From assembly GCA_938084565.1 (NCBI GenBank), contig CALKEU010000001.1, forward strand, positions 62,001 through 126,000: DNA of 64,000 bases, in the 5' to 3' direction. Both the position numbers and the translations under genes were made by a program. Below, piece by piece: positions 1-64,000 of this stretch. Under the pieces are notes generated by a model. It did not search any database and had not been told where the DNA came from. It saw nothing but the letters and a program-made list of their open reading frames with translations. This DNA comes from Candidatus Kapaibacterium sp. GTDB lineage: Bacteria > Bacteroidota > Ignavibacteria > Kapaibacteriales > HRBIN21. Every line of letters begins with the position of its first letter. Within the stretch, counting starts at the first letter, position 1.

Positions 1-691
1 CGTGGGGAGCCAGGAGCCATTTTGCCCCGCCACAGGCCAGCGCAGCAATGTGAGCCTCACCAACTCTGAGGCGAACAGCTCCTACCGCCTGCATGCCATC
101 GACAACGAGCAGAATCCCACGCTCACGGCACACTCGCCCAACGGATTCCAGATCCACCCGGTAGCCTGACAGAAAGTACACGGCACTCAGCGCCACCAGG
201 CGCACCCGCTCGTCCAGCGCCGCCAGTAGTTGCTCCAACGGAAGCGTACCGTCGGGCATCGGTACAAAACGCAATTGCACTCCAAAACGCTGCAACGCAC
301 GCCAGGGATAAACGTTGGCTGGGAATTCCTGCGCCCCTATCACCACAACATCACCAGGCCGCCACGGCAGGGAGAGAGCCACCGTCAGCAGTCCTGCCGT
401 CGTATTCGGCATCAGGGCGATCGTTTCCGGAGATGGCGCCCCGATGAGCCGAGCTAGCTGCTCTTTGACCTGCTGCACGCATTCGAGTTCCCATTCCAGA
501 CCCGTCTGCCCCATGTGGCGGCGCTCCAGATAGCGCTGTACAGCCTCCACAACTGGGGTCGGCAACGGGCCGGTTGCTGCATGATCCAGGTACACAACGC
601 CTCGGCGGCAGTGCGGGAAGAGTTCCCGATACAGCTGTGTCTCGGCCTCGTACGGGAGTTCATCCCACTGCAGCATGGGCTCTCTCTTCAT
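1..691 (-). CDS. Class V aminotransferase, cysteine desulfurase/selenocysteine lyase-like (3' part missing)
   Basis: The N-terminal ~230 residues of a PLP enzyme are present; the gene runs off the window edge. Reading from the ATG at 691, the protein shows VYLDHAATGPLPTPVV (the usual start of NifS/SufS-like class V enzymes), NTTAGLLTVAL, a GDVVVIGAQEFPANVYPW stretch and VDGMQAVGAVRL, where the D and Q normally contact the pyridine ring and phenolic oxygen of PLP. The following GGAKWLLAPH-like segment matches the region of the cofactor lysine. The ATG overlaps the stop of the upstream M1 peptidase (ATGA), so the two are probably translated together. Family members either release sulfur or selenium from cysteine or selenocysteine, or act on other small amino acids; the substrate cannot be told from this part. 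Confidence 0.85.
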   Translation of the reverse strand, partial: MKREPMLQWDELPYEAETQLYRELFPHCRRGVVYLDHAATGPLPTPVVEAVQRYLERRHMGQTGLEWELECVQQVKEQLARLIGAPSPETIALMPNTTAGLLTVALSLPWRPGDVVVIGAQEFPANVYPWRALQRFGVQLRFVPMPDGTLPLEQLLAALDERVRLVALSAVYFLSGYRVDLESVGRVCRERGILLVVDGMQAVGAVRLRVGEAHIAALACGGAKWLLAPH

Positions 692-2820
692 GGCTGCCAC
701 TGGAAGAGGTGCAGCGCACTCATCCGACCATCGATCCAGAGGCGCACAGCGTAGATACCGGCAGCATGCTCAGAGGGGCGAAGCGGGAGGGGAAAACGAT
801 ATGCTCCAGCCGCCAAGAAGCTCTGGTAGACCCGCAGGCGAGCCCCCGTCAGCGTGACAAGCTCAAGTTCGACCATCCCATCCCAGGGCAGCTGAAACAC
901 CACCACTGCCCCCTCGGAAGCTGGCTGCGGGAGCACGCTCACGCTCGCCCCCCTTACGCCCTCAGAGGCCACCGAAAGCGGGGCTACCGTGTACTCACAT
1001 AGCACCGCCTCGGTGTCGAGCGAAACCGTTGTCGGCAAGAACGGCAATACCGCCTCTACCAGATGCTCTCGCTCTGTACTCACAAAGCGCTGTTCAGCAT
1101 ACTGCCCCTGCGCACCCTGGAAGCGCACAACCCACGGCATAACGAACACCGAAGGGACAGCCGCTCCTGATTGCACCTGACGGACCAGGCACCGTACCCA
1201 GTACTGCCCATCCGGCAGCGGCGATACCATTGGAACAAGCTCAACGATTGGATGCCCCGCACTGTAGATCCACTGCTCGAAGAAGGTCCGCCACGAAACC
1301 GGCGGATGAGGAATATCGGCCTGCAGAGAGGCCAGGAAATCTTCCGTCTCGGCTGCTCCGTAGCGATGGCGCTGCATGTATGCCCGCAGCGCCGGGAAGA
1401 AGAGGCTATCCCCTACGAGGCGGCGCATCATGTGATAGACCCATGCAGCCTTGGCATACGTGGTGGCGTAGAAGAAGATGAGCTGTCGCGGGGGAGCATA
1501 GAGCGGCAGCCGCGTGACGACAGAGCGCTGCTCGAAATAGTCCCGACGCGCCCGCTCCATCCGAGCCCGATAGGCCTCCGGCCCTTGCATCCACTCAAGC
1601 CATAGCGCCTCCGACCAGGTTGCCCCACCTTCGTTGAGCCAGATGTCATTCCAGGTGGCGCAGCTGACTAAGTTGCCTATCCAATGGTGCGCCAGCTCAT
1701 GAGCAATCCCGAGCTCTGCCCAGCCCCGCAACCAGGACCGATTGACCGTCGTGATCGTCTGATGCTCCATCCCTCCGTAGGCAAAGGGCTGAACTGCTGC
1801 CATGCCGTATTTGACAAAGGGATAGCGCCCGAAGAAGTGCTCGTAGGCTCGCATCATCTCCGGAACATTCCGAAAAGCATAGCGGGCATTGTATCGGCGC
1901 CCTGTTGTATCAGCGCTCTCCACATCTGTCGGCCAGACATAGTAGAGCAACGGCACGCGACTACCATCAGGACGCACATACTCGGCGCCGAAGGAGGCAT
2001 ACCGCGAAGCGTGCACAGCCATGAGATAGGTGGCAATCGGCACCGTATCCCGCCAGCGGTACACCAAGACCGTTGGCGCCTCGGGAGTCGCACCAGGGAT
2101 GACAATGACTGTATCGAGCCAACCGTTCGAGGCCACCACAAACCCATCGGGAACGGCAACGGCGATTTCGGCTATCGCCTTATCGTGTGGGGCATCATTG
2201 CACGGCATCCAATAGCGGGCATCTTCGGGCTCGCTCATCGTATAGGCGAGGCGCTCTTCAACGAAGACGGAATCCCCCGCCGGACCGGTCCCGACGAACA
2301 TCCCCTTGGGATAGAGGTAGAGCCCGAGATTGCGTTGCGTGTGTGACCGATAGGTGAGTTCGACCACCAGCGTATCGCCGGCGGAGGCAGGTGCAGGGAG
2401 CTCGACGATGATGCTATCCCCCGCTGGCTGGGAGACCACCGCAGGAAGGCCGTTTACAGTTGCCCTCTCCAGAGTCATCTCCGCAGCATCGAAGGCCAGT
2501 CGCAAAACCTGCGAACTGTCTACCCGCAGCGTGATGCGGTTGACACCGCGAAAGACCCGATCGTCTGGTGCCGTCCCCGTACGTGAGAGCAATTGGACCC
2601 AATCGAGAAAGAGCTCATACCGCAGGACATCGTACGGGCGCCACCGAATAGCCGATGGGCGAGCTTCCAGCCTGCCACGGAGAGCGTGCAGGCACACTTG
2701 GGGAGCCTCCCCTAAGGGCTCAGCCGCTACCGACTGGGGTAGTAAGCCTAAGTGCCCTCCAGCGTAGGCAGCCGATACCAGCATGACTGAGACGCAGGCA
2801 CTGAAAAGCCAGTAGCTCAT
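688..2820 (-). CDS. Exported M1-family zinc aminopeptidase with T9SS-type C-terminal tail
   Basis: A 710-residue secreted metallopeptidase. Residues 1-20 form a signal peptide (hydrophobic core ending SAAYA). The M1 exopeptidase motif GGMEH is at about 349-353 and the zinc site HELAHHW at 374-380, with the third ligand E397 in WLNEGGA, the HExxH-18-E spacing of gluzincins. An N-terminal beta domain of ~300 residues precedes the catalytic domain, as in the family. After ~residue 620 there is a ~90-residue beta-rich module beginning SVLPQPASEG and ending GIYAVRLWIDG..., which resembles the type A sorting domain of type IX secretion. Such enzymes trim N-terminal residues from peptides; here it is probably at the cell surface. 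The start overlaps the murE stop by 4 bp (ATGA), and it overlaps the aminotransferase downstream in the same way. Confidence 0.9.
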   Translation of the reverse strand: MSYWLFSACVSVMLVSAAYAGGHLGLLPQSVAAEPLGEAPQVCLHALRGRLEARPSAIRWRPYDVLRYELFLDWVQLLSRTGTAPDDRVFRGVNRITLRVDSSQVLRLAFDAAEMTLERATVNGLPAVVSQPAGDSIIVELPAPASAGDTLVVELTYRSHTQRNLGLYLYPKGMFVGTGPAGDSVFVEERLAYTMSEPEDARYWMPCNDAPHDKAIAEIAVAVPDGFVVASNGWLDTVIVIPGATPEAPTVLVYRWRDTVPIATYLMAVHASRYASFGAEYVRPDGSRVPLLYYVWPTDVESADTTGRRYNARYAFRNVPEMMRAYEHFFGRYPFVKYGMAAVQPFAYGGMEHQTITTVNRSWLRGWAELGIAHELAHHWIGNLVSCATWNDIWLNEGGATWSEALWLEWMQGPEAYRARMERARRDYFEQRSVVTRLPLYAPPRQLIFFYATTYAKAAWVYHMMRRLVGDSLFFPALRAYMQRHRYGAAETEDFLASLQADIPHPPVSWRTFFEQWIYSAGHPIVELVPMVSPLPDGQYWVRCLVRQVQSGAAVPSVFVMPWVVRFQGAQGQYAEQRFVSTEREHLVEAVLPFLPTTVSLDTEAVLCEYTVAPLSVASEGVRGASVSVLPQPASEGAVVVFQLPWDGMVELELVTLTGARLRVYQSFLAAGAYRFPLPLRPSEHAAGIYAVRLWIDGRMSALHLFQWQP

Positions 2821-4340
2821 GATGTGCCAACCTCTTCCGGGGAACTTGACCGCATCTGCTGTGCGATAGTTTCCAGAAGTGCTCGATCGCTGAACGGGAT
2901 GGCGGTATCGCCCACGACCTGATATTGCTCGTGCCCCTTACCGGCCACGAGGATGATATCGCCGGCGGTACTGAGCTCGACAGCGGTTCGCAGAGCTGCC
3001 TCTCGATCGAGAAGGCAGAGGACACGTTCAGCACGGTCGGACGGGATACCGGCACGGATATCCGCCACGATCTGCTCCGGTGCTTCGTGGCGGGGGTTGT
3101 CCGTGGTCAGCACAACTATATCGGCCCACCGCACGGCGATAGCTCCCATGAGAGGCCGTTTGGCTCGGTCGCGGTTGCCCCCACAGCCGAAGACGCAGAA
3201 AAGGCGTCCTCCCTCAGGGAGCAGAGGGCGCAGCGCCCTGAGGGCTCGCTCGAGGGCATCGGGCGTGTGAGCATAGTCGACCAATGCTAACGCGCCATTC
3301 GGGAGCGCAATGGGCTCCATGCGCCCCGGGGGGGCCTCCGCCTGAGCCACAGCTTCCTGAAGCAGGGATCCCTCTATCCCCCATATCCACCCCAGAGCCA
3401 CCGCAAGCGAGGCATTGACAGCGTTGTAGGCCCCCAGCAGACGGCTCCGGAACTCTCTCCAGCCATCGGGAAAGCGCAGACGCCAACGGATTCCCGAGCG
3501 GGTGGATTCGTCCAGCTGGAGCTGAAAATCCATCTCTGGGTCAGAACCGAGCCGATATCGCCGTGCAGGAGTTGCCGCCTCGACCATCCAACTGCCCCAT
3601 CCATCCCCGCTCTCATAAGCGAGAGCCACTGCCTCGGCCGGAAGGAGCTCGAAGAGACGCCGCTTCGCGCTAGCATAGGCTTCCATCGTGCCGTGGTAGT
3701 CCAAGTGTTCATGGGTCAGGTTCGTGAATACAGCAGCAGCAAATCGCAGAGCATCCACGCGATGTTGAGCCAGAGCATGCGAACTGACCTCCATGACGAC
3801 AGCCTCGGCCCCCTGATTCCGCATCCAGGCCAGGAGAGCATTGAGTTCTACAGGAGCCGGGGTAGTATGCGAGAGCATGCGCCGTTGCTGGCCGAAGATG
3901 GCTCCCGTCGTGCCGATAAGGCCGGTTGCTATTCCGGCTCGTTCGAGCACGGAGCACAGGAAAAAGCTGGTTGTTGTCTTCCCGTTGGTCCCCGTGATCC
4001 CTATGAGGCGCAGTGTCGAGCTGGGCTCCCCGTAGAAGCGATGGGCCACCCACGAGAGCGCTACGCGACTGTTGGGGACGCAGACTACGGTACACTCAGA
4101 AGGGAGTGGCTCCGAGGGGACTGCTTCGCAGAGGACAGCCCGGACTCCACGCCGGAGAGCCTCAGCGATGAAGTCATGCCCATCCTGAGAATGCCCGCGT
4201 ACGGCAACAAAGAGAGCCCCATCCTGGCAGCTGTGCGAATGCTCGCAGATAGCTGTCACCGGCACGGACACATCCCCCTGCACACACGTGTATGGCAGCC
4301 CCTCGAGGAGAGAAGCCAATGGAACAGGATGCCTTACCAC
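2817..4340 (-). CDS. murE: UDP-N-acetylmuramoyl-tripeptide synthetase MurE
   Basis: A 507-residue Mur ligase adding the third stem-peptide residue to UDP-MurNAc-L-Ala-D-Glu in the cytoplasm. The ATP-binding motif GITGTNGKTTTS lies at about 114-125 and the DNPR-H-E signature (DNPRHEAPEQI, about residue 420) is the one that selects meso-diaminopimelate rather than lysine. The central EVSSHALAQHRV and THEHLDYHG blocks are also typical. The start is GTG at 4340: it follows an excellent Shine-Dalgarno (GAGGAGGAATC before GTG) and overlaps the stop of the upstream gene by 7 bp (GTGGTAA). No murF, mraY or other dcw-cluster genes are adjacent; the position downstream of smc is unusual for murE. Confidence 0.96.
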   Translation of the reverse strand: MVRHPVPLASLLEGLPYTCVQGDVSVPVTAICEHSHSCQDGALFVAVRGHSQDGHDFIAEALRRGVRAVLCEAVPSEPLPSECTVVCVPNSRVALSWVAHRFYGEPSSTLRLIGITGTNGKTTTSFFLCSVLERAGIATGLIGTTGAIFGQQRRMLSHTTPAPVELNALLAWMRNQGAEAVVMEVSSHALAQHRVDALRFAAAVFTNLTHEHLDYHGTMEAYASAKRRLFELLPAEAVALAYESGDGWGSWMVEAATPARRYRLGSDPEMDFQLQLDESTRSGIRWRLRFPDGWREFRSRLLGAYNAVNASLAVALGWIWGIEGSLLQEAVAQAEAPPGRMEPIALPNGALALVDYAHTPDALERALRALRPLLPEGGRLFCVFGCGGNRDRAKRPLMGAIAVRWADIVVLTTDNPRHEAPEQIVADIRAGIPSDRAERVLCLLDREAALRTAVELSTAGDIILVAGKGHEQYQVVGDTAIPFSDRALLETIAQQMRSSSPEEVGTS

Positions 4341-4867
4341 GATTCCTCCTCTGGCTCAGCCGGCGGCTTGGGAACAATGTCCTCGACAGGCAGCTCCAAG
4401 AGCTCGGCAATCCGCTGGAGGAGTTGCCGCTCGAGAACGCCGTTGGAAGCCCAGAAGTGGACGCGGTTTGTAATGTATCCCTCCAGACCGCTGAGCTCAG
4501 CAACCAGGCGCAGCTCAACTCCTGCGGTATCGAGCTCACGGAGGCGGACAAGGTACTGGACTCGTCCATTCATCCAGCGTGCCCCGCGAATGCGGGGGAT
4601 CTGAACGCTATAGCGCTCCATCACGGCCCGAGCGGAATCCTCGCCCGAGACCAGTACGCAGTACTCCGACCGTATCAGGCCTGACAGCAGCCCTGCCGTA
4701 TCCTCTATCGAGCGCTCGTACTCGAGCTGACATCCACGCTCGATAATGGCCTGCTTGACCACACGCCAGACCTCCGGGAAGCGCTTCGGCAGAACGAGCT
4801 GAAATTCCTTCGCCGTTGCCATCCAGGTACAGCAGCACAGCAGCATTACTGCGGCCGAGCGGATCAT
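4334..4867 (-). CDS. Unknown exported protein between smc and murE
   Basis: 177 residues. The first ~19 residues (MIRSAAVMLLCCCTWMATA) look like a signal peptide; the CCC run could include a lipobox cysteine but there is no clean L-[AS]-[AG]-C. The mature part is mixed alpha/beta with FPEVWRVVKQAI and later Y-V-R-L-R-E-L-D strands, then an acidic, proline-rich end (VPKPPAEPEEESW). The layout of a short lipoprotein-like domain that begins with F..VW..V..AL recalls BamC/NlpC-type outer-membrane lipoprotein domains, but I cannot assign it. The ATG overlaps the smc stop (ATGA) and its stop overlaps the murE start, so it is embedded in a coupled operon and is surely expressed. Confidence 0.8.
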   Translation of the reverse strand: MIRSAAVMLLCCCTWMATAKEFQLVLPKRFPEVWRVVKQAIIERGCQLEYERSIEDTAGLLSGLIRSEYCVLVSGEDSARAVMERYSVQIPRIRGARWMNGRVQYLVRLRELDTAGVELRLVAELSGLEGYITNRVHFWASNGVLERQLLQRIAELLELPVEDIVPKPPAEPEEESW

Positions 4868-7800
4868 GGAGCCTCGCCCTCCTGGACCAACTCGCCCGAA
4901 CGTAGACGAAGAGCAAACACTTTTGAGACGCCCTCCGGCTGCATAGTAACTCCGTAGAGGGTGTCGACAGCTTCCATTGTACGCTTGTTGTGGGTGACGA
5001 GCACAAACTGCGTCGTCTGGCCAAAGCTTCGCAGCAGACGCAGGAAGCGGTCAATGTTGGCATCGTCCAGTGGGGCATCCACCTCATCGAGTACGCAGAA
5101 GGGGCTAGGCTTAACGAGATAGAGGGCGAAGAGAAAAGCCAGCACGACGAGCGTCTTCTCACCCCCGGAGAGCTGCTCCAGCAGCTGCGGACGTTTGCCC
5201 CGCGGTTTGGCCACAATCTCGATGGGCGCCTCCAGGGGCGTGCCTTCGCCAAGGCGCAGATCTGCTTCATCTCCTTCTGCAAAGAGCACGCGGAAGAGGC
5301 GTTGAAAATTCTGCCGTACCTGCTCGAAGGTCTTCACGAAGCGCTGCAGGGCAACGCGATGTGTCTCCTCAATGATACGGTCGAGTGAGTGTGCCGCTTG
5401 CTGCAAATCGGCGTACTGTGCCTCCAGCAGCCGCAGCCGTTCCAGGAGCTCCTCATACTCCTGCAGTGCGCGGAAGTTCACCGCGCCGAGCGCTTCCAGC
5501 TGCTCAGCCACTGCCCGAAGCCGCTGCTGGAGCTGCCCGATGGAGGGAAGCGGCGTTGGAAGCTCAATCTGAGAGGGCTCTGCAGCAAATCGCTCCCGGA
5601 AGTGCTCCGCAGCGCTATGGAGTTGTCCGCGTAGTTGCTCCCGGCGGAGTTCAGCCTCGTGGAGGCGCCTCTGAGAGGCGTCGAGCTGTTGCTGCACCTC
5701 TTCCAGCTGGCGGCGCAAAGTGGTATAGCGCTCGCTGAGGGACTGCTCCTGTTGCCGTTCGTGTTCGTAGTTGCGCTGCAATTGTTCCCACTGCTGTTCG
5801 AGCTTGGCAAGTTCCTCAGCGAGGGTTTCTCGTTGCTGGGAGAGCTGCTCGTAGAGTGCCACAGCTGCCACCCGTTCAGCTGCGCGCTGCTGCTGACGCT
5901 GTTCCTGCTGTTCGATCTGCCGCGAAAGTTCCTGCACCTTCTGCTGCACTCGCTCGAGTGTATGCTGGAGGGCGAGCCATTCGCGCTCGCTGGAGCGCCA
6001 CTGCTGCTCTGCCGCCTCAAGCTCCATCCGGAGTTGTTCCTCGGTGCGGAGTGCTGTGGCCAGCTCCTCGCTGAGGGTTTCAAGTTCCTGCTGCATGGTG
6101 CCCAGATGTGCCTCGAGGTGCTGCAGGCGTTCAGCAACGGCGGCCTGTTCCGCTTGGAGGCGTTGCCAATGCTGGGCACGCTCTTGTTCGGCATGGGCTA
6201 CCTCCTGTGCCTGAGCCGTCAGCTGCTCGATGCGCACGCGGAGTGAGTGGAGGATCCGCTCTGTATCAGCAAGGGCTAGACGCAGCGGCTCGGGATCGAG
6301 AGCCTCTTGCTGGCTGCGGAGTTCCGCCTCGGCGGCTTCGCACCGCTGAATTTCCTGCTCAATGTCCTCAAGCTGCCGGGCTACTCTCTCGAGTGTCCGA
6401 CGGCGTCCAATCCACGGAGCTTGCGCTGCCCCATCCGTCCACCGGAGGAGGCCGCATCGGTGGAGAAAGACCCCTTCGGGCGTGACCACAGCATCGGTGT
6501 ACCCTTGTTCGAAGAGCTCTCCAGACACCGTGAGAGAATCCACCACAGCAACGTTGCCGATGAGGGTTTGGAGGACGGTAGCCACTCGGTCGGGCAGTTC
6601 CACCATCTCCCAGAGCCATCCGCGGGCGGAGGGCGGAGGGCGGAAGGCGGCAGGGGCCCGCTGTAATGGCCAGGGCACAAAGAGAGCCCCCGTAGGAGCC
6701 ACCGAGCGCACGCGCCCGAGCCAGCTTTCGAGCTGCTCCGGCCCAGCGGTGAGTATGGGGATCTCGGCTAGAGCACCGACTGCCGCGGTGAAGGCTTTCC
6801 GAAGCTCCGCTGGAACATCAGCATACTCAGCCACCAGGGCCAACTCCGCCTCTGGCAGGAGCCTGCGCAGGGCCTGGAGGAAGCTGTGTTCATTGACTAG
6901 CCCTTCGAGCCATTCCCGCTGAGCTCTGAGGGCCATGCTCTCCCGCTGCAGGTGCTCTCGGTGCTGACGGAGCTGGCGTAATTGCTCGTTGAGCTGTTCC
7001 AGCTGTCGGTGGCGTTGGTGGAGTTCAAGGCGGAGGCGCTCCCGGCGCTGGGAGTACTCATCGAGTTGTGCTTGCAGCTGCCCGCTCGTGGAGTCCAGCT
7101 CCCTGCGCCGCTGCTGGAGTCGCTCCAGCTCAGCGCCGAGTTGCTCCCCCTGCCGAGTTAGGAAGTCAAGCCGTGTGTGAAGGCGCTCGTACTCGACACG
7201 CTGCTGGAAGAGCGCCTGGCGGCGCTGCTCCACGTACTGCTGCCGCGGCGAGAGTTGTTGGCGCCAGTGATGGAGTTGCTGCCGTAGTTCCTCAACCCGA
7301 TGGTGCGCGGCATGGTAGTTCTGTGCCAACACATTGCAGCGCTGCTGGAGTTCGGCGTACTGCTGCTGAAGGCCTTCTCTCTCCTGCCGGAGCCGAGTTA
7401 GCTCACCGTCGAGGCGCTCAGAGTCACGGCGGAGGCGCTCCACAGCGTCGCTACTTGCGCAGAGGCGCTCTTCGATTGCTGTGTAGCGCAGACGTAAGGT
7501 GTGGAGTTGCTCGTTCAGCTGCCGTTCCTGGTCTGCGTAGCGGTGGAGCTGCTGTTGGAGTTCTGCCCGACGTGTCTCAACTGCGGAGAGTTCTTCTCGG
7601 AGGCTTTTTGCCTGGAGAGTGAGATGCTCCACCGTGCAGTGATACTCCTTAATCTGCCCTTCGACCTGCTGCAATTGCTTCCACAGCTGCTGGTAGTGGA
7701 CCGCTGCGAGGAGGCGTTCAATATCTGTGCGCTCTTGCTGCAACGTATGCCAGCGCCGTGTCTGTGCTGCCTGCTCATGCAAGGCAGCAGCTCGTTGCCG

Positions 7801-8394
7801 AAGCTCTGCGAGCAGATCTTCCAGGCGGGCCAGATCATGCTGTACGTGTTCGAGCTTGCGCTGGGCCTCACGGTGGCGGAGTTTGTACCGGCCAATACCT
7901 GCTGCCTCTTCAATGAGGCGGCGTCGCTCCTCCGGACGCCCATTGAGGAGCTCCTCGACCATGCGGAGTTCGATGACGGAATAGCCATGAGGAGCCAATC
8001 CCGTATCCAGGAAGAGCTCCTGGATATCTCGCAGACGGCACGGGGTTCCATTGAGCCGGTATTCACTCTCCCCACTGCGATAGACCCGGCGTGTGACCAC
8101 CACTTGGGAGAATTCCACCGGCAAAATCCCCCCGGTGTTCTCCACCGTCAGCGATACCTCGGCCATCCCCAGTGGCTTCTGGGCACGGCTTCCGTTGAAG
8201 ATCAGCTGCTCGAGTGTCTCGCAGCGGAGCACGGAAAGACGTTGCTCCCCGAGCACCCATCGGAGGGCATCGACGAGATTGCTCTTGCCACACCCATTGG
8301 GTCCCACAATAGCGGTCAACCCTTCAGGGAAGAGGAGCACCGTGCGCTGCGCAAAGGATTTAAAGCCGATGACCTCCAGGCGCGAGATCACCAT
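4864..8394 (-). CDS. smc: Chromosome segregation ATPase SMC
   Basis: 1176 residues, the usual size for bacterial SMC. The Walker A motif GPNGCGKSNL is at 31-40; a long Gln/Glu/Arg-rich coiled coil runs to about residue 500; the hinge follows (EAELALVAEYADVPAELRKAF onward, about 500-660); a second coiled coil leads to the ABC signature LSGGEKTL and Walker B VLDEVDAPLDDAN near 1080-1110. It organises chromosomes with ScpA/ScpB, neither of which lies in this window. The coiled coils are extremely Gln- and Leu-rich, which may reflect composition bias. The ATG at 8394 follows AGAGGGTGAG. A TATTTTTG promoter motif lies 78 bp upstream of the start. The gene leads the operon that runs to the left window edge. 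Confidence 0.97.
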   Translation of the reverse strand: MVISRLEVIGFKSFAQRTVLLFPEGLTAIVGPNGCGKSNLVDALRWVLGEQRLSVLRCETLEQLIFNGSRAQKPLGMAEVSLTVENTGGILPVEFSQVVVTRRVYRSGESEYRLNGTPCRLRDIQELFLDTGLAPHGYSVIELRMVEELLNGRPEERRRLIEEAAGIGRYKLRHREAQRKLEHVQHDLARLEDLLAELRQRAAALHEQAAQTRRWHTLQQERTDIERLLAAVHYQQLWKQLQQVEGQIKEYHCTVEHLTLQAKSLREELSAVETRRAELQQQLHRYADQERQLNEQLHTLRLRYTAIEERLCASSDAVERLRRDSERLDGELTRLRQEREGLQQQYAELQQRCNVLAQNYHAAHHRVEELRQQLHHWRQQLSPRQQYVEQRRQALFQQRVEYERLHTRLDFLTRQGEQLGAELERLQQRRRELDSTSGQLQAQLDEYSQRRERLRLELHQRHRQLEQLNEQLRQLRQHREHLQRESMALRAQREWLEGLVNEHSFLQALRRLLPEAELALVAEYADVPAELRKAFTAAVGALAEIPILTAGPEQLESWLGRVRSVAPTGALFVPWPLQRAPAAFRPPPSARGWLWEMVELPDRVATVLQTLIGNVAVVDSLTVSGELFEQGYTDAVVTPEGVFLHRCGLLRWTDGAAQAPWIGRRRTLERVARQLEDIEQEIQRCEAAEAELRSQQEALDPEPLRLALADTERILHSLRVRIEQLTAQAQEVAHAEQERAQHWQRLQAEQAAVAERLQHLEAHLGTMQQELETLSEELATALRTEEQLRMELEAAEQQWRSSEREWLALQHTLERVQQKVQELSRQIEQQEQRQQQRAAERVAAVALYEQLSQQRETLAEELAKLEQQWEQLQRNYEHERQQEQSLSERYTTLRRQLEEVQQQLDASQRRLHEAELRREQLRGQLHSAAEHFRERFAAEPSQIELPTPLPSIGQLQQRLRAVAEQLEALGAVNFRALQEYEELLERLRLLEAQYADLQQAAHSLDRIIEETHRVALQRFVKTFEQVRQNFQRLFRVLFAEGDEADLRLGEGTPLEAPIEIVAKPRGKRPQLLEQLSGGEKTLVVLAFLFALYLVKPSPFCVLDEVDAPLDDANIDRFLRLLRSFGQTTQFVLVTHNKRTMEAVDTLYGVTMQPEGVSKVFALRLRSGELVQEGEAP

Positions 8395-8471
8395 ACGGTC
8401 TCACCCTCTCCAGTTGTTGGAGCGCATCGCCCCTGAAAGCGCCATGGAGCTGCCCAATTCCAAGGGTTGCG

Positions 8472-8479
8472 CAAAAATA
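8472..8479 (-). promoter_or_regulatory. TATTTTTG -7 promoter element upstream of smc
   Basis: On the minus strand the sequence reads TATTTTTG followed by CGCAACCC, an exact match to TAnnTTTG, the -7 element known for Bacteroidetes primary sigma factors. It lies 78 bp before the smc start in the 128-bp divergent spacer. A weaker plus-strand copy (TAATTTCG, 8483-8490) lies ~33 bp before the divergent dehydrogenase. No clear -33 TTTG partner was recognised. Confidence 0.6.
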
Positions 8480-8522
8480 GCGTAATTTCGCCCGTGGTTG
8501 AAGTAGCTCCAAGGGGCACCCT

Positions 8523-9548
8523 GTGCCGACGGACGCCGTTCTGGTCACCGGGGCAAGCGGAGAGATTGGGCACAGCCTCATTGAGGCTCTCGCTGAAAGG
8601 GGAGTCACCATCATTGCTACGGACATCCGTCCCCTCCCTCCGCACATTGCGCGGTACTGCTCCGAGGTCTTGAAGGGGGACATCCTCGATCCCCTGCTCC
8701 ACGAGGCGCTGCTCCACCGCCGCTTCGGGCAGGTCTTCCATCTTGCCGCCATTTTGTCCTCCCAAGCAGAGCGTGAGCCAGAGAGAGCTCACCAGGTCAA
8801 CGTCGAAGGCACGCTCCGCCTCTTGCAGACGAGCCATCGTATGGCGAAACTCCGCGGGGAGCCCATTGTCTTTCTCTTCCCCAGCTCTATTGCCGTCTAT
8901 GGTCTCCCAAGCCTGGAGGCAAAACGGTGTGCCGGGCGTGTGCGCGAGGATGAGTACCTGCGGCCCATGACCATGTATGGGGCCAACAAGCTCTACTGTG
9001 AGCTCCTCGGGCTCTACTATGCCCGCTTCTACCGCCGCCTTGATCCCGACGATGGAGCCGGATGGCTCGACTTCCGTGCCCTGCGCTTTCCCGGATTGCT
9101 TTCAGCCTTCACCCTTCCAACCGGTGGGACAAGTGACTATGCCCCCGAGATGCTCCACGCCGCAGCTCAAGGACAGCCCTATCGGTGCTTTGTCCGCCCC
9201 GATACAACCATTCCGTTCATGGCCATGCCCGATGCCGTCAGGGCCCTTCTTCTATTAGCTGAGGCAGCGCCCTCAGCACTCCAACAGCACGTCTACAACG
9301 TTACCGCCTTCTCGGCTAGCGCCGAAGAGATTGCTGCCGAAACACACCAGCTCTTTCCCAACAGTTCCATCACCTTTGACCCTGACCCACGCCGCCAAGC
9401 CATTGTCGACACATGGCCAGAGGATCTCGACGACAGCGCCGCCCGCCGCGATTGGGGGTGGAGGCCAGAGTACCCCCGCCACCGCACGTTCCAAGAGTAC
9501 CTAGCCGTCAACATTCGCCGCCGCTACCAGAAAACCTACTCCCTTTAG
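8523..9548 (+). CDS. NAD-dependent epimerase-type L-threonine 3-dehydrogenase
   Basis: 341 residues of the extended short-chain dehydrogenase family. The NAD-binding glycine motif is GASGEIG at 10-16 and the catalytic pair is Y152 and K156 (MYGANKLYCELL), with the serine in FPSSIAVYG at about 121. The block LRFPGLLSAFTLPTGGTSDYA and the PFMAMPDAV segment are characteristic of the UDP-galactose-epimerase-like L-threonine dehydrogenases (Flavobacterium and Cupriavidus type), which oxidise L-threonine to 2-amino-3-ketobutyrate. The start is GTG at 8523, preceded by AAGGGG. No kbl (glycine C-acetyltransferase) gene is adjacent, so a sugar-nucleotide epimerase role is the main alternative. The stop overlaps the convergent phosphohexomutase stop by 4 bp. 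Confidence 0.82.
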   Translation: MPTDAVLVTGASGEIGHSLIEALAERGVTIIATDIRPLPPHIARYCSEVLKGDILDPLLHEALLHRRFGQVFHLAAILSSQAEREPERAHQVNVEGTLRLLQTSHRMAKLRGEPIVFLFPSSIAVYGLPSLEAKRCAGRVREDEYLRPMTMYGANKLYCELLGLYYARFYRRLDPDDGAGWLDFRALRFPGLLSAFTLPTGGTSDYAPEMLHAAAQGQPYRCFVRPDTTIPFMAMPDAVRALLLLAEAAPSALQQHVYNVTAFSASAEEIAAETHQLFPNSSITFDPDPRRQAIVDTWPEDLDDSAARRDWGWRPEYPRHRTFQEYLAVNIRRRYQKTYSL

Positions 9549-10948
9549 CGCAGCTTCCTCCCCTCTTCGAGCAGTTCGTTGACCATGCTCAGCGATATCC
9601 CCTCGGCATAGTACCGCACGAGCGGTTCTGTCCCCGACGGGCGGATGAGCAGCCAGCCATTGGGGACGTAGAACTTATAGCCATCCGTGGTGTCAATGCG
9701 CTCGACCGGATATCGTCCGAGCCTGGCCGGCTGCTTAGCGCATGCCCGCAAGATGGCGGCTTTTTCTCGCTCGCTGACGGCAACATCAACACGGCGATAC
9801 CGATGCGGCCCGAGCTCCTCATCCAGCTCTGCACTCAACTGCTTGAGCGTCTTCTGCCGCCGTGCGACCATCTCCGCCAGAAGGAGCCCACAGAAGATCC
9901 CATCCCGCTCCGGAATGTGAATAACGCTGGCAAAGCCCCCTGATTCCTCCCCGCCCAAGAGGACGCGCTCCTGCACCATGAGCTGCACGATATGCTTGAA
10001 GCCCACCGGCGTCACGTACAGCGGGATCTCGTGACGCTGGCAATACAGGTCCACCATGGAAGTGACCGAGACAGTTTTAGCAACAGCCCCACGGCGCTTC
10101 TTGTCCTCGTAGAGGTACTTGAGCAGGAGCACGAACAGACGCTGCGCATCTACGTAATTTCCTTCCTGATCGAGCGCTGCCAGCCGGTCAGCGTCCCCAT
10201 CGGTCACCAGGCACAGGTCGTAGCGCCCCGTTCGACGCACATATTCCATCGTGGCGCGGAGGTGTTCCGGGATAGGCTCCGGCTGCCCCAGCTCTCCAAA
10301 GCTTGGATTGAGCTCAGCATGGAGCTCCTCAACCATGGGGAGCATAGCACGCAGTAGCCCCATCCCTGCCCCATACATGGGATCGTGCAGAATGCGCAGC
10401 CCTGAGCCCTGGATGAGCTCAAGGTCAATCTTCTTGCGGACATGCCGGATGTAGGACTCTCGAGGGTCGAACGGTCGAACGAGATTGCTGTGGACGTATT
10501 CCTGCAGAGATTTCACATTCCACCGCTTCGGGGGCTTACGCAGCACTTGCTCCAGATGGCGCTCCAGCTCGGCAATCTGCTCCGGCGTGGCAGGCCCCCC
10601 GAAGCTCCCCCGTACTTTGTACCCGTTGTAGACAGGCGGATTGTGACTGGCTGTGATGACTATCCCTAACGCCGCCCCCTTCTGCTTCGTGTGGAAGGAT
10701 ACAAGCGGCGTGGGCGCAAAACTCTCCATCAGATGGACGACAATATTTTCCGCCGCAAAGATCCGAGCCACCTCATGGGCAAACTCCCGGGACAGGAAGC
10801 GGGTATCGTAGCCGATGACAACAGCAGGATACTTCAGCTCGAGCGAGTGTACGTACCGAGCTGTCGACAAGGCCACCAGTCGGAGATTGTCCACCGTGAA
10901 ATCGTAGGCTATCACCCCACGCCAGCCATCCGTCCCGAAGCGAATCAT
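9545..10948 (-). CDS. Phosphoglucomutase/phosphomannomutase family protein
   Basis: 467 residues of the alpha-D-phosphohexomutase superfamily, interconverting hexose 1- and 6-phosphates through a phosphoserine. The active-site loop TASHNPP carries the phosphorylated Ser at 101; the Mg-binding DGDADR loop, the sugar-specificity loop GGEESGG and the phosphate-binding RPSGTEP loop near the C-terminus are all intact. Hence it is a complete enzyme, but whether it prefers glucose, mannose or glucosamine cannot be read from the sequence; [11 protein letters not shown] at the N-terminus fits the PGM/PMM branch. It is the last gene of the trxA-phhB-eno operon and its ATG overlaps the eno stop (ATGA). 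Confidence 0.92.
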
Positions 10949-12264
10949 TGACCCACCCCCACCGATGACACAGATCGCTGAAAGAGTCCAAGCGTGCCAG
11001 CAAAGAGAGCCTGTCTACCTAGAGCTTCCTCGATTCGCAACAGCTCGTTGTACTTCGCTGTCCGCTCCCCCCGACAGGGAGCCCCTGCCTTGATCTGGCC
11101 CGCACCGAACCCGACGGCCAAGTGCGCAATGGTGACATCTTCTGTCTCGCCTGAGCGATGGGAGAGAATCGTCCGATATCCTGCCCGATGAGCAAGCTGA
11201 ACGGTCTCAGCCGTCTCACTCAGGGTCCCCACTTGGTTTGGCTTGACGAGAATGGCGTTCGCTACGCCTTCTGCAATTCCGCGTGCGAGCAGGGCCGGAT
11301 GCGTCGCGAAGATGTCGTCCCCGACCAGCTGCAGTCGACCGCCCAAGCGCTGAGTCAGCTTCTGCCATCCCGCCCAATCATCCTCCCCGAGCCCGTCTTC
11401 GATCGAGAGGATAGGGTAGCTTGCAGCAAGCTGCTCGTACCAGGCGATGAGCTCCTCGGCTGTCTGCGTCGGTTGCCGGGAGCGGGGAAACTCGTAGCCT
11501 CCATGACGCGCTAGCTCACTTGCTGCTACGTCGAGCCCGATAGCAACCTGCACCCCCGGCCGGTAGCCAGCGTGCTCGATGGCCGCCACGAGGAGTTCGA
11601 GTGCTTCTTCGTGCGAACGCACCTGTGGGGCAAACCCTCCTTCATCACCGACGGCGGTGCTGTAGCCGCGCACGCGCAAGAGGTCGCGAAGCGCAGCATA
11701 GATCTCTGCCCCCGCGCGCACGGCTTCAGCAAAGCTCGGAACCCCATGGGGGATGAGCAGGAATTCCTGCACATCGAGACTGTTTTCGGCATGGCGTCCG
11801 CCGTTGAGCACGTTGAACAGGGGTACGGGCAAGCACCGTGCGGCAGCTCCACCCAGGTAGGTAAAGAGCGGCAGACCGAGAGCTGCCGCTGCCGCCTGGG
11901 CTACGGCGAGTGAAACACCGAGCACAGCATTGGCTCCAAGCTCTGCTTTGGTCGGAGTACCATCCAGATGGCGCAGCTGCGCATCGATTGCCCATTGCTC
12001 GAGAGCATCCATCCCGCGCAGAGCTGGGGCAATACGCTCGTGCACATTGGCAATGGCTTTCTGCACGCCACGGCCCCTATACCGCTGCCCTCCATCGCGG
12101 AGTTCAACAGCTTCGCGCCGCCCCGTACTGGCTCCCGCCGGAACGGCTGCTCGCCCCCGCACCCCACCGGCGAGGATGACCTCCACCTCGAGTGTAGGCT
12201 GACCCCGTGAATCCAAGATCTCTCGAGCCCGTATCTGCTCGATGCAGGTCCGCCCACTCCCCAT
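10945..12264 (-). CDS. eno: Enolase
   Basis: Converts 2-phosphoglycerate to phosphoenolpyruvate in glycolysis; 439 residues from the chosen start. Diagnostic blocks: [16 protein letters not shown] near the N-terminus, the mobile loop [16 protein letters not shown], the metal ligands in [19 protein letters not shown] and [10 protein letters not shown], the catalytic lysine in [13 protein letters not shown], and the signature [18 protein letters not shown]. The ORF can start at GTG 12270, but the ATG at 12264 has GAGGTG five bases upstream and is preferred. It sits 14 bp after the pterin dehydratase stop. Confidence 0.97.
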
Positions 12265-12278
12265 TGACACACCTCAGC

Positions 12279-12572
12279 TCAGAAGCGTAGCTGCTCTATC
12301 TTCTTCGCCAGCGCTACGTCAAGCGCTGTGATACCTCCACGGTCGTGGGTAGAGAGCATCACCCGCAGCTTGTTCCAGCCATAGAGAAGCACATCGGGAT
12401 GGTGATCCATTGCTTCTGCCACGATAGCGATGGCATTGAGGAAGCCTACAGCTGCAGCGAAATTCGGCAACACAAACTCCCGCACTATGCTCTTCCCCTC
12501 ACGCTGCCACAGCGGTAATTCCTCCAATGCCTGCTGAAGCTCTTCCTCACTGAGCAGCGGAGGACGCCCCAT
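12279..12572 (-). CDS. Pterin-4a-carbinolamine dehydratase
   Basis: 97 residues. The protein shows the family layout: [11 protein letters not shown], then W...[23 protein letters not shown], and the active-site block [23 protein letters not shown] with the paired histidines and GGIT-LD. Family members dehydrate 4a-hydroxytetrahydrobiopterin during pterin recycling, and many bacterial copies moonlight or stand alone without phenylalanine hydroxylase; no hydroxylase is nearby. The gene overlaps the 3' end of trxA by 26 bp in another frame, so the pair is translationally coupled. Confidence 0.93.
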
Positions 12573-12906
12573 CGGTCGTCTCAGCCAAGAGTGCCTCCAG
12601 ACGCTCTACGAGATATCCCTTCGGGACTGCCCCAATGATAGTGTCCACGTGCTCTCCGGCACGGAACAGCAGAAGCGAAGGAATTGCCCGGATACCGTAC
12701 TGCATAGCAACACGCGGATTGTGGTCCACATCAACCTTGGCCACCTTGACACCGCGGCTGGCATACTCGCGAGCAATCTCTTCCACCACCGGTGCAATCA
12801 TCCGGCACGGCCCACACCAGATAGCCCAGAAATCCACCAACACCACCCCAGGGTACTGCAACACCTCCGTGCTAAAGGTCTGATCGGTCACATCGACAGG
12901 CTTCAT
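12547..12906 (-). CDS. trxA: Thioredoxin
   Basis: 119 residues from the ATG at 12906. The active site is WCGPC (C31, C34) in [21 protein letters not shown]; cis-Pro lies in the AIPSLLLF segment and the [15 protein letters not shown] stretch is classic. It reduces protein disulfides in the cytoplasm. The open frame extends 14 codons further, but the internal ATG fits the family's N-terminus and is close behind the promoter motif at 12950-12957. It heads the operon trxA, pterin dehydratase, eno, phosphohexomutase. Confidence 0.95.
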
Positions 12907-12949
12907 CGCTGCTACTCTCACTTCTGTACCTGACCCAAGGAAACGCAAG

Positions 12950-12957
12950 CAAAAATA
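12950..12957 (-). promoter_or_regulatory. TATTTTTG -7 promoter element upstream of trxA
   Basis: Reading the minus strand, TATTTTTG is followed by CTTGCG, 44 bp before the chosen trxA start. It is an exact TAnnTTTG match and implies a short leader of roughly 35 bases for the trxA-eno operon. Confidence 0.65.
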
Positions 12958-13026
12958 GCAAAAAGCGCCTGCTCCCCGCAGCCGTGGCCTAAGCCTCAGC
13001 AGCCGCCGTGGAGAGAGATGGGTTAC

Positions 13027-14472
13027 TCAATCTTCACCCTGCGCTTTCGTAAAGCCGAGGGCCCCATCCAGCTCGGAGAGCTTCTCCACGTGCATCCACC
13101 GATAGCCTTCGCCGACACGACGGAGTAGCTCTATGATAGCCGCCTCATCTGCTTCGGAGACGCCCTCCCGCAGCAGGAAGCGGCAACGGTAGTGATCGAC
13201 AAAGTCCGGCATTGCCCCCGTCGGCGGGTACACCTTGGTCCCCCGGTTCGAGATCATCTTGAGCCGGAAGGGCGTTCCCTGGCTGAGACGCTCCAGCTCC
13301 GGCCCTAGCTGCTCGGGCAACTGAGCTGTCTCCACAAAGATATCCACTCCGATAACGCGCCGGGAGTTCGGCTGTACCCACACTAGATCCCGCCTCAATC
13401 GCGGAATACGCAAGGGCTTATACTGCCGCACGCTCGCCGTCTGTGGCTTCCGTCCGAGATTGGCAATGATGGCCTCCGTATAGGCCGTCGTCGAGGCTCC
13501 CCGATCGTAGCCCACGACATCCCCGGTCAAGACTCTCCCCTCCTCCAGCGTCACGAGAAGGGCATTCTCAATGAGCTCAGCTGCCTCAAACTCGCCCAAG
13601 TAGCGCAACATCAAGATGGCCGACCCAATGACTGCCGTCGGATTCGCTACGTTCTTGCCAGCATACTTCGGGGCTGAGCCGTGGACGGCTTCGAAAATAG
13701 CCACCTCATCCCCGATATTGGCCGATGGGGCAAACCCTAATCCGCCAATGAGCGCTGAGGTGAGATCGCTCAGAATGTCCCCATTCATGTTCGTGGTCAC
13801 AATAACCTCGAACTGCTCGGGGCGCTTGACCAATTGGTGCGCACAGTTGTCCACAATGATGTGGTGCGCCTCGATGTCGGGGTACTCCTGGGCTATGTCC
13901 TCGAAGACACGCTTCATCATGCCCTCGGTCAGCTTCAAGATATTGGCCTTCGTAGCGCAATGGACACTGCGCCGCCCCTCGGCCCGTGCAAGCTCAAAGG
14001 CCAGCCGCACAACTTTCTCACATCCCTTCCGAGAGACGAGCTTGAGCGCCTGTGCTACCCCTGGGGTTTGCATGTACTCAATGGCCGCATAGAGATCCTC
14101 AACGTTTTCACGAACTACCACCAAATCGATCCCCCTCCCGCTGTACGGGGTCTTCACGTTCGGGTACTCCCGCACCGGGCGAACATTCGCATAGGTCTCA
14201 AAGAGCTTCCGCAGCGTGACATTTGCACTCTTCTCCCCGTAGCCTACAGGGGTCTCCAGGGGGCCCTTCAAGACAACACGCGTGCGCCGGATCGACTCAA
14301 TAGTTTCGGCCGGCACCCCAGACTCAATCCCTTTCCGGAAAACGCTCGCCCCCGCTTGGCACTCCTCCCACTCAATCGATACACCGGCCGCTTCCAGAAT
14401 CCGTCGCGCCGCCCCAACGACCTCAGGCCCAATGCCATCACCCGGTATGAGCGTTACACGATGTTTGGCCAT
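13027..14472 (-). CDS. icd: Isocitrate dehydrogenase, long Thermus-type
   Basis: 481 residues from the ATG at 14472. The first ~335 residues are a standard beta-decarboxylating dehydrogenase: LIPGDGIGPEV, the substrate loop KGPLETPVGYGEKSANVTLRK, RENVEDLYAAIEY, CATKANILKLTEG, DNCAHQLV, then NMNGDILSDLTSALIGGLG with the metal aspartates, and the cofactor block EAVHGSAPKYAGKNVANP. A ~140-residue C-terminal extension follows, as in the ~496-residue Thermus thermophilus and Rickettsia-type enzymes and absent from E. coli Icd. It makes 2-oxoglutarate in the TCA cycle; NADP use is likely but not proven. It stands alone between its own promoter motif (14512) and the trxA promoter. Confidence 0.92.
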   Translation of the reverse strand: MAKHRVTLIPGDGIGPEVVGAARRILEAAGVSIEWEECQAGASVFRKGIESGVPAETIESIRRTRVVLKGPLETPVGYGEKSANVTLRKLFETYANVRPVREYPNVKTPYSGRGIDLVVVRENVEDLYAAIEYMQTPGVAQALKLVSRKGCEKVVRLAFELARAEGRRSVHCATKANILKLTEGMMKRVFEDIAQEYPDIEAHHIIVDNCAHQLVKRPEQFEVIVTTNMNGDILSDLTSALIGGLGFAPSANIGDEVAIFEAVHGSAPKYAGKNVANPTAVIGSAILMLRYLGEFEAAELIENALLVTLEEGRVLTGDVVGYDRGASTTAYTEAIIANLGRKPQTASVRQYKPLRIPRLRRDLVWVQPNSRRVIGVDIFVETAQLPEQLGPELERLSQGTPFRLKMISNRGTKVYPPTGAMPDFVDHYRCRFLLREGVSEADEAAIIELLRRVGEGYRWMHVEKLSELDGALGFTKAQGED

Positions 14473-14511
14473 GCTCACTCGCTCTTCCTCGTGACACCAG
14501 ACCCTCTGTGG

Positions 14512-14519
14512 CAAAAATA
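14512..14519 (-). promoter_or_regulatory. TATTTTTG -7 promoter element upstream of icd
   Basis: Minus strand TATTTTTG followed by CCACAG, 40 bp before the icd ATG. Exact TAnnTTTG match. A short direct TTTG lies only a few bases upstream, so no properly spaced -33 element is claimed. The stretch 14520-14620 beyond it holds no gene I can see. Confidence 0.65.
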
Positions 14520-14620
14520 GGGCAAAGCCAGAGCTCTACCGCTGATCGCCCCCCACCTCTGGATTGGGCATTCTGCCGCACTTTGGGGAAATTTTCCCTA
14601 TCCCTGCTGCAGGCAACTCC

Positions 14621-14652
14621 TCAAACAAAAACCCCCGCCAATCGGCGGGGGT
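14621..14652 (-). terminator. Rho-independent terminator of the flagellar operon
   Basis: A perfect 8-bp stem CCCCCGCC/GGCGGGGG with loop AATC (14632-14651), followed on the minus strand by TTTTTGTTTG. It lies 25 bp beyond the stop of the small Cys-rich peptide gene and ends the minus-strand flgN-to-peptide operon. Confidence 0.9.
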
Positions 14653-14676
14653 TGCTGTTCCCACAACTCACCTCTA

Positions 14677-14859
14677 TCAGTAGCCGGTGTTGACAGCATC
14701 CTGCCACACACCGGGGTTCGTTGGGTCGTTACCGCAGTATGGACATCCCGGCGCAGCGCACGGATCAGTCCCCTGCCCCTTGGCGAGCGTCATTTCCATC
14801 TCCTCCAGAAAGCGCTGCACTTCCCGCAACTGCCCGACGAACTCCATGAAGTCCTTCAT
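14677..14859 (-). CDS. 60-residue Cys-rich peptide at the end of the flagellar operon
   Basis: Starts at the ATG at 14859 behind a strong AAAGGGG Shine-Dalgarno; the open frame reaches upstream to 14922 but without a ribosome site. The product has an amphipathic, acidic helix of ~30 residues (MKDFMEFVGQLREVQRFLEEM) and a different C-terminal half, GTDPCAAPGCPYCGNDPTNP, with three cysteines in C-x4-C-x2-C spacing, ending NTGY. There is no signal peptide or membrane segment. The two-part form (helical leader, small Cys/Gly/Pro tail) resembles a ribosomally made, modified peptide precursor, or a tiny metal-binding protein; neither can be shown. It lies 66 bp after the TPR kinase stop and directly before the operon terminator. 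No RiPP-modifying enzyme is in the window. Confidence 0.7.
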   Translation of the reverse strand: MKDFMEFVGQLREVQRFLEEMEMTLAKGQGTDPCAAPGCPYCGNDPTNPGVWQDAVNTGY

Positions 14860-14925
14860 TGCTGCCCCTTTGGTTTGTTGTTGCACATCCACGTTTCCTC
14901 GCACGCCATCTACCGAAGCCAACCC

Positions 14926-17205
14926 CTATGCCATATCGGCAGATTCTCTCTCCTCGGGTGGAGGTTCTCCTGTAGCCGCTAGCGCCTCAGGGGAATAGAC
15001 GAGGCGATCTTCATCCGGGAAATACGCCACCCAGCCCGGGCGTGGGCGATACCCCTGTTCCCCTTCCTCGAGCGTTGGAGCCTCTGCTCGTAAGTGCTGC
15101 CACTCCTCTGGTTCGGGATCCCCTACGAAGTAGGGCCCTTCCCCACGCCGGAAGGGAATCTGGAGGTAGAAGATGGAGCCTTTGCCTCGGCAGGATTCGC
15201 ACCATACACGGCAACGCATACGGTCGGCGAGCCACTTGACGATATAGAGTCCCAATCCCACGCTTGGTTCCCCGAGCGTGGGATGGACATTCTCTGCCCG
15301 CCCAAGCTTCTTGAACAACTTGGGCAGCTCTGACGGCGGAATACCAACCCCTTCGTCTTCAACTGCAATCCGAGCCCCTCCATCGGCTGTACGGCGCAGC
15401 CGAATCCACACCCGTGCCCCCTTGGGGGAGTACTTGATTGCATTGAGGAGGTAGTTCGTGAGTATCTCCTGCGTGTGTGTCCAATCCATTGGCACGCGGA
15501 AGGGGTCTTCCTCGCTGTCGACGATGACCTGGATGTCTTTGTAGCTGATCTCCCGATGCTGGTAGGCAACAATGCGACGCACCAGCTCCCGGAGGTCGTC
15601 CACCTGATAGTAGTGCTGCACCCCCTTCATCTCCAGCGTCTGCCACCGGGAGAGGAGCTGCAGCTCATCACGCAGATGCTCGGAAGCCCGCAGAATATAG
15701 TCGGCCGTCTCTAGGATGACCGATGGCTCCAGCCGATTCAGCCCCTTGAGGATGAGATCGGCATTGGTCATAATTCCCCCGACGAGGTTGCGGAGCTCGT
15801 GAGAGAGGACGGAGAGCAGTGTAAAGCGCTCCTCCATGGCGCGCTGGTACTCCGAATAGGCGCGCTCGACTTCGGCGCGCTGGCGGTCTACCTCCGCTAG
15901 TGCTGTCGCCAGCTCCTCATTGCGCAGTCGGTAGAGCTCCCGCTCATAGCGCAAACGCTCCATTTCCAATTCCTTCTCCAGCACCGTGATGGCCTGCTGC
16001 CGACGCTGACCCAGGAAGCGCTCGTAGAGGGCCCAATAGCGCTTGTAGTAGTCTAGGGCCTTGTCCAGCACACCCTGCTCTTCGAAGATGCGTGCGCACA
16101 GGCGCGTAAACTCCATCTCCCAGAAGAGCATCCCATGCTGTCGCGCCAGTTGCATCCCGATGTGGTAGTGCTGCAACCCAACCTGGAAGTCCTTCATGGC
16201 AATGAGCACATCCCCCAACTCCCGCCGCAGTTTGATTGCTAGGTTGACATCCCGGAGGTGCTGGAACTTCTGGAGTATTTGGCGCAGCTCGTAGAAGGCA
16301 TCCAGTGTCTTCCCCTGGTGGAAGTAGAGCATGGCGAGCGTGGAGAGTGTGGCAGCCTCCCCGAGTTCATTTCCCATACCTTTGTACAGCGCGAGAGCTT
16401 CCTCCTGGTAGCGCTGTGCTTCCTCCCACCGGCGCTGGAGCGCCATGAGGTGCCCGAGATTCGAGAGCGCCAGAGCGAGCATGTACGTTGTCTCCGTCTC
16501 CCGCAGCAGCTCGCAGGCTTGCTGCAAGAAGGCTTCCGCCTCCTGGAAGCGCCCGAGCTGCACGTAGACACCGGCAATCCCAATTGCCGTAATGCCCAAA
16601 CCCCGCTTATCCTCCAGCTCAACCTGGTGCCGATATGCCTGCAGGAGGCGACGGAGCCCTTGCTCGAACTGCCCCAGAGCAGCATACACACTCCCAATAT
16701 TGCTCAGAGCAGCAGCCCAGTTTCGCTGTGCTAACTGATTGTGTGGATCGTTCTGCAGGAGCTGCTCACACAACTGCTGGGCCCGGCTGTAGTAGTCATA
16801 GGCCTTATCCCACTGCGCCAAGCGCATGGAGATCCCACCCAGCACGAGCAGGGTAGGGATGACCCACCGGGTCTCATCGTGGCCCTCAAACCAGGCGAGC
16901 GCTGTGCGAGCAGCCTGGAGGGCCTGCTCTGCATCGCCGGTGAAAAAGAAGAGTGCGGCACGATTGCGAAGGCAGTGGGCGCGCCTACAGTCATCGTTGA
17001 GCTCCTCGAGCAGAGATTCGGCATAAAGGGCTGCATTGAGAGCTTCCCGAGGGCGGGAATGGCACTTGGACCAGGCATACTTATTGGCGATATCCACACG
17101 CTCTGCATCGCTACTGGCGCAGCGCAGCTGCTCCTGCAGCTCCGGATCGAGCTTCTCCCAAAGATCCATCGCACCTGGCATACCTGTATTGGGGTCGACG
17201 AGCAT
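14926..17205 (-). CDS. Cytosolic TPR-repeat sensor histidine kinase
   Basis: About 759 residues from the ATG at 17205 (ATG at 17169 is an alternative; longer starts would lie inside motA). There is no signal peptide or transmembrane segment. Residues ~50-370 are TPR repeats (for example QRNWAAALSNIGSVYAALGQ and ALALSNLGHLMALQRR), then a coiled coil (~380-460). The dimerisation/phosphoacceptor helix has H469 in LSVLSHELRNLVGG; the ATPase domain shows the N box NYLLNAIKYSPKG, the G1 box DEGVGIP and the G2 box GLGLYIVKWLADR. All catalytic residues needed are there. A ~60-residue Pro/Glu-rich tail follows. TPRs bind peptides or proteins, so the input is probably an intracellular partner. Downstream of motA, it may tie motility to a phosphorelay; no cognate response regulator is adjacent. 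Confidence 0.9.
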   Translation of the reverse strand: MLVDPNTGMPGAMDLWEKLDPELQEQLRCASSDAERVDIANKYAWSKCHSRPREALNAALYAESLLEELNDDCRRAHCLRNRAALFFFTGDAEQALQAARTALAWFEGHDETRWVIPTLLVLGGISMRLAQWDKAYDYYSRAQQLCEQLLQNDPHNQLAQRNWAAALSNIGSVYAALGQFEQGLRRLLQAYRHQVELEDKRGLGITAIGIAGVYVQLGRFQEAEAFLQQACELLRETETTYMLALALSNLGHLMALQRRWEEAQRYQEEALALYKGMGNELGEAATLSTLAMLYFHQGKTLDAFYELRQILQKFQHLRDVNLAIKLRRELGDVLIAMKDFQVGLQHYHIGMQLARQHGMLFWEMEFTRLCARIFEEQGVLDKALDYYKRYWALYERFLGQRRQQAITVLEKELEMERLRYERELYRLRNEELATALAEVDRQRAEVERAYSEYQRAMEERFTLLSVLSHELRNLVGGIMTNADLILKGLNRLEPSVILETADYILRASEHLRDELQLLSRWQTLEMKGVQHYYQVDDLRELVRRIVAYQHREISYKDIQVIVDSEEDPFRVPMDWTHTQEILTNYLLNAIKYSPKGARVWIRLRRTADGGARIAVEDEGVGIPPSELPKLFKKLGRAENVHPTLGEPSVGLGLYIVKWLADRMRCRVWCESCRGKGSIFYLQIPFRRGEGPYFVGDPEPEEWQHLRAEAPTLEEGEQGYRPRPGWVAYFPDEDRLVYSPEALAATGEPPPEERESADMA

Positions 17206-17222
17206 GGCTGATTCATTGGCAA

Positions 17223-18029
17223 TTATCGTGCCGAAAAGGGCGATTCCACGCCCGGCAACTGTTCCAAGAGACGAAGTTGCTGCTGTAAGGGGAAGCTTGC
17301 CAGCAAGCGGAGCCGGACCACCGAAGGAGGTTCCCCCTGCTGGATTGCCACCACACCCTCGGTCATCATGCGCCAGAGGTTCACCTCTTCGTGGTGGAGG
17401 GCGCGTAGCTTGTCGGCGATGGGAAGCCAAACGATGTTAGCCATGAAGATGCCCCACATTGTGGCAATGAAGGCGGTAGCGATGTGGCGGATCAAGATCG
17501 CAGGATCATCCCCGGCAGAGGCGAGCGTTGCAATAAGGCCCATGACGGTCCCGATGATGCCCATCGTCGGCGAGTAGCCCCCCATTTTGACGAACAGATT
17601 GATGTTAGCCTGGTGGCGGGCGGTGAGGAATTCAAGCTCGAGTTCACTAGCCTGCCGGAGGGCCTCGGGCTCCATGCCGTCGATACTGTGCTGGAGGAGC
17701 TTCCGCAGGTAGGGATGGTGGACTTCCGGCAGATGGCGCTCCAGACCTAAGACCCCATCCCGGCGGGCGATGGCGGCAAAGTGTACGATTTGCTCCATGA
17801 GTTGTTGGGGCTCGTAGTGCCGGGAAGCAATCGCCAGAGCAATCAGCCGTGGGATGCGCCGCACCTGCTCCCACGTGCTTCCAGCGATGGTAGCAGCGAA
17901 GGTACCGCCGAAGACAATCATCAAGGCTGGCAGCAACACGAGCATCCCCGGAGTACCGCCTTCGAGCACGAACGCTCCGAAGATGCTCCCGATGCCGAGC
18001 AGGATTCCCAGAAGCGTCGTTGCCTGCAT
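17223..18029 (-). CDS. motA: Flagellar motor stator protein MotA
   Basis: 268 residues from the ATG at 18029, which has GGTGA five bases upstream. Two N-terminal membrane helices (LLGILLGIGSIFGAFVLEGG and LVLLPALMIVFGGTFAATIAG), a cytoplasmic loop with the conserved ARRDGVLGLERHL block, and a second pair of helices with GGYSPTMGIIGTVMGLIATLA and IATAFIATMWGIFMANIVWLPI. This matches MotA/PomA, which forms the proton- or sodium-driven stator with MotB. No motB follows, as it normally would; the kinase gene takes that place. The gene begins 4 bp after the flgL stop. Confidence 0.93.
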   Translation of the reverse strand: MQATTLLGILLGIGSIFGAFVLEGGTPGMLVLLPALMIVFGGTFAATIAGSTWEQVRRIPRLIALAIASRHYEPQQLMEQIVHFAAIARRDGVLGLERHLPEVHHPYLRKLLQHSIDGMEPEALRQASELELEFLTARHQANINLFVKMGGYSPTMGIIGTVMGLIATLASAGDDPAILIRHIATAFIATMWGIFMANIVWLPIADKLRALHHEEVNLWRMMTEGVVAIQQGEPPSVVRLRLLASFPLQQQLRLLEQLPGVESPFSAR

Positions 18030-18033
18030 AGCG

Positions 18034-19005
18034 TCACCGTAGGACGTCAAAGAGGCTCAGCCCCAGAAGGCGTGCGCTCGTTTGCAGGAGGGCTTGGAGG
18101 GCCGTCTGACCCTGATGGAGTTCCACTGCCAGTCGAGCCAGGTCAGCATCTTCGGCTGCCGAGCGGAAGGCCCGCAGATGGGTGGCATAGTTCTGCAACT
18201 GCTGTTGGAGGAGCTCCCAGCGCTCCTGCCGAGCGCCAACGCGGGCTGTGGCACGGGCCAGAGAGGCCTGAAAGGCTGCCACCTGGGGCAATAGCGCTTC
18301 GAGACGCTCCCGTTCAGCAGAGGAGAGCCCTTCCTCGGCAGCCCGAGGGCTTCCGTCAGCACGGTAGGCCAGCAGGTTGTACGCTCCGAGCAGCAGGGTA
18401 AAGAGCTCTACCCCATCACGCCCGAAGAGCTCATCGGCCTGCAGCGAGAGAATCTCTGGCTGGCCTGGGAAGAGCTCTAGGGAACGCCCAGTGAAAGTGC
18501 CACGGAATTCCACCCGCAGTCCCGAAGGATTCTCCTGCGTGGGCAGCTCCTGCCGGAGGAGGAAGGGCCCTTGGCCATCGGGGAAGAGTGTGCGCGTCCC
18601 ACCCAAGAGATAGCGCCCATCGGCATGGGCATTGGCAAGGGCGAGCATATCGTCCAGACGTTGGCGCAGCTGCTGGGCTAGGAAGGCGGGTTTGTCGAGA
18701 TTCTTCGGGTCGAGCGCCTGCACGAGGAGTTGCCTCACCTGCAGGAGTGTATCCTCGAGCGCCTCAGTAAAGGTGTGCAGGAGCTGCTGTTCCTGGCTCA
18801 TGGCCTGCAGAAGTTGGATACGGCGTTCAGTGAGCTCCTGGAGGAGGTCAAGCCGGCGGGCCCTGCTGTAGGCAGAGGGGTCGTCGGCCGGAGAGGTAAT
18901 CTGCTTTCCCGTTGCCAGCTGTTGCTGGAGGCTCAGCAACCGTTGCTGGAGGCGCTGAAGTCCGTATTCGGCCGTGCGGAAGGGCTGTTGCCAGGCAATG
19001 CGCAT
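18034..19005 (-). CDS. flgL: Flagellar hook-filament junction protein FlgL
   Basis: 323 residues from the ATG at 19005, 1 bp after the flgK stop. The flagellin-like N-terminus (QPFRTAEYGLQRLQQRLLSLQQQLATGKQITSPADDPSAYSRARRL in outline) and the helical C-terminus ending in LARLAVELHQGQTALQALLQTSARLLGLSLFDVL are the two parts of a FlgL/HAP3 coiled coil, with LLGGTRTLFPD in between. It links the hook-associated protein FlgK to the filament. The order flgN-flgK-flgL is the usual one. Confidence 0.9.
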   Translation of the reverse strand: MRIAWQQPFRTAEYGLQRLQQRLLSLQQQLATGKQITSPADDPSAYSRARRLDLLQELTERRIQLLQAMSQEQQLLHTFTEALEDTLLQVRQLLVQALDPKNLDKPAFLAQQLRQRLDDMLALANAHADGRYLLGGTRTLFPDGQGPFLLRQELPTQENPSGLRVEFRGTFTGRSLELFPGQPEILSLQADELFGRDGVELFTLLLGAYNLLAYRADGSPRAAEEGLSSAERERLEALLPQVAAFQASLARATARVGARQERWELLQQQLQNYATHLRAFRSAAEDADLARLAVELHQGQTALQALLQTSARLLGLSLFDVLR

Positions 19006-19006
19006 G

Positions 19007-20419
19007 TCAGGTACCCATGCGGAGGAGGGTATCCAGCAGAGAGGCTGCAACGGTTGCCACCCGGGCGGCAGCCTCGTAAGCTTTCTGGTAGCGGATGAGG
19101 TTCATTGCTTCCTCGTCCATGTTGACTCCTGACAAAGCCTGCCGCTGCGTCTCGAGCTGCTGGAGGCTGCTCTGGAGCCACTCATTGCGCTGCTGTGCAC
19201 TAGCCAGTATCTCTCCTATGCGAGTCACCATCGCCGCAAAGAAGCCCTGCGCCGTGTAACCTCCCGCAAAGACAGGCAGTTCGGCCAGCGCGAGGAGCTG
19301 TTGCGCAATAGCGGAGTTGCCGGGTTCGCCAGCTCTATCGGCCAAGGGTAGCGCCTGCGGGGCAGCGGCCACATCCGCAGAAAGGCGAAGTGTCTCCATA
19401 CTCTGGCCCTCGAAGAGGCGGCGCCCAGGCGGAGAGGGCCCCGTATCGTTGAGCCCATAGCCGCGAGCTACAAGAGCATTGACGCGGTCGACCCACTGCG
19501 CTACGAAGCTATCCAGCTCACGGGGCAGCGACAATGCCGTACCCTGCTCCTGGGGATCGAGCGTGACATTGTAGTGTTCGAGCAGGCTCCCAAGCTCTCC
19601 TTCGGCAAAGGAGAGCACCGGGTCCGTCCCTCCAGCTGGCAGACTCACCAGGAGCTCGGCATGGTATTCCCCGGTTGCCCTCACGGAGCTCTGCAGACGC
19701 AGTGGGAGCACGGTCGTCTCGGCTAAGAGAGTATGTCCTGCCAGGGAGACAGTGACCCTACCGCGGGCATCCACTGTGGCAACAACAGGGGCAAGACGAG
19801 CCAGTTCGTTGAGGAGGCGTGTCTGTTCATCGGCAAGCGCTTGAGCCCGCTCACTTCCCTCAGGAGCCAGAGCCCGAGCGGCATTGACATCGGCCAGCTG
19901 CTGGAGCAGTCGATTAAAGGTCTCCGTACGTTCGGACAGCTGCTGGAGGAGCTCTGCGCGTAGGGCACGGAGCTCTGCCCCCAGCTGCCGGAATCCTGCA
20001 GCCAGCTCAGCAGCCCGCTGCAGCAAGAGCTCTCGTACTGCGAGATCCTCGGGCCGTACCACTGCTGCATGGACAGCATCGAAAAAGCGCTGGAACAGAC
20101 CCGCTATGGCCTCCTGACCTGCTTCCCCAAAGAGCGCAACCAAACGCTGGAGGAGGAGCTCATCGGCTTGCGTACGGCTCTGACGACTGAGCAGACTGCG
20201 GATCTGCGTATCCAAGTAACGATGCCGGAACTCCGCCAGCAGTTCTACTCGTACCCCCGTACCCATCCGCCCGGGCTCGGGGACAATAGGGCTGAAGTGC
20301 GCGCGGCGCCGCGTGTAGCCAGGGGTGTTCACATTGGCAATGTTCCCACTGGTGATGTCGAGAGCACTCTGGTGGGCCAGCAAACTACTGCGGGCAATGT
20401 GGAGGGCACGAAAACCCAT
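19007..20419 (-). CDS. flgK: Flagellar hook-associated protein FlgK
   Basis: 470 residues. The rod/hook family N-terminus is plain (ARSSLLAHQSALDITSGNIANVNTPGYTRRR), and the C-terminus has GVNMDEEAMNLIRYQKAYEAAARVATV, the standard closing helix of axial flagellar proteins. The middle carries the FlgK-type region QLADVNAARALAPEGSERAQALADEQTRLLNELA. It is exported through the flagellar type III apparatus and caps the hook before filament growth. Its start lies 3 bp after flgN. Confidence 0.93.
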   Translation of the reverse strand: MGFRALHIARSSLLAHQSALDITSGNIANVNTPGYTRRRAHFSPIVPEPGRMGTGVRVELLAEFRHRYLDTQIRSLLSRQSRTQADELLLQRLVALFGEAGQEAIAGLFQRFFDAVHAAVVRPEDLAVRELLLQRAAELAAGFRQLGAELRALRAELLQQLSERTETFNRLLQQLADVNAARALAPEGSERAQALADEQTRLLNELARLAPVVATVDARGRVTVSLAGHTLLAETTVLPLRLQSSVRATGEYHAELLVSLPAGGTDPVLSFAEGELGSLLEHYNVTLDPQEQGTALSLPRELDSFVAQWVDRVNALVARGYGLNDTGPSPPGRRLFEGQSMETLRLSADVAAAPQALPLADRAGEPGNSAIAQQLLALAELPVFAGGYTAQGFFAAMVTRIGEILASAQQRNEWLQSSLQQLETQRQALSGVNMDEEAMNLIRYQKAYEAAARVATVAASLLDTLLRMGT

Positions 20420-20422
20420 CGC

Positions 20423-20788
20423 CTACGCCTGCCGATTGTAGAGATGTCCATCGGGTGCCAGCGCCTCCCAGAGAGCCGCCGTATGCTCGTGCGCCCGCTG
20501 CGCCAAGATCCGATTCAGCTGGAGGAGATGCCGGACTTCGCGGGCCTGGATGCGAATACGCTCCCACCGCTGCTGCAAGGAAGGCTCTCGTTCGATACGC
20601 TCTCCCAGCTGCACACATTGCCGCTGCAGCGCCTCCAGTTGCTGCAGGAGAGCCTGCTGCTGCGCCACCAGCGCTTCGACGGCGCCGACCCGGAGCGCAA
20701 TCAATGCCTGTCGCTGCTGCCACGCATTCTGCTGCAGCGCCACCAGGGTTGTCTCAAGCTGCGCCAATATCTTGTGCACCTCTTCCAT
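20423..20788 (-). CDS. flgN: FlgN-like flagellar export chaperone
   Basis: 121 residues, all alpha-helical and Gln/Leu-rich, beginning MEEVHKILAQLETTLVALQQ. The start at 20788 is chosen because TTGGAGG sits 7-8 bp upstream; a start at 20812 has no ribosome site, and the longer open frame upstream is not coding-like. FlgN proteins bind FlgK and FlgL before export; sequence identity in this family is low, so the call rests mainly on size, helical form and position as the first gene before flgK. It is also the first gene of the operon. Confidence 0.75.
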   Translation of the reverse strand: MEEVHKILAQLETTLVALQQNAWQQRQALIALRVGAVEALVAQQQALLQQLEALQRQCVQLGERIEREPSLQQRWERIRIQAREVRHLLQLNRILAQRAHEHTAALWEALAPDGHLYNRQA

Positions 20789-20908
20789 CGGGCTGCCTCC
20801 AATGCTGTCCATTATCGCCGGAAAGTATCGGCAGCTTTGGCAGAGCCTTGAGTGGCTCAGCCGTGGCTTTCGCAGGCTAAGTGCCTCGGCACCAGGGGGG
20901 CTTTTGCG

Positions 20909-20916
20909 TATTTTTG
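20909..20916 (+). promoter_or_regulatory. TATTTTTG -7 promoter element for the rsfS-argS operon
   Basis: TATTTTTG followed by CATCGC on the plus strand, in the spacer between the divergent flgN and the small ORF before rsfS. It is 49 bp before the GTG of the small ORF and 183 bp before the rsfS start. It is an exact TAnnTTTG match. Confidence 0.6.
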
Positions 20917-20964
20917 CATCGCCTCCGCTGGAGAAATCGTCTGGCAAGCCGCCCCATCTGGGCT

Positions 20965-21102
20965 GTGAAGATCTACCGACACATCTCTGCGAGCCCCCAG
21001 CTCCACAGGGCCATAGCAGGTATGAGGGGGAAGGCCAGAACTCGAGAGGGGCCGCCGATGGCTGGGTGTTGCCCGTGGTTGGATACCCGTACCAACCGAT
21101 GA
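20965..21102 (+). CDS. Possible 45-residue leader ORF overlapping rsfS
   Basis: From GTG at 20965 the frame reads VKIYRHISASPQLHRAIAG, then a basic stretch and MAGCCPWLDTRTNR, ending in a TGA at 21100 that overlaps the rsfS ATG (ATGA). rsfS has no ribosome site of its own, so coupling from an upstream ORF would explain its translation. Against this, the GTG has only a weak upstream purine run and the composition is not clearly protein-like. It may be a genuine small protein, a coupling leader, or chance. Confidence 0.35.
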   Translation: MKIYRHISASPQLHRAIAGMRGKARTREGPPMAGCCPWLDTRTNR

Positions 21103-21536
21103 GACGAGCACCACTGCGAACAGCCCGGGGAGTAGCGCAATTGTGTGCTCGTATTGCCTGGGAGAAAAAGGCTGACGACATCCTCGTGCTGCGGATCGGT
21201 GTCCTAGAAAATGCACCGGCGGAGTACTTCGTGCTGGCGACCTGTCAGACGGATACCCACCTACGGGCTGTAGCCGAAGCCATCGAGGAAGCCACCCGCC
21301 AGCGGGGCATACCGGCACCACGCCGAGAAGGCTGGGAAGCACTCCAATGGGTCTTGCTCGATTACCTCGACGTTGTTGTACACCTCTTCCGGCCCGAAAC
21401 CCGGGCTTACTATCGGCTCGAACGTCTCTGGGGGGATACGCCAATGCTGCGGCTCTCCGAGCAGAGCCGGCGCCTCTACACGGTCAGTCCCGCCGTCTCT
21501 GAACATTCCAGCGATGCTCCTGGAAAGCTATCTTGA
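21099..21536 (+). CDS. rsfS: Ribosomal silencing factor RsfS
   Basis: 145 residues of the RsfS/YbeB/Iojap family. The core reads ADDILVLRIGVLENAPAEYFVLAT, then DTHLRAVAEAIEEATRQRG and the closing WVLLDYLDVVVHLFRPETRAYYRLERLWGD, which is diagnostic. The factor binds L14 on the large ribosomal subunit and blocks subunit joining when nutrients are scarce. A ~30-residue tail after the core (to the stop) is poorly conserved in look. The first ATG before the family start is used. The 3' end overlaps argS by 23 bp. Confidence 0.93.
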   Translation: MRRAPLRTARGVAQLCARIAWEKKADDILVLRIGVLENAPAEYFVLATCQTDTHLRAVAEAIEEATRQRGIPAPRREGWEALQWVLLDYLDVVVHLFRPETRAYYRLERLWGDTPMLRLSEQSRRLYTVSPAVSEHSSDAPGKLS

Positions 21537-23169
21537 ACCGTACCTGCACGAGGCCTTGGAGCGCATCGGCGCGGCTGGGCTCGTCAGCCCCGAGTTCGAA
21601 GTGCCAAGGGTACCCGAACACGGGGACATAGCAACGACTGTTGCACTGCAACTTGCTCGCTTCCTCCGGCGCCCTCCACGCCACATTGCCGAAGAGCTCG
21701 CACGCCACTTGCGTTTGCCCGCACATGAGGTGAGCGTTGAAGTTGCCGGCGCAGGCTTTCTGAACTTCCGCTTCACGGCAGACTTCTTCACCCGCCTCCT
21801 CCGCCACATTGCCGATCTCGGCGATAGTTTCGGCCGCTCCACCATTGGAGCGGGCAAGCGCGCCAATGTGGAATACGTCTCCGCTAACCCTACCGGGCCG
21901 CTCCACCTTGGGCATGGACGCAACGCTGCTCTGGGGGATACCATCGCCAACCTCCTGGCCTGGTGCGGCTACGAGGTAACGCGGGAGTACTACTTCAACA
22001 ACGCAGGACACCAAATGGCCCTGCTGGGCCAGAGCATCTACGCCCGCTACCGCCAACTGCTGGGCGACGATTACCCCTTCCCGCCTGACGGATACCACGG
22101 CGAGTACATCTGGGACATTGCCCGCAAGCTCCTCGAGCGCTATGGGACCTCGCTCCGCCAAGAAAGCGACGAGCACGTGGCCATCTGCCGTCGCGAGGGC
22201 GAACGTTGGTGCTTTGCCCATATTCGGCGGACGCTCGAACGCATGGGCATCCGGCATGACGTCTACTTCAACGAAGACAGTCTCTACCACGATGGCAAAG
22301 TCGACTCCGTCCTCAATGCCCTCCGGGAACGCGGCCTCCTCTACGAGCGCGATGGGGCTGTCTGGATCGCTTTGAGTCGCTTCGGACGCCAAGACCGTGT
22401 GCTGGTTAAATCCACTGGCGAAGGTACGTACCGGCTGCCCGACATTGCCTATCACCGTGACAAGCTCGAACGGGGCTACGATCTCATCGTAGACGTCCTC
22501 GGGGCCGATCACATCGCTACCATCGACGATGTCCTCACCGCTTTAAAAGCCCTCGGCTACGACACGACACGCATCACCGTGGTGCTCCATCAATTCGTCA
22601 CCCTGACCGAGGGAGGCCAGCAGGTGAAGATGTCCAAGCGCTCGGGCAAGAGTTACACGCTCGACGAGTTGCTCGACGAGCTTGGCCCCGATGTGGTCCG
22701 CTTCTTCTTCCTCATGCGTGCACCGAGCACGCACCTGGAGTTTGAGCTCGAACTAGCACGCCAGCAGACCGAGGCCAACCCCGTCTTCTACCTCCAGTAT
22801 GCCTACGCTCGCATCTGCTCCATCTTCCGGCACGCCCACGCTCGTGGTATCGTACCCGACGAGGCTGCCGATGTACGCTGCTTGACCCTCCCGCCTGAAC
22901 AGACCCTTATCAAACTCCTGGTTCGCTTTCCCGAACGGATCCGAAAGGCTGCGCAACTCTACGAACCCCAGCTCCTGGCCGAATACTTGCGCGAGGTAGC
23001 CCAGGCCTTCCACACCTTTTACCACGAATGCCGTATCGTGGGGGCAGAAACCCCAGAACAGATGCAGGCTCGCTTCGTGCTGGCCCGTGTCACACAGCGA
23101 GTACTGCGCAATGGCCTGGCTATCTTAGGCATCAGCGCCCCCGAGCGCATGGAGCGCGCCGAGGACTGA
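21514..23169 (+). CDS. argS: Arginyl-tRNA synthetase
   Basis: 551 residues from the ATG at 21514, the start that gives the family's N-terminal ArgRS additional domain (ESYLEPYLHEALERIGAAG). The class I HIGH motif is NPTGPLHLGHGRN; the KMSKS-equivalent is KMSKRSGK; the DALR anticodon-binding domain (YLQYAYARICSIFRHA ...) closes the protein, ending in VLRNGLAILGISAPERM. It charges tRNA-Arg and needs bound tRNA to form the adenylate. It overlaps the rsfS 3' end in another frame and has no clear Shine-Dalgarno, so translation is likely coupled. Confidence 0.96.
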   Translation: MLLESYLEPYLHEALERIGAAGLVSPEFEVPRVPEHGDIATTVALQLARFLRRPPRHIAEELARHLRLPAHEVSVEVAGAGFLNFRFTADFFTRLLRHIADLGDSFGRSTIGAGKRANVEYVSANPTGPLHLGHGRNAALGDTIANLLAWCGYEVTREYYFNNAGHQMALLGQSIYARYRQLLGDDYPFPPDGYHGEYIWDIARKLLERYGTSLRQESDEHVAICRREGERWCFAHIRRTLERMGIRHDVYFNEDSLYHDGKVDSVLNALRERGLLYERDGAVWIALSRFGRQDRVLVKSTGEGTYRLPDIAYHRDKLERGYDLIVDVLGADHIATIDDVLTALKALGYDTTRITVVLHQFVTLTEGGQQVKMSKRSGKSYTLDELLDELGPDVVRFFFLMRAPSTHLEFELELARQQTEANPVFYLQYAYARICSIFRHAHARGIVPDEAADVRCLTLPPEQTLIKLLVRFPERIRKAAQLYEPQLLAEYLREVAQAFHTFYHECRIVGAETPEQMQARFVLARVTQRVLRNGLAILGISAPERMERAED

Positions 23170-23234
23170 CTCACACTGAAGGCCCCTTGTCACTCGTTTC
23201 ATACTCTGCGCATCTCTGCGATGCTTCAGCGGCT

Positions 23235-23945
23235 ATGCTCGTTCGGCTCTCCCTCGAGCTTTTTCTGAGCGAAGACCGAGAGACAGCGCAGTACCGCATC
23301 CAGAGCGCCTTCCGTACACATTGGCAGGCCCTTCGGGAGCACCGCCTCTTCCCAACGTGGCAGCAAGCTCAGACATTGCACACCACCCTCCAACAGCTCC
23401 TACAGGAGCGACAGGCCATTGAAGAGGCTCTGCCCCATACGGTGGTCGGAATCGACTGGAAATCTCTCCGCCTGGAACGCAGACCGGCATACAGCTCAGC
23501 TGCCCGCGAAGGCTTCCTGCAACAGGTCTTCGCCCTGGCGGAGTGGGCTCTGCCCGAGCTGGAGAAACTCTGCCGCGAAAGCCATGCGCTCTACGACTTT
23601 GCCACCGAACATATCGCCCTCCACGAAGTCGGCCTCTGCCTCCCACACCGCAGCCAGGGCTTCCTGCTGATTCCCTACCGCGCACAGCAACAGCTCTTGA
23701 TTTGGCACTACCAGCTCCAGACTCTCTTCGATGCCTCGCAGCGACACCCGGTACAGCTGCAGGCTGTAGCTTCACTCCCGCTGAGCCCCATTTGGACACC
23801 GCAACTGTGGCAGAGTTTCCTGCGCGAGCGCTTCCCTCACATCCGGGGAGCGCTTTACCTATGCGACAGCGACGAGGACTTCCCTCTCCGGGAAACCCTC
23901 CTCCCCATTGCCGAAGAGCAGTTAGCACTGCGGGTGGGCATGTAA
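23235..23945 (+). CDS. Unknown 236-residue protein between argS and ssrA
   Basis: Starts at ATG 23235 (MLVRLSLELFLSEDRETAQY); the open frame extends further 5' through argS but that part is a shadow. The product is soluble and rich in Gln, Leu, His and aromatic residues, with amphipathic helices (QQAQTLHTTLQQLLQERQAIEEAL; LQQVFALAEWALPELEKL) and a C-terminal acidic stretch (LCDSDEDFPLRETLL). There is no signal peptide, membrane segment or motif I recognise. Codon use matches the neighbours, and it lies 65 bp after argS on the same strand, so it is probably the third gene of the rsfS operon. Function unknown. Confidence 0.7.
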   Translation: MLVRLSLELFLSEDRETAQYRIQSAFRTHWQALREHRLFPTWQQAQTLHTTLQQLLQERQAIEEALPHTVVGIDWKSLRLERRPAYSSAAREGFLQQVFALAEWALPELEKLCRESHALYDFATEHIALHEVGLCLPHRSQGFLLIPYRAQQQLLIWHYQLQTLFDASQRHPVQLQAVASLPLSPIWTPQLWQSFLRERFPHIRGALYLCDSDEDFPLRETLLPIAEEQLALRVGM

Positions 23946-23982
23946 TATTCGACCGCCTGCAACGTCTTTGGCATCGGCATGC

Positions 23983-24355
23983 GGGGATGGATGCTGGTCT
24001 CGACGGGATGAGAGAACCCAGGAGCAGCATGCCGTGCGCGGCCGGCAACGCACGTCAATCCAACCGGCCAACGAAAAGTGCCGACGCGGTCTCGTACCGC
24101 ATGGCTGCCTAATCCGAGGGATTAGGCGCCATCGTCTGTCCGGTAGCGTGCCCATCCGCTCCGTGGCAGGCGTGGACTCCAGATGGGCAGCGGTGGAGGA
24201 CTATCGCCGGGTACCTCCAACGCTTTCGGCAACGGCGATAGCTTCGGTTGTCCTGCCGCTCGGAGCCGCCGAAGCGAAGGAGTGAAAGAGCGGCTGAGCA
24301 TGGAGAAGCTCTTGGGTTCGCATCTCGGACGTGGGTTCGACTCCCACCATCTCCA
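23983..24355 (+). ncRNA. ssrA: tmRNA
   Basis: The 5' end GGGGATGGATGCTGG, followed by TCTCGACGGGATG, is the conserved tmRNA start. The 3' end has the T arm GGGTTCGACTCCC and CATCTCC, which pairs with the 5' GGGGATG as a 7-bp acceptor stem (one G-U); the discriminator A is at 24355 and CCA is not encoded in full. Length ~373. The tag frame runs from GCC at 24080 to TAA at 24110-24112 and encodes ADAVSYRMAA; it is followed by a CCGAGGGATTAGG hairpin-like segment. tmRNA with SmpB frees stalled ribosomes and marks the product for ClpXP. The tag resembles the ADDYSYAMAA-type tags of Chlorobi. It is in one piece, not the two-piece form. Confidence 0.95.
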
Positions 24356-24422
24356 CAAACATCCCTGCCCTCCCATTTCGCCACCACAACGCCCTGCCGT
24401 ACATACCTCCACCCACAAAACA

Positions 24423-24452
24423 CCTACGCCCCCGGATCTCCGGGGGCGTAGG
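24423..24452. terminator. Bidirectional terminator between ssrA and the T9SS-cargo gene
   Basis: A perfect 13-bp stem, CCTACGCCCCCGG with its complement and loop ATCT. It lies 68 bp after the tmRNA 3' end on the plus strand (then CTTTCTCT) and 36 bp after the stop of the minus-strand exported protein (then TGTTTTG). It suits termination of both convergent units. Confidence 0.85.
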
Positions 24453-24487
24453 CTTTCTCTGGGGCTACTCCCCGTATCCCTACGGGG

Positions 24488-26503
24488 CTAGCGCAAACGG
24501 CAGAGGGGTTGTGTGATGGATCCTGTAGCTGTCTGCACGCGCACAAAGTATGTCCCGCCCCCTATACCTCCGAGCGACAGCAGCCGTTCGTAGATCCCCT
24601 GCGTCCGATATCCCTCATCCTGTCGGTAGACAACCTCACCCAAGGGCGTAACCACCTCCAGCTGCACTGGAGAGTCCTCCGGTACCTCGTACCGAATCCA
24701 CACTGCATCGGTAGCAACTGGATTCGGGAACACCTCCATGCGCAGTTGCCATTGATGCCAGGGCTGCCCAGCAGAGACAACGTAGTCGGTTCGGATGGGG
24801 TCATAATTGGCCCAGGGCAAATCCCAGCGTTGATCCCCAAAGGCTCCACGGTAGGGCACCCGCTCAAACCAGGGATCATCAATGGGCACGACACCCGACC
24901 GCGTAAAAGACGCTGTGTTCAAATACGGGGCTGTCGAACGCGGCCGCGGATCGAAGAGGGCATTGTCGTCATAGGCAAAGGGATTCTGCAGCTGTGCCAG
25001 CAGCGGCGAAGCCGCATACAGCTCATTGGCAAAGGCTGGCGTAGCAATCCAGCCCGTCGTCATTCCGCTCGGAGGAGTTCCACCGGCAAAGTTGAGCCAC
25101 GTGCCCTTGATGCCGAAGAAAGATACGTTGCGAATTTGGAGCGAATCCGCATATGCTGCAGCCATCGTGTTAGCATTGGCAATCTCTACCCCACGCGGCC
25201 AACCCAGAATGATAGAGTTGAAGACGCTCGTACGAGCGTTACGCCGAATCTGAATAGCGGCCCCATAGTAGCGGCTGTACTCCCGCCCAGCGCTCCACGC
25301 CGTGTCCTGAAGGGGGCCGATGGAGGTAACATTCGAGAAGATCGGAGTTGTATAGGGCTGGTTGTAGGAGGCCGCAGCGTCGTTGTCCATTTCAAAGAGC
25401 TGGCTTGTGGAGACATCGGCCACTTGGGGCTTGCGGACAGACAATGCAAACTGCACTCGCCCACGCCAGCCATTGTCTCCATCGAAGTCATCGTCGAGCG
25501 TTGCGTAACTGATCAGATATCGCCCATCGACGGTGCCACCGAACCATTCGAAGCCATCGTCATTGGCGTACGACACCTGAACGTACTCAATGACCGTACG
25601 GCGTCCAACGCCTCCGAGGGTGAGTCCATTGAGCTCTTGATTCGGAAAGGCAGCAATCCCAGCGAATTCAATGCGAACATAGCGCAGGACACCGGAGCTA
25701 TCGTCATCATCATTGCCGCCAAACCATCCCCGTACACGCTGGGCATCAGCTATACCACCTTCGAGAGCAGCTTGACCACCGGGATTATTGACACGAGCGC
25801 GCCCACAGATCTGGACGCCTCCCCAATCACCGGAAGCCCGCTGCCCAGGAGGGGCTGAACTAGTAAAGACGATCGGGGCATCAGGACGCCCATTGGCGTA
25901 GATGATGCCTCCGCGATTGATGCAGAGCGAGGAGTTCTGCCCTACAGTATCGCCCACAATGATTGTTCCCGGCTCGATGCGGAGCACACCGCCGCTGTCG
26001 ACAAAGACATAGCCATCGAGACCGTAGATTTTGTTGCGCGAGAGCGTGACCGTTGTCCGGATCGGATCGCGCAGGACGGAGTCGACCCGAATTGGCTCAG
26101 GCTGCTCGATGGTGAAGGGAGCATCGTTGATGTCGGAGACGGCTTCATTGAGCGAGCCATCCGGATTGACGAGCACAATCCGCACATACCCCGTCGTTGT
26201 ACGCACAGCCGGTACTCGGAACCCACCCGCATACCGCAGCCGTGTGCGGCCGCTGTCCTTGACGGCTGTTGCCCCTGGCAGATCCTGCCACGGCCCCGTG
26301 GGAGAGGTCCCAAATTGAAAGCGCCAGACGGGATAGACAGTGCTGCGCCCCGTTGTATCCCAGAACCACTCCAAATCCTGAGACGTCCCAGCCCGATAGA
26401 CCTTCCCGCCCTCGGGCTTGAGGAGTCGGACACTGGTTGGCATCTGGGCAAGAGCCAGCACGCCAGAGAGGAGAAGACCAAAGCAGATCATACTGTGTCG
26501 CAT
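24488..26503 (-). CDS. Exported beta-helix-like protein with T9SS sorting tail, partner of the TonB receptor
   Basis: 671 residues from the ATG at 26503. Signal peptide MRHSMICFGLLLSGVLALAQ. Residues ~10-130 form a beta-sandwich (SVRLLKPEGGKVYRAGTSQDLEW), followed by a long Gly/Asp-rich region with LRIEPGTIIVGDT, GGIIYANGRPDAPIVFTS and NGLTLGGVGRRTVIEYVQVSYANDDGFEWFGGTVDGR, spaced like turns of a right-handed beta-helix. The last ~80 residues (MEVFPNPVATDAVWIRYEVPEDS ... GGTYFVRVQTATG) form a textbook type A sorting domain. Proteins of this kind sit beside TonB receptors in many Bacteroidota, but the ligand is unknown. It starts 37 bp after the receptor stop. A 14-codon ORF behind a strong ribosome site lies in between. 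Confidence 0.85.
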   Translation of the reverse strand: MRHSMICFGLLLSGVLALAQMPTSVRLLKPEGGKVYRAGTSQDLEWFWDTTGRSTVYPVWRFQFGTSPTGPWQDLPGATAVKDSGRTRLRYAGGFRVPAVRTTTGYVRIVLVNPDGSLNEAVSDINDAPFTIEQPEPIRVDSVLRDPIRTTVTLSRNKIYGLDGYVFVDSGGVLRIEPGTIIVGDTVGQNSSLCINRGGIIYANGRPDAPIVFTSSAPPGQRASGDWGGVQICGRARVNNPGGQAALEGGIADAQRVRGWFGGNDDDDSSGVLRYVRIEFAGIAAFPNQELNGLTLGGVGRRTVIEYVQVSYANDDGFEWFGGTVDGRYLISYATLDDDFDGDNGWRGRVQFALSVRKPQVADVSTSQLFEMDNDAAASYNQPYTTPIFSNVTSIGPLQDTAWSAGREYSRYYGAAIQIRRNARTSVFNSIILGWPRGVEIANANTMAAAYADSLQIRNVSFFGIKGTWLNFAGGTPPSGMTTGWIATPAFANELYAASPLLAQLQNPFAYDDNALFDPRPRSTAPYLNTASFTRSGVVPIDDPWFERVPYRGAFGDQRWDLPWANYDPIRTDYVVSAGQPWHQWQLRMEVFPNPVATDAVWIRYEVPEDSPVQLEVVTPLGEVVYRQDEGYRTQGIYERLLSLGGIGGGTYFVRVQTATGSITQPLCRLR

Positions 26504-26540
26504 GAGCCACACCGCAAGAGCTTGTGAGACATACACACTC

Positions 26541-29351
26541 CTAGCGCACCTGGTATCCTAGACTCAAGCTCACCGTTCGGGGTCGACTCTGCCGATGAAC
26601 CTCCAGAGCTCCCTGCTCCCACTGTACGGGGCGCCCGAGCAGATTGCGAACTTTCAGCCCCAGCGAGAGGCCGGCCGGCAGCGGCTGCCGGTAAATCAGA
26701 TCGAGCATATCCTGCGGCAGTTCGTAGATGTGCGGATCGGCAAAGACATACTGCTCAGGCTGGCTGACCTTGACGATACGGCGCCCCACACGGTTCCAGC
26801 TCAGACTGAGCTCCCCCTTCCATGGGGTCAACCAGCTCAGAGTTACATTCAGACTATAGGGGGCCTGGCCCCAGAGCTGACGTTCAACGACAAGCCCTCC
26901 ACTACGCACACCGACTCGGCTATATATCCAGCTGTAATTGCCCGCAACCATTAGCGACCTCCCCCAGGGGCCGAAAAAGTCCAGATTCTTACGCACTTCG
27001 AGCTCAATCCCCAGCAGACGGGCTGGATTTTCAGCATTGGCAAAGGTACGCGTGAGCTCACTCTGCTGTGGGAAGATGGTCTCCTCGAGCGCCTTCTCGA
27101 TTCGCTTAGCGAAGGCCCCAACTCCAAGGTACTCAGCTGGGGTTGGATACCATTCCCAGCGCACCTCTGCGTTCCACGAGAAGGCAGGCTCGAGCGTAGG
27201 ATTGCCCTGGACAAGCGCTTGCTCGGCAACGTCGAAGAAGGCAAAGGGGGCCAGTTCACGAAAGCTCGGCCGCGTTACGGCAGGGAAGAACGCTGTACGG
27301 ATTTGCATGCGCTCGCCCATCAGTACGATAGCATTGAGCGTCGGCAACCATGTCAGCCACTGATGGTTCTCCTCTACGGGCTGTTCATTGACCAGATGGC
27401 TAGACAGCTGCTGTCGTGCCAACTCTGCACGCAGGCCGATGGCTAGGCGCACCGGGAGCGACAGCACAGTAGCCGGAAGCTCTACAGCAGCATAGGTAGC
27501 CCACACCTCCTCACGGGCCCGGTAGGAATCGCTCAGCTTTGTATCCTCGGAAATCCCCAAGCCATCCTCACGGAAATTCTCGGCCCGGAGCAGTTCTTCC
27601 GGTGGTGCGGTAAAGTCAATATCTCGTGCTCCTCCGCGAACCTGGATAAGGGTGAGCGAACGTGCCCAGAAGCTACGTCGGCGCTCTTCCCACGAAGCCC
27701 CAATACGGAGGCTACCCAGAGCAAAGGGCAGGCGTCCACGGACGGAAACCGACTGCATCTTCTCCAGCAGGTCTGTGAAGAAGTGTCCAGCACGAGTACC
27801 ATCACCTTGTTGCGTGCTGGGGATCTCAGCAATGTAGGGCTCGTTCGGATCACCGTAGCTCTGCCTTTGATAGCGCAGACGCCGTAAATCAGGCTGCTGC
27901 TGCCGCCCCTCGCCCAGCCCCAGCGCCCACTGCAGAGCGTAACCGTCCACGGCGTGCTCCCCGCTCAGCTGCGTGCTCCAGAGCTGGTACTGAGTGGGGT
28001 GGTAGACATAGTGGCGCAAGTCCAGAAACTGATAGCCCTTGTCCGCTCCTTCGAGGAAGAGGAAGCGATCGGTGAAGGTGCGGCTGAAAAGGTTCTTCAG
28101 CGACAGCCGATGGGCTTCACCGAGCCGGTAACCTGCATTGAGGAGCATCGCCCAGTTGACCTCTCGGAGGCTCTCCGAGCCGGCATGCTCAAACAGGAGC
28201 GAGCGGTCGGCCAAGAGTCCACGCCAGAGCACAGCGTGCGTAGCTGCTGAGCGGTCATAGGTGAGTGCTCCAATGAGGCCAATCTCAGAGTGATCGCCGA
28301 GCGGAAATCGCCACCCAGTGCTGAGGGCCAGATTTGGCAGCAGCATTATCGTGCCCGTATCGCGGCGCCATAGGTCGTGATTGAAGCTGCGCCCGAGTGC
28401 AACCCACTGCTGCCGAGCGCCACTGGTGTCATACAGATCCCAGACCCGGCGCAGGAGCTGGTTCATCTCCTGCCGAGAGTGCGGTACATTGCTGGGCAGA
28501 CGGCGCCACTGGGTATCCCAAGCCAACCAATCGCTCGAGCCCCCTGGATAATGCTGGAAGGCTCCCCGACGGAAGCTGAGCTGCGCAACGTAAGGGGAAC
28601 CAATGCGCACCTGGAAGAAAGGTTGCTCCGGGATATCCATTGTCTGGAACTCCACCACGCCCCCGGCAGCCGTAGGAAGCTCAGCAGTGGCTGACTTGGC
28701 AACAGCAATGTGCTCGAGAAGTTCGCTTGGGAAGAGCTCAAGTGCCACTGCCCGCCGATCTGGCTCCGTCATGGCAACCGGCAATCCATTGAGCAAAAGC
28801 GCACTGTAGCGCTCGTTAGTCCCGCGGATGAATACATACTTGCCCTCGCGGACGGTCACCCCAGTGATGCGCTGGAGGGCCTGCCCTGCATCGGCATCCC
28901 CAGAACGCTGCATCTGTTCGGCAGCCATGACTTCCATGACACTTGCAGACTGCCGCCGTACACTCAATGCACTTTCAACACTGCCCCACTCACGGCGTGC
29001 CTCCACCACAACTCCCGCCAACTGCCGAGCCGTCGGGTACAAGCGGACGGCAAGCCGCACTGTATCAGCACCGCGCAGCTCCACACGCTGCTCTCCAACC
29101 GTATAGCCCACCATGGAAATGCGCACCTGATACGTACCCGGCCGCAAGCGCAGGCGAAACCTGCCCTGGAGGTCGGCATAAGTTCCCGTCGTATCCGGCC
29201 CCATCGCTACGACGGTTGCTCGCCCCAGAGCCTCGCCTGTCTCTGCATCGCGTACGGTCCCTATCACTACTCCATCCGGCTTCTGAGCATACCCGACCGA
29301 AACACATACACCGATCAAGGCACCCAGCAGGAAGAGAGCAGAACGCATCAT
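26541..29351 (-). CDS. TonB-dependent outer-membrane receptor
   Basis: 936 residues from the ATG at 29351 (a second ATG follows directly at 29348). Signal peptide to ~23 (ends SVGYAQ), then a carboxypeptidase-regulatory-like Ig domain (GVVIGTVRDAETGEALGRATV, ~25-110), a plug domain (MAAEQMQRSGDADAGQALQRITGVTV ... FIRGTNERYSALLLNGLPV), the LEHIAVAKSATAELPTAAGGVVEF transition, and a ~22-strand barrel ending in an aromatic-containing strand (TVSLSLGYQVR). No TonB, ExbB or ExbD is nearby. The substrate is not evident; a metal or metal chelate is a guess based on the adjoining CDF exporter. A palindrome-rich block lies upstream at 29410-29449. Confidence 0.93.
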   Translation of the reverse strand: MMRSALFLLGALIGVCVSVGYAQKPDGVVIGTVRDAETGEALGRATVVAMGPDTTGTYADLQGRFRLRLRPGTYQVRISMVGYTVGEQRVELRGADTVRLAVRLYPTARQLAGVVVEARREWGSVESALSVRRQSASVMEVMAAEQMQRSGDADAGQALQRITGVTVREGKYVFIRGTNERYSALLLNGLPVAMTEPDRRAVALELFPSELLEHIAVAKSATAELPTAAGGVVEFQTMDIPEQPFFQVRIGSPYVAQLSFRRGAFQHYPGGSSDWLAWDTQWRRLPSNVPHSRQEMNQLLRRVWDLYDTSGARQQWVALGRSFNHDLWRRDTGTIMLLPNLALSTGWRFPLGDHSEIGLIGALTYDRSAATHAVLWRGLLADRSLLFEHAGSESLREVNWAMLLNAGYRLGEAHRLSLKNLFSRTFTDRFLFLEGADKGYQFLDLRHYVYHPTQYQLWSTQLSGEHAVDGYALQWALGLGEGRQQQPDLRRLRYQRQSYGDPNEPYIAEIPSTQQGDGTRAGHFFTDLLEKMQSVSVRGRLPFALGSLRIGASWEERRRSFWARSLTLIQVRGGARDIDFTAPPEELLRAENFREDGLGISEDTKLSDSYRAREEVWATYAAVELPATVLSLPVRLAIGLRAELARQQLSSHLVNEQPVEENHQWLTWLPTLNAIVLMGERMQIRTAFFPAVTRPSFRELAPFAFFDVAEQALVQGNPTLEPAFSWNAEVRWEWYPTPAEYLGVGAFAKRIEKALEETIFPQQSELTRTFANAENPARLLGIELEVRKNLDFFGPWGRSLMVAGNYSWIYSRVGVRSGGLVVERQLWGQAPYSLNVTLSWLTPWKGELSLSWNRVGRRIVKVSQPEQYVFADPHIYELPQDMLDLIYRQPLPAGLSLGLKVRNLLGRPVQWEQGALEVHRQSRPRTVSLSLGYQVR

Positions 29352-29409
29352 GAGACACCAGCATTTCGTGAGACGTACCCTCTGCCAGGTGCGAAATTCC
29401 CCCACCACC

Positions 29410-29449
29410 GTAACGCATGTGTTACCGCAACGTTAGAGACACGTAACGT
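29410..29449. promoter_or_regulatory. Palindrome-rich block before the TonB receptor, possible operator
   Basis: Within 40 bp there are GTAACGCATGTGTTAC (29410-29425; 14 of 16 positions fit a GTAAC-N6-GTTAC palindrome), AACGTT (29429-29434) and ACGTAACGT (29441-29449). The GTAAC/GTTAC unit thus recurs in both orientations. The block fills most of the 113-bp gap between the CDF gene stop and the receptor start, ~60-100 bp before the latter. It has the form of a repressor or activator site for the receptor operon; the regulator is unknown. Confidence 0.5.
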
Positions 29450-29464
29450 CGGCAGTGAAAGGTC

Positions 29465-30421
29465 TCAGGGCCGAAGAGGAGCCATATAACGGCAGTGTGC
29501 ACATTGCCACTGCTCTGCTATCTCGGGGGATTCCACCTGCAGAGCAACGTGGTGGACACCGAAGCGCTCCTGCAACAGACGGCGGGCACTGCCCAAGATG
29601 GCATCTCGGGAGGCTTCCGGAGCCGCTACTACGTGGGCGCTCAGTACTACATCCTGCGGGGCAATCCGCCAAAGGTGCAGATCGTGCACATCGCACACGC
29701 CCGGGATCTGGCGCAGCAGACGCTCCACCTCGGCCACAGAGATCGCCTTCGGAGAGGCCTCCAAGATCACTCCCACTGTCTCCCAGAGCAACCGCACCGC
29801 ATGCCGAATAATGAACCCAACCAGCACCAAAGACACCATCGGGTCGATCCACAGAGCCTCCGTCCACCACATGCCGATGCCCCCCAGCACGACAGCAAGG
29901 GAGGAGGCCATATCACTGAGCGCATGGAGGTAGGCTGCTCGTGTGCTGAGTGTCTCCCCGTGGCGGAGGAACACCACAGCGACCCCATTCCCTATAAGCC
30001 CTGCGACTGCACTGGCCATCATCGGCGGCAGGACAATCGGTCGTGGAGTTACCAGCCGATGCACCGCCTCCCAGACAATGACAGCGCAAACCCCTAGGAG
30101 GAGGAGTGCGCTGCCCAGCGCCACCAGCACTTCAGCTCGATATAACCCATACGTGAATCGAGAACCCGAGCGGAGAGGATAGCTTACCACCTGCAGTGCC
30201 AAATATGCCGCCCCAAGTCCGAAGAGATCGGTCAGCACATGTCCTGTATCGGACAGGAGTGCCAAACTCCCGGAATACCACACCCCGGCAGCTTGTACGA
30301 GAACGACAGCGGCGGTCAGCCCGAGAGCCTTCCGCAACCGCCGCTGGTCAGCCCGATACGCTGTATCGACGGCCGGCACGGAGTTTCCCTTATCGTTGCA
30401 GGCTATAAGACGTACACCCAT
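29465..30421 (-). CDS. Cation diffusion facilitator (CzcD/ZitB-type) metal exporter
   Basis: 318 residues from the ATG at 30421. Six membrane helices; the zinc site residues are in LLSDTGHVLTDLFG (helix II, H and D) and YLHALSDMASSLAV (helix V, HxxxD), which is the CzcD/ZnT arrangement for Zn, Co or Cd. A C-terminal ferredoxin-like cytosolic domain follows (VERLLRQIPGVCDVHDLHLWRI ... ILGSARRLLQERFGVHHVALQVE) and the tail has histidine and cysteine (QWQCAHCRY) that may bind metal. It exports divalent metal from the cytosol by proton antiport. It is upstream of, and on the same strand as, the TonB receptor. Confidence 0.92.
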   Translation of the reverse strand: MGVRLIACNDKGNSVPAVDTAYRADQRRLRKALGLTAAVVLVQAAGVWYSGSLALLSDTGHVLTDLFGLGAAYLALQVVSYPLRSGSRFTYGLYRAEVLVALGSALLLLGVCAVIVWEAVHRLVTPRPIVLPPMMASAVAGLIGNGVAVVFLRHGETLSTRAAYLHALSDMASSLAVVLGGIGMWWTEALWIDPMVSLVLVGFIIRHAVRLLWETVGVILEASPKAISVAEVERLLRQIPGVCDVHDLHLWRIAPQDVVLSAHVVAAPEASRDAILGSARRLLQERFGVHHVALQVESPEIAEQWQCAHCRYMAPLRP

Positions 30422-30590
30422 GCCATTGCGTTGGTGCCGCTCCCCCGTGCGGAATCCCGCCGACAAGCCAGCTGAGCTTCGTATTTTGGTGCAATGCGGA
30501 ACCGCTGTCGGCTCTCAGTAGTATCACAGCGCGCTGGAGGGTGAAGGGGCACCTGTGGTGCAGGAAGTGAGACCAGGGGAGTACGGCGGT

Positions 30591-32948
30591 ATGCGGCAAT
30601 TTATCGCCTTTGCGGCTACTTCCTTCAGCCTAATCGCGCAGGTCCAGGTCACTGTCATCGTGCGTGACCCCCTACCAGCGGCAATCTCGGCTTGGCGGGA
30701 GGATCCAACGTTGGTGCGGGTTATCATCATCAGCGCGCCGGGCACGCCAGCGTATCCAGGCAGCATTGTGGGATTCGAGCTGCGCGACCTGCTCACAAAC
30801 CGTGTACTGGCACGCTCCCGGAACGGCCACCCACATCAGCCTCGGATCGACATCCCTGCTGGCCCAGCCACACTGAGCCTTACAGGACGGGACATCGTGG
30901 AGCTAGAGGCCATCGACGTTGACCGCAGTATCGAAGCACAGGTTGTAGCCACCGGCTTACTGCCCGAGGGGCAATACGAGTTCTGTATCCGGCTCTATGA
31001 CCGAGAGCTCCGCCCACTGGCTGTCACGGGGCAGCTCTGCCCGCGGGCTCGAGTCCTTGCACCCGATCCTCCACAGTTACTCAGCCCTGCGGATTCCTCC
31101 TTCTTGACAACGGCAACCCCACTCTTCACCTGGACCCCGATCCAGCCTTCGGTCGGCTTGGTACGCTATCGGATTCGGATAGCCCCCATCTATGGGAACC
31201 AAGACCGTCGTTCGGCTCTCGAGCGGAATGCACCACTTGTCGAGCAGGAGCTGGCCACGACGTCACTGCTCTATTCTCTCCCAGCCCCGCCATGGGAGCT
31301 TTACCCAGAGGCCACAGGCTTCGTCTGGCAGGTTCAAGCGCTCACCCCCGATGGCCGTCCTGCAGCGCGCAACGAGGGCAAGAGCCCGATTTTTCTCTTC
31401 TATCCTCCCGCACCGAACTACCCGGAAGAGCCACCCTCTCGGCAACCTGAGCCGCCGCGCGAGCCTACACCATCCCCCACTGCCCCCACCGGAGAACCAT
31501 CGACCCAGCCTCCTAAACCACCGCACGAGCTTGCCCCGCCTACCTCTGCGCCCCCTGAGACTGTACCCTCTTCCGCACTACGCCCTCCCAGACGGAGAAG
31601 ACAGGTGGTGCGGGCCCTTGAGGGCAACGTGATCATCCAGGACTTCCACGATACCAACTACGATCCTCTCCGCCGCCAGCAACCACCGGCGCTCATCCTC
31701 GCTTCCGTGCCAGCTCAAGGGCAGAACGAGGTACCTATTACCCACATTCTCCGTATCGAGCTCGGGGCACCGCTTGCACCTAACTGGAGTAGCGACCAAG
31801 ACGGGCTCTACCGATGGCAACTCCGCAACGTCACTGCCCAGCTCTACGAGCTCAGTGGTGAGAGCCCACAACTGGTCTCAATTCGCCAAATCCTCAACAC
31901 AGCTACCCTCCTTGTGATGCCTACCCTCCAGCTCGGGGCACTCGCCCCCCGCACGGTCCTCATGCCCAACACGCAATACCGGCTGATTGTCGCAGGCACT
32001 TTCTGGATCCAGACTCCCGACGGCACGGAGGCTCTCCACTCGTACGCCCGTGACACACTCCACTTCTCTACTGGCACCCCGGAGGGCTTCACATTCGATG
32101 TGCGCTCCTCCTCCGTACAGGGGCTCTTTCGGGATAGGGCGTTGGTCTTCACGCCTAGCGACCTCATCCTTCACCCCTTTGCTCCCACGGACGGCGAATG
32201 GCTCTCGGCTCCGATGCTGCCCCTGCAGTTTGGGCGTGACCTCTGGCTGCACATCCGAGATGATTTTGGGCGGATCTACGAATGGCGCGGCCCGAGAACT
32301 TCCTTCATTCGAGAGGTAGACTCCCTCGAGGACCAGCCCGGTGTCCGGCTCGAATGGGACACCACGCAACTGCAACCACGCTTTGTGCTCAACGGTGGCT
32401 ACGACCTCACACCGAACAGCTTCACCGTCGTCGTCCTCAACGCTAAGAAAGCCGGCTCGACGGCTAACCGTCCCGACACGGCAACCCGGCTCCTCGAAGC
32501 CCTCCCATTGGAGATCGATCGGTGGAGGTGGATCCGGCTGTCCTCCCCGAGCCAACTCCAACTTTCAACCCAGGTAAGCTGGGCCTCCGACCACGACAAC
32601 ACCATTCCACCCGGAGCCGGCATCCACTGGGTTGTGCTCCGCAATACGGGGAGCCATCCTATCCCTGCTGGCACTCCTTTTTGGATCCTCGTGCGTGAGC
32701 TCATAGCCGGCACCGTCACAGAAACCCGTACACTCTGGCACATTCCCCGAACGCTACCAGCAAATGACTCGCTCTCCATCCCTATCCACACTCAAACAGG
32801 GGCACAGGGCGTGAGCATTCAGATTGTGCCACGGGCTCCCTTCATCGAACAAGACCGCACTGACAACTGTGTCGATGCCGGTGCCGGGTGTGCCCGTTGC
32901 CAACCGCCGCCCGAGTGTGCTATCCCAACTCCAGCGTCAATCGAGTAG
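30591..32948 (+). CDS. Large exported beta-rich protein with proline-rich linker, unknown
   Basis: 785 residues from the ATG at 30591 (GGGGAG nine bases upstream). Signal peptide MRQFIAFAATSFSLIAQ. Residues ~20-260 are beta-sandwich modules including ALLSP-like PPQLLSPADSSFLTTATPLFTW, a fibronectin-type strand pattern that often opens repeats in surface proteins of Bacteroidota. A proline-rich linker (about 270-345: PEEPPSRQPEPPREPTPSPT and so on) leads to a second beta-rich half. The C-terminus has several cysteines (DNCVDAGAGCARCQPPPEC) unlike a sorting domain. The domain order recalls the TANFOR-type proteins of Bacteroidota, but I hold this only loosely. Promoter-like TATTTTGG lies at 30482. 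The next gene begins 9 bp on. Confidence 0.75.
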   Translation: MRQFIAFAATSFSLIAQVQVTVIVRDPLPAAISAWREDPTLVRVIIISAPGTPAYPGSIVGFELRDLLTNRVLARSRNGHPHQPRIDIPAGPATLSLTGRDIVELEAIDVDRSIEAQVVATGLLPEGQYEFCIRLYDRELRPLAVTGQLCPRARVLAPDPPQLLSPADSSFLTTATPLFTWTPIQPSVGLVRYRIRIAPIYGNQDRRSALERNAPLVEQELATTSLLYSLPAPPWELYPEATGFVWQVQALTPDGRPAARNEGKSPIFLFYPPAPNYPEEPPSRQPEPPREPTPSPTAPTGEPSTQPPKPPHELAPPTSAPPETVPSSALRPPRRRRQVVRALEGNVIIQDFHDTNYDPLRRQQPPALILASVPAQGQNEVPITHILRIELGAPLAPNWSSDQDGLYRWQLRNVTAQLYELSGESPQLVSIRQILNTATLLVMPTLQLGALAPRTVLMPNTQYRLIVAGTFWIQTPDGTEALHSYARDTLHFSTGTPEGFTFDVRSSSVQGLFRDRALVFTPSDLILHPFAPTDGEWLSAPMLPLQFGRDLWLHIRDDFGRIYEWRGPRTSFIREVDSLEDQPGVRLEWDTTQLQPRFVLNGGYDLTPNSFTVVVLNAKKAGSTANRPDTATRLLEALPLEIDRWRWIRLSSPSQLQLSTQVSWASDHDNTIPPGAGIHWVVLRNTGSHPIPAGTPFWILVRELIAGTVTETRTLWHIPRTLPANDSLSIPIHTQTGAQGVSIQIVPRAPFIEQDRTDNCVDAGAGCARCQPPPECAIPTPASIE

Positions 32949-32957
32949 CAACCGGAC

Positions 32958-34979
32958 ATGCGGACAGGAAGGGTTGTGGGGCTCGGCAATGTGATGCTTC
33001 TCCTCAGCATCTGTGCCCTCCCGACGAGTGCCCAACCCTTGCCTATCTCTCTGTGGGCAAAAGGTGATAGCATTGGGATCCGCCTTGTTTGGACATTGCC
33101 ACTTGCCCGAGGCTTGCTACCTGATGCATACGGTATCCTCCGGCGAGAGAGCCGGAAGAATGTCTACGAGGCTTTGGCAACCGTCCGCCGTCCCCCGCGC
33201 GAGCGCTGGGCCCTCTATATGCCCACTGACGTATCTGCCGATACCATGGAGATCCTCCTCCAAGCAGCAGCCGATCCCACACACCCCGATTCCCTCCGAC
33301 GCAAGCTCCTGAAGCTCTTGCAGGAGATGTTGCTGGACGACTTCCCTAACCTCGCTCCTATCTTCGGCACTGTGTACCACGATACCACAGCCCAGAGAGG
33401 ACGCCGCTACGACTACGCTCTCACTGTCGGCGACAGCGTTGTTGCCGAAGTTCAGAATGTCCTGGCAGGCATTCCGGAGCTACCCACCCCGCCGATGAAC
33501 GTGCGCGGTAAGGCAGCCGACAGCCTCCGCATCCAGCTACTGTGGGATTTCAAAGGGGGATCGGCTCGCGGCATCTGGGGCTATCACGTCTGGCGTCAAG
33601 CACCCGGAGACACTGGTTTCATCCGGCACACCGAACATCCAGTCGTCACTCTCTGGCTCGACGAAACCCTACCGATGGAATACCTCTACCAGGACGCCGA
33701 AAGCCTTCAAAAGGAGGCCTCCTATCGCTACCGTGTCAGCGCCGTGGATGTCTTCGGACGCGAAGGCCCGTGGAGTGATGCTGTAGAGGTCATCGCTCGT
33801 GATGTCCGCCCGATTGCGCCTCCGCATGCCGTCGTCGCTCGTCCAGAGGCCGATAGCATCCTCATCTCGTGGAAGCCTCCCTCTGATACCCGGGTTGCAG
33901 GATATCATGTCTACCGCTGGCCCTTGGGGACCGATACAGCCCGTATGCGGCTAACCGCACACCCCCTCCCTGCTTCTGTTCACACCTTCGTCGATCGGCC
34001 TGGCGAACTCCCCACCGAACATGTGATCTATGCCGTCAGCTCCCTCTCCGAGGAGGGAGAAGAGAGCCAACTCGCCCTCTCACGTGCCGTACCAGTGCCA
34101 GACCTGACTCCTCCACCGCCTCCACGCTTTGTTATGGGCTACGGCGAGGGCAGAAGGGCTGTCCTCCGGTGGACTCGGAGCATGGCCACTGATCTCCGGG
34201 GCTATGAGGTTGCTCGCGCTCTCTCTCCGACAGCACCCCTTACGCTCGTGACCTCCTCGCTCCTCGAAGATACCACGTTCACCGATGTGCTCACCTCAGA
34301 AGCCGGACGGACCGCCTTCTGGTACAGAGTCCGAGCCGTCGATCGGCGTGGAAACCGCAGCGATTGGACCCCGGCCGTGCTCGTCCTCCTACCCGACATT
34401 GTCCCACCGCCGGCACCACGCCTTACGGAGGTTGCGGCCGAAGATGGGGCCATCCGCCTCCGCTGGCAAATTGACGCAGCTGCTGACCTTCTGGGGTTCT
34501 GGCTGAATCGCTATGAAGATACCACACAAGCCCCCATCACGCTGCACGGCGGAGATCCTCTGCCGGCGCACCTTCGAGAGTTTCGAGACTCCCTCATTGA
34601 ACCGGGGCAGACATACTGGTACGAGCTCGTGGCCATCGACAGCGCTTTCAACCCCTCGTTGCCCTCCAACCGTGTTGCCGGCCAAGCGTACAGCTCCCAA
34701 CCTCAGCCGGCACCCGCTATCGATTCCCTCTATGCGACTACCGAGGGGGTGGTCATCGTCTGGCAGATTCCCCAGCAGAGGAATGCCACTATCGTCGTCG
34801 AGCGGAGTACGGATGGGAAACGCTTTGTGCCAATCTCGCCTCTGCTACCCCTTGAGCAAGGCCACTTTGTGGATAGGGCCGTGCGCCCACAGCAGCACTA
34901 CTTTTACCGCCTCCGACTGCGGAGCTCCCAAACGGGCAATTGGAGCCCGCCTTCGGCCGCTGCCGCGATCAGCCCCTGA
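32958..34979 (+). CDS. Exported multi-fibronectin-type-III protein
   Basis: 673 residues. Signal peptide to ~26 (ends LPTSAQ). After a ~150-residue N-terminal region there are about five FN3 domains, each with a PP..L/V..V...D..I.L.W start and a Y.VYR/YWYEL ... AVD..GN.S end: near 160-270 (LRIQLLWDFKGGSARGIWGY), 275-370, 375-470 (RAVLRWTRSMATDLRGYEVA), 475-575 (GAIRLRWQIDAAADLLGFWL) and 580-670. No C-terminal sorting domain is clear; it ends FYRLRLRSSQTGNWSPPSAA. FN3 proteins of this kind act in surface binding or assembly. It lies 9 bp after the preceding large exported protein and 69 bp before the PPIase gene, suggesting one unit. Confidence 0.8.
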   Translation: MRTGRVVGLGNVMLLLSICALPTSAQPLPISLWAKGDSIGIRLVWTLPLARGLLPDAYGILRRESRKNVYEALATVRRPPRERWALYMPTDVSADTMEILLQAAADPTHPDSLRRKLLKLLQEMLLDDFPNLAPIFGTVYHDTTAQRGRRYDYALTVGDSVVAEVQNVLAGIPELPTPPMNVRGKAADSLRIQLLWDFKGGSARGIWGYHVWRQAPGDTGFIRHTEHPVVTLWLDETLPMEYLYQDAESLQKEASYRYRVSAVDVFGREGPWSDAVEVIARDVRPIAPPHAVVARPEADSILISWKPPSDTRVAGYHVYRWPLGTDTARMRLTAHPLPASVHTFVDRPGELPTEHVIYAVSSLSEEGEESQLALSRAVPVPDLTPPPPPRFVMGYGEGRRAVLRWTRSMATDLRGYEVARALSPTAPLTLVTSSLLEDTTFTDVLTSEAGRTAFWYRVRAVDRRGNRSDWTPAVLVLLPDIVPPPAPRLTEVAAEDGAIRLRWQIDAAADLLGFWLNRYEDTTQAPITLHGGDPLPAHLREFRDSLIEPGQTYWYELVAIDSAFNPSLPSNRVAGQAYSSQPQPAPAIDSLYATTEGVVIVWQIPQQRNATIVVERSTDGKRFVPISPLLPLEQGHFVDRAVRPQQHYFYRLRLRSSQTGNWSPPSAAAAISP

Positions 34980-35048
34980 GGTGCCCTGTAAGCCTGGGGT
35001 TTTTTGGAATTTTGCCTCCCTCTTGTGTTCCACGGCTCCAGGTTCTGC

Positions 35049-37112
35049 ATGAACGGTCTGCGTATAGTCGCTGTCGGTACGCTCGGCGTCAGCCTCTCTC
35101 TGCTCTCGGCCATAGCGCAGAGGGCAAAGAAGCCAAGCCCGCAGCGCGATCTGCACATCTCCCGTATCGAGCAACAGGTATTGGCAACCGTCGGCCCGGA
35201 GAAGATCACCTATGGAGAGCTCGAGCGCGCATACCGCAAGAACATGAGTCGCCAACACATGCGCCTCTACGACGTCCCCCGCGATAGCGTTGAAGCCTTC
35301 CTGCAGCTCTACATCAACTACCGCCTGAAGGTTCTCGATGCGCTTTCCCGGGGCCTTGACAGAGATTCAGCAGTGCAGGCAGAGCTGGAGCACAACCGGC
35401 GTCTGCTGGCTGAGACCTACTTCTTTGACAAGCGCCTGGTGGAGCCTGCTGTCGCCGAGCTCCTGAGGCGCCGGCAGTGGGAACTTCGGCTGGCTGTGAT
35501 GCTCTTTTCGCGCAACTTCGACCAAGACACCCTCCCTGCCTATGAACGAGCCCAGACGGCGCTACGCCTGCTCCAGCAGGGTATCCCTTTCGAACAGCTC
35601 GCCCGCGATTCCTCCGACGACCGCGAAACAGCTCACCAAGGCGGCGTGCTCCCCTTCATTACAGGCGGCATGATTCTGCGTCCACTCGAAGAGGTTGCCT
35701 ATAGCCTTGCACCGGGGCAGCTGTATCCACAGCCGATCCGCACTCGCCACGGCTACTTCATCCTCAAACTCCTCGAACGCCAGCCTCGTGTAGCTGTGTG
35801 GGCACGCCATATTCTCTTGCCCATCGTCAATGGGGACACGGCAGCGGCGCTGGCCAAGGCCGATTCCTTGCTGCAGTTACTCCGTACGGGAGCCGACTTT
35901 GGGGAATTAGCGCGCCAACATTCCATCGACAATGTCACGGCCGAGCGGGGCGGAGCCTTTGGGAGCTGGTATAGCCGCTCCCTGGGCTTCGAAACCATTC
36001 CGAGCCGCCTCGTCCCTGAGTTCGAGCAGGCCCTCTTCTCTCTCCGCGACGGGGAACTCACAACAGCTGTTACGACCTTTGGAGTCCACATCATTCGACG
36101 GGATTCCACAAAGCGCTACACAGCCGACGACGAGCGCGAGACTCTGCGCCGCCTCTATCGCCGACTCTACTACGAAGAGGACCGCCAACGTTTTCTCGAC
36201 TCGGTCCGCCTGGCTCTCAACTGCCGCTGGAACACCCCTGTTTACAATGCTCTCATAGCTGCACTCGACACTACGAAGACCACCTCCGACACTGCCTGGG
36301 CCGCCCATATCCCCGACGCCCTCTGGGAGCAGCCCCTCTACCTCTGCCAGCAAATGCCCGCATCACTGAGCGTTCGGCAGTTCATCGATACACTCTCCAA
36401 GCCCCTCTACCGAGCCTATCCACTCCGTCCGGCACGCCTCCAGCAGGTGGCCGAACGAGCTATCATACCAGACCTGATAGCCTACCTCACCCGAGACCTC
36501 GAGCGGCAGTATCCGGAATTCGGTCACCTCATGCGCGAATTCCGCGATGGCCTGCTCCTCTTCCGCGTTGAAGAGCAAGAGGTGTGGAGCAAACTCAACC
36601 GTTTTGACACTGCTGCAGCCCGAGCATACTACGACACGACCAAGCAGCGCTACTACACCGAACCCGTCTATGACCTCAGCGAAATCTATCTCAGCTCGGA
36701 TTCCCTTGCCCGAGAGCTCCGCAGACAGCTAGACGCTGGCGCAGACTTCGCCTTCTTAGCCGAGCAGTATACCCAGCGTCCCGGTTACCGGGAGAAGAAG
36801 GGACACTGGGGCAAACTGACCCCGAAACAGAGTCAGCTTGCACAATTGGCCGAGCAACAGCAAGCCAAGAAAGGCGAGATCGTAGGGCCGCTCCCTTACG
36901 AGAATGGCTTTGTCCTCCTCCGCATCAACGACTACGAACCTCCGCGCCAGAAACGCTTCGAGGAAGCTATCCCTGATTTGGCTCCCGCCTTCCAAGAGCT
37001 GCAGCAGAAGCTCCTCACGGAACAGTGGTTGAATCGCCTCCGCGCTCAGTTCCCCGTGCGCATCAACACTGCCGCCCTCGAAGCTCTCTTTCGGACTCAG
37101 CGGCGCCGCTAG
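35049..37112 (+). CDS. Periplasmic multi-domain parvulin-type peptidyl-prolyl isomerase
   Basis: 687 residues from the ATG at 35049. Signal peptide MNGLRIVAVGTLGVSLSLLSAIAQ. A SurA/PrsA-like N-terminal helical part (ITYGELERAYRKNM ... YINYRLKVLDALSRGL) is followed by parvulin domains: ~150-245 (GIPFEQLARDSSDDRETAHQGGVLPFITGGM ... TRHGYFILKLLE) and ~250-350 (WARHILLP ... FGELARQHSIDNVTAERGGAFG ... TFGVHIIRRD). A third, more degenerate one is near 545-640 (SEIYLSSDSLARELRRQLDAGADFAFLAEQY). It presumably assists folding of exported or outer-membrane proteins, fitting the two beta-rich exported neighbours upstream. Its stop overlaps the convergent hslO stop (CTAG). Confidence 0.9.
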   Translation: MNGLRIVAVGTLGVSLSLLSAIAQRAKKPSPQRDLHISRIEQQVLATVGPEKITYGELERAYRKNMSRQHMRLYDVPRDSVEAFLQLYINYRLKVLDALSRGLDRDSAVQAELEHNRRLLAETYFFDKRLVEPAVAELLRRRQWELRLAVMLFSRNFDQDTLPAYERAQTALRLLQQGIPFEQLARDSSDDRETAHQGGVLPFITGGMILRPLEEVAYSLAPGQLYPQPIRTRHGYFILKLLERQPRVAVWARHILLPIVNGDTAAALAKADSLLQLLRTGADFGELARQHSIDNVTAERGGAFGSWYSRSLGFETIPSRLVPEFEQALFSLRDGELTTAVTTFGVHIIRRDSTKRYTADDERETLRRLYRRLYYEEDRQRFLDSVRLALNCRWNTPVYNALIAALDTTKTTSDTAWAAHIPDALWEQPLYLCQQMPASLSVRQFIDTLSKPLYRAYPLRPARLQQVAERAIIPDLIAYLTRDLERQYPEFGHLMREFRDGLLLFRVEEQEVWSKLNRFDTAAARAYYDTTKQRYYTEPVYDLSEIYLSSDSLARELRRQLDAGADFAFLAEQYTQRPGYREKKGHWGKLTPKQSQLAQLAEQQQAKKGEIVGPLPYENGFVLLRINDYEPPRQKRFEEAIPDLAPAFQELQQKLLTEQWLNRLRAQFPVRINTAALEALFRTQRRR

Positions 37113-38026
37113 TTGCGCCGTGCCTGAATATGCTGTAAGACATCGAGAAAGTCCCGCTCCGTCAGCCGGTACCGCTCCCCGCAGTACTGGCAGACGAGCT
37201 CGTTCTGCCCCAGCCGCTGCATTTCCTGAACTTCCTCGTAGCTGAGCGTTGTCAGGAGCTCCTTAAAGCGCGCCAGCGAACAGCGGCAGAAGAAGTCAAG
37301 AGGGGTATTGTTGAGCACCGTGAAGGGTCCGGGGAGAACCCGCTGGAGGATTTCCTCGGGCATGACGCCGCTAGCTACGAGCTCACTCAAGGATGGCAAG
37401 CTACCTAGCCGTTCCTCAACAATGCGGATTCCCTGCGGGGCAATCCCTGGCATGAGCTGCACGAGCAAGCCAGCTGAGGCACTGACATGCCCCTCAGCAT
37501 CGAATGTAACATCAAACTGTACCACTGTGGGGATCTGCTCCGACTGCTGGAAGTAGTGCGCCAAGTTCGCAGCAATATCGCCCGGCTGCAGCTCTACGAC
37601 ACTCACCATCGGCTCAAAGTGGTTGTAGAGGATCCGCACAATGCGGAAGAGCCCTTGCTTCCCTAAAGGATGCGGATGCATATCGAGCGGGAGCCCGTCA
37701 CCATGTCCAGCCTCATACTGTACGTAGCCGCGTACCTCTCCCACTTGGAGTGCCTCAGCAGCAACGGTTCCGATCGGCCCATCCCCATGCGCTTCGATGA
37801 CAATGCGTTCTTCGCCTTTGAGGAACGAAGCCAGCAGAGAGGCGCTCGCCAAAGCCTGTGCTAAAAGCCGAGCTCCCACAGGCTCAAGCCCATGCCGCTG
37901 CTGTGCTGTCTGGGCTACGCCGGTGTTCTTGATTGCTACCGCCCGAAACGCGCCATCGAGAGTTAAAACGCGAATGACACGGTCGCGCTCCCGAAATTGC
38001 CGTTTCAACTCCGCAATCGTCGCCAT
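37109..38026 (-). CDS. hslO: Redox-regulated chaperone Hsp33
   Basis: 305 residues. N-terminal core with DGAFRAVAIKNTGVAQTAQQRHG and the RLLAQALASASLLASFLKGEERIVIEAHGDGPIG block, and a C-terminal zinc centre with CxC (FFCRCSLARF) and CxxC (LVCQYCGERY). These four cysteines bind zinc when reduced and form disulfides under oxidative stress, unfolding the linker and activating the holdase. All four are present. The ATG at 38026 is used. It faces the PPIase gene and shares 4 bp with it at the stop codons. Confidence 0.95.
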   Translation of the reverse strand: MATIAELKRQFRERDRVIRVLTLDGAFRAVAIKNTGVAQTAQQRHGLEPVGARLLAQALASASLLASFLKGEERIVIEAHGDGPIGTVAAEALQVGEVRGYVQYEAGHGDGLPLDMHPHPLGKQGLFRIVRILYNHFEPMVSVVELQPGDIAANLAHYFQQSEQIPTVVQFDVTFDAEGHVSASAGLLVQLMPGIAPQGIRIVEERLGSLPSLSELVASGVMPEEILQRVLPGPFTVLNNTPLDFFCRCSLARFKELLTTLSYEEVQEMQRLGQNELVCQYCGERYRLTERDFLDVLQHIQARRN

Positions 38027-38137
38027 GTAGCGTGCACCCCATAGGAGCTCCTCCCCATAAGACGGCTACCGAGCCCAAGAGTTGCAGTCGCCCCCCGACT
38101 CCAAGAATCCCAGCGCTCGGCAGTTGCCGACAACTAC

Positions 38138-41100
38138 TCAAGGCGCATAAATGAAAGCCAAGGTACGCCGAACAACGCCTTGCCGCACGATAACCCCGTA
38201 TGCGCCTGGCGCCATCTCCGAACAGGGCAGCAACAGCCGTAAGAGCTGTCCATGCTGCACAGCGCTCTTCCACCAGCGGAAGACCTCCCGCCCATAGAGG
38301 TCTACCAGCAGCACTTCTACCTCCTCATCCGAACCGAGCCGAATGGCTACTTGCGGGCATTCTGTTGCCTCCATCCACAGCCGGAGTGCTGTACCCGTCC
38401 CTACATACCGCTGCCACGCTAGGCAGCTGCTATCGACGATGAGCATTCCCGAGCCCAGCCGGACCGCCACCGGCACGGAGCTCTCCACGCTGTCGAGGGT
38501 AAGTTCCAGCCGTGTCTGTCGTTGAGGGTGCCAGAGCGCTCGGCCATGAATGCGGGCTAGCTCCCTCGGCAGCACCACAGGGAAGGCCCCCTCCAAGAGG
38601 AGCTCTCCCGGGCGCACTTCACCCCCGTGGAGAGCCCCCTCCACTCGATGTACGTCGTACAAACGCCAGTCGTAGCGGAAGCGTAGTCGCAGGAAACGGA
38701 CTGCTTCGAGAGCGGCCGCCTGCTCCGTGGCAATAGCAAGGGGAATCGTCACATTCTCGCCAGCCTCTGCCCGCACAGCGGCAGGTAGCTCTATCTGGAG
38801 TCGAAGAGGCTCTGCCCCACTCTCGCTCGCACCGACAAAGAGCACCGTCAGCACTGTATCACACGGGGCCGCCCATCGGAGTTGCAGTCGGAGTGTATCT
38901 TGCCGCGGAGCTTGCAGAGGCGCATACACCAGCACGATGCGGCGTTCCTGTCCGGCATCCAGCGTGTCGGGCAGCTGCAGTACCGTCTGTACCGCAAAAG
39001 GAGGCTCAACTCCCTCGAGGGCCTGAAGCACCAAGGGGAAGGGATTCGGGTTCCGAAGGCGAAGGCTCCGCTGCACACGCTGCCCAACAGCTACCGTCCC
39101 GAAATCTGTCCCATCTGTGGTTAGCTCATACTCGACTCCGGCGGCTGTTCCCCGCACCGTCAGCACCCGCACGAGGTGACAAGTATCCACCTGCATTCGG
39201 TATGCGATACGAGCCCAGAAGCTCCCCACCCCCGGCGGGTGAAAGCGCACGGCGAGCTGCTCTCCATCGACAACAGATTGTCCCTTACGCCACCCCACGG
39301 AGAAGGCCGCCGTATCCCCAGTCATGTCCGACTCGATCAGCTCAGCCCTGCCCGCGTTGGTGTGAAACCGAAGCGTCAGCACAGCCGTATCCGATCTACC
39401 GCACCAGACAAGGCGCGGAAACTCTAAAGTGTCGCTCGCAAACCCGGCTGTCACACCTTCGGCGACAACTCTAATGGGTATGCGCAGCGTATCGTCGCAG
39501 GGCTCCACTCGCAAAAGCGCTGCTCCTGTGAACACACCTGCCCCAGGGGGTTGTACCCGTAGCCGCACGGTACGGCTCTCCAGAGGCAGCAGCTCTACAG
39601 GAACCCCCTCCACTGCCACACCTGCTACCGACGCTGCAGAGACCCAGACAGGCACAAGACCCGCATTGCGAAGGACTAGAGTAGTCTCGGCCACCATGTG
39701 GCAGCCGAGCAATGGCGGGAATTCCAGCTGGCTCGGCCACGCTACCACTTGCGGCACCCCTACCACCGCCAGCAGCGTTGCCCGCAGCGTATCGCGACAG
39801 GTCCCCGACCGAATAGCAATGGAGAGCTCCCGCACGTGGCTGCCCACCGCCGGTTCATACCGCACCCGAATCGCTACGCTGTCGGCCGGGGCTACTTCTA
39901 CCGGAAAGGCAGGCTCCACAACGGAGAACGGAGCCTCTAGCCATGCTGCTTCTGCAACAACGGGTACTCCTCCCCCATTGGAAAGCCATAGCAGCGTGTC
40001 GCGTAATACAGCACGGCAGGAAGCTTCCACGCCGAAGTTCACCTCCGGCAAACTCAAGCTGGCCACCCCCGGCTGCTTCTCACCCCTGACTTCGAGACTC
40101 TCCTCAACCGAACACGGGTGAAGCCGAAAGCGGACCATACCGCTATAACCTCCACCTCGCGGCGGGGCAAATCGCAGGCGGAGCGACAGACTCTGCCCAA
40201 CAGCAAGCTCCACAGGGAAGCTCTGCCCCACGACAGCAAAGCCTGATGGCACGACCGGCCGCAAGAGCAGCACCGGTACGTCGCTCTCATTGGTCAGCCG
40301 GATACCCCGCTCCAGCACAGCCTCGCATGCCCCCAACACCCCGAAGTTCAGCTGCGCTGGCTCAACCCGTAGCCGCACTCGCATGTGCTTCAGTTCGATA
40401 ACCCTCGAGGTGGCCGTACAGCCAAACTCACTCCACCCCGTAACCCAGTACCGCCCCGGCTGCCCTGTTCGGCATTCTGCCCCTGAGTCAATGGGGATCC
40501 CATCCCGATACCAGCGGTAGCGCTGCGCCCCCATAGCCCGCAGGACAACCGTATCACCGGGGCAGAAGAGCGTATCCCCCTCAATTGTCACCCACAAGCG
40601 CGGTAGGGAATGCAGCCGTATCTCAATCCCAGCAGAGCTTACCCTACAGCCCAGCGCTGTTCGACGCTCGACTGTGTAGAGTCCGCCTACCCGTACGGTG
40701 AGTCGTGGAGTTGTTGCCCCGGCAAGCTCTACGCCATTGAGAAACCACTGGTAGCGGTACGCATTCGTGTCAGCCTCTTCGACCCAGAGCACAACGCTGT
40801 CGCCTTCGCAGATTTCACGGGCAGAGGCATGCACGCGCGGCACCGGTGGAAGCGGCTTCTCCACCCATGCTTCGGCGTAGGACTCCTCGTTGTACGAGCG
40901 TCCTCGGGCCGTGGTGGCTCCAGGAGCATTGCCGAGACGGTCATCCGTGCGGTAACGAAAGGCATACACTCGGTAGACATAGCGCGCCCCGCAGGGGAAG
41001 GGAAAGGTATCGACTGTCTGCCGTACATCGGCGAAGGTTTGAGCCACAACAAGTCCCCCGCCGATCCGTTCGCCAACGCTGTAGGTACGACCATCCTCAG

Positions 41101-41974
41101 GGATGCTACGCTGCTCGGCCGTATCCCGCACGACGATGTACCCCTGTAGGCTATCTTGCGGGAAGGGGTCCTCGGCAGCTGACCACGCCAAATGGACGCC
41201 GACAGGGGAGAGCTCTGCGCGGAGCATACGCGGAGTCTCCCATCGGGGCTGTCGTAGACGGCGCCACAGCAGCTGGTTCAGATCCCGATGCTGTGGACTC
41301 TGGTTCGGTAACCCTTTCGTGACCCATTCACTCAGCGCTGCTGTGGAATCAGTCCCGGCCCCTGCGTTGTATGCGGCCAATGAGAGTCCAGGTACGACAC
41401 GAACGCTGCCCGGATTGGGACAGCTCCCATTGTGGTGCACCTTCGGCGGTGGTAAGGAGTCGAAAAATGGCCCTGGAGTTTGCCGGTGGCCGAGCGCATG
41501 GACATGGCGCCCTTGCGGGTCCAGTAGCTGCAGAATGTCCCCCTGGAGCGCAACATTGAGCGCCACATCCTCCCAACGGAGCCCGGGATTGCTGTCGAGT
41601 CGGATTTGCTCGAAGTACGTCGTATTCTGCGCACCGATCTCAACGTAGCCATCCCGTGCATCGCCATCTACTACCTGCGACCCCCGGTGGTTGATCACAA
41701 TGATGGTTCCTGCCCGCAGGCGCCTCCAGAGCGGCACATCCCGGAAGCGCACCCCTCCCTGCGGCTGTGTCTGCGTCTGATTGTTGTCCGTCAGGATATA
41801 GCCCCGCAGGTCCAGCGTATCGGCAATCACCAAAAGTTCGGTCCATTCCTCAACCGGCTCCGGACTCGTGTTAAAGTACTCGCTGACAACCACCGGCGCA
41901 ATCTGCGCACGCAGCACTCCAGTGCCGAAGAGAGCCAGGAGTATCCATCGCACACTGTACCTTGCTCGGCCCAT
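38138..41974 (-). CDS. Very large exported protein: lamin-tail, Ig-like and ASH (choice-of-anchor D) repeats with sorting-like tail
   Basis: 1278 residues from the ATG at 41974 (two bases after the upstream gene's stop); the 44 codons further up are in the overlapping gene. Signal peptide to ~22. Residues ~25-200 resemble a lamin-tail domain (PVVVSEYFNTSPEPVEEWTELLV ... GYILTDNN ... AGTIIVINHRG). Two Ig-like domains follow (CEGDSVVLWVEE...YQWFLNGVELAGAT). From ~510 to ~1000 there are about five ASPM/SPD2/Hydin-like repeats, each with LNFGVLGACEAVLERGIRLTNES-type starts (FPPLLGCHMVAETTLVLRNAG; DFGTVAVGQRVQRSLRLRN). The end, GAYGVIVRQGVVRRTLAFIYAP, resembles a type A sorting domain. Probably a surface protein. 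Confidence 0.85.
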   Translation of the reverse strand: MGRARYSVRWILLALFGTGVLRAQIAPVVVSEYFNTSPEPVEEWTELLVIADTLDLRGYILTDNNQTQTQPQGGVRFRDVPLWRRLRAGTIIVINHRGSQVVDGDARDGYVEIGAQNTTYFEQIRLDSNPGLRWEDVALNVALQGDILQLLDPQGRHVHALGHRQTPGPFFDSLPPPKVHHNGSCPNPGSVRVVPGLSLAAYNAGAGTDSTAALSEWVTKGLPNQSPQHRDLNQLLWRRLRQPRWETPRMLRAELSPVGVHLAWSAAEDPFPQDSLQGYIVVRDTAEQRSIPEDGRTYSVGERIGGGLVVAQTFADVRQTVDTFPFPCGARYVYRVYAFRYRTDDRLGNAPGATTARGRSYNEESYAEAWVEKPLPPVPRVHASAREICEGDSVVLWVEEADTNAYRYQWFLNGVELAGATTPRLTVRVGGLYTVERRTALGCRVSSAGIEIRLHSLPRLWVTIEGDTLFCPGDTVVLRAMGAQRYRWYRDGIPIDSGAECRTGQPGRYWVTGWSEFGCTATSRVIELKHMRVRLRVEPAQLNFGVLGACEAVLERGIRLTNESDVPVLLLRPVVPSGFAVVGQSFPVELAVGQSLSLRLRFAPPRGGGYSGMVRFRLHPCSVEESLEVRGEKQPGVASLSLPEVNFGVEASCRAVLRDTLLWLSNGGGVPVVAEAAWLEAPFSVVEPAFPVEVAPADSVAIRVRYEPAVGSHVRELSIAIRSGTCRDTLRATLLAVVGVPQVVAWPSQLEFPPLLGCHMVAETTLVLRNAGLVPVWVSAASVAGVAVEGVPVELLPLESRTVRLRVQPPGAGVFTGAALLRVEPCDDTLRIPIRVVAEGVTAGFASDTLEFPRLVWCGRSDTAVLTLRFHTNAGRAELIESDMTGDTAAFSVGWRKGQSVVDGEQLAVRFHPPGVGSFWARIAYRMQVDTCHLVRVLTVRGTAAGVEYELTTDGTDFGTVAVGQRVQRSLRLRNPNPFPLVLQALEGVEPPFAVQTVLQLPDTLDAGQERRIVLVYAPLQAPRQDTLRLQLRWAAPCDTVLTVLFVGASESGAEPLRLQIELPAAVRAEAGENVTIPLAIATEQAAALEAVRFLRLRFRYDWRLYDVHRVEGALHGGEVRPGELLLEGAFPVVLPRELARIHGRALWHPQRQTRLELTLDSVESSVPVAVRLGSGMLIVDSSCLAWQRYVGTGTALRLWMEATECPQVAIRLGSDEEVEVLLVDLYGREVFRWWKSAVQHGQLLRLLLPCSEMAPGAYGVIVRQGVVRRTLAFIYAP

Positions 41975-41976
41975 AA

Positions 41977-44900
41977 TCAACGGAGGAGCACAATCGGGAC
42001 ACGAATGAACTGCCCTCCCCCTTCGAGTACGAGCCAGAGGATCCCACTCCCGATGCTCTCGACAGGAAGCTGCAGAAGCCGTTCGCCGAGCACTACTTCC
42101 TCGCACGTCCAGAGTCGCTCACCGAGTCCGGAGAAGAGTGTAAGGCGCACTGGTATCAGCTGTGTTGTGCGGAGCACCACGCCCACGCTGCCGTAAGCCG
42201 GCTGTGCCAGTAGGCGGAGGGATATCCCCTCAACGTGCCCATCGGTTATCACCCCAAGCCCCTGGACAATGACGAGCGTTGTATCGGAGCCCACCGCACC
42301 GCACTCTCCCTCCACGACGCAGTAGTATGCTCCAGAATCTTGCTGCCGCACTGCAGGAATGTACAGCGTCGGCGCAGTTGCCCCTGGAATGGGTCTTCCG
42401 TTGTGATACCACTGGTAGCGCAGTGAGCCACTGCCAACAGCTGTCAGGCTCAGCTGTAGCGGAGAGCCTTCCGTCACGGTGACCGTGCGCGGTGGCTGCT
42501 GTGTAATGCGAGTATCCGGGCGCAGCTGGACCTCAACGGGCAGCGATGTATCAGCCCCGCACTGGTTGAAGACTACGTAGCGGTACTCCCCAGCGGTGTT
42601 CTCGGTGAGGACGACCGTTGCGCTCTGACCTACAGCGCGCGGTTCGCTCACCGGGCGTCCGTTGCAGAGCAATACGTAGGTGAGCTTCTTGCCCGGCTGT
42701 TCGACAGTCACCGAGAGGGTATCCCCGCGGCATCCGCTCTGTGGGAGGGCAAGATCGGCCAGCGCAACGGGGGCTTCTAGCACATCGAGGAGAGCCGCTT
42801 CGGAGAGCACCGACTCCCCATCCTCAGCGGTTGCCCGCAGCTGGTAGATCCCGGAATCGCTGAGCAGAACCGGGTAAATGCGGAGCTCTTCTGTCGTAGC
42901 ACCACTTATCCGCCCGCCATCCACCAGCGGGATCCCATCTTTGAGCCACTGATACCGGAAGGACAACGTTGGGGGAGAGCTCACCGCTCGGCCTCGCAGA
43001 TGCAAGACATCCCCAGCGCAGACATCCTGGCTCTGCGGATGCTCGGCAAAGCTCAGACGAGCCAACCACAAGCGCGCCGGCTGCGAGCTATCGCGGCCGC
43101 AGCGCCCAACGACGAGAACATCGTAGACCCCGGCCGTGTCCTCCGGCTGCACGTGCTCGATCGTCAGCACAGAGGAGTTGACGCCGTGGATGCGTGCGCT
43201 CTCCCGCAGTGGTACCCCATCGCGACGCCACTGGTAGACACCATCGATGACCTCAGCCTCCACCTGGAAGAGAGCTCGCCCCCCGAGGGCAACGGTGTAA
43301 TCGCTGGGGTGGCGCACAACTCGTGTCGGGCCAACCACATACAGATAGGCCGTCTCCGATGTATCCGGCGGGCATGCCCCGATCCCTGAGACCACACAGT
43401 AGTAAGCTCCGCTGAGCTCATAGGTTGCCTCGGCTATGCGCAGCGTCGGGGCCGTAGCCCCGGCAATGGGGTGCCCCTGGCGATACCACTGATACTGGAG
43501 GCCTGTTCCTGTCGCCCGAAGGCGGAACTCCACGGGCTCCCCCACGCAAGCTACAACCGACTGCGGCTGCTCGACAACCCGTGGTGGAGCATGGAGAGAG
43601 AACAGCGCGCTTGTATCAGCATACCAGGGACGGGCCTCATCGACAATGCGCAGGCGGTAGACAGCTCCTAGCGCCTCTGTGTCGGGCACTTGCCAGATAA
43701 AGCTGCCGGCAGAAGCCGCAACTCCAGTGGCCAGAATTCGGTATGTCCGCCCACTATCTCGGGAGAGCTCAAGGCGCAGAGTCCGTATGCCTCGCGCCTC
43801 CCATCGGATTGTATGGAGATTCTGCGCGCACCACTGCGCCATCGCCGGTGGCTCTACAAGCCGGAGGCACGGCGTTTCTATAGAGAGTGGATTCGCCGCC
43901 CCACCTGAGGGATTCACTGTTGAGACCTCCAACCACCGGCCGTCCGAGGAAGTCCAGTATTGTACCAGCTCCCCATCCTCGAAGCGCCGTTCCTCGATAC
44001 GCCGAATCCCCGTGGGAAGATCGTTAGGAATGAGCGTTGCCCACGCTCCCGGAATGGAATCCAGCGCAGCGTAGAAGGGTGCTCCACCGGGAAGTTGGAT
44101 GCCCTCATCCTGAACCATCGCCGTGGCAATAGGCCGCCCACTGCCATCTTCGGTATCGTAGAAGCACAGAATCCGTCGCGGTGGGATACAGCTACTGCGG
44201 TCGGCTAGCCCAGTTGCTCGATGCGGTTCACTTCCGAAATCGAGTGTCACCATCGGCAGCGTTCCAGTAAAGCGCCGGATGAGAGCGCCCGTGCTGTCGC
44301 CGAGGAAGAGCAGCCAGTAGATGGTGTTGCCTTCCGAGAAGCGAATGTTTGTGCTGGGAATGAGATTGAGCCACAGCCGGACGCGGGTCTGCCCCGGACC
44401 TGTGCGGAAGACAGAGTATTGGCCAGGCGTTGTCAGCGAACGCAAGGAGTTGTAGTAGAAGGTGTCCCGGACGGCATCGTAGAAGAGCGTAATGCCTGCA
44501 CCGACCCCCGTGGGTGTCTGCGCCGTATCCCCACCGGCAAAGTAGCGGTAGACCGTGTTCGGCTGCAGGTCGGTCAACTCTACTAGCGCCCAACTTGGCA
44601 CCCGAAGCGTAGTGCTCAGGGACTTCATAAAGCGGGGAATGATCAGCTCCGCCATCTGGGGGACCGGTAGCACTGTGATGGGGGCTGTCTCCACCGGGGG
44701 CAAATCGGGAGCAGAGACGCGCAGCACATACGTCCCCGGTTGGTCCACGGTCAAGTCTGAAAATGTGGCTACCCCATTGAGAGGGGTGCGGGACAGCGTC
44801 CCACTAAGAGTCCCTGGACCCGAGACCTTACTGACCGTGAGTACTTCGGGATAGTTTGGATCCACCGTACCATCGGGACGGCGCGCCTCCACCCGTAGCG

Positions 44901-45945
44901 GAGGGAAGGGAACCGTGGTATAGCCATTGGTCGGAGCCGCTACCAGCACAAGGTGTGTAGCACGCGGCAGAACAGTAAACGGAGCGCTCACACCATCTGC
45001 CAGCACAGCACCGGCTGTGCGGCTTGCGCGTAATCGAACACCGCTCTCGGCTACCGAATACGTGACCCCGTTGAGCACCACCGTGTTCGTTCCCGCGACA
45101 ATAGTCCCCGTCGTTGTCCCCCCCAGCACCCCCGTTCCAGCTGCCACCGACAGCGCCACTGTGGTGTTCTGCGGCACATTGCGAGGAACACCATTGTCAT
45201 CCTCCGCTCGGACCGTGACCGCAAAGGGAGTGTTAGCGGACGGCACAGCGGGCAGGATCTCCACAATCGACAGCCGTGTCGGAAGGCCTACAGCGGGCGT
45301 ACTGGTAATGAAAATGTCATCGACTCGCAGCTGTGGGCGCGTCCCCGTTGCCGGCGGAACGTAGTAGTACTTCCACCGCAGCTGCACCACCGGCTGGTTC
45401 TCCACAGCTGCCGGCAATGTAATGGGACCGAACGTTTGCGCATGTCCTGCTGTCTGGCTGGCTATGTACTCTACGGGCTGCCCTCCTACGAGGACGTCGT
45501 TAAAACTCCCCGTTGTCCCAATACGGTACTGCAGGCGAATCCGGTATTCTCGCGCTCCCACAGCCACCGTCCCGCCGGTCCAGGTGACCTGGATATTGAC
45601 TCGCCCCGTTGTGGTGATTGCTACAACAGCTGCCCCGAGATTGCCATTGGTAGCCGTGTTGAGGAAGGAAAACCCATCTACCCCTAGGCCATTGATGCGC
45701 GTGCCGCTTGTCAAGTTATATGCGCCCGTGTAATCTGCGACCATTTCGTCTGCAAGTTGCGGATCCTGCACGTTAGAGCGGTGGAAGATCATGTTCGGCG
45801 GATATGTCCCGGCCGGGTTCGTGGCTGCCCACTCGGTGAAGCTGTAATCTCCGGAAGAGAGCGGAAACGGGGTTGGGTTCGACTGCCCCAACACACTCCC
45901 GCTCAGCAGCACACTCGTCACCACAGGGATCCACACACGGCGCAT
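41977..45945 (-). CDS. Very large exported Ig-repeat protein
   Basis: 1322 residues, starting at ATG 45945 behind GAGGGTGAT. Signal peptide to ~20. The N-terminal ~200 residues form a lectin- or anchor-like beta domain (DYSFTEWAATNPAGTYPPNMIFHRS ... LRVDDIFITSTPAVG). Two bacterial Ig-like modules (~215-430: LSIVEILPAVPSANTPFAVTVRAEDDNG) follow, then an unassigned ~250-residue region, then at least five Ig-like domains with the pattern P...V..G.PV.F...A.G....YQWYR.G.PI.GAT...L.I.......SG.YYCVV. The final ~80 residues (LLAQPAYGSVGVVL ... LVLEGGGQFIRVPIVLLR) loosely resemble a sorting domain. It begins ~50 bp after a TATTTTTG promoter and is followed 2 bp later by the ASH-repeat gene. Confidence 0.85.
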   Translation of the reverse strand: MRRVWIPVVTSVLLSGSVLGQSNPTPFPLSSGDYSFTEWAATNPAGTYPPNMIFHRSNVQDPQLADEMVADYTGAYNLTSGTRINGLGVDGFSFLNTATNGNLGAAVVAITTTGRVNIQVTWTGGTVAVGAREYRIRLQYRIGTTGSFNDVLVGGQPVEYIASQTAGHAQTFGPITLPAAVENQPVVQLRWKYYYVPPATGTRPQLRVDDIFITSTPAVGLPTRLSIVEILPAVPSANTPFAVTVRAEDDNGVPRNVPQNTTVALSVAAGTGVLGGTTTGTIVAGTNTVVLNGVTYSVAESGVRLRASRTAGAVLADGVSAPFTVLPRATHLVLVAAPTNGYTTVPFPPLRVEARRPDGTVDPNYPEVLTVSKVSGPGTLSGTLSRTPLNGVATFSDLTVDQPGTYVLRVSAPDLPPVETAPITVLPVPQMAELIIPRFMKSLSTTLRVPSWALVELTDLQPNTVYRYFAGGDTAQTPTGVGAGITLFYDAVRDTFYYNSLRSLTTPGQYSVFRTGPGQTRVRLWLNLIPSTNIRFSEGNTIYWLLFLGDSTGALIRRFTGTLPMVTLDFGSEPHRATGLADRSSCIPPRRILCFYDTEDGSGRPIATAMVQDEGIQLPGGAPFYAALDSIPGAWATLIPNDLPTGIRRIEERRFEDGELVQYWTSSDGRWLEVSTVNPSGGAANPLSIETPCLRLVEPPAMAQWCAQNLHTIRWEARGIRTLRLELSRDSGRTYRILATGVAASAGSFIWQVPDTEALGAVYRLRIVDEARPWYADTSALFSLHAPPRVVEQPQSVVACVGEPVEFRLRATGTGLQYQWYRQGHPIAGATAPTLRIAEATYELSGAYYCVVSGIGACPPDTSETAYLYVVGPTRVVRHPSDYTVALGGRALFQVEAEVIDGVYQWRRDGVPLRESARIHGVNSSVLTIEHVQPEDTAGVYDVLVVGRCGRDSSQPARLWLARLSFAEHPQSQDVCAGDVLHLRGRAVSSPPTLSFRYQWLKDGIPLVDGGRISGATTEELRIYPVLLSDSGIYQLRATAEDGESVLSEAALLDVLEAPVALADLALPQSGCRGDTLSVTVEQPGKKLTYVLLCNGRPVSEPRAVGQSATVVLTENTAGEYRYVVFNQCGADTSLPVEVQLRPDTRITQQPPRTVTVTEGSPLQLSLTAVGSGSLRYQWYHNGRPIPGATAPTLYIPAVRQQDSGAYYCVVEGECGAVGSDTTLVIVQGLGVITDGHVEGISLRLLAQPAYGSVGVVLRTTQLIPVRLTLFSGLGERLWTCEEVVLGERLLQLPVESIGSGILWLVLEGGGQFIRVPIVLLR

Positions 45946-45997
45946 ATCACCCTCTGTGTTAGGAAACGTACCGCGCTACCACAGCGTGCTCACCGCG

Positions 45998-46005
45998 CAA
46001 AAATA
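45998..46005 (-). promoter_or_regulatory. TATTTTTG -7 promoter element for the two giant exported proteins
   Basis: Minus strand TATTTTTG followed by CGCGGTG, 53 bp before the ATG at 45945, in the 110-bp gap after pyrB. Exact TAnnTTTG match. It would drive both large exported-protein genes (41977 and 38138 ends). Confidence 0.65.
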
Positions 46006-46055
46006 GGAGGCTTCCCCCGCACTGTGCGCCTTCGAGTACGGTAAAGGTCTGGTAA

Positions 46056-46988
46056 CTAGGCGCTACCCCCGCTCAGCAGCAGCGACAGCACTGCCATACG
46101 GACGGCCACCCCGTGCGTGACCTGCTGTCGGATATGGGCATGGGTGCTAGCAGCAACGTCAGCTGTCAGCTCCACACCATAGTTGACCGGTCCCGGATGG
46201 AGGATACGTATGGTCGGATTCCAGGCAAATACGCTCGCCGTGACCCCGAACCATCGGTGGTACTCCTCAAGGCTCGGGATGAGCCCGCTTTCCATGCGCT
46301 CCCGCTGCAGTCGCAAGACATTGAGGACATCGGCCCACTGCACAGCCTCACGCAAGCTCGCAAAGACTCGCACTCCCCAGACCTGCTCGGCACAGGACGG
46401 GATCAGCGTCAGCGGACCACACACTCCAACCTCGGCCCCGAACAGACGTAGCAGAGCAATGTTAGAGCGCGCAACTCGACTGTGGAGCACATCCCCGACG
46501 AGGCACACCCGCAACCCTTCTAGCCGCCCAAAGTGCTTCCAGAGGGTGAAGCCATCGAGCAAAGCCTGCGTTGGGTGTTCGTGCTGCCCATCACCAGCAT
46601 TGATGACGCTGTACGAGACATGCTCCCGGATTAACCACGGTACCCCAGAGGCATGGTGCCGAATGACAAGAGCATCCACCCCCAGGGCCTCCAGTGTCTG
46701 CACCGTGTCCAATAGCGATTCTCCCTTTGCGAGACTGCTGCCTAAGGCTTGGAAGGACACTACATCAGCTGAAAGGCGGCGTGCAGCTAACTCGAAACTC
46801 ACCCGCGTACGCGTCGATGGTTCAAAGAAGGCCAGCACAACGGTCTTCCCCCGCAAGTCCGGCAAGCGGTGAACGGCCGAACGGCAGTAAGGCAGGTAGG
46901 CCTCCGCTCGGTGGAAGAGGAGCTCTACATCCTCTCGCCCCAGTTCCGTAATTCCTACCAAGTGTCGGTGTGGAAACACTGCGGCCAT
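46056..46988 (-). CDS. pyrB: Aspartate carbamoyltransferase catalytic chain
   Basis: 310 residues, the size of a catalytic chain. It makes carbamoyl-aspartate in pyrimidine synthesis. The carbamoyl-phosphate loop FFEPSTRTRVSFE is at 54-66, the second phosphate loop lysine is in SSLAKGESLLDT, the aspartate-binding segments are GVDALVIRHHASGVP, GDGQHEHPTQALLDG and ILHPGPVNYGVEL. No regulatory subunit (pyrI), pyrR or other pyr gene is adjacent. The gene starts 45 bp after the hup terminator and I see no good promoter or attenuator in that gap. Confidence 0.95.
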   Translation of the reverse strand: MAAVFPHRHLVGITELGREDVELLFHRAEAYLPYCRSAVHRLPDLRGKTVVLAFFEPSTRTRVSFELAARRLSADVVSFQALGSSLAKGESLLDTVQTLEALGVDALVIRHHASGVPWLIREHVSYSVINAGDGQHEHPTQALLDGFTLWKHFGRLEGLRVCLVGDVLHSRVARSNIALLRLFGAEVGVCGPLTLIPSCAEQVWGVRVFASLREAVQWADVLNVLRLQRERMESGLIPSLEEYHRWFGVTASVFAWNPTIRILHPGPVNYGVELTADVAASTHAHIRQQVTHGVAVRMAVLSLLLSGGSA

Positions 46989-47032
46989 CCGTCCCGCCTA
47001 CAGCTTCCTCGAGCATACCCTCCAAGACAAAA

Positions 47033-47057
47033 CCGCCCGCTCCTGCGGAGCGGGCGG
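47033..47057 (-). terminator. Rho-independent terminator of hup
   Basis: Perfect 11-bp stem CCGCCCGCTCC/GGAGCGGGCGG with loop TGC, followed on the minus strand by TTTTGTCTT. It lies 28 bp beyond the hup stop. Confidence 0.9.
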
Positions 47058-47084
47058 CTGCAATACCAGCGCTCAAAACGTCCC

Positions 47085-47405
47085 TTACTTCTTTCCCTTT
47101 GCCGCTCCACCCTTCTTCGCAGCCGTTTTTTGTCCTGCAACCATCTCCCTGAGGGTTTTGCCAGGGGTGAACTTGGGCACCTTCCGGGCAGGAATTGTAA
47201 TGCGAGCACCCGTACGTGGGTTACGGCCTTTGCGGGATGCCCGCTGCTGCACGGAAAATGTCCCAAACCCCACCAGCGATACGGACTCGCCCTTGGCTAG
47301 AGCCGCAGCGATCGAGTCCACGACGCCTTTGAGCGCCTTCTCGGCAACCGCCTTGGAAATGCCTGCCTTCTGGGCGATTGCCGCAACCAACCCAGCCTTG
47401 TTCAT
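47085..47405 (-). CDS. hup: HU-family DNA-binding protein
   Basis: 106 residues. A standard HU fold: MNKAGLVAAIAQKAGISKAVAEKALKG dimer helices, VSLVGFGTFSV, the DNA-clasping arm with GRNPRTGARITIPARKVPKF, then PGKTLREMVAG. A ~15-residue Lys/Gly/Ala tail (KTAAKKGGAAKGKK) is added, as in some thermophile and Chlorobi HU proteins. It bends and compacts DNA. Single gene: TATTTTAG promoter-like element at 47449 and its own terminator. Confidence 0.95.
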   Translation of the reverse strand: MNKAGLVAAIAQKAGISKAVAEKALKGVVDSIAAALAKGESVSLVGFGTFSVQQRASRKGRNPRTGARITIPARKVPKFTPGKTLREMVAGQKTAAKKGGAAKGKK

Positions 47406-47448
47406 GGAACCACCCCGTCAATTGTGGAACACACACCCAATGGCGGCG

Positions 47449-47456
47449 CTAAAATA
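47449..47456 (-). promoter_or_regulatory. TATTTTAG promoter-like element upstream of hup
   Basis: Minus strand TATTTTAG (one mismatch to TAnnTTTG), 44 bp before the hup ATG. It is in the 125-bp gap between the OmpA-protein stop and hup, which holds nothing else recognisable. Confidence 0.45.
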
Positions 47457-47530
47457 CAACAAATCATGCACGAATGCAACGGTGAAGCGCTTTCCTTGCC
47501 CCTTTTCCCGGCCTCTTGGCCAGCCCCACA

Positions 47531-49627
47531 CTACTCAACAGGTGTCAGCAGCTCCACAACCACCGTTCGGCTATATGCCCGCCCTTCCGGCAGATCGTTC
47601 GGATAGAGCAGAGTATCGCTTCCGATGGCACGGATTTCCACCACAGGGGTGCGTAGCCCGAGAGCCTGTTGTACATTCCGGCAGCGCTGTTCAGCGAGCC
47701 GCTTGTTGTAGGCCGGATCTCCCGTGCGATCCGTATACCCGCTGATACGCACCCGAGTGTTCGGCATAATACGCTGCCGAATGAGCGAGAGGAGGCGCCG
47801 ATGCTCCTGTGTTAAAGTTGCCTTGTCGTACTCGAAGAGCAAGAGGGCAAAGCGCTCGCGCCGCTCGTTGCCGGCACGCTCTGCCTTTTTCTGCCGGAGG
47901 CTCAAACGCTGGAAAGGCAGATACGAGCGCACACGCTTTTCCGCCCCCGTCGCATCTACAACCCAGAGTTCCACCCAGATGAGGGTATCGCCCCGAGCCA
48001 GTGCAGCCGCTTCCACAGACATCGGGATCTCCGCCGGAGGCATTCCCGTTCCACGCTGCAGGAAGAGCTGCTGCTCCCCATGGTAGGCACGAATTTCCCA
48101 CGCAACAACGGTTGTCTCAGCCTCGACGGCGGTGTGGATCAGCACAACGTCCGAACTGGCCGTATAGCCTACTTCAGCCAGAAAGAGTGGAGCTAACACA
48201 TCAGGCAGTGACGCCGAAAGCTCTACCCGCTGATTTTCCTCCCGTCCGTCGGGAGTTTCAGGGTTTGACGGAATCGCAGGAAGCAGGCGCGCCTGCACAC
48301 GCAGGCGCCTGGGTTCAATCTGCCACACGCGCTGGAGATACTCCCGCACAGCTTCCGCACGACGCTGGGCCAGGTCCCGATTAGCAGCTTCTACCCCTAC
48401 GTTGCTGACGCAGCCCGTCACGGTCAGCTCCGCTTCCGGAAAGCGCCGAAGCCGTTCCCCAACGATGTTGAGCAGATGGGAGTAAATCTGCAGCGTGTTC
48501 CACGGCAGCTTCTCCGGTATGAACTGTTCCACCTGGGCAGGAGTCAGTAGCTGCATGCGTGTACGGCGCAGATCGGCCGAGCCTTCGGGGAAGAAGATGT
48601 AGGGGAGCACGGGAAACGCCTCCTCCTGCTCAAGCTCCTCAATGAGCAGCGTCGATTCCGATCCTGGTAGGGTAAGCTGAACTCTGGGCTCAAGCCGCAA
48701 TATGTGAGGAACCCGACGCTGCCACACCTCCTCAATGGTCGTCCGATATAGCAGCCGCCCATCGAGAGGGAGTGTGTCGATGCGTATGCGGCGATGGCTG
48801 AGCACGAGCTCCTCCCGCTGTACACCAAGCACGGCAATAGTCGTGGTATCACGACGGTAAACCGTATCGTACACGGGCGCCGGTGGTGGGAAGAGGCTAT
48901 GGAGTACCGCAAGCCCAAGGCGGAGTGTCGAAGCCTTCCAGCTGACGCTGCTCAGATCGGTCAGGAAGAAGGTGTAGTGAAACGTTGGGATAAGTTCCCA
49001 TGCGCGCCCCAGTGGGAGAGCATACCCGATCCCAAAACTCGTACCTAGTAGGGCCAGCGGGGCATCGGGAATGGTGCCCGTGTATTGGTTACGGCGACGG
49101 CTCCCCTCGCGGGCAAAGACGAAGCCTTCGGGGGCCAGCAGCTGCTCGTATTGGGAGAATCGCCGAGTCAGGAGCACCCCTAGAGTTACCCCAATTCGCG
49201 CAGAAAAACGCCCGAAGAAGCGCGAACTGAGCCCAACATCTGCCATGACCACCGACAACGAGGTCTGCAGAGCATGCCCTACCTCTGCTGCCCGCACGAG
49301 TGTATCTCCAGCAGCTCCAATGAGTGCTACATTCCCGATGCGCTCCTGCTCCCAGAGCTCTCCTGACAACGATGCATATCCCAGCCGCCCCGATATCCAT
49401 GCATAGGGCAGCCACGGGTATTCCCCGATCAGTCCCAGCGTTAAGCCCGTCCCACGCCCACCACTGAATCCAGGGCAGCAATTGGGAACCCCTGGCAAGC
49501 GCTGAAACTGTGCCGTATACAGGTTAGCCCCATATCCCCCGAAGATACCATACCGCGCCACCGGCTCGGGAGGCTGTGCCGTGGCTACCACAGCAGCTAT
49601 CACTACTACCCCGGCTCTCAAATCCAT
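47531..49627 (-). CDS. OmpA-family outer-membrane protein with two OmpA-like domains
   Basis: 698 residues from the ATG at 49627; the ten codons further up lie past the promoter. Signal peptide to ~18 (AAVVATAQ). Residues ~20-270 look like an outer-membrane beta-barrel (YGIFGGYGANLYTAQFQ... ISGRLGYASLSGEL ... PTFHYTFFLTDLSSVSW). Two OmpA-like modules follow: a divergent one near 395-475 (RRFPEAELTVTGCVSNVGVEAANRDLAQRRAEAV) and a C-terminal one near 600-695 (LLFEYDKATLTQEHRRLLSLI ... RVRISGYTDRTGDPAYNKRLAEQR). The latter holds the TDxxG and NxxLAxxR residues that bind peptidoglycan. It likely anchors the outer membrane to the wall. It has its own TATTTTTG promoter. Confidence 0.88.
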   Translation of the reverse strand: MDLRAGVVVIAAVVATAQPPEPVARYGIFGGYGANLYTAQFQRLPGVPNCCPGFSGGRGTGLTLGLIGEYPWLPYAWISGRLGYASLSGELWEQERIGNVALIGAAGDTLVRAAEVGHALQTSLSVVMADVGLSSRFFGRFSARIGVTLGVLLTRRFSQYEQLLAPEGFVFAREGSRRRNQYTGTIPDAPLALLGTSFGIGYALPLGRAWELIPTFHYTFFLTDLSSVSWKASTLRLGLAVLHSLFPPPAPVYDTVYRRDTTTIAVLGVQREELVLSHRRIRIDTLPLDGRLLYRTTIEEVWQRRVPHILRLEPRVQLTLPGSESTLLIEELEQEEAFPVLPYIFFPEGSADLRRTRMQLLTPAQVEQFIPEKLPWNTLQIYSHLLNIVGERLRRFPEAELTVTGCVSNVGVEAANRDLAQRRAEAVREYLQRVWQIEPRRLRVQARLLPAIPSNPETPDGREENQRVELSASLPDVLAPLFLAEVGYTASSDVVLIHTAVEAETTVVAWEIRAYHGEQQLFLQRGTGMPPAEIPMSVEAAALARGDTLIWVELWVVDATGAEKRVRSYLPFQRLSLRQKKAERAGNERRERFALLLFEYDKATLTQEHRRLLSLIRQRIMPNTRVRISGYTDRTGDPAYNKRLAEQRCRNVQQALGLRTPVVEIRAIGSDTLLYPNDLPEGRAYSRTVVVELLTPVE

Positions 49628-49654
49628 TGCCACCGTACGGGAGTGCACGCAGGG

Positions 49655-49662
49655 CAAAAATA
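49655..49662 (-). promoter_or_regulatory. TATTTTTG -7 promoter element upstream of the OmpA-family gene
   Basis: Minus strand TATTTTTG followed by CCCTGCG, 28 bp before the ATG at 49627, in the gap after the degenerate kinase. Exact TAnnTTTG match with a very short predicted leader (~20 bases); this supports ATG 49627 over the longer frame. Confidence 0.65.
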
Positions 49663-49677
49663 CAATGCCCCATTACC

Positions 49678-51861
49678 CTACCCGGCCACGACAGGCCCTG
49701 CCGTAGCGTGTGCCAGGCGCGGTATAGGGAGGGTAAAGAGGACCACAGCGGTGCCATCGAGGCACTCTACGCGGAGCTCCCCTCGTAGGCGCCGAACGAA
49801 GGCCTGCGCCAGGAGGAGGGTAAACGTAACTTCGCTATCATCCACGCTGACCGCCTGCACGGGAGGGTATTCTTTCAGAATCGCCACGCTACGGCACAGT
49901 TCCTCGGTAGCTGGAGCACTCATGCTCCATTCCGACGCCCCAGCAGCGACATCGCACTCGATGTGCAGCTGAACAGGCTCTCGGACTCCAGCAATGCGAA
50001 ACCCATGGAGGATGGCTTGGAGGGCTTTGCTCAACAGCGCCTCCTCAGCAATGACTGCTACCTCCTGGCCGACGGCCGGCAGCATGAGCTGCTGCCCATG
50101 GGAGTGAGCCCACTCCGCGAGCTCGGACAACACCGGCGCAAGCCGTACAGGACGCCGCTCGAGCAGCGTGGTAGGGATCGCCTCTGGTGCCTCTGCTACA
50201 AGACCCAGCAAGTACTCGGCGCTCTCCCGCAGAGCTACACTATAGCTGTGCCGCTCTTCCTCAGAGATGCCCTCCTGCGCCAGGAGCTCAGCAAATCCCA
50301 TAAGGCCTGTCAGGCCATTGCGGAGCTGGAAGCTCAAACGACTGAGAAATTCCGCCCGAAATTCGCTGGTCTCCAAGGCCCACTGTTCTGCGAGCACTAG
50401 CTGGCGGCGTGCAGCTTCCTGCTGCTGCTGCAGCTCTTTCTGTGCCGTGATGTCCCGCCCAATAGCATAGAGGGCTCCATCACGGCGCGAAAGGGTCAGG
50501 CTCCATCCTATCCACCGCATCTGCCCCGCCGCCGTCAGCATAGGAAGTTCTACGAGTGTGGCTTCCTCATCGGGTAATGATGCCAGTAGCGTCCGGAACT
50601 TCTGGCGCTCTTGGGCAGCAATAGTAGCTTCTACGGGCTGTCCAGCAAGCGCCTCGGGATCGTAGCCCAGGACAGAATGCAGAGCTGGATTGGCCGTCCG
50701 CCATCGCCCATCGGGCTCCCAGACGGCAATGATATCGTGCGATGCTTGTAGGATACGCCGCTGCGCCTGCGTCATACGATCTGCTAACGCTAGTGCCCGG
50801 GCCCGTGTCGTGACCAGAGACAGTACGAAGCCAAAGGCAACGAAGCTCGTCATCACACCTCCGCCGAGGACCAGCCAGGGAGTCCAGCGCTGGAACCACC
50901 CGACAAAGTGGGGAACTGTCGTGAAACGAAAGATCAGGCTTCGATCGCCCAGGCGTAATGTCCGCTCCGTCTGGAGCGCTGGGGCTACGTGCGATGCCGT
51001 GGGCCAATTGGGCGAGACTACCACACGCACGCGCTGCATCTGCCCATCCGCAGTGGGCCGCACATCGAACCCTTCGAAGACAATCAGAGAATCCGTCGGG
51101 GCAGCAACAGCCAAGGCCTGCTGGAAGAAGCGGTCGCCCACTAGCTCCAGCGCCACGATCCCCTCGAGGAAGTACTCCCCCACACGCAGCTCGGTAAAGG
51201 GATGGGGCTGCTGGCGATAGATCGGAGCCACAAGCGCAATGCCCCAGACCGTGTCCGGTTCGGTCCGCAATGGAATCCACGGCGTTGCGGCAATACTCCC
51301 CTGCCGAGAAGCTCGCTCAATAGCTTCACGCCATGCAGGATCCGATAGAGTATTCCATCCCGTCCGCCGCTCCGCTTCCTGTGGAGGCACGACGTAGAGC
51401 AGCGGGAACAGATACGGCTGCGTCACTCCGGGAAAGACCCGGTACTGCCAGTAGCGCTCGGAGCGGGCGTAGTGAAGGTATGAGCCCAGACGTGCACTGT
51501 CCACGCACGGAGCATAGCCAATCGAGAGCACCGCTGCCATATCTCGTGCCGGCACAGTCGCATAGAGCTCAAAGACATCCCGGACAACCTGCACGAAATG
51601 CCCGTAGAGCCCCTGTACCGAGCGCAGCACCTGCTCGTGCTGGCTCACATGCCGCTCCAGGCGCCCCATGACCGAGGACACGGCCCGTTCGAAGGTAGCC
51701 TCCTGCTCTGCGCGGAGAGAGGCGCGAAGCAACCACCACAGCGCGCCCGTCGCTCCTAGAAGGAGGACAAAAACCACGACCGCAGGGTATGTGGACCGCA
51801 GCTGCCAGAGCCGGATCCGGGGGATAGAGCCACTAGTGAACAAGGCTTCATAAGGCCGCAT
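49678..51861 (-). CDS. Membrane CHASE/PAS sensor protein of histidine-kinase type, lacking the phosphoacceptor His
   Basis: 727 residues. Membrane helix ~26-48; periplasmic CHASE-like sensor ~65-305 (VLSIGYAPCVDSARLGSYLHYARSE, IALVAPIYRQQPHPF); second helix ~325-350 (WLVLGGGVMTSFVAFGFVLSLV); PAS domain ~370-485 (ASHDIIAVWEPDGRWRTANPALHSVLGYDPEALAG). The place of the DHp helix is ETSEFRAEFLSRLSFQLRNGLTGLMGF: the usual SHELRNPL is SFQLRNGL, so the phosphorylated His is F511 and the next Glu is Gln. The ATPase half also lacks a clear N box (LSKALQAILHGFRIAG) and G boxes. It probably senses a small ligand without autophosphorylating, perhaps as an allosteric partner or scaffold. It starts 38 bp after queC; no good ribosome site was seen. 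Confidence 0.85.
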   Translation of the reverse strand: MRPYEALFTSGSIPRIRLWQLRSTYPAVVVFVLLLGATGALWWLLRASLRAEQEATFERAVSSVMGRLERHVSQHEQVLRSVQGLYGHFVQVVRDVFELYATVPARDMAAVLSIGYAPCVDSARLGSYLHYARSERYWQYRVFPGVTQPYLFPLLYVVPPQEAERRTGWNTLSDPAWREAIERASRQGSIAATPWIPLRTEPDTVWGIALVAPIYRQQPHPFTELRVGEYFLEGIVALELVGDRFFQQALAVAAPTDSLIVFEGFDVRPTADGQMQRVRVVVSPNWPTASHVAPALQTERTLRLGDRSLIFRFTTVPHFVGWFQRWTPWLVLGGGVMTSFVAFGFVLSLVTTRARALALADRMTQAQRRILQASHDIIAVWEPDGRWRTANPALHSVLGYDPEALAGQPVEATIAAQERQKFRTLLASLPDEEATLVELPMLTAAGQMRWIGWSLTLSRRDGALYAIGRDITAQKELQQQQEAARRQLVLAEQWALETSEFRAEFLSRLSFQLRNGLTGLMGFAELLAQEGISEEERHSYSVALRESAEYLLGLVAEAPEAIPTTLLERRPVRLAPVLSELAEWAHSHGQQLMLPAVGQEVAVIAEEALLSKALQAILHGFRIAGVREPVQLHIECDVAAGASEWSMSAPATEELCRSVAILKEYPPVQAVSVDDSEVTFTLLLAQAFVRRLRGELRVECLDGTAVVLFTLPIPRLAHATAGPVVAG

Positions 51862-51898
51862 GGCCGGCGCTCTGCTCTTGTGCTGGACTCCTTACCAA

Positions 51899-52618
51899 CT
51901 ATCGGCAGGCCTCTCGGAAAGTTGAGAGCCACGCCGGGTATCGCAGATACGGCAGAGGATCAGGTACTCCCGCCTCGGCAAATCCGCGGAGGCGCAGCAA
52001 ACATGAGTCACATTCCCCGCAGGCTTGATCCTGCCGAGCGTAGCACGACCACGTCAGGTGGAAGGGAACTCCGAGCGCCAGCCCAGCGCGCACAATGTCT
52101 ACCTTCCGCAGGTGGATGATGGGGGTCAAGAGCTGAATTCGTCTCTCCGGACGCGTCCCCAAATCGATGACCCGCTGAAATGCCTCGTAGAAGACACGAC
52201 GGCAATCGGGATAGCCACTGGAGTCCTCCTCTACTGCCCCAATAGCAATGGCTTCTGCCTGGAGTACTTCCGCCCAGCTGACCGCAATGCTGAGCAGATT
52301 CGCGTTCCGAAAGGGTACGTAGGTCGGTGGGATCTCCGAACGCTCCAACCGCCCTTCGGGGATAGGAAGGGCAGGATCGGTCAGCGCACTGCCCCCAATG
52401 AGCCGAAGGTGTTCGAGCGAGACAACCAACCGCTGTTGAATTCCCCACGCAGTACAAATGGCCTCAAAGGCTTGCCGCTCACGGTCAGCCGTCCGATGAC
52501 CGTAGCTGATATGGAGTCCAGCAAGCTCATAGCCCATCTGACGGACAAGCGCGGCGGCAACGGTTGAATCCATCCCACCGCTCATGAGCACCACGGCCAC
52601 TTTAGCAGGGGCTGCCAT
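51899..52618 (-). CDS. queC: 7-cyano-7-deazaguanine (preQ0) synthase QueC
   Basis: 239 residues. N-type ATP pyrophosphatase motif VVLMSGGMDSTVAAAL near the N-terminus, the YVPFRNANLLSIAVSWAE block, GAVEEDSSGYPDCRRVFYEAFQ, and the zinc-binding cysteine cluster SCYARQDQACGECDSCLLRLRGF at ~195-215. It turns 7-carboxy-7-deazaguanine into preQ0 for queuosine in tRNA (or deazaguanine in DNA). No queD, queE or queF lies in the window. Its ATG overlaps the trmD 3' end by 17 bp, placing it in a tRNA-modification operon with trmD. Confidence 0.95.
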   Translation of the reverse strand: MAAPAKVAVVLMSGGMDSTVAAALVRQMGYELAGLHISYGHRTADRERQAFEAICTAWGIQQRLVVSLEHLRLIGGSALTDPALPIPEGRLERSEIPPTYVPFRNANLLSIAVSWAEVLQAEAIAIGAVEEDSSGYPDCRRVFYEAFQRVIDLGTRPERRIQLLTPIIHLRKVDIVRAGLALGVPFHLTWSCYARQDQACGECDSCLLRLRGFAEAGVPDPLPYLRYPAWLSTFREACR

Positions 52619-53336
52619 GACAAGGTCCGCCGCCCGTTGTCGAGCTACTCTGCTCGTTGCTCTCTGCTAAGAGATCTGGACGACGCTTTAGGGTCTTGTA
52701 GAGCGCCTGCTCGTAACGCCACCGACGAATGGCTTCGTGATCTCCGCTGAGGAGCACCTCAGGAACCTTATAGCCACGGAAGTTGGCCGGACGCGTGTAC
52801 ACGGGAGGCTCCAAAAGCCCCGCCTGGAAGGAGTCCTCCAGCGCTGATTCGGGATCATTCAGCACCCCAGGCAGTAAGCGCACGATGGCATCAATCAGCA
52901 CCAACGCTGGCAGCTCTCCTCCTGTCAGCACGTAGTCCCCAATGGAGATCTCTCGCGTGATGAGCACATCCCGAATGCGCTGATCTACCCCTTTGTAATG
53001 GCCCGCCAAGATGATGAGATTCCGACACAGCGACAATTGATTGACCAGGGCCTGTGTCAGGCGTTCCCCATCGGCCGTCATATAGATGACTTCGTCGTAG
53101 GAGCGCTCCGCTTGGAGGCGTTCAATACAGGCGAAGACCGGTTCACAGCGGATAACCATACCAGCTCCCCCTCCATAGGGGGCATCGTCGATGTGACCGT
53201 GCCGATCTACGCCATAGTGGTGCAGATCGTGCACGACAATACGCACAATCCCCCGCTGCTGTGCCCGCCCCAGAATGCTCTGCCGCAGGACCGGTTCCAC
53301 AATCTGGGGAACGGCCGAGATGAGGTCAATCCTCAT
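52602..53336 (-). CDS. trmD: tRNA (guanine-37-N1)-methyltransferase TrmD
   Basis: 244 residues from the ATG at 53336. The SPOUT knot is evident: MRIDLISAVPQIVEPVLRQSI, DLHHYGVDRHGHIDDAPYGGGAGMV with the conserved DD.PYGGG.GM, LILAGHYKGVDQRI, and EISIGDYVLTGGELPALVLIDAIVRLLPGVL. The C-terminal part has LEPPVYTRPANFRG and EVLLSGDHEAIRRWR. It methylates G37 in tRNAs to prevent frameshifts. It overlaps rimM by 11 bp and queC by 17 bp. The rimM-trmD pair is widely conserved. Confidence 0.96.
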   Translation of the reverse strand: MRIDLISAVPQIVEPVLRQSILGRAQQRGIVRIVVHDLHHYGVDRHGHIDDAPYGGGAGMVIRCEPVFACIERLQAERSYDEVIYMTADGERLTQALVNQLSLCRNLIILAGHYKGVDQRIRDVLITREISIGDYVLTGGELPALVLIDAIVRLLPGVLNDPESALEDSFQAGLLEPPVYTRPANFRGYKVPEVLLSGDHEAIRRWRYEQALYKTLKRRPDLLAESNEQSSSTTGGGPCHGSPC

Positions 53337-53907
53337 CAGTTCTTTCGTCAAGCCGCGCTCGGCCATGGCTCAGCTTCGGCTCAGCAATATCCACAAGACC
53401 TGGAAGGAGCTTTACCCAAATGCAGCGCTGCTGAATGTCCACCTGGCGGATGACCTCAGGGATGGCCGGCACAGGCAGATAGGCCGTCGCCGTCTCAACT
53501 ACCCACACATCATTGGCTGGCAGCAGCCACACATCCACGACCGTCCCTAGAAGATGTCCCGTGGGGTCCTCCAGTACAGTACAGCCGAGAATCTCCTCTA
53601 CAGCATAGTCGGCGGAGTTAGTCGCACCGAGGAGCTCTTCTCTGACGAATATCCCTTGTTCTCGCAGGCGCTGAGCAGCGTTGAGGGTCGTCACGCCCTC
53701 GAACTCTACCAACAACCCACGCTGCAGGCGCCGACAGTGACGCACCGTATAGGGCTGGGCAAAAGTAGCCGAGTACCCCACGTAGACTTGCTCCCCTGGC
53801 GGCAGCCCTTCGAGACGGACTGCCGGATCTGGTTGGAGTACGAGTGCACCGCTGATGCCGTGGGTCCGTATCAGCGTCCCCACATATCGCAGCACATTAG
53901 TGCTCAT
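53326..53907 (-). CDS. rimM: 16S rRNA processing factor RimM
   Basis: 193 residues from the ATG at 53907. The N-terminal barrel reads RYVGTLIRTHGISGALVL ... LPPGEQVYVG, then EGVTTLNAAQRLREQGIFV, and a PRC barrel with YAVEEILGCTVLEDPTGHLLGTVVDVWLLPANDVWVVE and LPVPAIPEVIRQVDIQQRCIWVKLLPGLVDI. It binds S19 and helps mature the head of the 30S subunit. The open frame continues upstream but that part is a shadow of the TolB-like gene. Overlaps: 11 bp with each neighbour. Confidence 0.95.
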   Translation of the reverse strand: MSTNVLRYVGTLIRTHGISGALVLQPDPAVRLEGLPPGEQVYVGYSATFAQPYTVRHCRRLQRGLLVEFEGVTTLNAAQRLREQGIFVREELLGATNSADYAVEEILGCTVLEDPTGHLLGTVVDVWLLPANDVWVVETATAYLPVPAIPEVIRQVDIQQRCIWVKLLPGLVDIAEPKLSHGRARLDERTDED

Positions 53908-54376
53908 GGGTGAGCCGCGAAATGAGTCGCTGCACGATGAGTGCTGGGAGTTCATCGGCCCGCTCCTCGGCACGGTAGAGATTGCGAGCTTGCGCCTCTT
54001 CGCGCTTTGTGCGGACGTCGTAGATGTAGGCATTGACCAAAATCTTGCCCGGTAGCAGGTTAAAGTTGCCCGTGAGCACCTTGTCCGCACGGAGCAGTTG
54101 GGCTGCCTTCCAGATATCGGAGTCATACTGCGGCGTTGTGGGATCCACATTGAGTTCACCGAGCACCATCTCCAGGGAATCCCGGGGGATGAGTACGTAA
54201 TGCCGCTGCGCCGTATCGGCCTGCTGCAAGAGTGCGGCGATACTATCGGCGAATCGATAGCACCAGCGGTTGTAGCGTAAGTCTCCATCCATGTTGCGGA
54301 AGGGCAAAACAGCCAGACGGACTTGTGCCCAGGCTCCAAAGGTGAGGAGGAAGAAGAGTGCCCACTGCTGCATCAT
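53897..54376 (-). CDS. Small exported TolB/CsgG-N-like protein
   Basis: 159 residues from the ATG at 54376, which overlaps the Hpt stop (ATGA); upstream codons are in another gene. Signal peptide MMQQWALFFLLTFGAWAQ. The mature part reads VRLAVLPFRNMDGDLRYNRWCYRFADSIAALLQQ, then YVLIPRDSLEMVLGELNVDPTTP and AAQLLRADKVLTGNFNLLPGKILVNAYIYDVRT, the alternating beta-alpha pattern of TolB N-terminal/CsgG/LpoB-type domains. These act in the periplasm as accessory parts of envelope complexes. No TolA or Pal is near, so the partner is unknown. It sits between hpt and rimM in one coupled run. Confidence 0.75.
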   Translation of the reverse strand: MMQQWALFFLLTFGAWAQVRLAVLPFRNMDGDLRYNRWCYRFADSIAALLQQADTAQRHYVLIPRDSLEMVLGELNVDPTTPQYDSDIWKAAQLLRADKVLTGNFNLLPGKILVNAYIYDVRTKREEAQARNLYRAEERADELPALIVQRLISRLTHEH

Positions 54377-54681
54377 CCCTTGTTGGCAGTCTGTTCCAAC
54401 ATACGCTGGAGGGATCCGAGCGTAGCCAGGAGGCGTGCGTAGAGGGAGGGAACCTCGTCCCAATGGTGCGTCCGAGCACATTCCATGAGTTGGATCCCCA
54501 CTTCGGCAACATCGGTCAGCCCGAATTGCAGGCTGCTGCCCTTGAGCGTATGTCCCAAGCGGTATAGTCTGGCTTCGTCGTGCTCCTGGGCGGCATGCAC
54601 AATTTGTATGGCCTCTTCTTGCCAATTGCGGAGAAATTCTGGCAGGAGCTCGCGCAGGATTGGGTCATTGGGTAGCTGCAT
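54373..54681 (-). CDS. Stand-alone Hpt phosphotransfer protein
   Basis: 102 residues, all helical. The phosphoacceptor motif is LGHTLKGSSLQFGL (His near residue 44) with the usual G-S pair, followed by LMECARTHHWDEVPSLYARL. Hpt domains shuttle phosphate between receiver domains in multi-step relays. No hybrid kinase or receiver adjoins it; PorX and the TPR kinase elsewhere in the window are candidate partners by inference only. AGGTG precedes the ATG at 54681, and a TAAATTCG promoter-like element is at 54705. It lies directly downstream of the RNase P RNA. Confidence 0.88.
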   Translation of the reverse strand: MQLPNDPILRELLPEFLRNWQEEAIQIVHAAQEHDEARLYRLGHTLKGSSLQFGLTDVAEVGIQLMECARTHHWDEVPSLYARLLATLGSLQRMLEQTANKG

Positions 54682-54704
54682 GGTTCAACACCTGTGTTCG
54701 CAGG

Positions 54705-54712
54705 CGAATTTA
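54705..54712 (-). promoter_or_regulatory. TAAATTCG promoter-like element before hpt
   Basis: Minus strand TAAATTCG, one mismatch to TAnnTTTG, 24 bp before the hpt start and just past the RNase P RNA 3' end. It would drive hpt, TolB-like, rimM, trmD and queC. Confidence 0.4.
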
Positions 54713-54733
54713 CAGGAGTTCGGTGGTAGGGAA

Positions 54734-55177
54734 GCACAGGAGATGCTGTAAGCCGAATTCTGTCTACCCCATCTCGGGGGAGGCAGTCATGTATCTGGGG
54801 GTGTGGTCTCCCACACCCTCCGGCGACCTACCCGGATGTAGGGATGCCTTACGGCATCACACGAGCGAGCCACTCGTCACCCCTGAGGCGGGGTCTACAT
54901 CCCTATTTGGTCTTGCTCCGCGCGGGGTTTGCCAAGCCACCCCGGTTACCCGGAGTGCTGGTGGGCTCTTACCCCACCCTTTCACCCTTGCCTCCATGAC
55001 CCCGTGTGCTACCAGAGGCACACGAGCGGATTGGCGGTCTGGTTTCTGTGGCACTTTCCGTCAGCTCCTCCTCTCGGAAGAGCTGCCCGGCCGTTAGCCG
55101 GCGCGCTGCTCTGCGGAGTTCGGACTTTCCTCAGAAGCCCTCGGGAGGGCTTCCGCGACTGCCCGCATCTCCTGTGC
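54734..55177 (-). ncRNA. rnpB: RNase P RNA (M1 RNA)
   Basis: On the minus strand the conserved 5' core GAGGAAAGTCCGAACTCC and the 3' core AGACAGAATTCGGCTTAC (P4 partners) are intact, with ACAGAAA and GGTAAGAGCCCACC blocks between. The ends pair over 13 bp (GCACAGGAGATGC at 54734-54746 with its complement at 55165-55177), forming P1. About 444 nt, a bacterial type A layout. It is the catalytic subunit that matures tRNA 5' ends. No TAnnTTTG element lies in the 30 bp to rnhA, so it may be cut from a longer transcript. Confidence 0.96.
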
Positions 55178-55207
55178 CCTACCACGAGAGAAGACGAACG
55201 AGGGCGC

Positions 55208-55636
55208 TTACTCTGTATGGACCTGCTGCGCCGCTATCCGTGCCCCCAGACGAGCAAGACGATCCGCCTGATGATTCGTCTTCCGAGCAACATGCTCAAC
55301 GTGTACTGGCACACCGAGGCTCGCCATGGCTTTGCGTGCAGCCCTCCACAGGGGAGCTAGGTGTACTGCCTTTACCTGGTAGCTCCCCGTCAGTTGACGC
55401 ACCAGGAGTTGGCTATCGCTGTAGATGGTCACCTGCTCTACCGGGCTATCCCACTGCTGAAGCAGCTCCATAGCTCGGAGGAAAGCCCGGTACTCGGCCA
55501 CATTGTTTGTGGCTATCCCAACCGGCTCAGCACACTGCAGCAGAGGTATCCCACTCTCTGTGGTGATGACAATACCGATCCCGGCCGGACCCGGGTTTCC
55601 CGAGGCCGCCCCATCAATGAAGACAACAAGCCTCAT
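55208..55636 (-). CDS. rnhA: Ribonuclease HI
   Basis: 142 residues. RNase H fold with FIDGAASGNPGPAGIG (first catalytic Asp), NNVAEYRAFLRAMELL (Glu), VTIYSDSQLLVRQL (second Asp) and KTNHQADRLARLG (last Asp, preceded by the catalytic His/Asn region). All four acidic residues are present. It degrades RNA in RNA-DNA hybrids. The start overlaps the stop of the zinc-ribbon gene (ATGA). A reading as a non-LTR element RNase H is unlikely because no transposon genes are near. Confidence 0.93.
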   Translation of the reverse strand: MRLVVFIDGAASGNPGPAGIGIVITTESGIPLLQCAEPVGIATNNVAEYRAFLRAMELLQQWDSPVEQVTIYSDSQLLVRQLTGSYQVKAVHLAPLWRAARKAMASLGVPVHVEHVARKTNHQADRLARLGARIAAQQVHTE

Positions 55637-56370
55637 ACGGTCTCGGCCTCCTGTAGCTCAGGGAGTCGCTCTTCGGGGTAGAGAAGACGCCCACAATTCT
55701 CGCAGCGGAAGATCCGATCGCGATACATGCGAATCTCGACTAAGCGCTGTGGAGTAATGCGGCTATAACAGCCCGAGCAGCTCTCACGGCGGACCGGAAC
55801 GAGTGCATCCCGGTGGAAGGTCCGAATGCGTTCGTACTCAGCCATCACTTCCGGGCGAATCCGAGCCAGCAGCCGTTGGCGCCACTCCTGCAGACGCACC
55901 ACATCCCCACTCTGGTTACTGCTGAACAGAGCCAACATATGTTCCAGCTCGGCTACCTCCTGCTGTGCCTGGGCAAGCTCCTCCTCTTGGCGTTGCAGAA
56001 TGGCCTCCAAGTTCTCCAGCTTAAGCACGGAATTGCGCAGCTCTTGTTCGATGCGCTCGCGCTCGGCTCGCACTGTCTGGATCTCCCGCGTCAGAGCATC
56101 GAATTCACGATTGTTCCGCACGCGGAACTGTTGCTCCGAAAGCCGTTGCTCCCGGTCGCGGAGCTCCTGAATCGTCACGTGCGCCTTCGCCCGAAAGGCA
56201 CGGAGCTCGGCGATGATGTTCTGTGTTTCATTGACCATCGCCTGCTGCCGTTCGAGTACTTGACGAGCGCGACGCAATTGCTCCGGCAACTCCCCCACCT
56301 CCTCGTGGAGTTCATCCAAACGGCGATCAATCACGGCAACGAGCGCCAGGTAGTAAATCTGATGCTGCAT
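55633..56370 (-). CDS. Coiled-coil protein with C-terminal zinc ribbon
   Basis: 245 residues. Two long antiparallel helices (~10-180; for example REFDALTREIQTVRAERERIEQEL) lead to a C4 zinc ribbon with CSGCYSRITPQ and IFRCENCGRLLY. This is the CT398/HP0958-like (zf-RING_7) family. Its relatives have been tied to flagellar and type III regulation in some species and to membrane trafficking complexes, but most have no known role. Its 5' end overlaps nif3 by 44 bp, a pairing found in many bacteria. It is upstream of rnhA. Confidence 0.9.
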   Translation of the reverse strand: MQHQIYYLALVAVIDRRLDELHEEVGELPEQLRRARQVLERQQAMVNETQNIIAELRAFRAKAHVTIQELRDREQRLSEQQFRVRNNREFDALTREIQTVRAERERIEQELRNSVLKLENLEAILQRQEEELAQAQQEVAELEHMLALFSSNQSGDVVRLQEWRQRLLARIRPEVMAEYERIRTFHRDALVPVRRESCSGCYSRITPQRLVEIRMYRDRIFRCENCGRLLYPEERLPELQEAETV

Positions 56371-57199
56371 GAGGAGCCGCGTCTGCTATGGAACCGCTAA
56401 TCCGATCAGACCAATACCACCTGATAGGTGGACGCCAGTTCTTGCTCACCTCAACTCGCACCTCCGGAGGCAGGCATCGGCGGAGCCCATCGGCTAGAGC
56501 CTCCGGGGCAAAGCGTTCCGTTTCTGCATGGCCAGCGTCGATGAGCCAGAGCTGCCCCCATGCTTGGTGAAAAGCGTGGTACTTGACGTCGCCGGTGACG
56601 AAAGCCTCTGCACCACAGGCTAGAGCCTCTGGGAGAAAGCTTGCACCGCTGCCGCCGACGATGGCGAGCGTTCCAATGGCAGAAGCTCTACCAGGCACAT
56701 ACCGGATGGGTTGACCCACCACACATGTCACCCGCTCCAAAAGCTCTTCAACTGCAAGCGGAGGCTCTGCCTCAGCGATGACCCCCATGCCGTAATGCGG
56801 CCGCTGAGACTGCCGGATGAGCGGCCCCCGCACCCGTAATCCGAGAGCATGGGCAAAGCGAGCATTGGTCCCATCGGGATGGGTATCCACACGGGTGTGG
56901 AGTGCAATTACGGCGATCCCCTGCCGGATGAGCCGTGTAACGAGCCTTCCAACACGCTCATCCTCCGTCAGTGCCCGCAGAGGATGGTATACCAACGGGT
57001 GAAAGCACACGATGGTATCATACCCTCCAACCTCTGCTTCGGCCACGGTATCCTCAGTCACATCCAAGCACACGAGAATAGCCTCAACGCGTGTACGTCC
57101 TGCCTGGAGCTGGAGGCCCGTGACATCGCCATCGATTGCCGTATCCTGGGGAAACTCGCTCTCAAGCCGTTCCAGCAACTCAGCCAGGGCTATGCCCAT
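56327..57199 (-). CDS. Nif3-family dinuclear metal-centre protein
   Basis: 290 residues. Two-part family fold with GLQLQAGRTRVEAILVCLDVTEDTVAEAE, CFHPLVYHPLRAL (first metal histidines), IALHTRVDTHPDGTNARFAHALGL, and a C-terminal IDAGHAETERF (last histidine and glutamate). Called GTP cyclohydrolase I type 2 in databases without good proof; the true substrate is unknown. The tail beyond ~265 is not family-like and overlaps the zinc-ribbon gene start by 44 bp. The promoter motif TAAGTTTG is 30 bp upstream of the start. Confidence 0.92.
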   Translation of the reverse strand: MGIALAELLERLESEFPQDTAIDGDVTGLQLQAGRTRVEAILVCLDVTEDTVAEAEVGGYDTIVCFHPLVYHPLRALTEDERVGRLVTRLIRQGIAVIALHTRVDTHPDGTNARFAHALGLRVRGPLIRQSQRPHYGMGVIAEAEPPLAVEELLERVTCVVGQPIRYVPGRASAIGTLAIVGGSGASFLPEALACGAEAFVTGDVKYHAFHQAWGQLWLIDAGHAETERFAPEALADGLRRCLPPEVRVEVSKNWRPPIRWYWSDRISGSIADAAPHAASDLLPGARCRD

Positions 57200-57228
57200 A
57201 GGTGACGGAGGACAGATGTCCAGTAACG

Positions 57229-57236
57229 CAAACTTA
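57229..57236 (-). promoter_or_regulatory. TAAGTTTG -7 promoter element upstream of nif3
   Basis: Minus strand TAAGTTTG, an exact TAnnTTTG match, 30 bp before the ATG at 57199, in the 124-bp divergent spacer with porX. The rest of the spacer has no clear plus-strand TAnnTTTG for porX. Confidence 0.55.
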
Positions 57237-57323
57237 CAAAATCTCCTCGGGGCAGCTGGCCCCCGCTGTAATGGGCTACGCGCTTATTCGTCCTCTTCGA
57301 GGAAACTCTCCCACGGAGGAAGG

Positions 57324-58901
57324 ATGAACTCAGCACGCGGAGCCATTCTCTGGGTTGACGACGAGGTAGAGCTGCTCCAGCCCTACCTTCTCTTCCTGCG
57401 CCAGCACGGATACACGGTGGAGACGACCACTTCTGGAGAAGATGCCATCGAGCTCGTGCAGCAGCGCCCCTACGACCTCATCTTCCTCGACGAGATGATG
57501 ATGGGCATAACAGGGCTGGAAACACTCGAAGTGCTCAAGGAGCTCGCCCCGCATATTCCCGTCGTCATGGTCACTAAGAATGAGGCCGAAACCCTCATGG
57601 AGGAGGCTATCGGACGTAAAATCGACGATTACCTCACCAAGCCGGTCAATCCGGCACAAATCCTGGCTGCGTGCAAGAAATTCATCGAAGCCCGCCGCAT
57701 TACAGGACAGCGTCTGACGCAGGCATACCTGCAGGGTTTCCACTCTATCAATCGACGTCTTCAGGCACCGCTGAGCTGGTACGACTGGCTGGACATCTAC
57801 TTGCAGCTGACCACCTGGAGCATGGAACTAGAGCAGCACCCGGAACTACAGCTCCACGAGACCCTCTCGGCACAATGGCGGGAATGCAATGCCGCCTTCG
57901 GCAGCTTTATCGAGCACACCTACGATCGCTGGATACAGAATCCAACGGAGGAGGATGTCCCGACTCTTTCGCCCTTCATCCTGGATCGGTTTGTCCTGCC
58001 ACGTCTCTCACCGGAACGTCCAGTAGTGTTTATCCTCATCGACTGCCTACGGCTGGACCAGTGGCTCGTCCTTGAAGAGTTGCTCCATCCCTTCTACACC
58101 ATAGAGCGCAACTACGCCTGCTCGATTCTCCCGACGGCAACCATGTATGCCCGCAACGCCATCTTTGCGGGACTCTTCCCTCTCCAGATTGCGCAGCACT
58201 ATCCGCAGTGGTGGAAGGACACTGGTGACGAACAGAGCCAGAACGCTTACGAACGTCAGCTGCTGGAAGCTTACTTCCAACGCCGTCGCATCGGGATCCC
58301 AGGAGGGATAAGCTACATCAAGATTATCGACCCTACCTTCGGCCGCAAGATCGAGCAGGAACTCGGACGCCACCTCCGCTATGGACTCATTGCCATTGTC
58401 ATCAACGCCGTCGACATGATCATCCACTCCCGCTCGGAGGTCCCAATTCTGCGTGAAATCGTTCCCAATGAAGCCGCCTACCGTGCCTTGACTCGCTCCT
58501 GGTTCCAGCACTCGACTCTCTTTTCCATGTTGCGTACCCTGGCCGCCACAGAACCCAAACCCACCGTGATTATCACCACTGACCATGGCTCCATCCGCTG
58601 TCTGCGCCCGCTGAAGGCTTACGGCGACCGAGAGACGACGACCAACCTCCGCTACAAGCTCGGACGCAATGTCCGCACAGATCACGACCGCGCTGTAGTC
58701 CGCCTTCGCGATCCGCGCCAGTGGCAGCTCCCCACAAGTAGTGCCGTTACCAGCATGCTCATTGCCAAGGAAGATTACTACTTCGTCTACCCCAACGACT
58801 ACCACCACTACGCCCAGCGCTACCGAGACAGCTTCCAGCACGGCGGCATTTCCCTCGAGGAGATGATCGTCCCCGTTGCCATTTTAGAGCCCCGCCCATA
58901 G
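57324..58901 (+). CDS. porX: PorX-type response regulator with PglZ domain
   Basis: 525 residues from the ATG at 57324, behind GGAGGAAGG. The receiver spans 1-120: acidic pair D12/D13 (LWVDDEVELL), phosphorylated D56 (LIFLDEMMMG), T84 and K106 (YLTKPVNP). A helical linker (~125-215) leads to an alkaline-phosphatase-like PglZ domain (~225-520) with FILIDCLRLDQWLVL, SILPTATMYARNAIF and VIITTDHGSIRC, the metal and nucleophile segments. PorX is phosphorylated by the kinase PorY in known species and controls T9SS gene expression and cargo secretion; the PglZ domain is a phosphodiesterase. No porY is adjacent. It supports an active T9SS in this organism. Confidence 0.94.
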   Translation: MNSARGAILWVDDEVELLQPYLLFLRQHGYTVETTTSGEDAIELVQQRPYDLIFLDEMMMGITGLETLEVLKELAPHIPVVMVTKNEAETLMEEAIGRKIDDYLTKPVNPAQILAACKKFIEARRITGQRLTQAYLQGFHSINRRLQAPLSWYDWLDIYLQLTTWSMELEQHPELQLHETLSAQWRECNAAFGSFIEHTYDRWIQNPTEEDVPTLSPFILDRFVLPRLSPERPVVFILIDCLRLDQWLVLEELLHPFYTIERNYACSILPTATMYARNAIFAGLFPLQIAQHYPQWWKDTGDEQSQNAYERQLLEAYFQRRRIGIPGGISYIKIIDPTFGRKIEQELGRHLRYGLIAIVINAVDMIIHSRSEVPILREIVPNEAAYRALTRSWFQHSTLFSMLRTLAATEPKPTVIITTDHGSIRCLRPLKAYGDRETTTNLRYKLGRNVRTDHDRAVVRLRDPRQWQLPTSSAVTSMLIAKEDYYFVYPNDYHHYAQRYRDSFQHGGISLEEMIVPVAILEPRP

Positions 58902-58915
58902 GCATGGTGTGTCCG

Positions 58916-58923
58916 TATTTTTG
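58916..58923 (+). promoter_or_regulatory. TATTTTTG -7 promoter element upstream of tsaE
   Basis: Plus strand TATTTTTG followed by CGTTCCC, 15 bp after the porX stop and 41 bp before the tsaE ATG at 58957. Exact TAnnTTTG match. It suggests tsaE and the genes after it have their own start, not only read-through from porX. Confidence 0.65.
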
Positions 58924-58956
58924 CGTTCCCTAGCGCGTGCGTGCTGCTGCGAGCCA

Positions 58957-59445
58957 ATGTCTGGACCGATACCGAACGGCACGGTTGAAGAGTACACCTC
59001 ACGGGGGACGGAAGACACAGTACGGATTGCCCGACTCTTCGCTCAGCGCCTCAAGCCTGGTGATGTCGTTGCCCTCTACGGAGATCTGGGAGCTGGCAAG
59101 ACGGAGTTCGTCCGCGGAATCTGCCAGCACTTCCACGTCGAAGAGCTGGTCACAAGCCCAACTTTTGCCATCATCAACCAGTACTTCGGAAGCCTCCCCA
59201 CGGGGGAGACGATCGTCTTGTACCACGTGGACCTCTACCGGATCAAGTCCCCGAAAGAGCTCCATGAGATTGGCTTTGCCGAGTGCGTTGCTGCCCCCGA
59301 CGCAATCAAGATGGTCGAATGGTCCGAACGCGCTGACCAGCTCCTGGAGCTGCCGCACTATGCGGTCTTTATCGATTTTATCCCCGACTCGGACACAGCC
59401 CGTACGATTCGCATCGTACACGTCCAACCCTCCACGGTACACTGA
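58957..59445 (+). CDS. tsaE: tRNA threonylcarbamoyladenosine ATPase TsaE
   Basis: 162 residues from the ATG at 58957. P-loop YGDLGAGKTEFVRGI near 45-60, then TSPTFAIINQYF and VLYHVDLYRI, and EIGFAECVAAPDAIKMVEWSERADQLL, where the W-x-E motif is typical. TsaE works with TsaB and TsaD to make t6A at position 37 of ANN-decoding tRNAs. Neither partner is in the window. Its stop overlaps the aminotransferase start (TGATG). Confidence 0.95.
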   Translation: MSGPIPNGTVEEYTSRGTEDTVRIARLFAQRLKPGDVVALYGDLGAGKTEFVRGICQHFHVEELVTSPTFAIINQYFGSLPTGETIVLYHVDLYRIKSPKELHEIGFAECVAAPDAIKMVEWSERADQLLELPHYAVFIDFIPDSDTARTIRIVHVQPSTVH

Positions 59446-60653
59446 TGCACATTGCCAGCCGCATTGCTCGCCTAGGAACGGAGACGGCCTTCGAAGTACT
59501 TGCTCGTGCACGCCAACTCGAAGCACAAGGCCGCCACATTATCCACCTCGAAATCGGTGAACCAGACTTCGACACCCCGGCCAACATCCGTGAAGCAGCA
59601 AAACAGGCCCTCGATGCCGGCTACACTCACTATGGCCCTTCAGCAGGGCTGCCCGAGGTCCGAGAGGCTATTGCGCAGTACTTCAACCGCACCCGGGGGA
59701 TCCAGCTCTACTCAGGCAAAGAGGTTGTCGTGACCCCTGGCGCCAAGCCAATTATCTTCTTCGGCATGATGGCCACCCTCGAGGAGGGAGACGAGGTCAT
59801 CTACCCGAATCCTGGATTCCCCATCTACGAATCTGTCATCCGCTTCCTCAAAGCCGTCCCTATCCCTCTCCCACTCCGGCAGGAAAAGCAGTTCCGGATA
59901 GAAGTCGCCGACATCGAAGCTCGAATCACTCCCCGTACCCGCATGCTCGTCCTCAACAGCCCTCACAACCCGACGGGGAGCATTCTGCGCGCCGAAGATC
60001 TCGAACAGATTGCCGAGCTGGCTCTCCGGCACGACCTCATCATTTTCAGCGACGAGATCTACTCGCAGATCATCTACGATGGAGCCCACCACGTTAGCAT
60101 CGTGCAATTTGAGGGGATGAAGGAACGCACCATCGTCCTCGATGGCTTCTCGAAGACCTTCGCCATGACGGGCTGGCGTATCGGATACGGGCTCATGCCA
60201 GAACACATCGCCGAGGTTGTGGCCCGTTTACAGACTAATTGCACAAGCTGTACGGCCACCTTTACCCAGATTGCTAGTCTGGAAGCCCTGCACGACCGCA
60301 CACTGCCTGCGGTCCGGCAGTTTGTCTCTGAATTCCAGCGCCGGCGCGATGTACTCGTGGAGGGTTTGAATCGGTTGCCCGGGATTCGTTGCGTCCGCCC
60401 CGAAGGCGCTTTCTACGCCTTCCCAAATATCGAGGAAACGGGGATGAGTTCGCGTGAGTTTGCCGAAGCACTCCTACTGGAGGCCGGCGTAGCCTGCCTG
60501 AGCGGAACTGCTTTCGGGGAATGCGGCGAAGGCTTCGTGCGCTTCTCATACGCTAACTCCGTCGAGAATATCCAGCTGGCTCTCCAACGACTCGAGGACT
60601 TCCTCATCCGTCGAGCGAAACGAAGCCAGTTGCTACCGAGGGAGCAGCAATGA
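59445..60653 (+). CDS. Class I/II PLP aminotransferase, aspartate-aminotransferase-like
   Basis: 402 residues. Fold type I with the AAT block LEIGEPDFDTPANIREAAKQAL, VVVTPGAKPIIFFGMMA, VLNSPHNPTGS (Asn contacting PLP), FSDEIYSQIIYDG (Asp and Tyr) and the Schiff-base lysine in LDGFSKTFAMTGWRIGYG. The second substrate carboxylate arginine lies in EGFVRFSYANS. It belongs to the broad class I branch (AspAT Ib, aromatic or branched-chain-like); the exact substrate pair is not determined. It starts by a TGATG overlap with tsaE, and its own stop overlaps the next gene by ATGA. Confidence 0.92.
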   Translation: MHIASRIARLGTETAFEVLARARQLEAQGRHIIHLEIGEPDFDTPANIREAAKQALDAGYTHYGPSAGLPEVREAIAQYFNRTRGIQLYSGKEVVVTPGAKPIIFFGMMATLEEGDEVIYPNPGFPIYESVIRFLKAVPIPLPLRQEKQFRIEVADIEARITPRTRMLVLNSPHNPTGSILRAEDLEQIAELALRHDLIIFSDEIYSQIIYDGAHHVSIVQFEGMKERTIVLDGFSKTFAMTGWRIGYGLMPEHIAEVVARLQTNCTSCTATFTQIASLEALHDRTLPAVRQFVSEFQRRRDVLVEGLNRLPGIRCVRPEGAFYAFPNIEETGMSSREFAEALLLEAGVACLSGTAFGECGEGFVRFSYANSVENIQLALQRLEDFLIRRAKRSQLLPREQQ

Positions 60654-62704
60654 GGAAGGCACTCCTTCTCCTGAGCTGTCTGGGGCTTCTCCCGGCCGAT
60701 GTGTGGACGCAGGGATGGACGCTCCTGACTGGCCGTCTGGAGGCCTCTACCCCTGTTGCTATTGTCCAATCGAGCCGTACGGGGCGGCTCTGGGTGAGTA
60801 CGGGCTGGGCACTCTATACTGCCTCAACAGTCGGAGCCGCATGGAGTCTTGTGACTTCCTTCCCCCTCCCGACGACCACCCTTGCTCTGGCATTAGATGG
60901 GGCAACGGAAGCTTTGCTGGCTGTTACTCCTTATGGGCTCTGGCGTAGCGTGGACGGAGGGGCAAGCTGGAGCGCAACCCACCCGCTCTTGGCCGATCGC
61001 GGTGCTCGGCTACGGCTCCATCCAACGTATCCTAACGTTGTCCTCGGCCTCCGGGGGCAGTTCTTGTGGCGAAGTACAGACGCCGGGGCATCATGGGAGA
61101 GCATTCCCCTCCCTCCGGGTTTCCTCTTCGAAGCAGTCCCCTTCGGAGCTATAGCCGACATCCTCGCCTGGACCAGCCAAGGACTCTTCCGCAGCACTGA
61201 TGGAGGCAATACGTGGGAGGGAGTCACAACCTCCCTGCCTCCTTATCCCCCGACGAGCCTTGCCACCACCGGTGGCATAGAAGCCACTCTCTTCGTTCTC
61301 ATCCGGGATACAGTCTACCGCACCAGCGACGGGCTCTCCTGGACAGCAACCCATGCACCAGTAGCGTTGCGTTCTGTGTTTGCTTCTGGCAGTACGGTGG
61401 CCGCCGTTGCCCCAGGTGCCCTGTTGCTCCTCCGCCCCGACAATTCTTGGGAGCCCATCTACACGGGATGGACCGACCACATTACGGTACTCCTTCCCAT
61501 TGGTCCGGATCGGCTGCTTGTCGGATCGGAGATCCGCGGTGTTGAGCTCTACCGTTGGTTCCCACAGTCCCAGTGGCAACCACTCCGGACCGGCATGGAT
61601 ACCCCGCCTATTAGCTGGTTGTTTCATCTGCCCGGAACGGCTACGCTCATTGTCGGTAGCCCCAGCGGAGTCTTTTGGTCCGATACTGATATTTCGGGGC
61701 TGGACAACATTGCTCTCTCCCTCCCGAAGCCTGCCACCATAATGAGCATGACTCCCATACGCGGTGGGCTCATTGTTGCCACACGCATAGGCATCTATCG
61801 GTATACCCGCGCTACCGGAGAGTGGACTACACTTGCTGAAGAGCTACCTCTTGCCGGTGCTGTCACCGCGTTGGCTGCCTCACCCTCTGGAGACACGCTA
61901 CTGGCTCTCTCCGAGCTTGAAGAACTCATTAGGTCAACCGACAGTGGGAGAACGTGGCAGACGCTATCCTTGGTCCACCGAGTTAGCTCTCTCGAACGCC
62001 AGGGCACCACATTCTACGCTTTCGGGTTCGACGGCATTTTCTACAGCATGGACGCCGGTGTTACGTGGACCCAGCTGACGAGCTATCCCGGGGGAAGTTG
62101 CTACTTTCTTGCTTTCCATTCGAGCTCACCATCCAGTCTGCTTGCCAGCTCAGCCGGGCCAATGATACGGAACGGCTCTCTTTACCGCAGTACTGACGGG
62201 GGAGCCTCGTGGCACCTGCTTCCCACAACGGAGCTGCCCACTCGCGGGCTGACTGCCCTGGCAACTGGTCGCGCTCCCCAGCGGTGGTACGCCGGGACAC
62301 TGGATGGGGAAGTCTTTGTCTCGCCTGACGATGGGCGGACGTGGTATTCGCTGGGGGTCGTTGCCGATGGACTGCCTATACAGACTCTCCTGGAGCTGGA
62401 TCCGCACCTCCTGGCGGGGATCCCTCGCGGTTTGTGGCAGAACATCCTCCTCCACACTGCCGAATCTCGGCGTCCAGAGATATCCATCAGCGTCCTTGGG
62501 GCAGGACTGCTGCTGAGCTTCCGGGAAGCCACCACTGCCGCAGTATCCCTCTACGATCTGGTAGGCCGTTGCCTTGGACAGTGGAGGACTCCGGGACCAA
62601 CGCAAAGCTTCCTCATTCCTCTTCCGGGCGTAGCTTCTGGGGTGTACCTCTTGCGGCTCTCCACTGAGGGAAGCACTCAGCACGTGCGGCTTGCTTTGCC
62701 GTAG
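60650..62704 (+). CDS. Exported BNR/Asp-box beta-propeller protein with T9SS tail
   Basis: 684 residues. Signal peptide MRKALLLLSCLGLLPADVWTQ. Repeats of the Asp-box are plain: LWRSVDGGASWS, LWRSTDAGASWE, LFRSTDGGNTWE, LIRSTDSGRTWQ, LYRSTDGGASWH and VFVSPDDGRTWY, spaced for a multi-blade propeller as in sortilin/Ycf48-like and glycanase proteins. The last ~80 residues (ISISVLGAGLLLSFREATTAAVSLYDLVGRC ... SGVYLLRLSTEG) form a type A sorting-like domain. Proposed role: exported cell-surface or secreted protein; the ligand is unknown. Its ATG overlaps the aminotransferase stop, and the glycosyltransferase starts 4 bp after its stop. Confidence 0.87.
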   Translation: MRKALLLLSCLGLLPADVWTQGWTLLTGRLEASTPVAIVQSSRTGRLWVSTGWALYTASTVGAAWSLVTSFPLPTTTLALALDGATEALLAVTPYGLWRSVDGGASWSATHPLLADRGARLRLHPTYPNVVLGLRGQFLWRSTDAGASWESIPLPPGFLFEAVPFGAIADILAWTSQGLFRSTDGGNTWEGVTTSLPPYPPTSLATTGGIEATLFVLIRDTVYRTSDGLSWTATHAPVALRSVFASGSTVAAVAPGALLLLRPDNSWEPIYTGWTDHITVLLPIGPDRLLVGSEIRGVELYRWFPQSQWQPLRTGMDTPPISWLFHLPGTATLIVGSPSGVFWSDTDISGLDNIALSLPKPATIMSMTPIRGGLIVATRIGIYRYTRATGEWTTLAEELPLAGAVTALAASPSGDTLLALSELEELIRSTDSGRTWQTLSLVHRVSSLERQGTTFYAFGFDGIFYSMDAGVTWTQLTSYPGGSCYFLAFHSSSPSSLLASSAGPMIRNGSLYRSTDGGASWHLLPTTELPTRGLTALATGRAPQRWYAGTLDGEVFVSPDDGRTWYSLGVVADGLPIQTLLELDPHLLAGIPRGLWQNILLHTAESRRPEISISVLGAGLLLSFREATTAAVSLYDLVGRCLGQWRTPGPTQSFLIPLPGVASGVYLLRLSTEGSTQHVRLALP

Positions 62705-62708
62705 AAGC

Positions 62709-63509
62709 ATGCGCCTTTCTGTGTGCATGATTGCTCGCAATGAAGCATCGCGCATTGCCGCTGCTTTGGACAGTGTCGCTTGGGCCGATGAGCGGATCGT
62801 GCTCGACTGCGGTAGCACAGACCACACTGCCGACATCGCTACCGCCCGCGGAGCATTGGTCTACCGGGCTGAGCATACGCCCAATCTGAACGCCAATAAA
62901 AATCGCTGCTTCGAGCTGGCCCGCGGAGAGTGGATTCTCGCTCTAGATGCCGATGAACGTCTCTCGCCCACCCTCGCCGAGGAAATCCAGCGCGTGCTTG
63001 AGCGCTCACCGCAGGAGAACGGGTTTTGGATTCCCCGACGCAATTGGTTTCTCGGCCGTCCCCTTCGGTACGGGGGCCAGTATCCCGACTACCAACTCCG
63101 CCTCTTCCGACGCGGCTATGGACGATTCCCCGCTCGGCATATCCACGAGTACCTCATCGTTCACGGCCGTGTAGGCTACCTGCAGCACCCCATCGAGCAC
63201 TTCCCCTACCCAACCCTCTCACACTACCTGGCCAAGCTCGATCGAGACACCGATTTTCTGGCGCACTGGTTCCACCAGCGGTATGGACGGTTCCGAGTAG
63301 GAACCTTCATTCGCTTCGGCCTGTGGCGCTCGCTCCGGCGCTTCGTGGAGCGGTACTGCCTCCGAGGTGGCTTTCGGGATGGCTTCCCCGGTTTCCTGGC
63401 AGCCTGGCTCGACAGCGTGAACATTCTGGTGACGATGGCAAAGTGGTGGCACCTACAGCAGCAGACTCCTGCTCATGCGCTTCCCGAAACGGACGGCATA
63501 CTGCGGTGA
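62709..63509 (+). CDS. Family 2 glycosyltransferase (WaaE/KdtX-like)
   Basis: 266 residues from the ATG at 62709. GT-A fold: LSVCMIARNEASRIAAALDSVAWADERIVLDCGSTDHT, then ELARGEWILALDADERLSP with the DxD-like metal motif, GFWIPRRNWFLGRPLRYGG and QLRLFRRGYGRFPARHIHEYL. The C-terminal helices (SHYLAKLDRDTDFLAHWFHQRYG ... GGFRDGFPGFLAAWLDSVNILVTMAKWW) are seen in LPS heptose/core glucosyltransferases of this type. It likely adds a sugar to lipopolysaccharide or a related surface glycan. The 3' end overlaps aspS by 35 bp. Confidence 0.9.
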   Translation: MRLSVCMIARNEASRIAAALDSVAWADERIVLDCGSTDHTADIATARGALVYRAEHTPNLNANKNRCFELARGEWILALDADERLSPTLAEEIQRVLERSPQENGFWIPRRNWFLGRPLRYGGQYPDYQLRLFRRGYGRFPARHIHEYLIVHGRVGYLQHPIEHFPYPTLSHYLAKLDRDTDFLAHWFHQRYGRFRVGTFIRFGLWRSLRRFVERYCLRGGFRDGFPGFLAAWLDSVNILVTMAKWWHLQQQTPAHALPETDGILR

Positions 63510-64000
63510 ACTCCGTCCTACCGATGTTGGACGCCGCGTGGTCCTCAACGGCTGGATTGCCCGTATTCGCGATCTCGGCGGGGTGATCTTCCTGGACATC
63601 CGCGACCACAGCGGGCTCTGCCAGGCTCTGGTGCGTCCTGCACAACAGCCGGAACTGGCTCGCCGTGTCCGGCAGCTGAGCACCGAAAGCGTCATCTGGC
63701 TGGAAGGCACTGTTCAAGAGCGGGAAAATCCCAACCCAGCCCTGCCGACCGGCTTTGTCGAAATAGCTGTCGAGCACCTGGGAATCCTCAATGCTGCCTC
63801 CCCCCCACCCTTCCCGATCAGCGATGAGGTACCGCTGACGGAAGAGGTTCGCCTGCGCTACCGCTATCTGGATCTGCGCCGCCCCATAATGCAGCGCTAC
63901 TTGCGCACCCGGCACCGGGTCTACCAGATCATTCACCGCTACTTTGACCGCCATGGCTTTGTAGAAATCGAAACACCACTGTTGACTCGCTCGACCCCAG
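63475..64000 (+). CDS. aspS: Aspartyl-tRNA synthetase (5' part; continues past the window)
   Basis: The first 175 residues are present. The anticodon OB domain reads RTAYCGELRPTDVGRRVVLNGWIARIRDLGGVIFLDIRDHSGLCQALV, ENPNPALPTGFVEI and LRYRYLDLRRPIMQRYLRTRHRV; class II motif 1 begins with GFVEIETPLLTRSTP at the window edge. It charges tRNA-Asp (or both Asp and Asn tRNAs in the non-discriminating form; the short region seen does not decide). The ATG at 63475 is inside the glycosyltransferase 3' end, in another frame. Catalytic motifs 2 and 3 lie outside the window. Confidence 0.95.
   Translation, partial: MRFPKRTAYCGELRPTDVGRRVVLNGWIARIRDLGGVIFLDIRDHSGLCQALVRPAQQPELARRVRQLSTESVIWLEGTVQERENPNPALPTGFVEIAVEHLGILNAASPPPFPISDEVPLTEEVRLRYRYLDLRRPIMQRYLRTRHRVYQIIHRYFDRHGFVEIETPLLTRSTP

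Follow-up and report, generated by a model that had tools for sequence, protein, structure and literature searches.

A soluble TPR histidine kinase and a small three-cysteine protein close a predicted flagellar operon in a Kapaibacterium-like genus

Introduction

TPR histidine kinases are plentiful across several families of the order to which the bacterium analyzed here belongs, and to our knowledge most of them have no known input. A described sensor of this kind is FimS of Porphyromonas gingivalis, in which a TPR sensor region is fused to a HisKA-HATPase module, as it is here, and whose TPR motifs have been proposed to bind a polypeptide (PMC11053733). FimS was also the best NCBIfam match of the kinase reported below (111 bits; cut-off 600). 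However, FimS senses in the periplasm and has two transmembrane helices, whereas the present kinase is predicted to be soluble, is flagellum-linked, and is accompanied by a small protein encoded in cis and by an extra C-terminal tail.

In Bacillus subtilis, the histidine kinase KinA is acted upon inside the cell by Sda, a helical protein of very small size (PMC7430163). Sda is a two-helix hairpin located on the DHp domain, whereas the small protein described here has one helix (in a low-confidence model) and a Cys-containing tail, and the TPR array is its suspected site; no sequence match was found between the two. In RRNPP/Rap-Phr systems, a TPR protein is encoded with a small gene downstream, and Phr-type peptides are exported and then re-imported. 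The present locus shares the downstream small gene, but its product is partly helical with no obvious signal sequence, unlike Phr peptides, and the TPR array is fused to a kinase, with no HTH and no phosphatase role (Pfam detected TPR and kinase domains only). With neither a Rap/HTH architecture nor an obvious signal sequence, a reading as a Phr-type secreted peptide is not supported. Finally, the catalytic core resembles that of Thermotoga maritima HK853, which it matches best in both fold and sequence (33% identical residues when structurally aligned), although HK853 has neither a TPR array nor a small partner.

Here we describe this locus in a 64,000-nucleotide stretch of a Candidatus Kapaibacterium sp. 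genome (hereafter, the window). Its host falls within a genus of Kapaibacterium-like MAGs with genomes of 1.8-2.0 Mb; the named records among its relatives are 'Candidatus Kapaibacterium sp. SKYG35', 'Bacterium HR21 (HRbin21)' and Bacteroidota MAGs, and the record names suggest a genus of thermophilic, hot-spring bacteria.

Organization of the locus

The stretch 14677-17205, read on the minus strand, encodes the kinase and a 60-residue Cys-containing protein, which together close a flgN-flgK-flgL-motA series (Table 1). motA ends 17 bases before the kinase gene, and flgL, flgK and flgN lie further upstream on the same strand, separated by short gaps. The kinase and small genes are 66 bases apart in the window and 66-101 bases apart across the five genomes that carry them. 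A GC-rich hairpin followed by a T run was found 3′ of the small gene at all five homologous loci, and purine stretches resembling a Shine-Dalgarno sequence precede its ATG. The genes from flgN to the small protein are predicted to form one operon, and gene calls, Pfam matches and the terminator bore out the order given in the original prediction, in which kinase, small gene and terminator follow flgN-flgK-flgL-motA.

Table 1. Features of the locus, with positions in the window
Feature	Position	Strand	Evidence or remark
Small Cys protein gene, 60 aa + stop	14677..14859	-	Kept in 5 genus members, dN/dS ~0.1
Acidic amphipathic helix of small protein (residues 1-23)	14791..14859	-	19/23 columns invariant; modelled helix 2-26
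C-x4-C-x2-C motif (CAAPGCPYC, residues 34-42)	14734..14760	-	Three Cys and PGCPYC invariant
Intrinsic terminator at operon end	14630..14653	-	Hairpin and T run
Soluble TPR histidine kinase, 759 aa	14926..17205	-	Pfam domains and model
TPR array, ~nine repeats (residues 33-378)	16072..17109	-	Groove conserved within genus
Kinase C-terminal tail (residues 688-735)	15001..15144	-	Outside out-of-genus matches; most conserved part of kinase
motA	17223..18026	-	Domain match
flgL	18034..19005	-	Position and conservation
flgK	19007..20419	-	Position and conservation
flgN	20423..20812	-	Pfam FlgN 31 bits, cut-off 30.5

A ATGTTGAAC-like string was also observed about 20-40 bases 5′ of the ATG of the small gene (14870-14895 in the window, and at the homologous loci). 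It is exact in three relatives and degenerate in the window and in G005. The string could be a regulatory site or a chance occurrence, and had too little support to be retained as a site.

The absence of motB behind motA had been highlighted in the original prediction. motB is indeed absent from the stretch, and two motB-like genes occur elsewhere in the genome (C2:50724 and C4:24163). Other families of the order likewise have no motB behind motA, so that its placement elsewhere is an order-wide habit and was discarded as a clue. One of the two motB-like genes stands in a motB-csrA-regulator arrangement (G000 C2:50698-52867; L125 6698-8868), which was observed in the four genus members checked, and regulator and motB are no more than ~2.5 kb apart in several other families. 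This regulator consists of a receiver domain and a Pro-rich tail; no output domain was recognised. It tracks motA across the order: among 61 genomes, it was present in 34 of the 36 with motA and absent in 23 of the 25 without (thresholds of E <= 1e-35 for the regulator and E <= 1e-25 for motA). No regulator gene lies within the kinase operon itself. The receiver-only protein is possibly an undescribed flagellar regulator, and is the leading candidate partner of the kinase by association only, both being flagellum-linked.

Two further signalling proteins were noted in the window: a response regulator fused to a PglZ domain (57225-58901), an architecture that also characterizes the type IX secretion protein PorX, and a stand-alone HPt protein (54373-54681, minus strand).

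Conservation and nature of the small protein

The small protein (MKDFMEFVGQLREVQRFLEEMEMTLAKGQGTDPCAAPGCPYCGNDPTNPGVWQDAVNTGY, 60 residues) has its cysteines spaced as C34-x4-C39-x2-C42. Five genomes encode it, at 70-82% identity to the copy in the window, and 34 of its 60 positions do not vary, among them all three Cys and most of the N-terminal helix (Table 1). Pairwise dS was at least 1.2 (near saturation) against a dN of 0.07-0.26, pN within the helix was only 0.02-0.06, and in the most distant pair identity reached 70%, compared with 54% for FlgK and 51% for FlgL. Judged by these substitution patterns, the small gene is real and under purifying selection, and its product is a genuine, previously unnamed family of very narrow range. 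AlphaFold modelled the protein alone as a helix at residues 2-26 (pLDDT ~73) with a disordered tail, at low overall confidence (pLDDT 57.6); together with a net helix charge of -3, this agrees with the acidic helical front proposed earlier.

CPYC is also the active-site motif of glutaredoxins. The invariance of PGCPYC, and the presence nearby of a thioredoxin gene (12547-12948) that is a conserved neighbour within the genus, would suit a general redox or metal-handling protein residing in the operon by chance. However, a glutaredoxin has a thioredoxin fold around CPYC, whereas Pfam and NCBIfam gave no glutaredoxin or other family match for the small protein, and no strands were predicted. Moreover, one genus member (G004, see below) lost the small protein with motility and retained the thioredoxin neighbourhood, and we consider such a general role quite improbable. 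A PDB sequence search likewise gave no match (best E 0.79). Three Cys alone make no standard zinc site, and a zinc ribbon has two Cys/His knuckles supplying four ligands, compared with three invariant Cys and no invariant His here; a site completed by Asp or by a dimer is conceivable.

An acidic helix resembling a leader, ahead of a tail with Cys, is also what one might expect of a RiPP precursor or of the precursor of a secreted signal peptide, and a modified-peptide precursor had been raised as an alternative. Yet searches of three genus genomes for three families (YcaO, SPASM and LANC_like) found none of them, the neighbouring genes include no exporter or modifying gene, inspection of the N-terminus revealed an acidic helix instead of a signal-peptide pattern, and the tail is conserved between species rather than variable. 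On these searches of three enzyme families, a modified-peptide reading is not supported, and we judge such an origin very unlikely.

In the window, the small gene lies in frame with the kinase gene, 22 codons past its stop, as if it were a former kinase C-terminus that is now separate or joined by read-through. But the frame differs in three of the five genomes and extra stops intervene in a fourth, and the small gene has the Shine-Dalgarno-like purines of its own mentioned above. Since the frame is not kept, a read-through or split-gene origin was refuted as a conserved arrangement, and we give it almost no weight.

Distribution, co-inheritance and loss

The small gene directly follows the kinase gene in five of the six genus members, that is, in every carrier, and it was not seen without the kinase in any of the six genomes. 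The adjacency and the invariant cysteines that the original prediction had asked for were thus both found, and kinase and small protein are strictly co-inherited in these six genomes.

The sixth member, G004, lacks motA, motB, an intact kinase and the small protein. At the matching locus flgK-flgL-motA-kinase-small gene has been lost, and the retained flgN is followed by a scar of ~740 bases and then by an idh-trx-pcd-eno-pgm neighbourhood. The scar contains two collinear pieces resembling the kinase TPR region, which score 29.6 and 25.0 bits (joint E 2.6e-6), the best single score among 60 mononucleotide shuffles being 25.0. With moderate support from this similarity, the scar probably holds a decayed remnant of a kinase that was lost with motility, which suggests that the kinase was probably ancestral to the genus; no remnant of the small gene was visible in the scar. 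With its intact-looking flgN and probable kinase fragment, this locus (L162 7860-8950) appears to be a flagellar operon caught in the middle of decay.

Outside the genus, no relatives of the small protein were found in 391 genomes of the class, in GTDB genome contigs or in viral contigs. Three weak matches in the class were rejected, as they covered only 22-31 positions, and Cys-rich small ORFs behind other TPR kinases were unconvincing chance ORFs only. In other families, most of 20 loci have flgN-flgK-flgL-motA, in which motA comes last and is followed by neither a kinase nor motB. Because the operon of these families usually ends at motA, the pair is, on the six genus members covered here, a genus-specific addition to an old operon.

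The main rival explanation is that the small protein serves the flagellum, for example by assisting MotA or FlgN-bound FlgK/FlgL, and shares only its transcript with a kinase whose groove binds something else. All upstream neighbours are flagellar, and kinase and small protein track flagella in addition to each other. However, flagellated relatives of other families have flgN-flgK-flgL-motA with no detectable small protein, indicating that it is not a general flagellar part, and it occurs only where the kinase does. On this evidence we regard a purely flagellar role as unlikely, if less so than the other alternatives. Because kinase and small protein were gained together and went missing together in the one congener that lost its flagella, they probably form one motility-control unit.

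The kinase and its TPR groove

In the kinase, a TPR array (~nine repeats) and a long coiled coil precede HisKA, HATPase_c and the C-terminal tail, and neither the sequence nor the model shows an apparent transmembrane segment. Pfam scores were 96.9 bits for TPR_12 and 77.6 bits for HATPase_c; HisKA scored 20.4 bits, below its cut-off of 26.9, with a SHELRN H-box present, and the H, N and G boxes were seen in the alignment. By these domain matches it is a soluble TPR histidine kinase of known type, with its TPR array at the N-terminus as originally described. Foldseek matched the core to HK853, and the closest PDB fold to the TPR part was LGN/Pins, several matched entries of which are complexes with a bound partner.

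To define the groove, the TPR consensus was used to number repeats 2-9, and positions 2, 5, 9, 12 and 13, which face the groove in the TPR fold, were chosen. In the genus (five kinases), invariance held at 18 of 40 groove positions (45%) versus 41 of 219 other non-structural positions (19%); the Fisher p of 0.0007 is a guide only, as positions are not independent. Pairwise identity within the genus was 65% for the groove and 49% for other positions, whereas in seven TPR kinases of other families the groove was the least conserved class (12% versus 23% identity). The concave groove of the array is unusually conserved in the genus, and its constancy here and variation elsewhere suggest that the groove has a single, fixed ligand. 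Among its invariant positions are R80, R128, H252, H296, R328 and R368. Such Arg and His residues would suit an acidic helix like that of the small protein, which is the simplest candidate ligand; the ligand could also be another conserved protein, such as FlgN or a flagellar export substrate.

The C-terminal tail is another candidate docking site. Its residues 688-735 follow the pattern DPEPEEW..LRAD.PT.EEGE..YRPRPGWVAYFPDEDRL and are 54% invariant in the genus, compared with 28% for the TPR array, and matches to kinases outside the genus stop short of it. A beta-hairpin is predicted in this segment.

Kinase and small protein were also modelled as one tethered chain, for which the naturally in-frame window sequence was used and the TAG of the kinase was translated as Gln (no read-through is implied). 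The kinase had a mean pLDDT of 82 and the helix of the small protein 71-76, compared with ~73 alone, and the small protein was not confidently placed. As its helix was no more confident tethered than alone, the model spoke neither for nor against docking. The proposal that the small protein is a ligand or regulator of the kinase thus stands in part: adjacency, the invariant cysteines and the conserved groove favour it, with binding itself a prediction.

Discussion

Kinase and small protein may constitute one genus-specific signalling module on a late flagellar operon, with the small protein regulating the kinase; this is the reading that we prefer, and we judge its probability to be about even. 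The small protein would act inside the cell as a regulator dedicated to the kinase: the conserved acidic helix would dock on the TPR array, whose groove carries the conserved Arg and His residues, or on the C-terminal tail, and its three-cysteine tail would hold a metal or sense the redox state, such that kinase activity would shift with the cell's metal or thiol state. In a less supported step, the phosphoryl group would pass to the receiver-only regulator beside motB and csrA, and motor output or flagellar gene expression would then follow the signal. In full, this would be a new one-operon sensor, a soluble TPR kinase that receives its input from a cis-encoded small protein with a three-Cys metal or redox switch and is wired to the motor via the motB/csrA-linked receiver; we offer this complete scheme tentatively, as possible but doubtful.

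A fixed, co-encoded partner makes the question of what TPR kinases bind testable with two purified proteins. In addition, if the two proteins are indeed partners, the pair would show how a lineage equips an old flagellar operon with a new control input.
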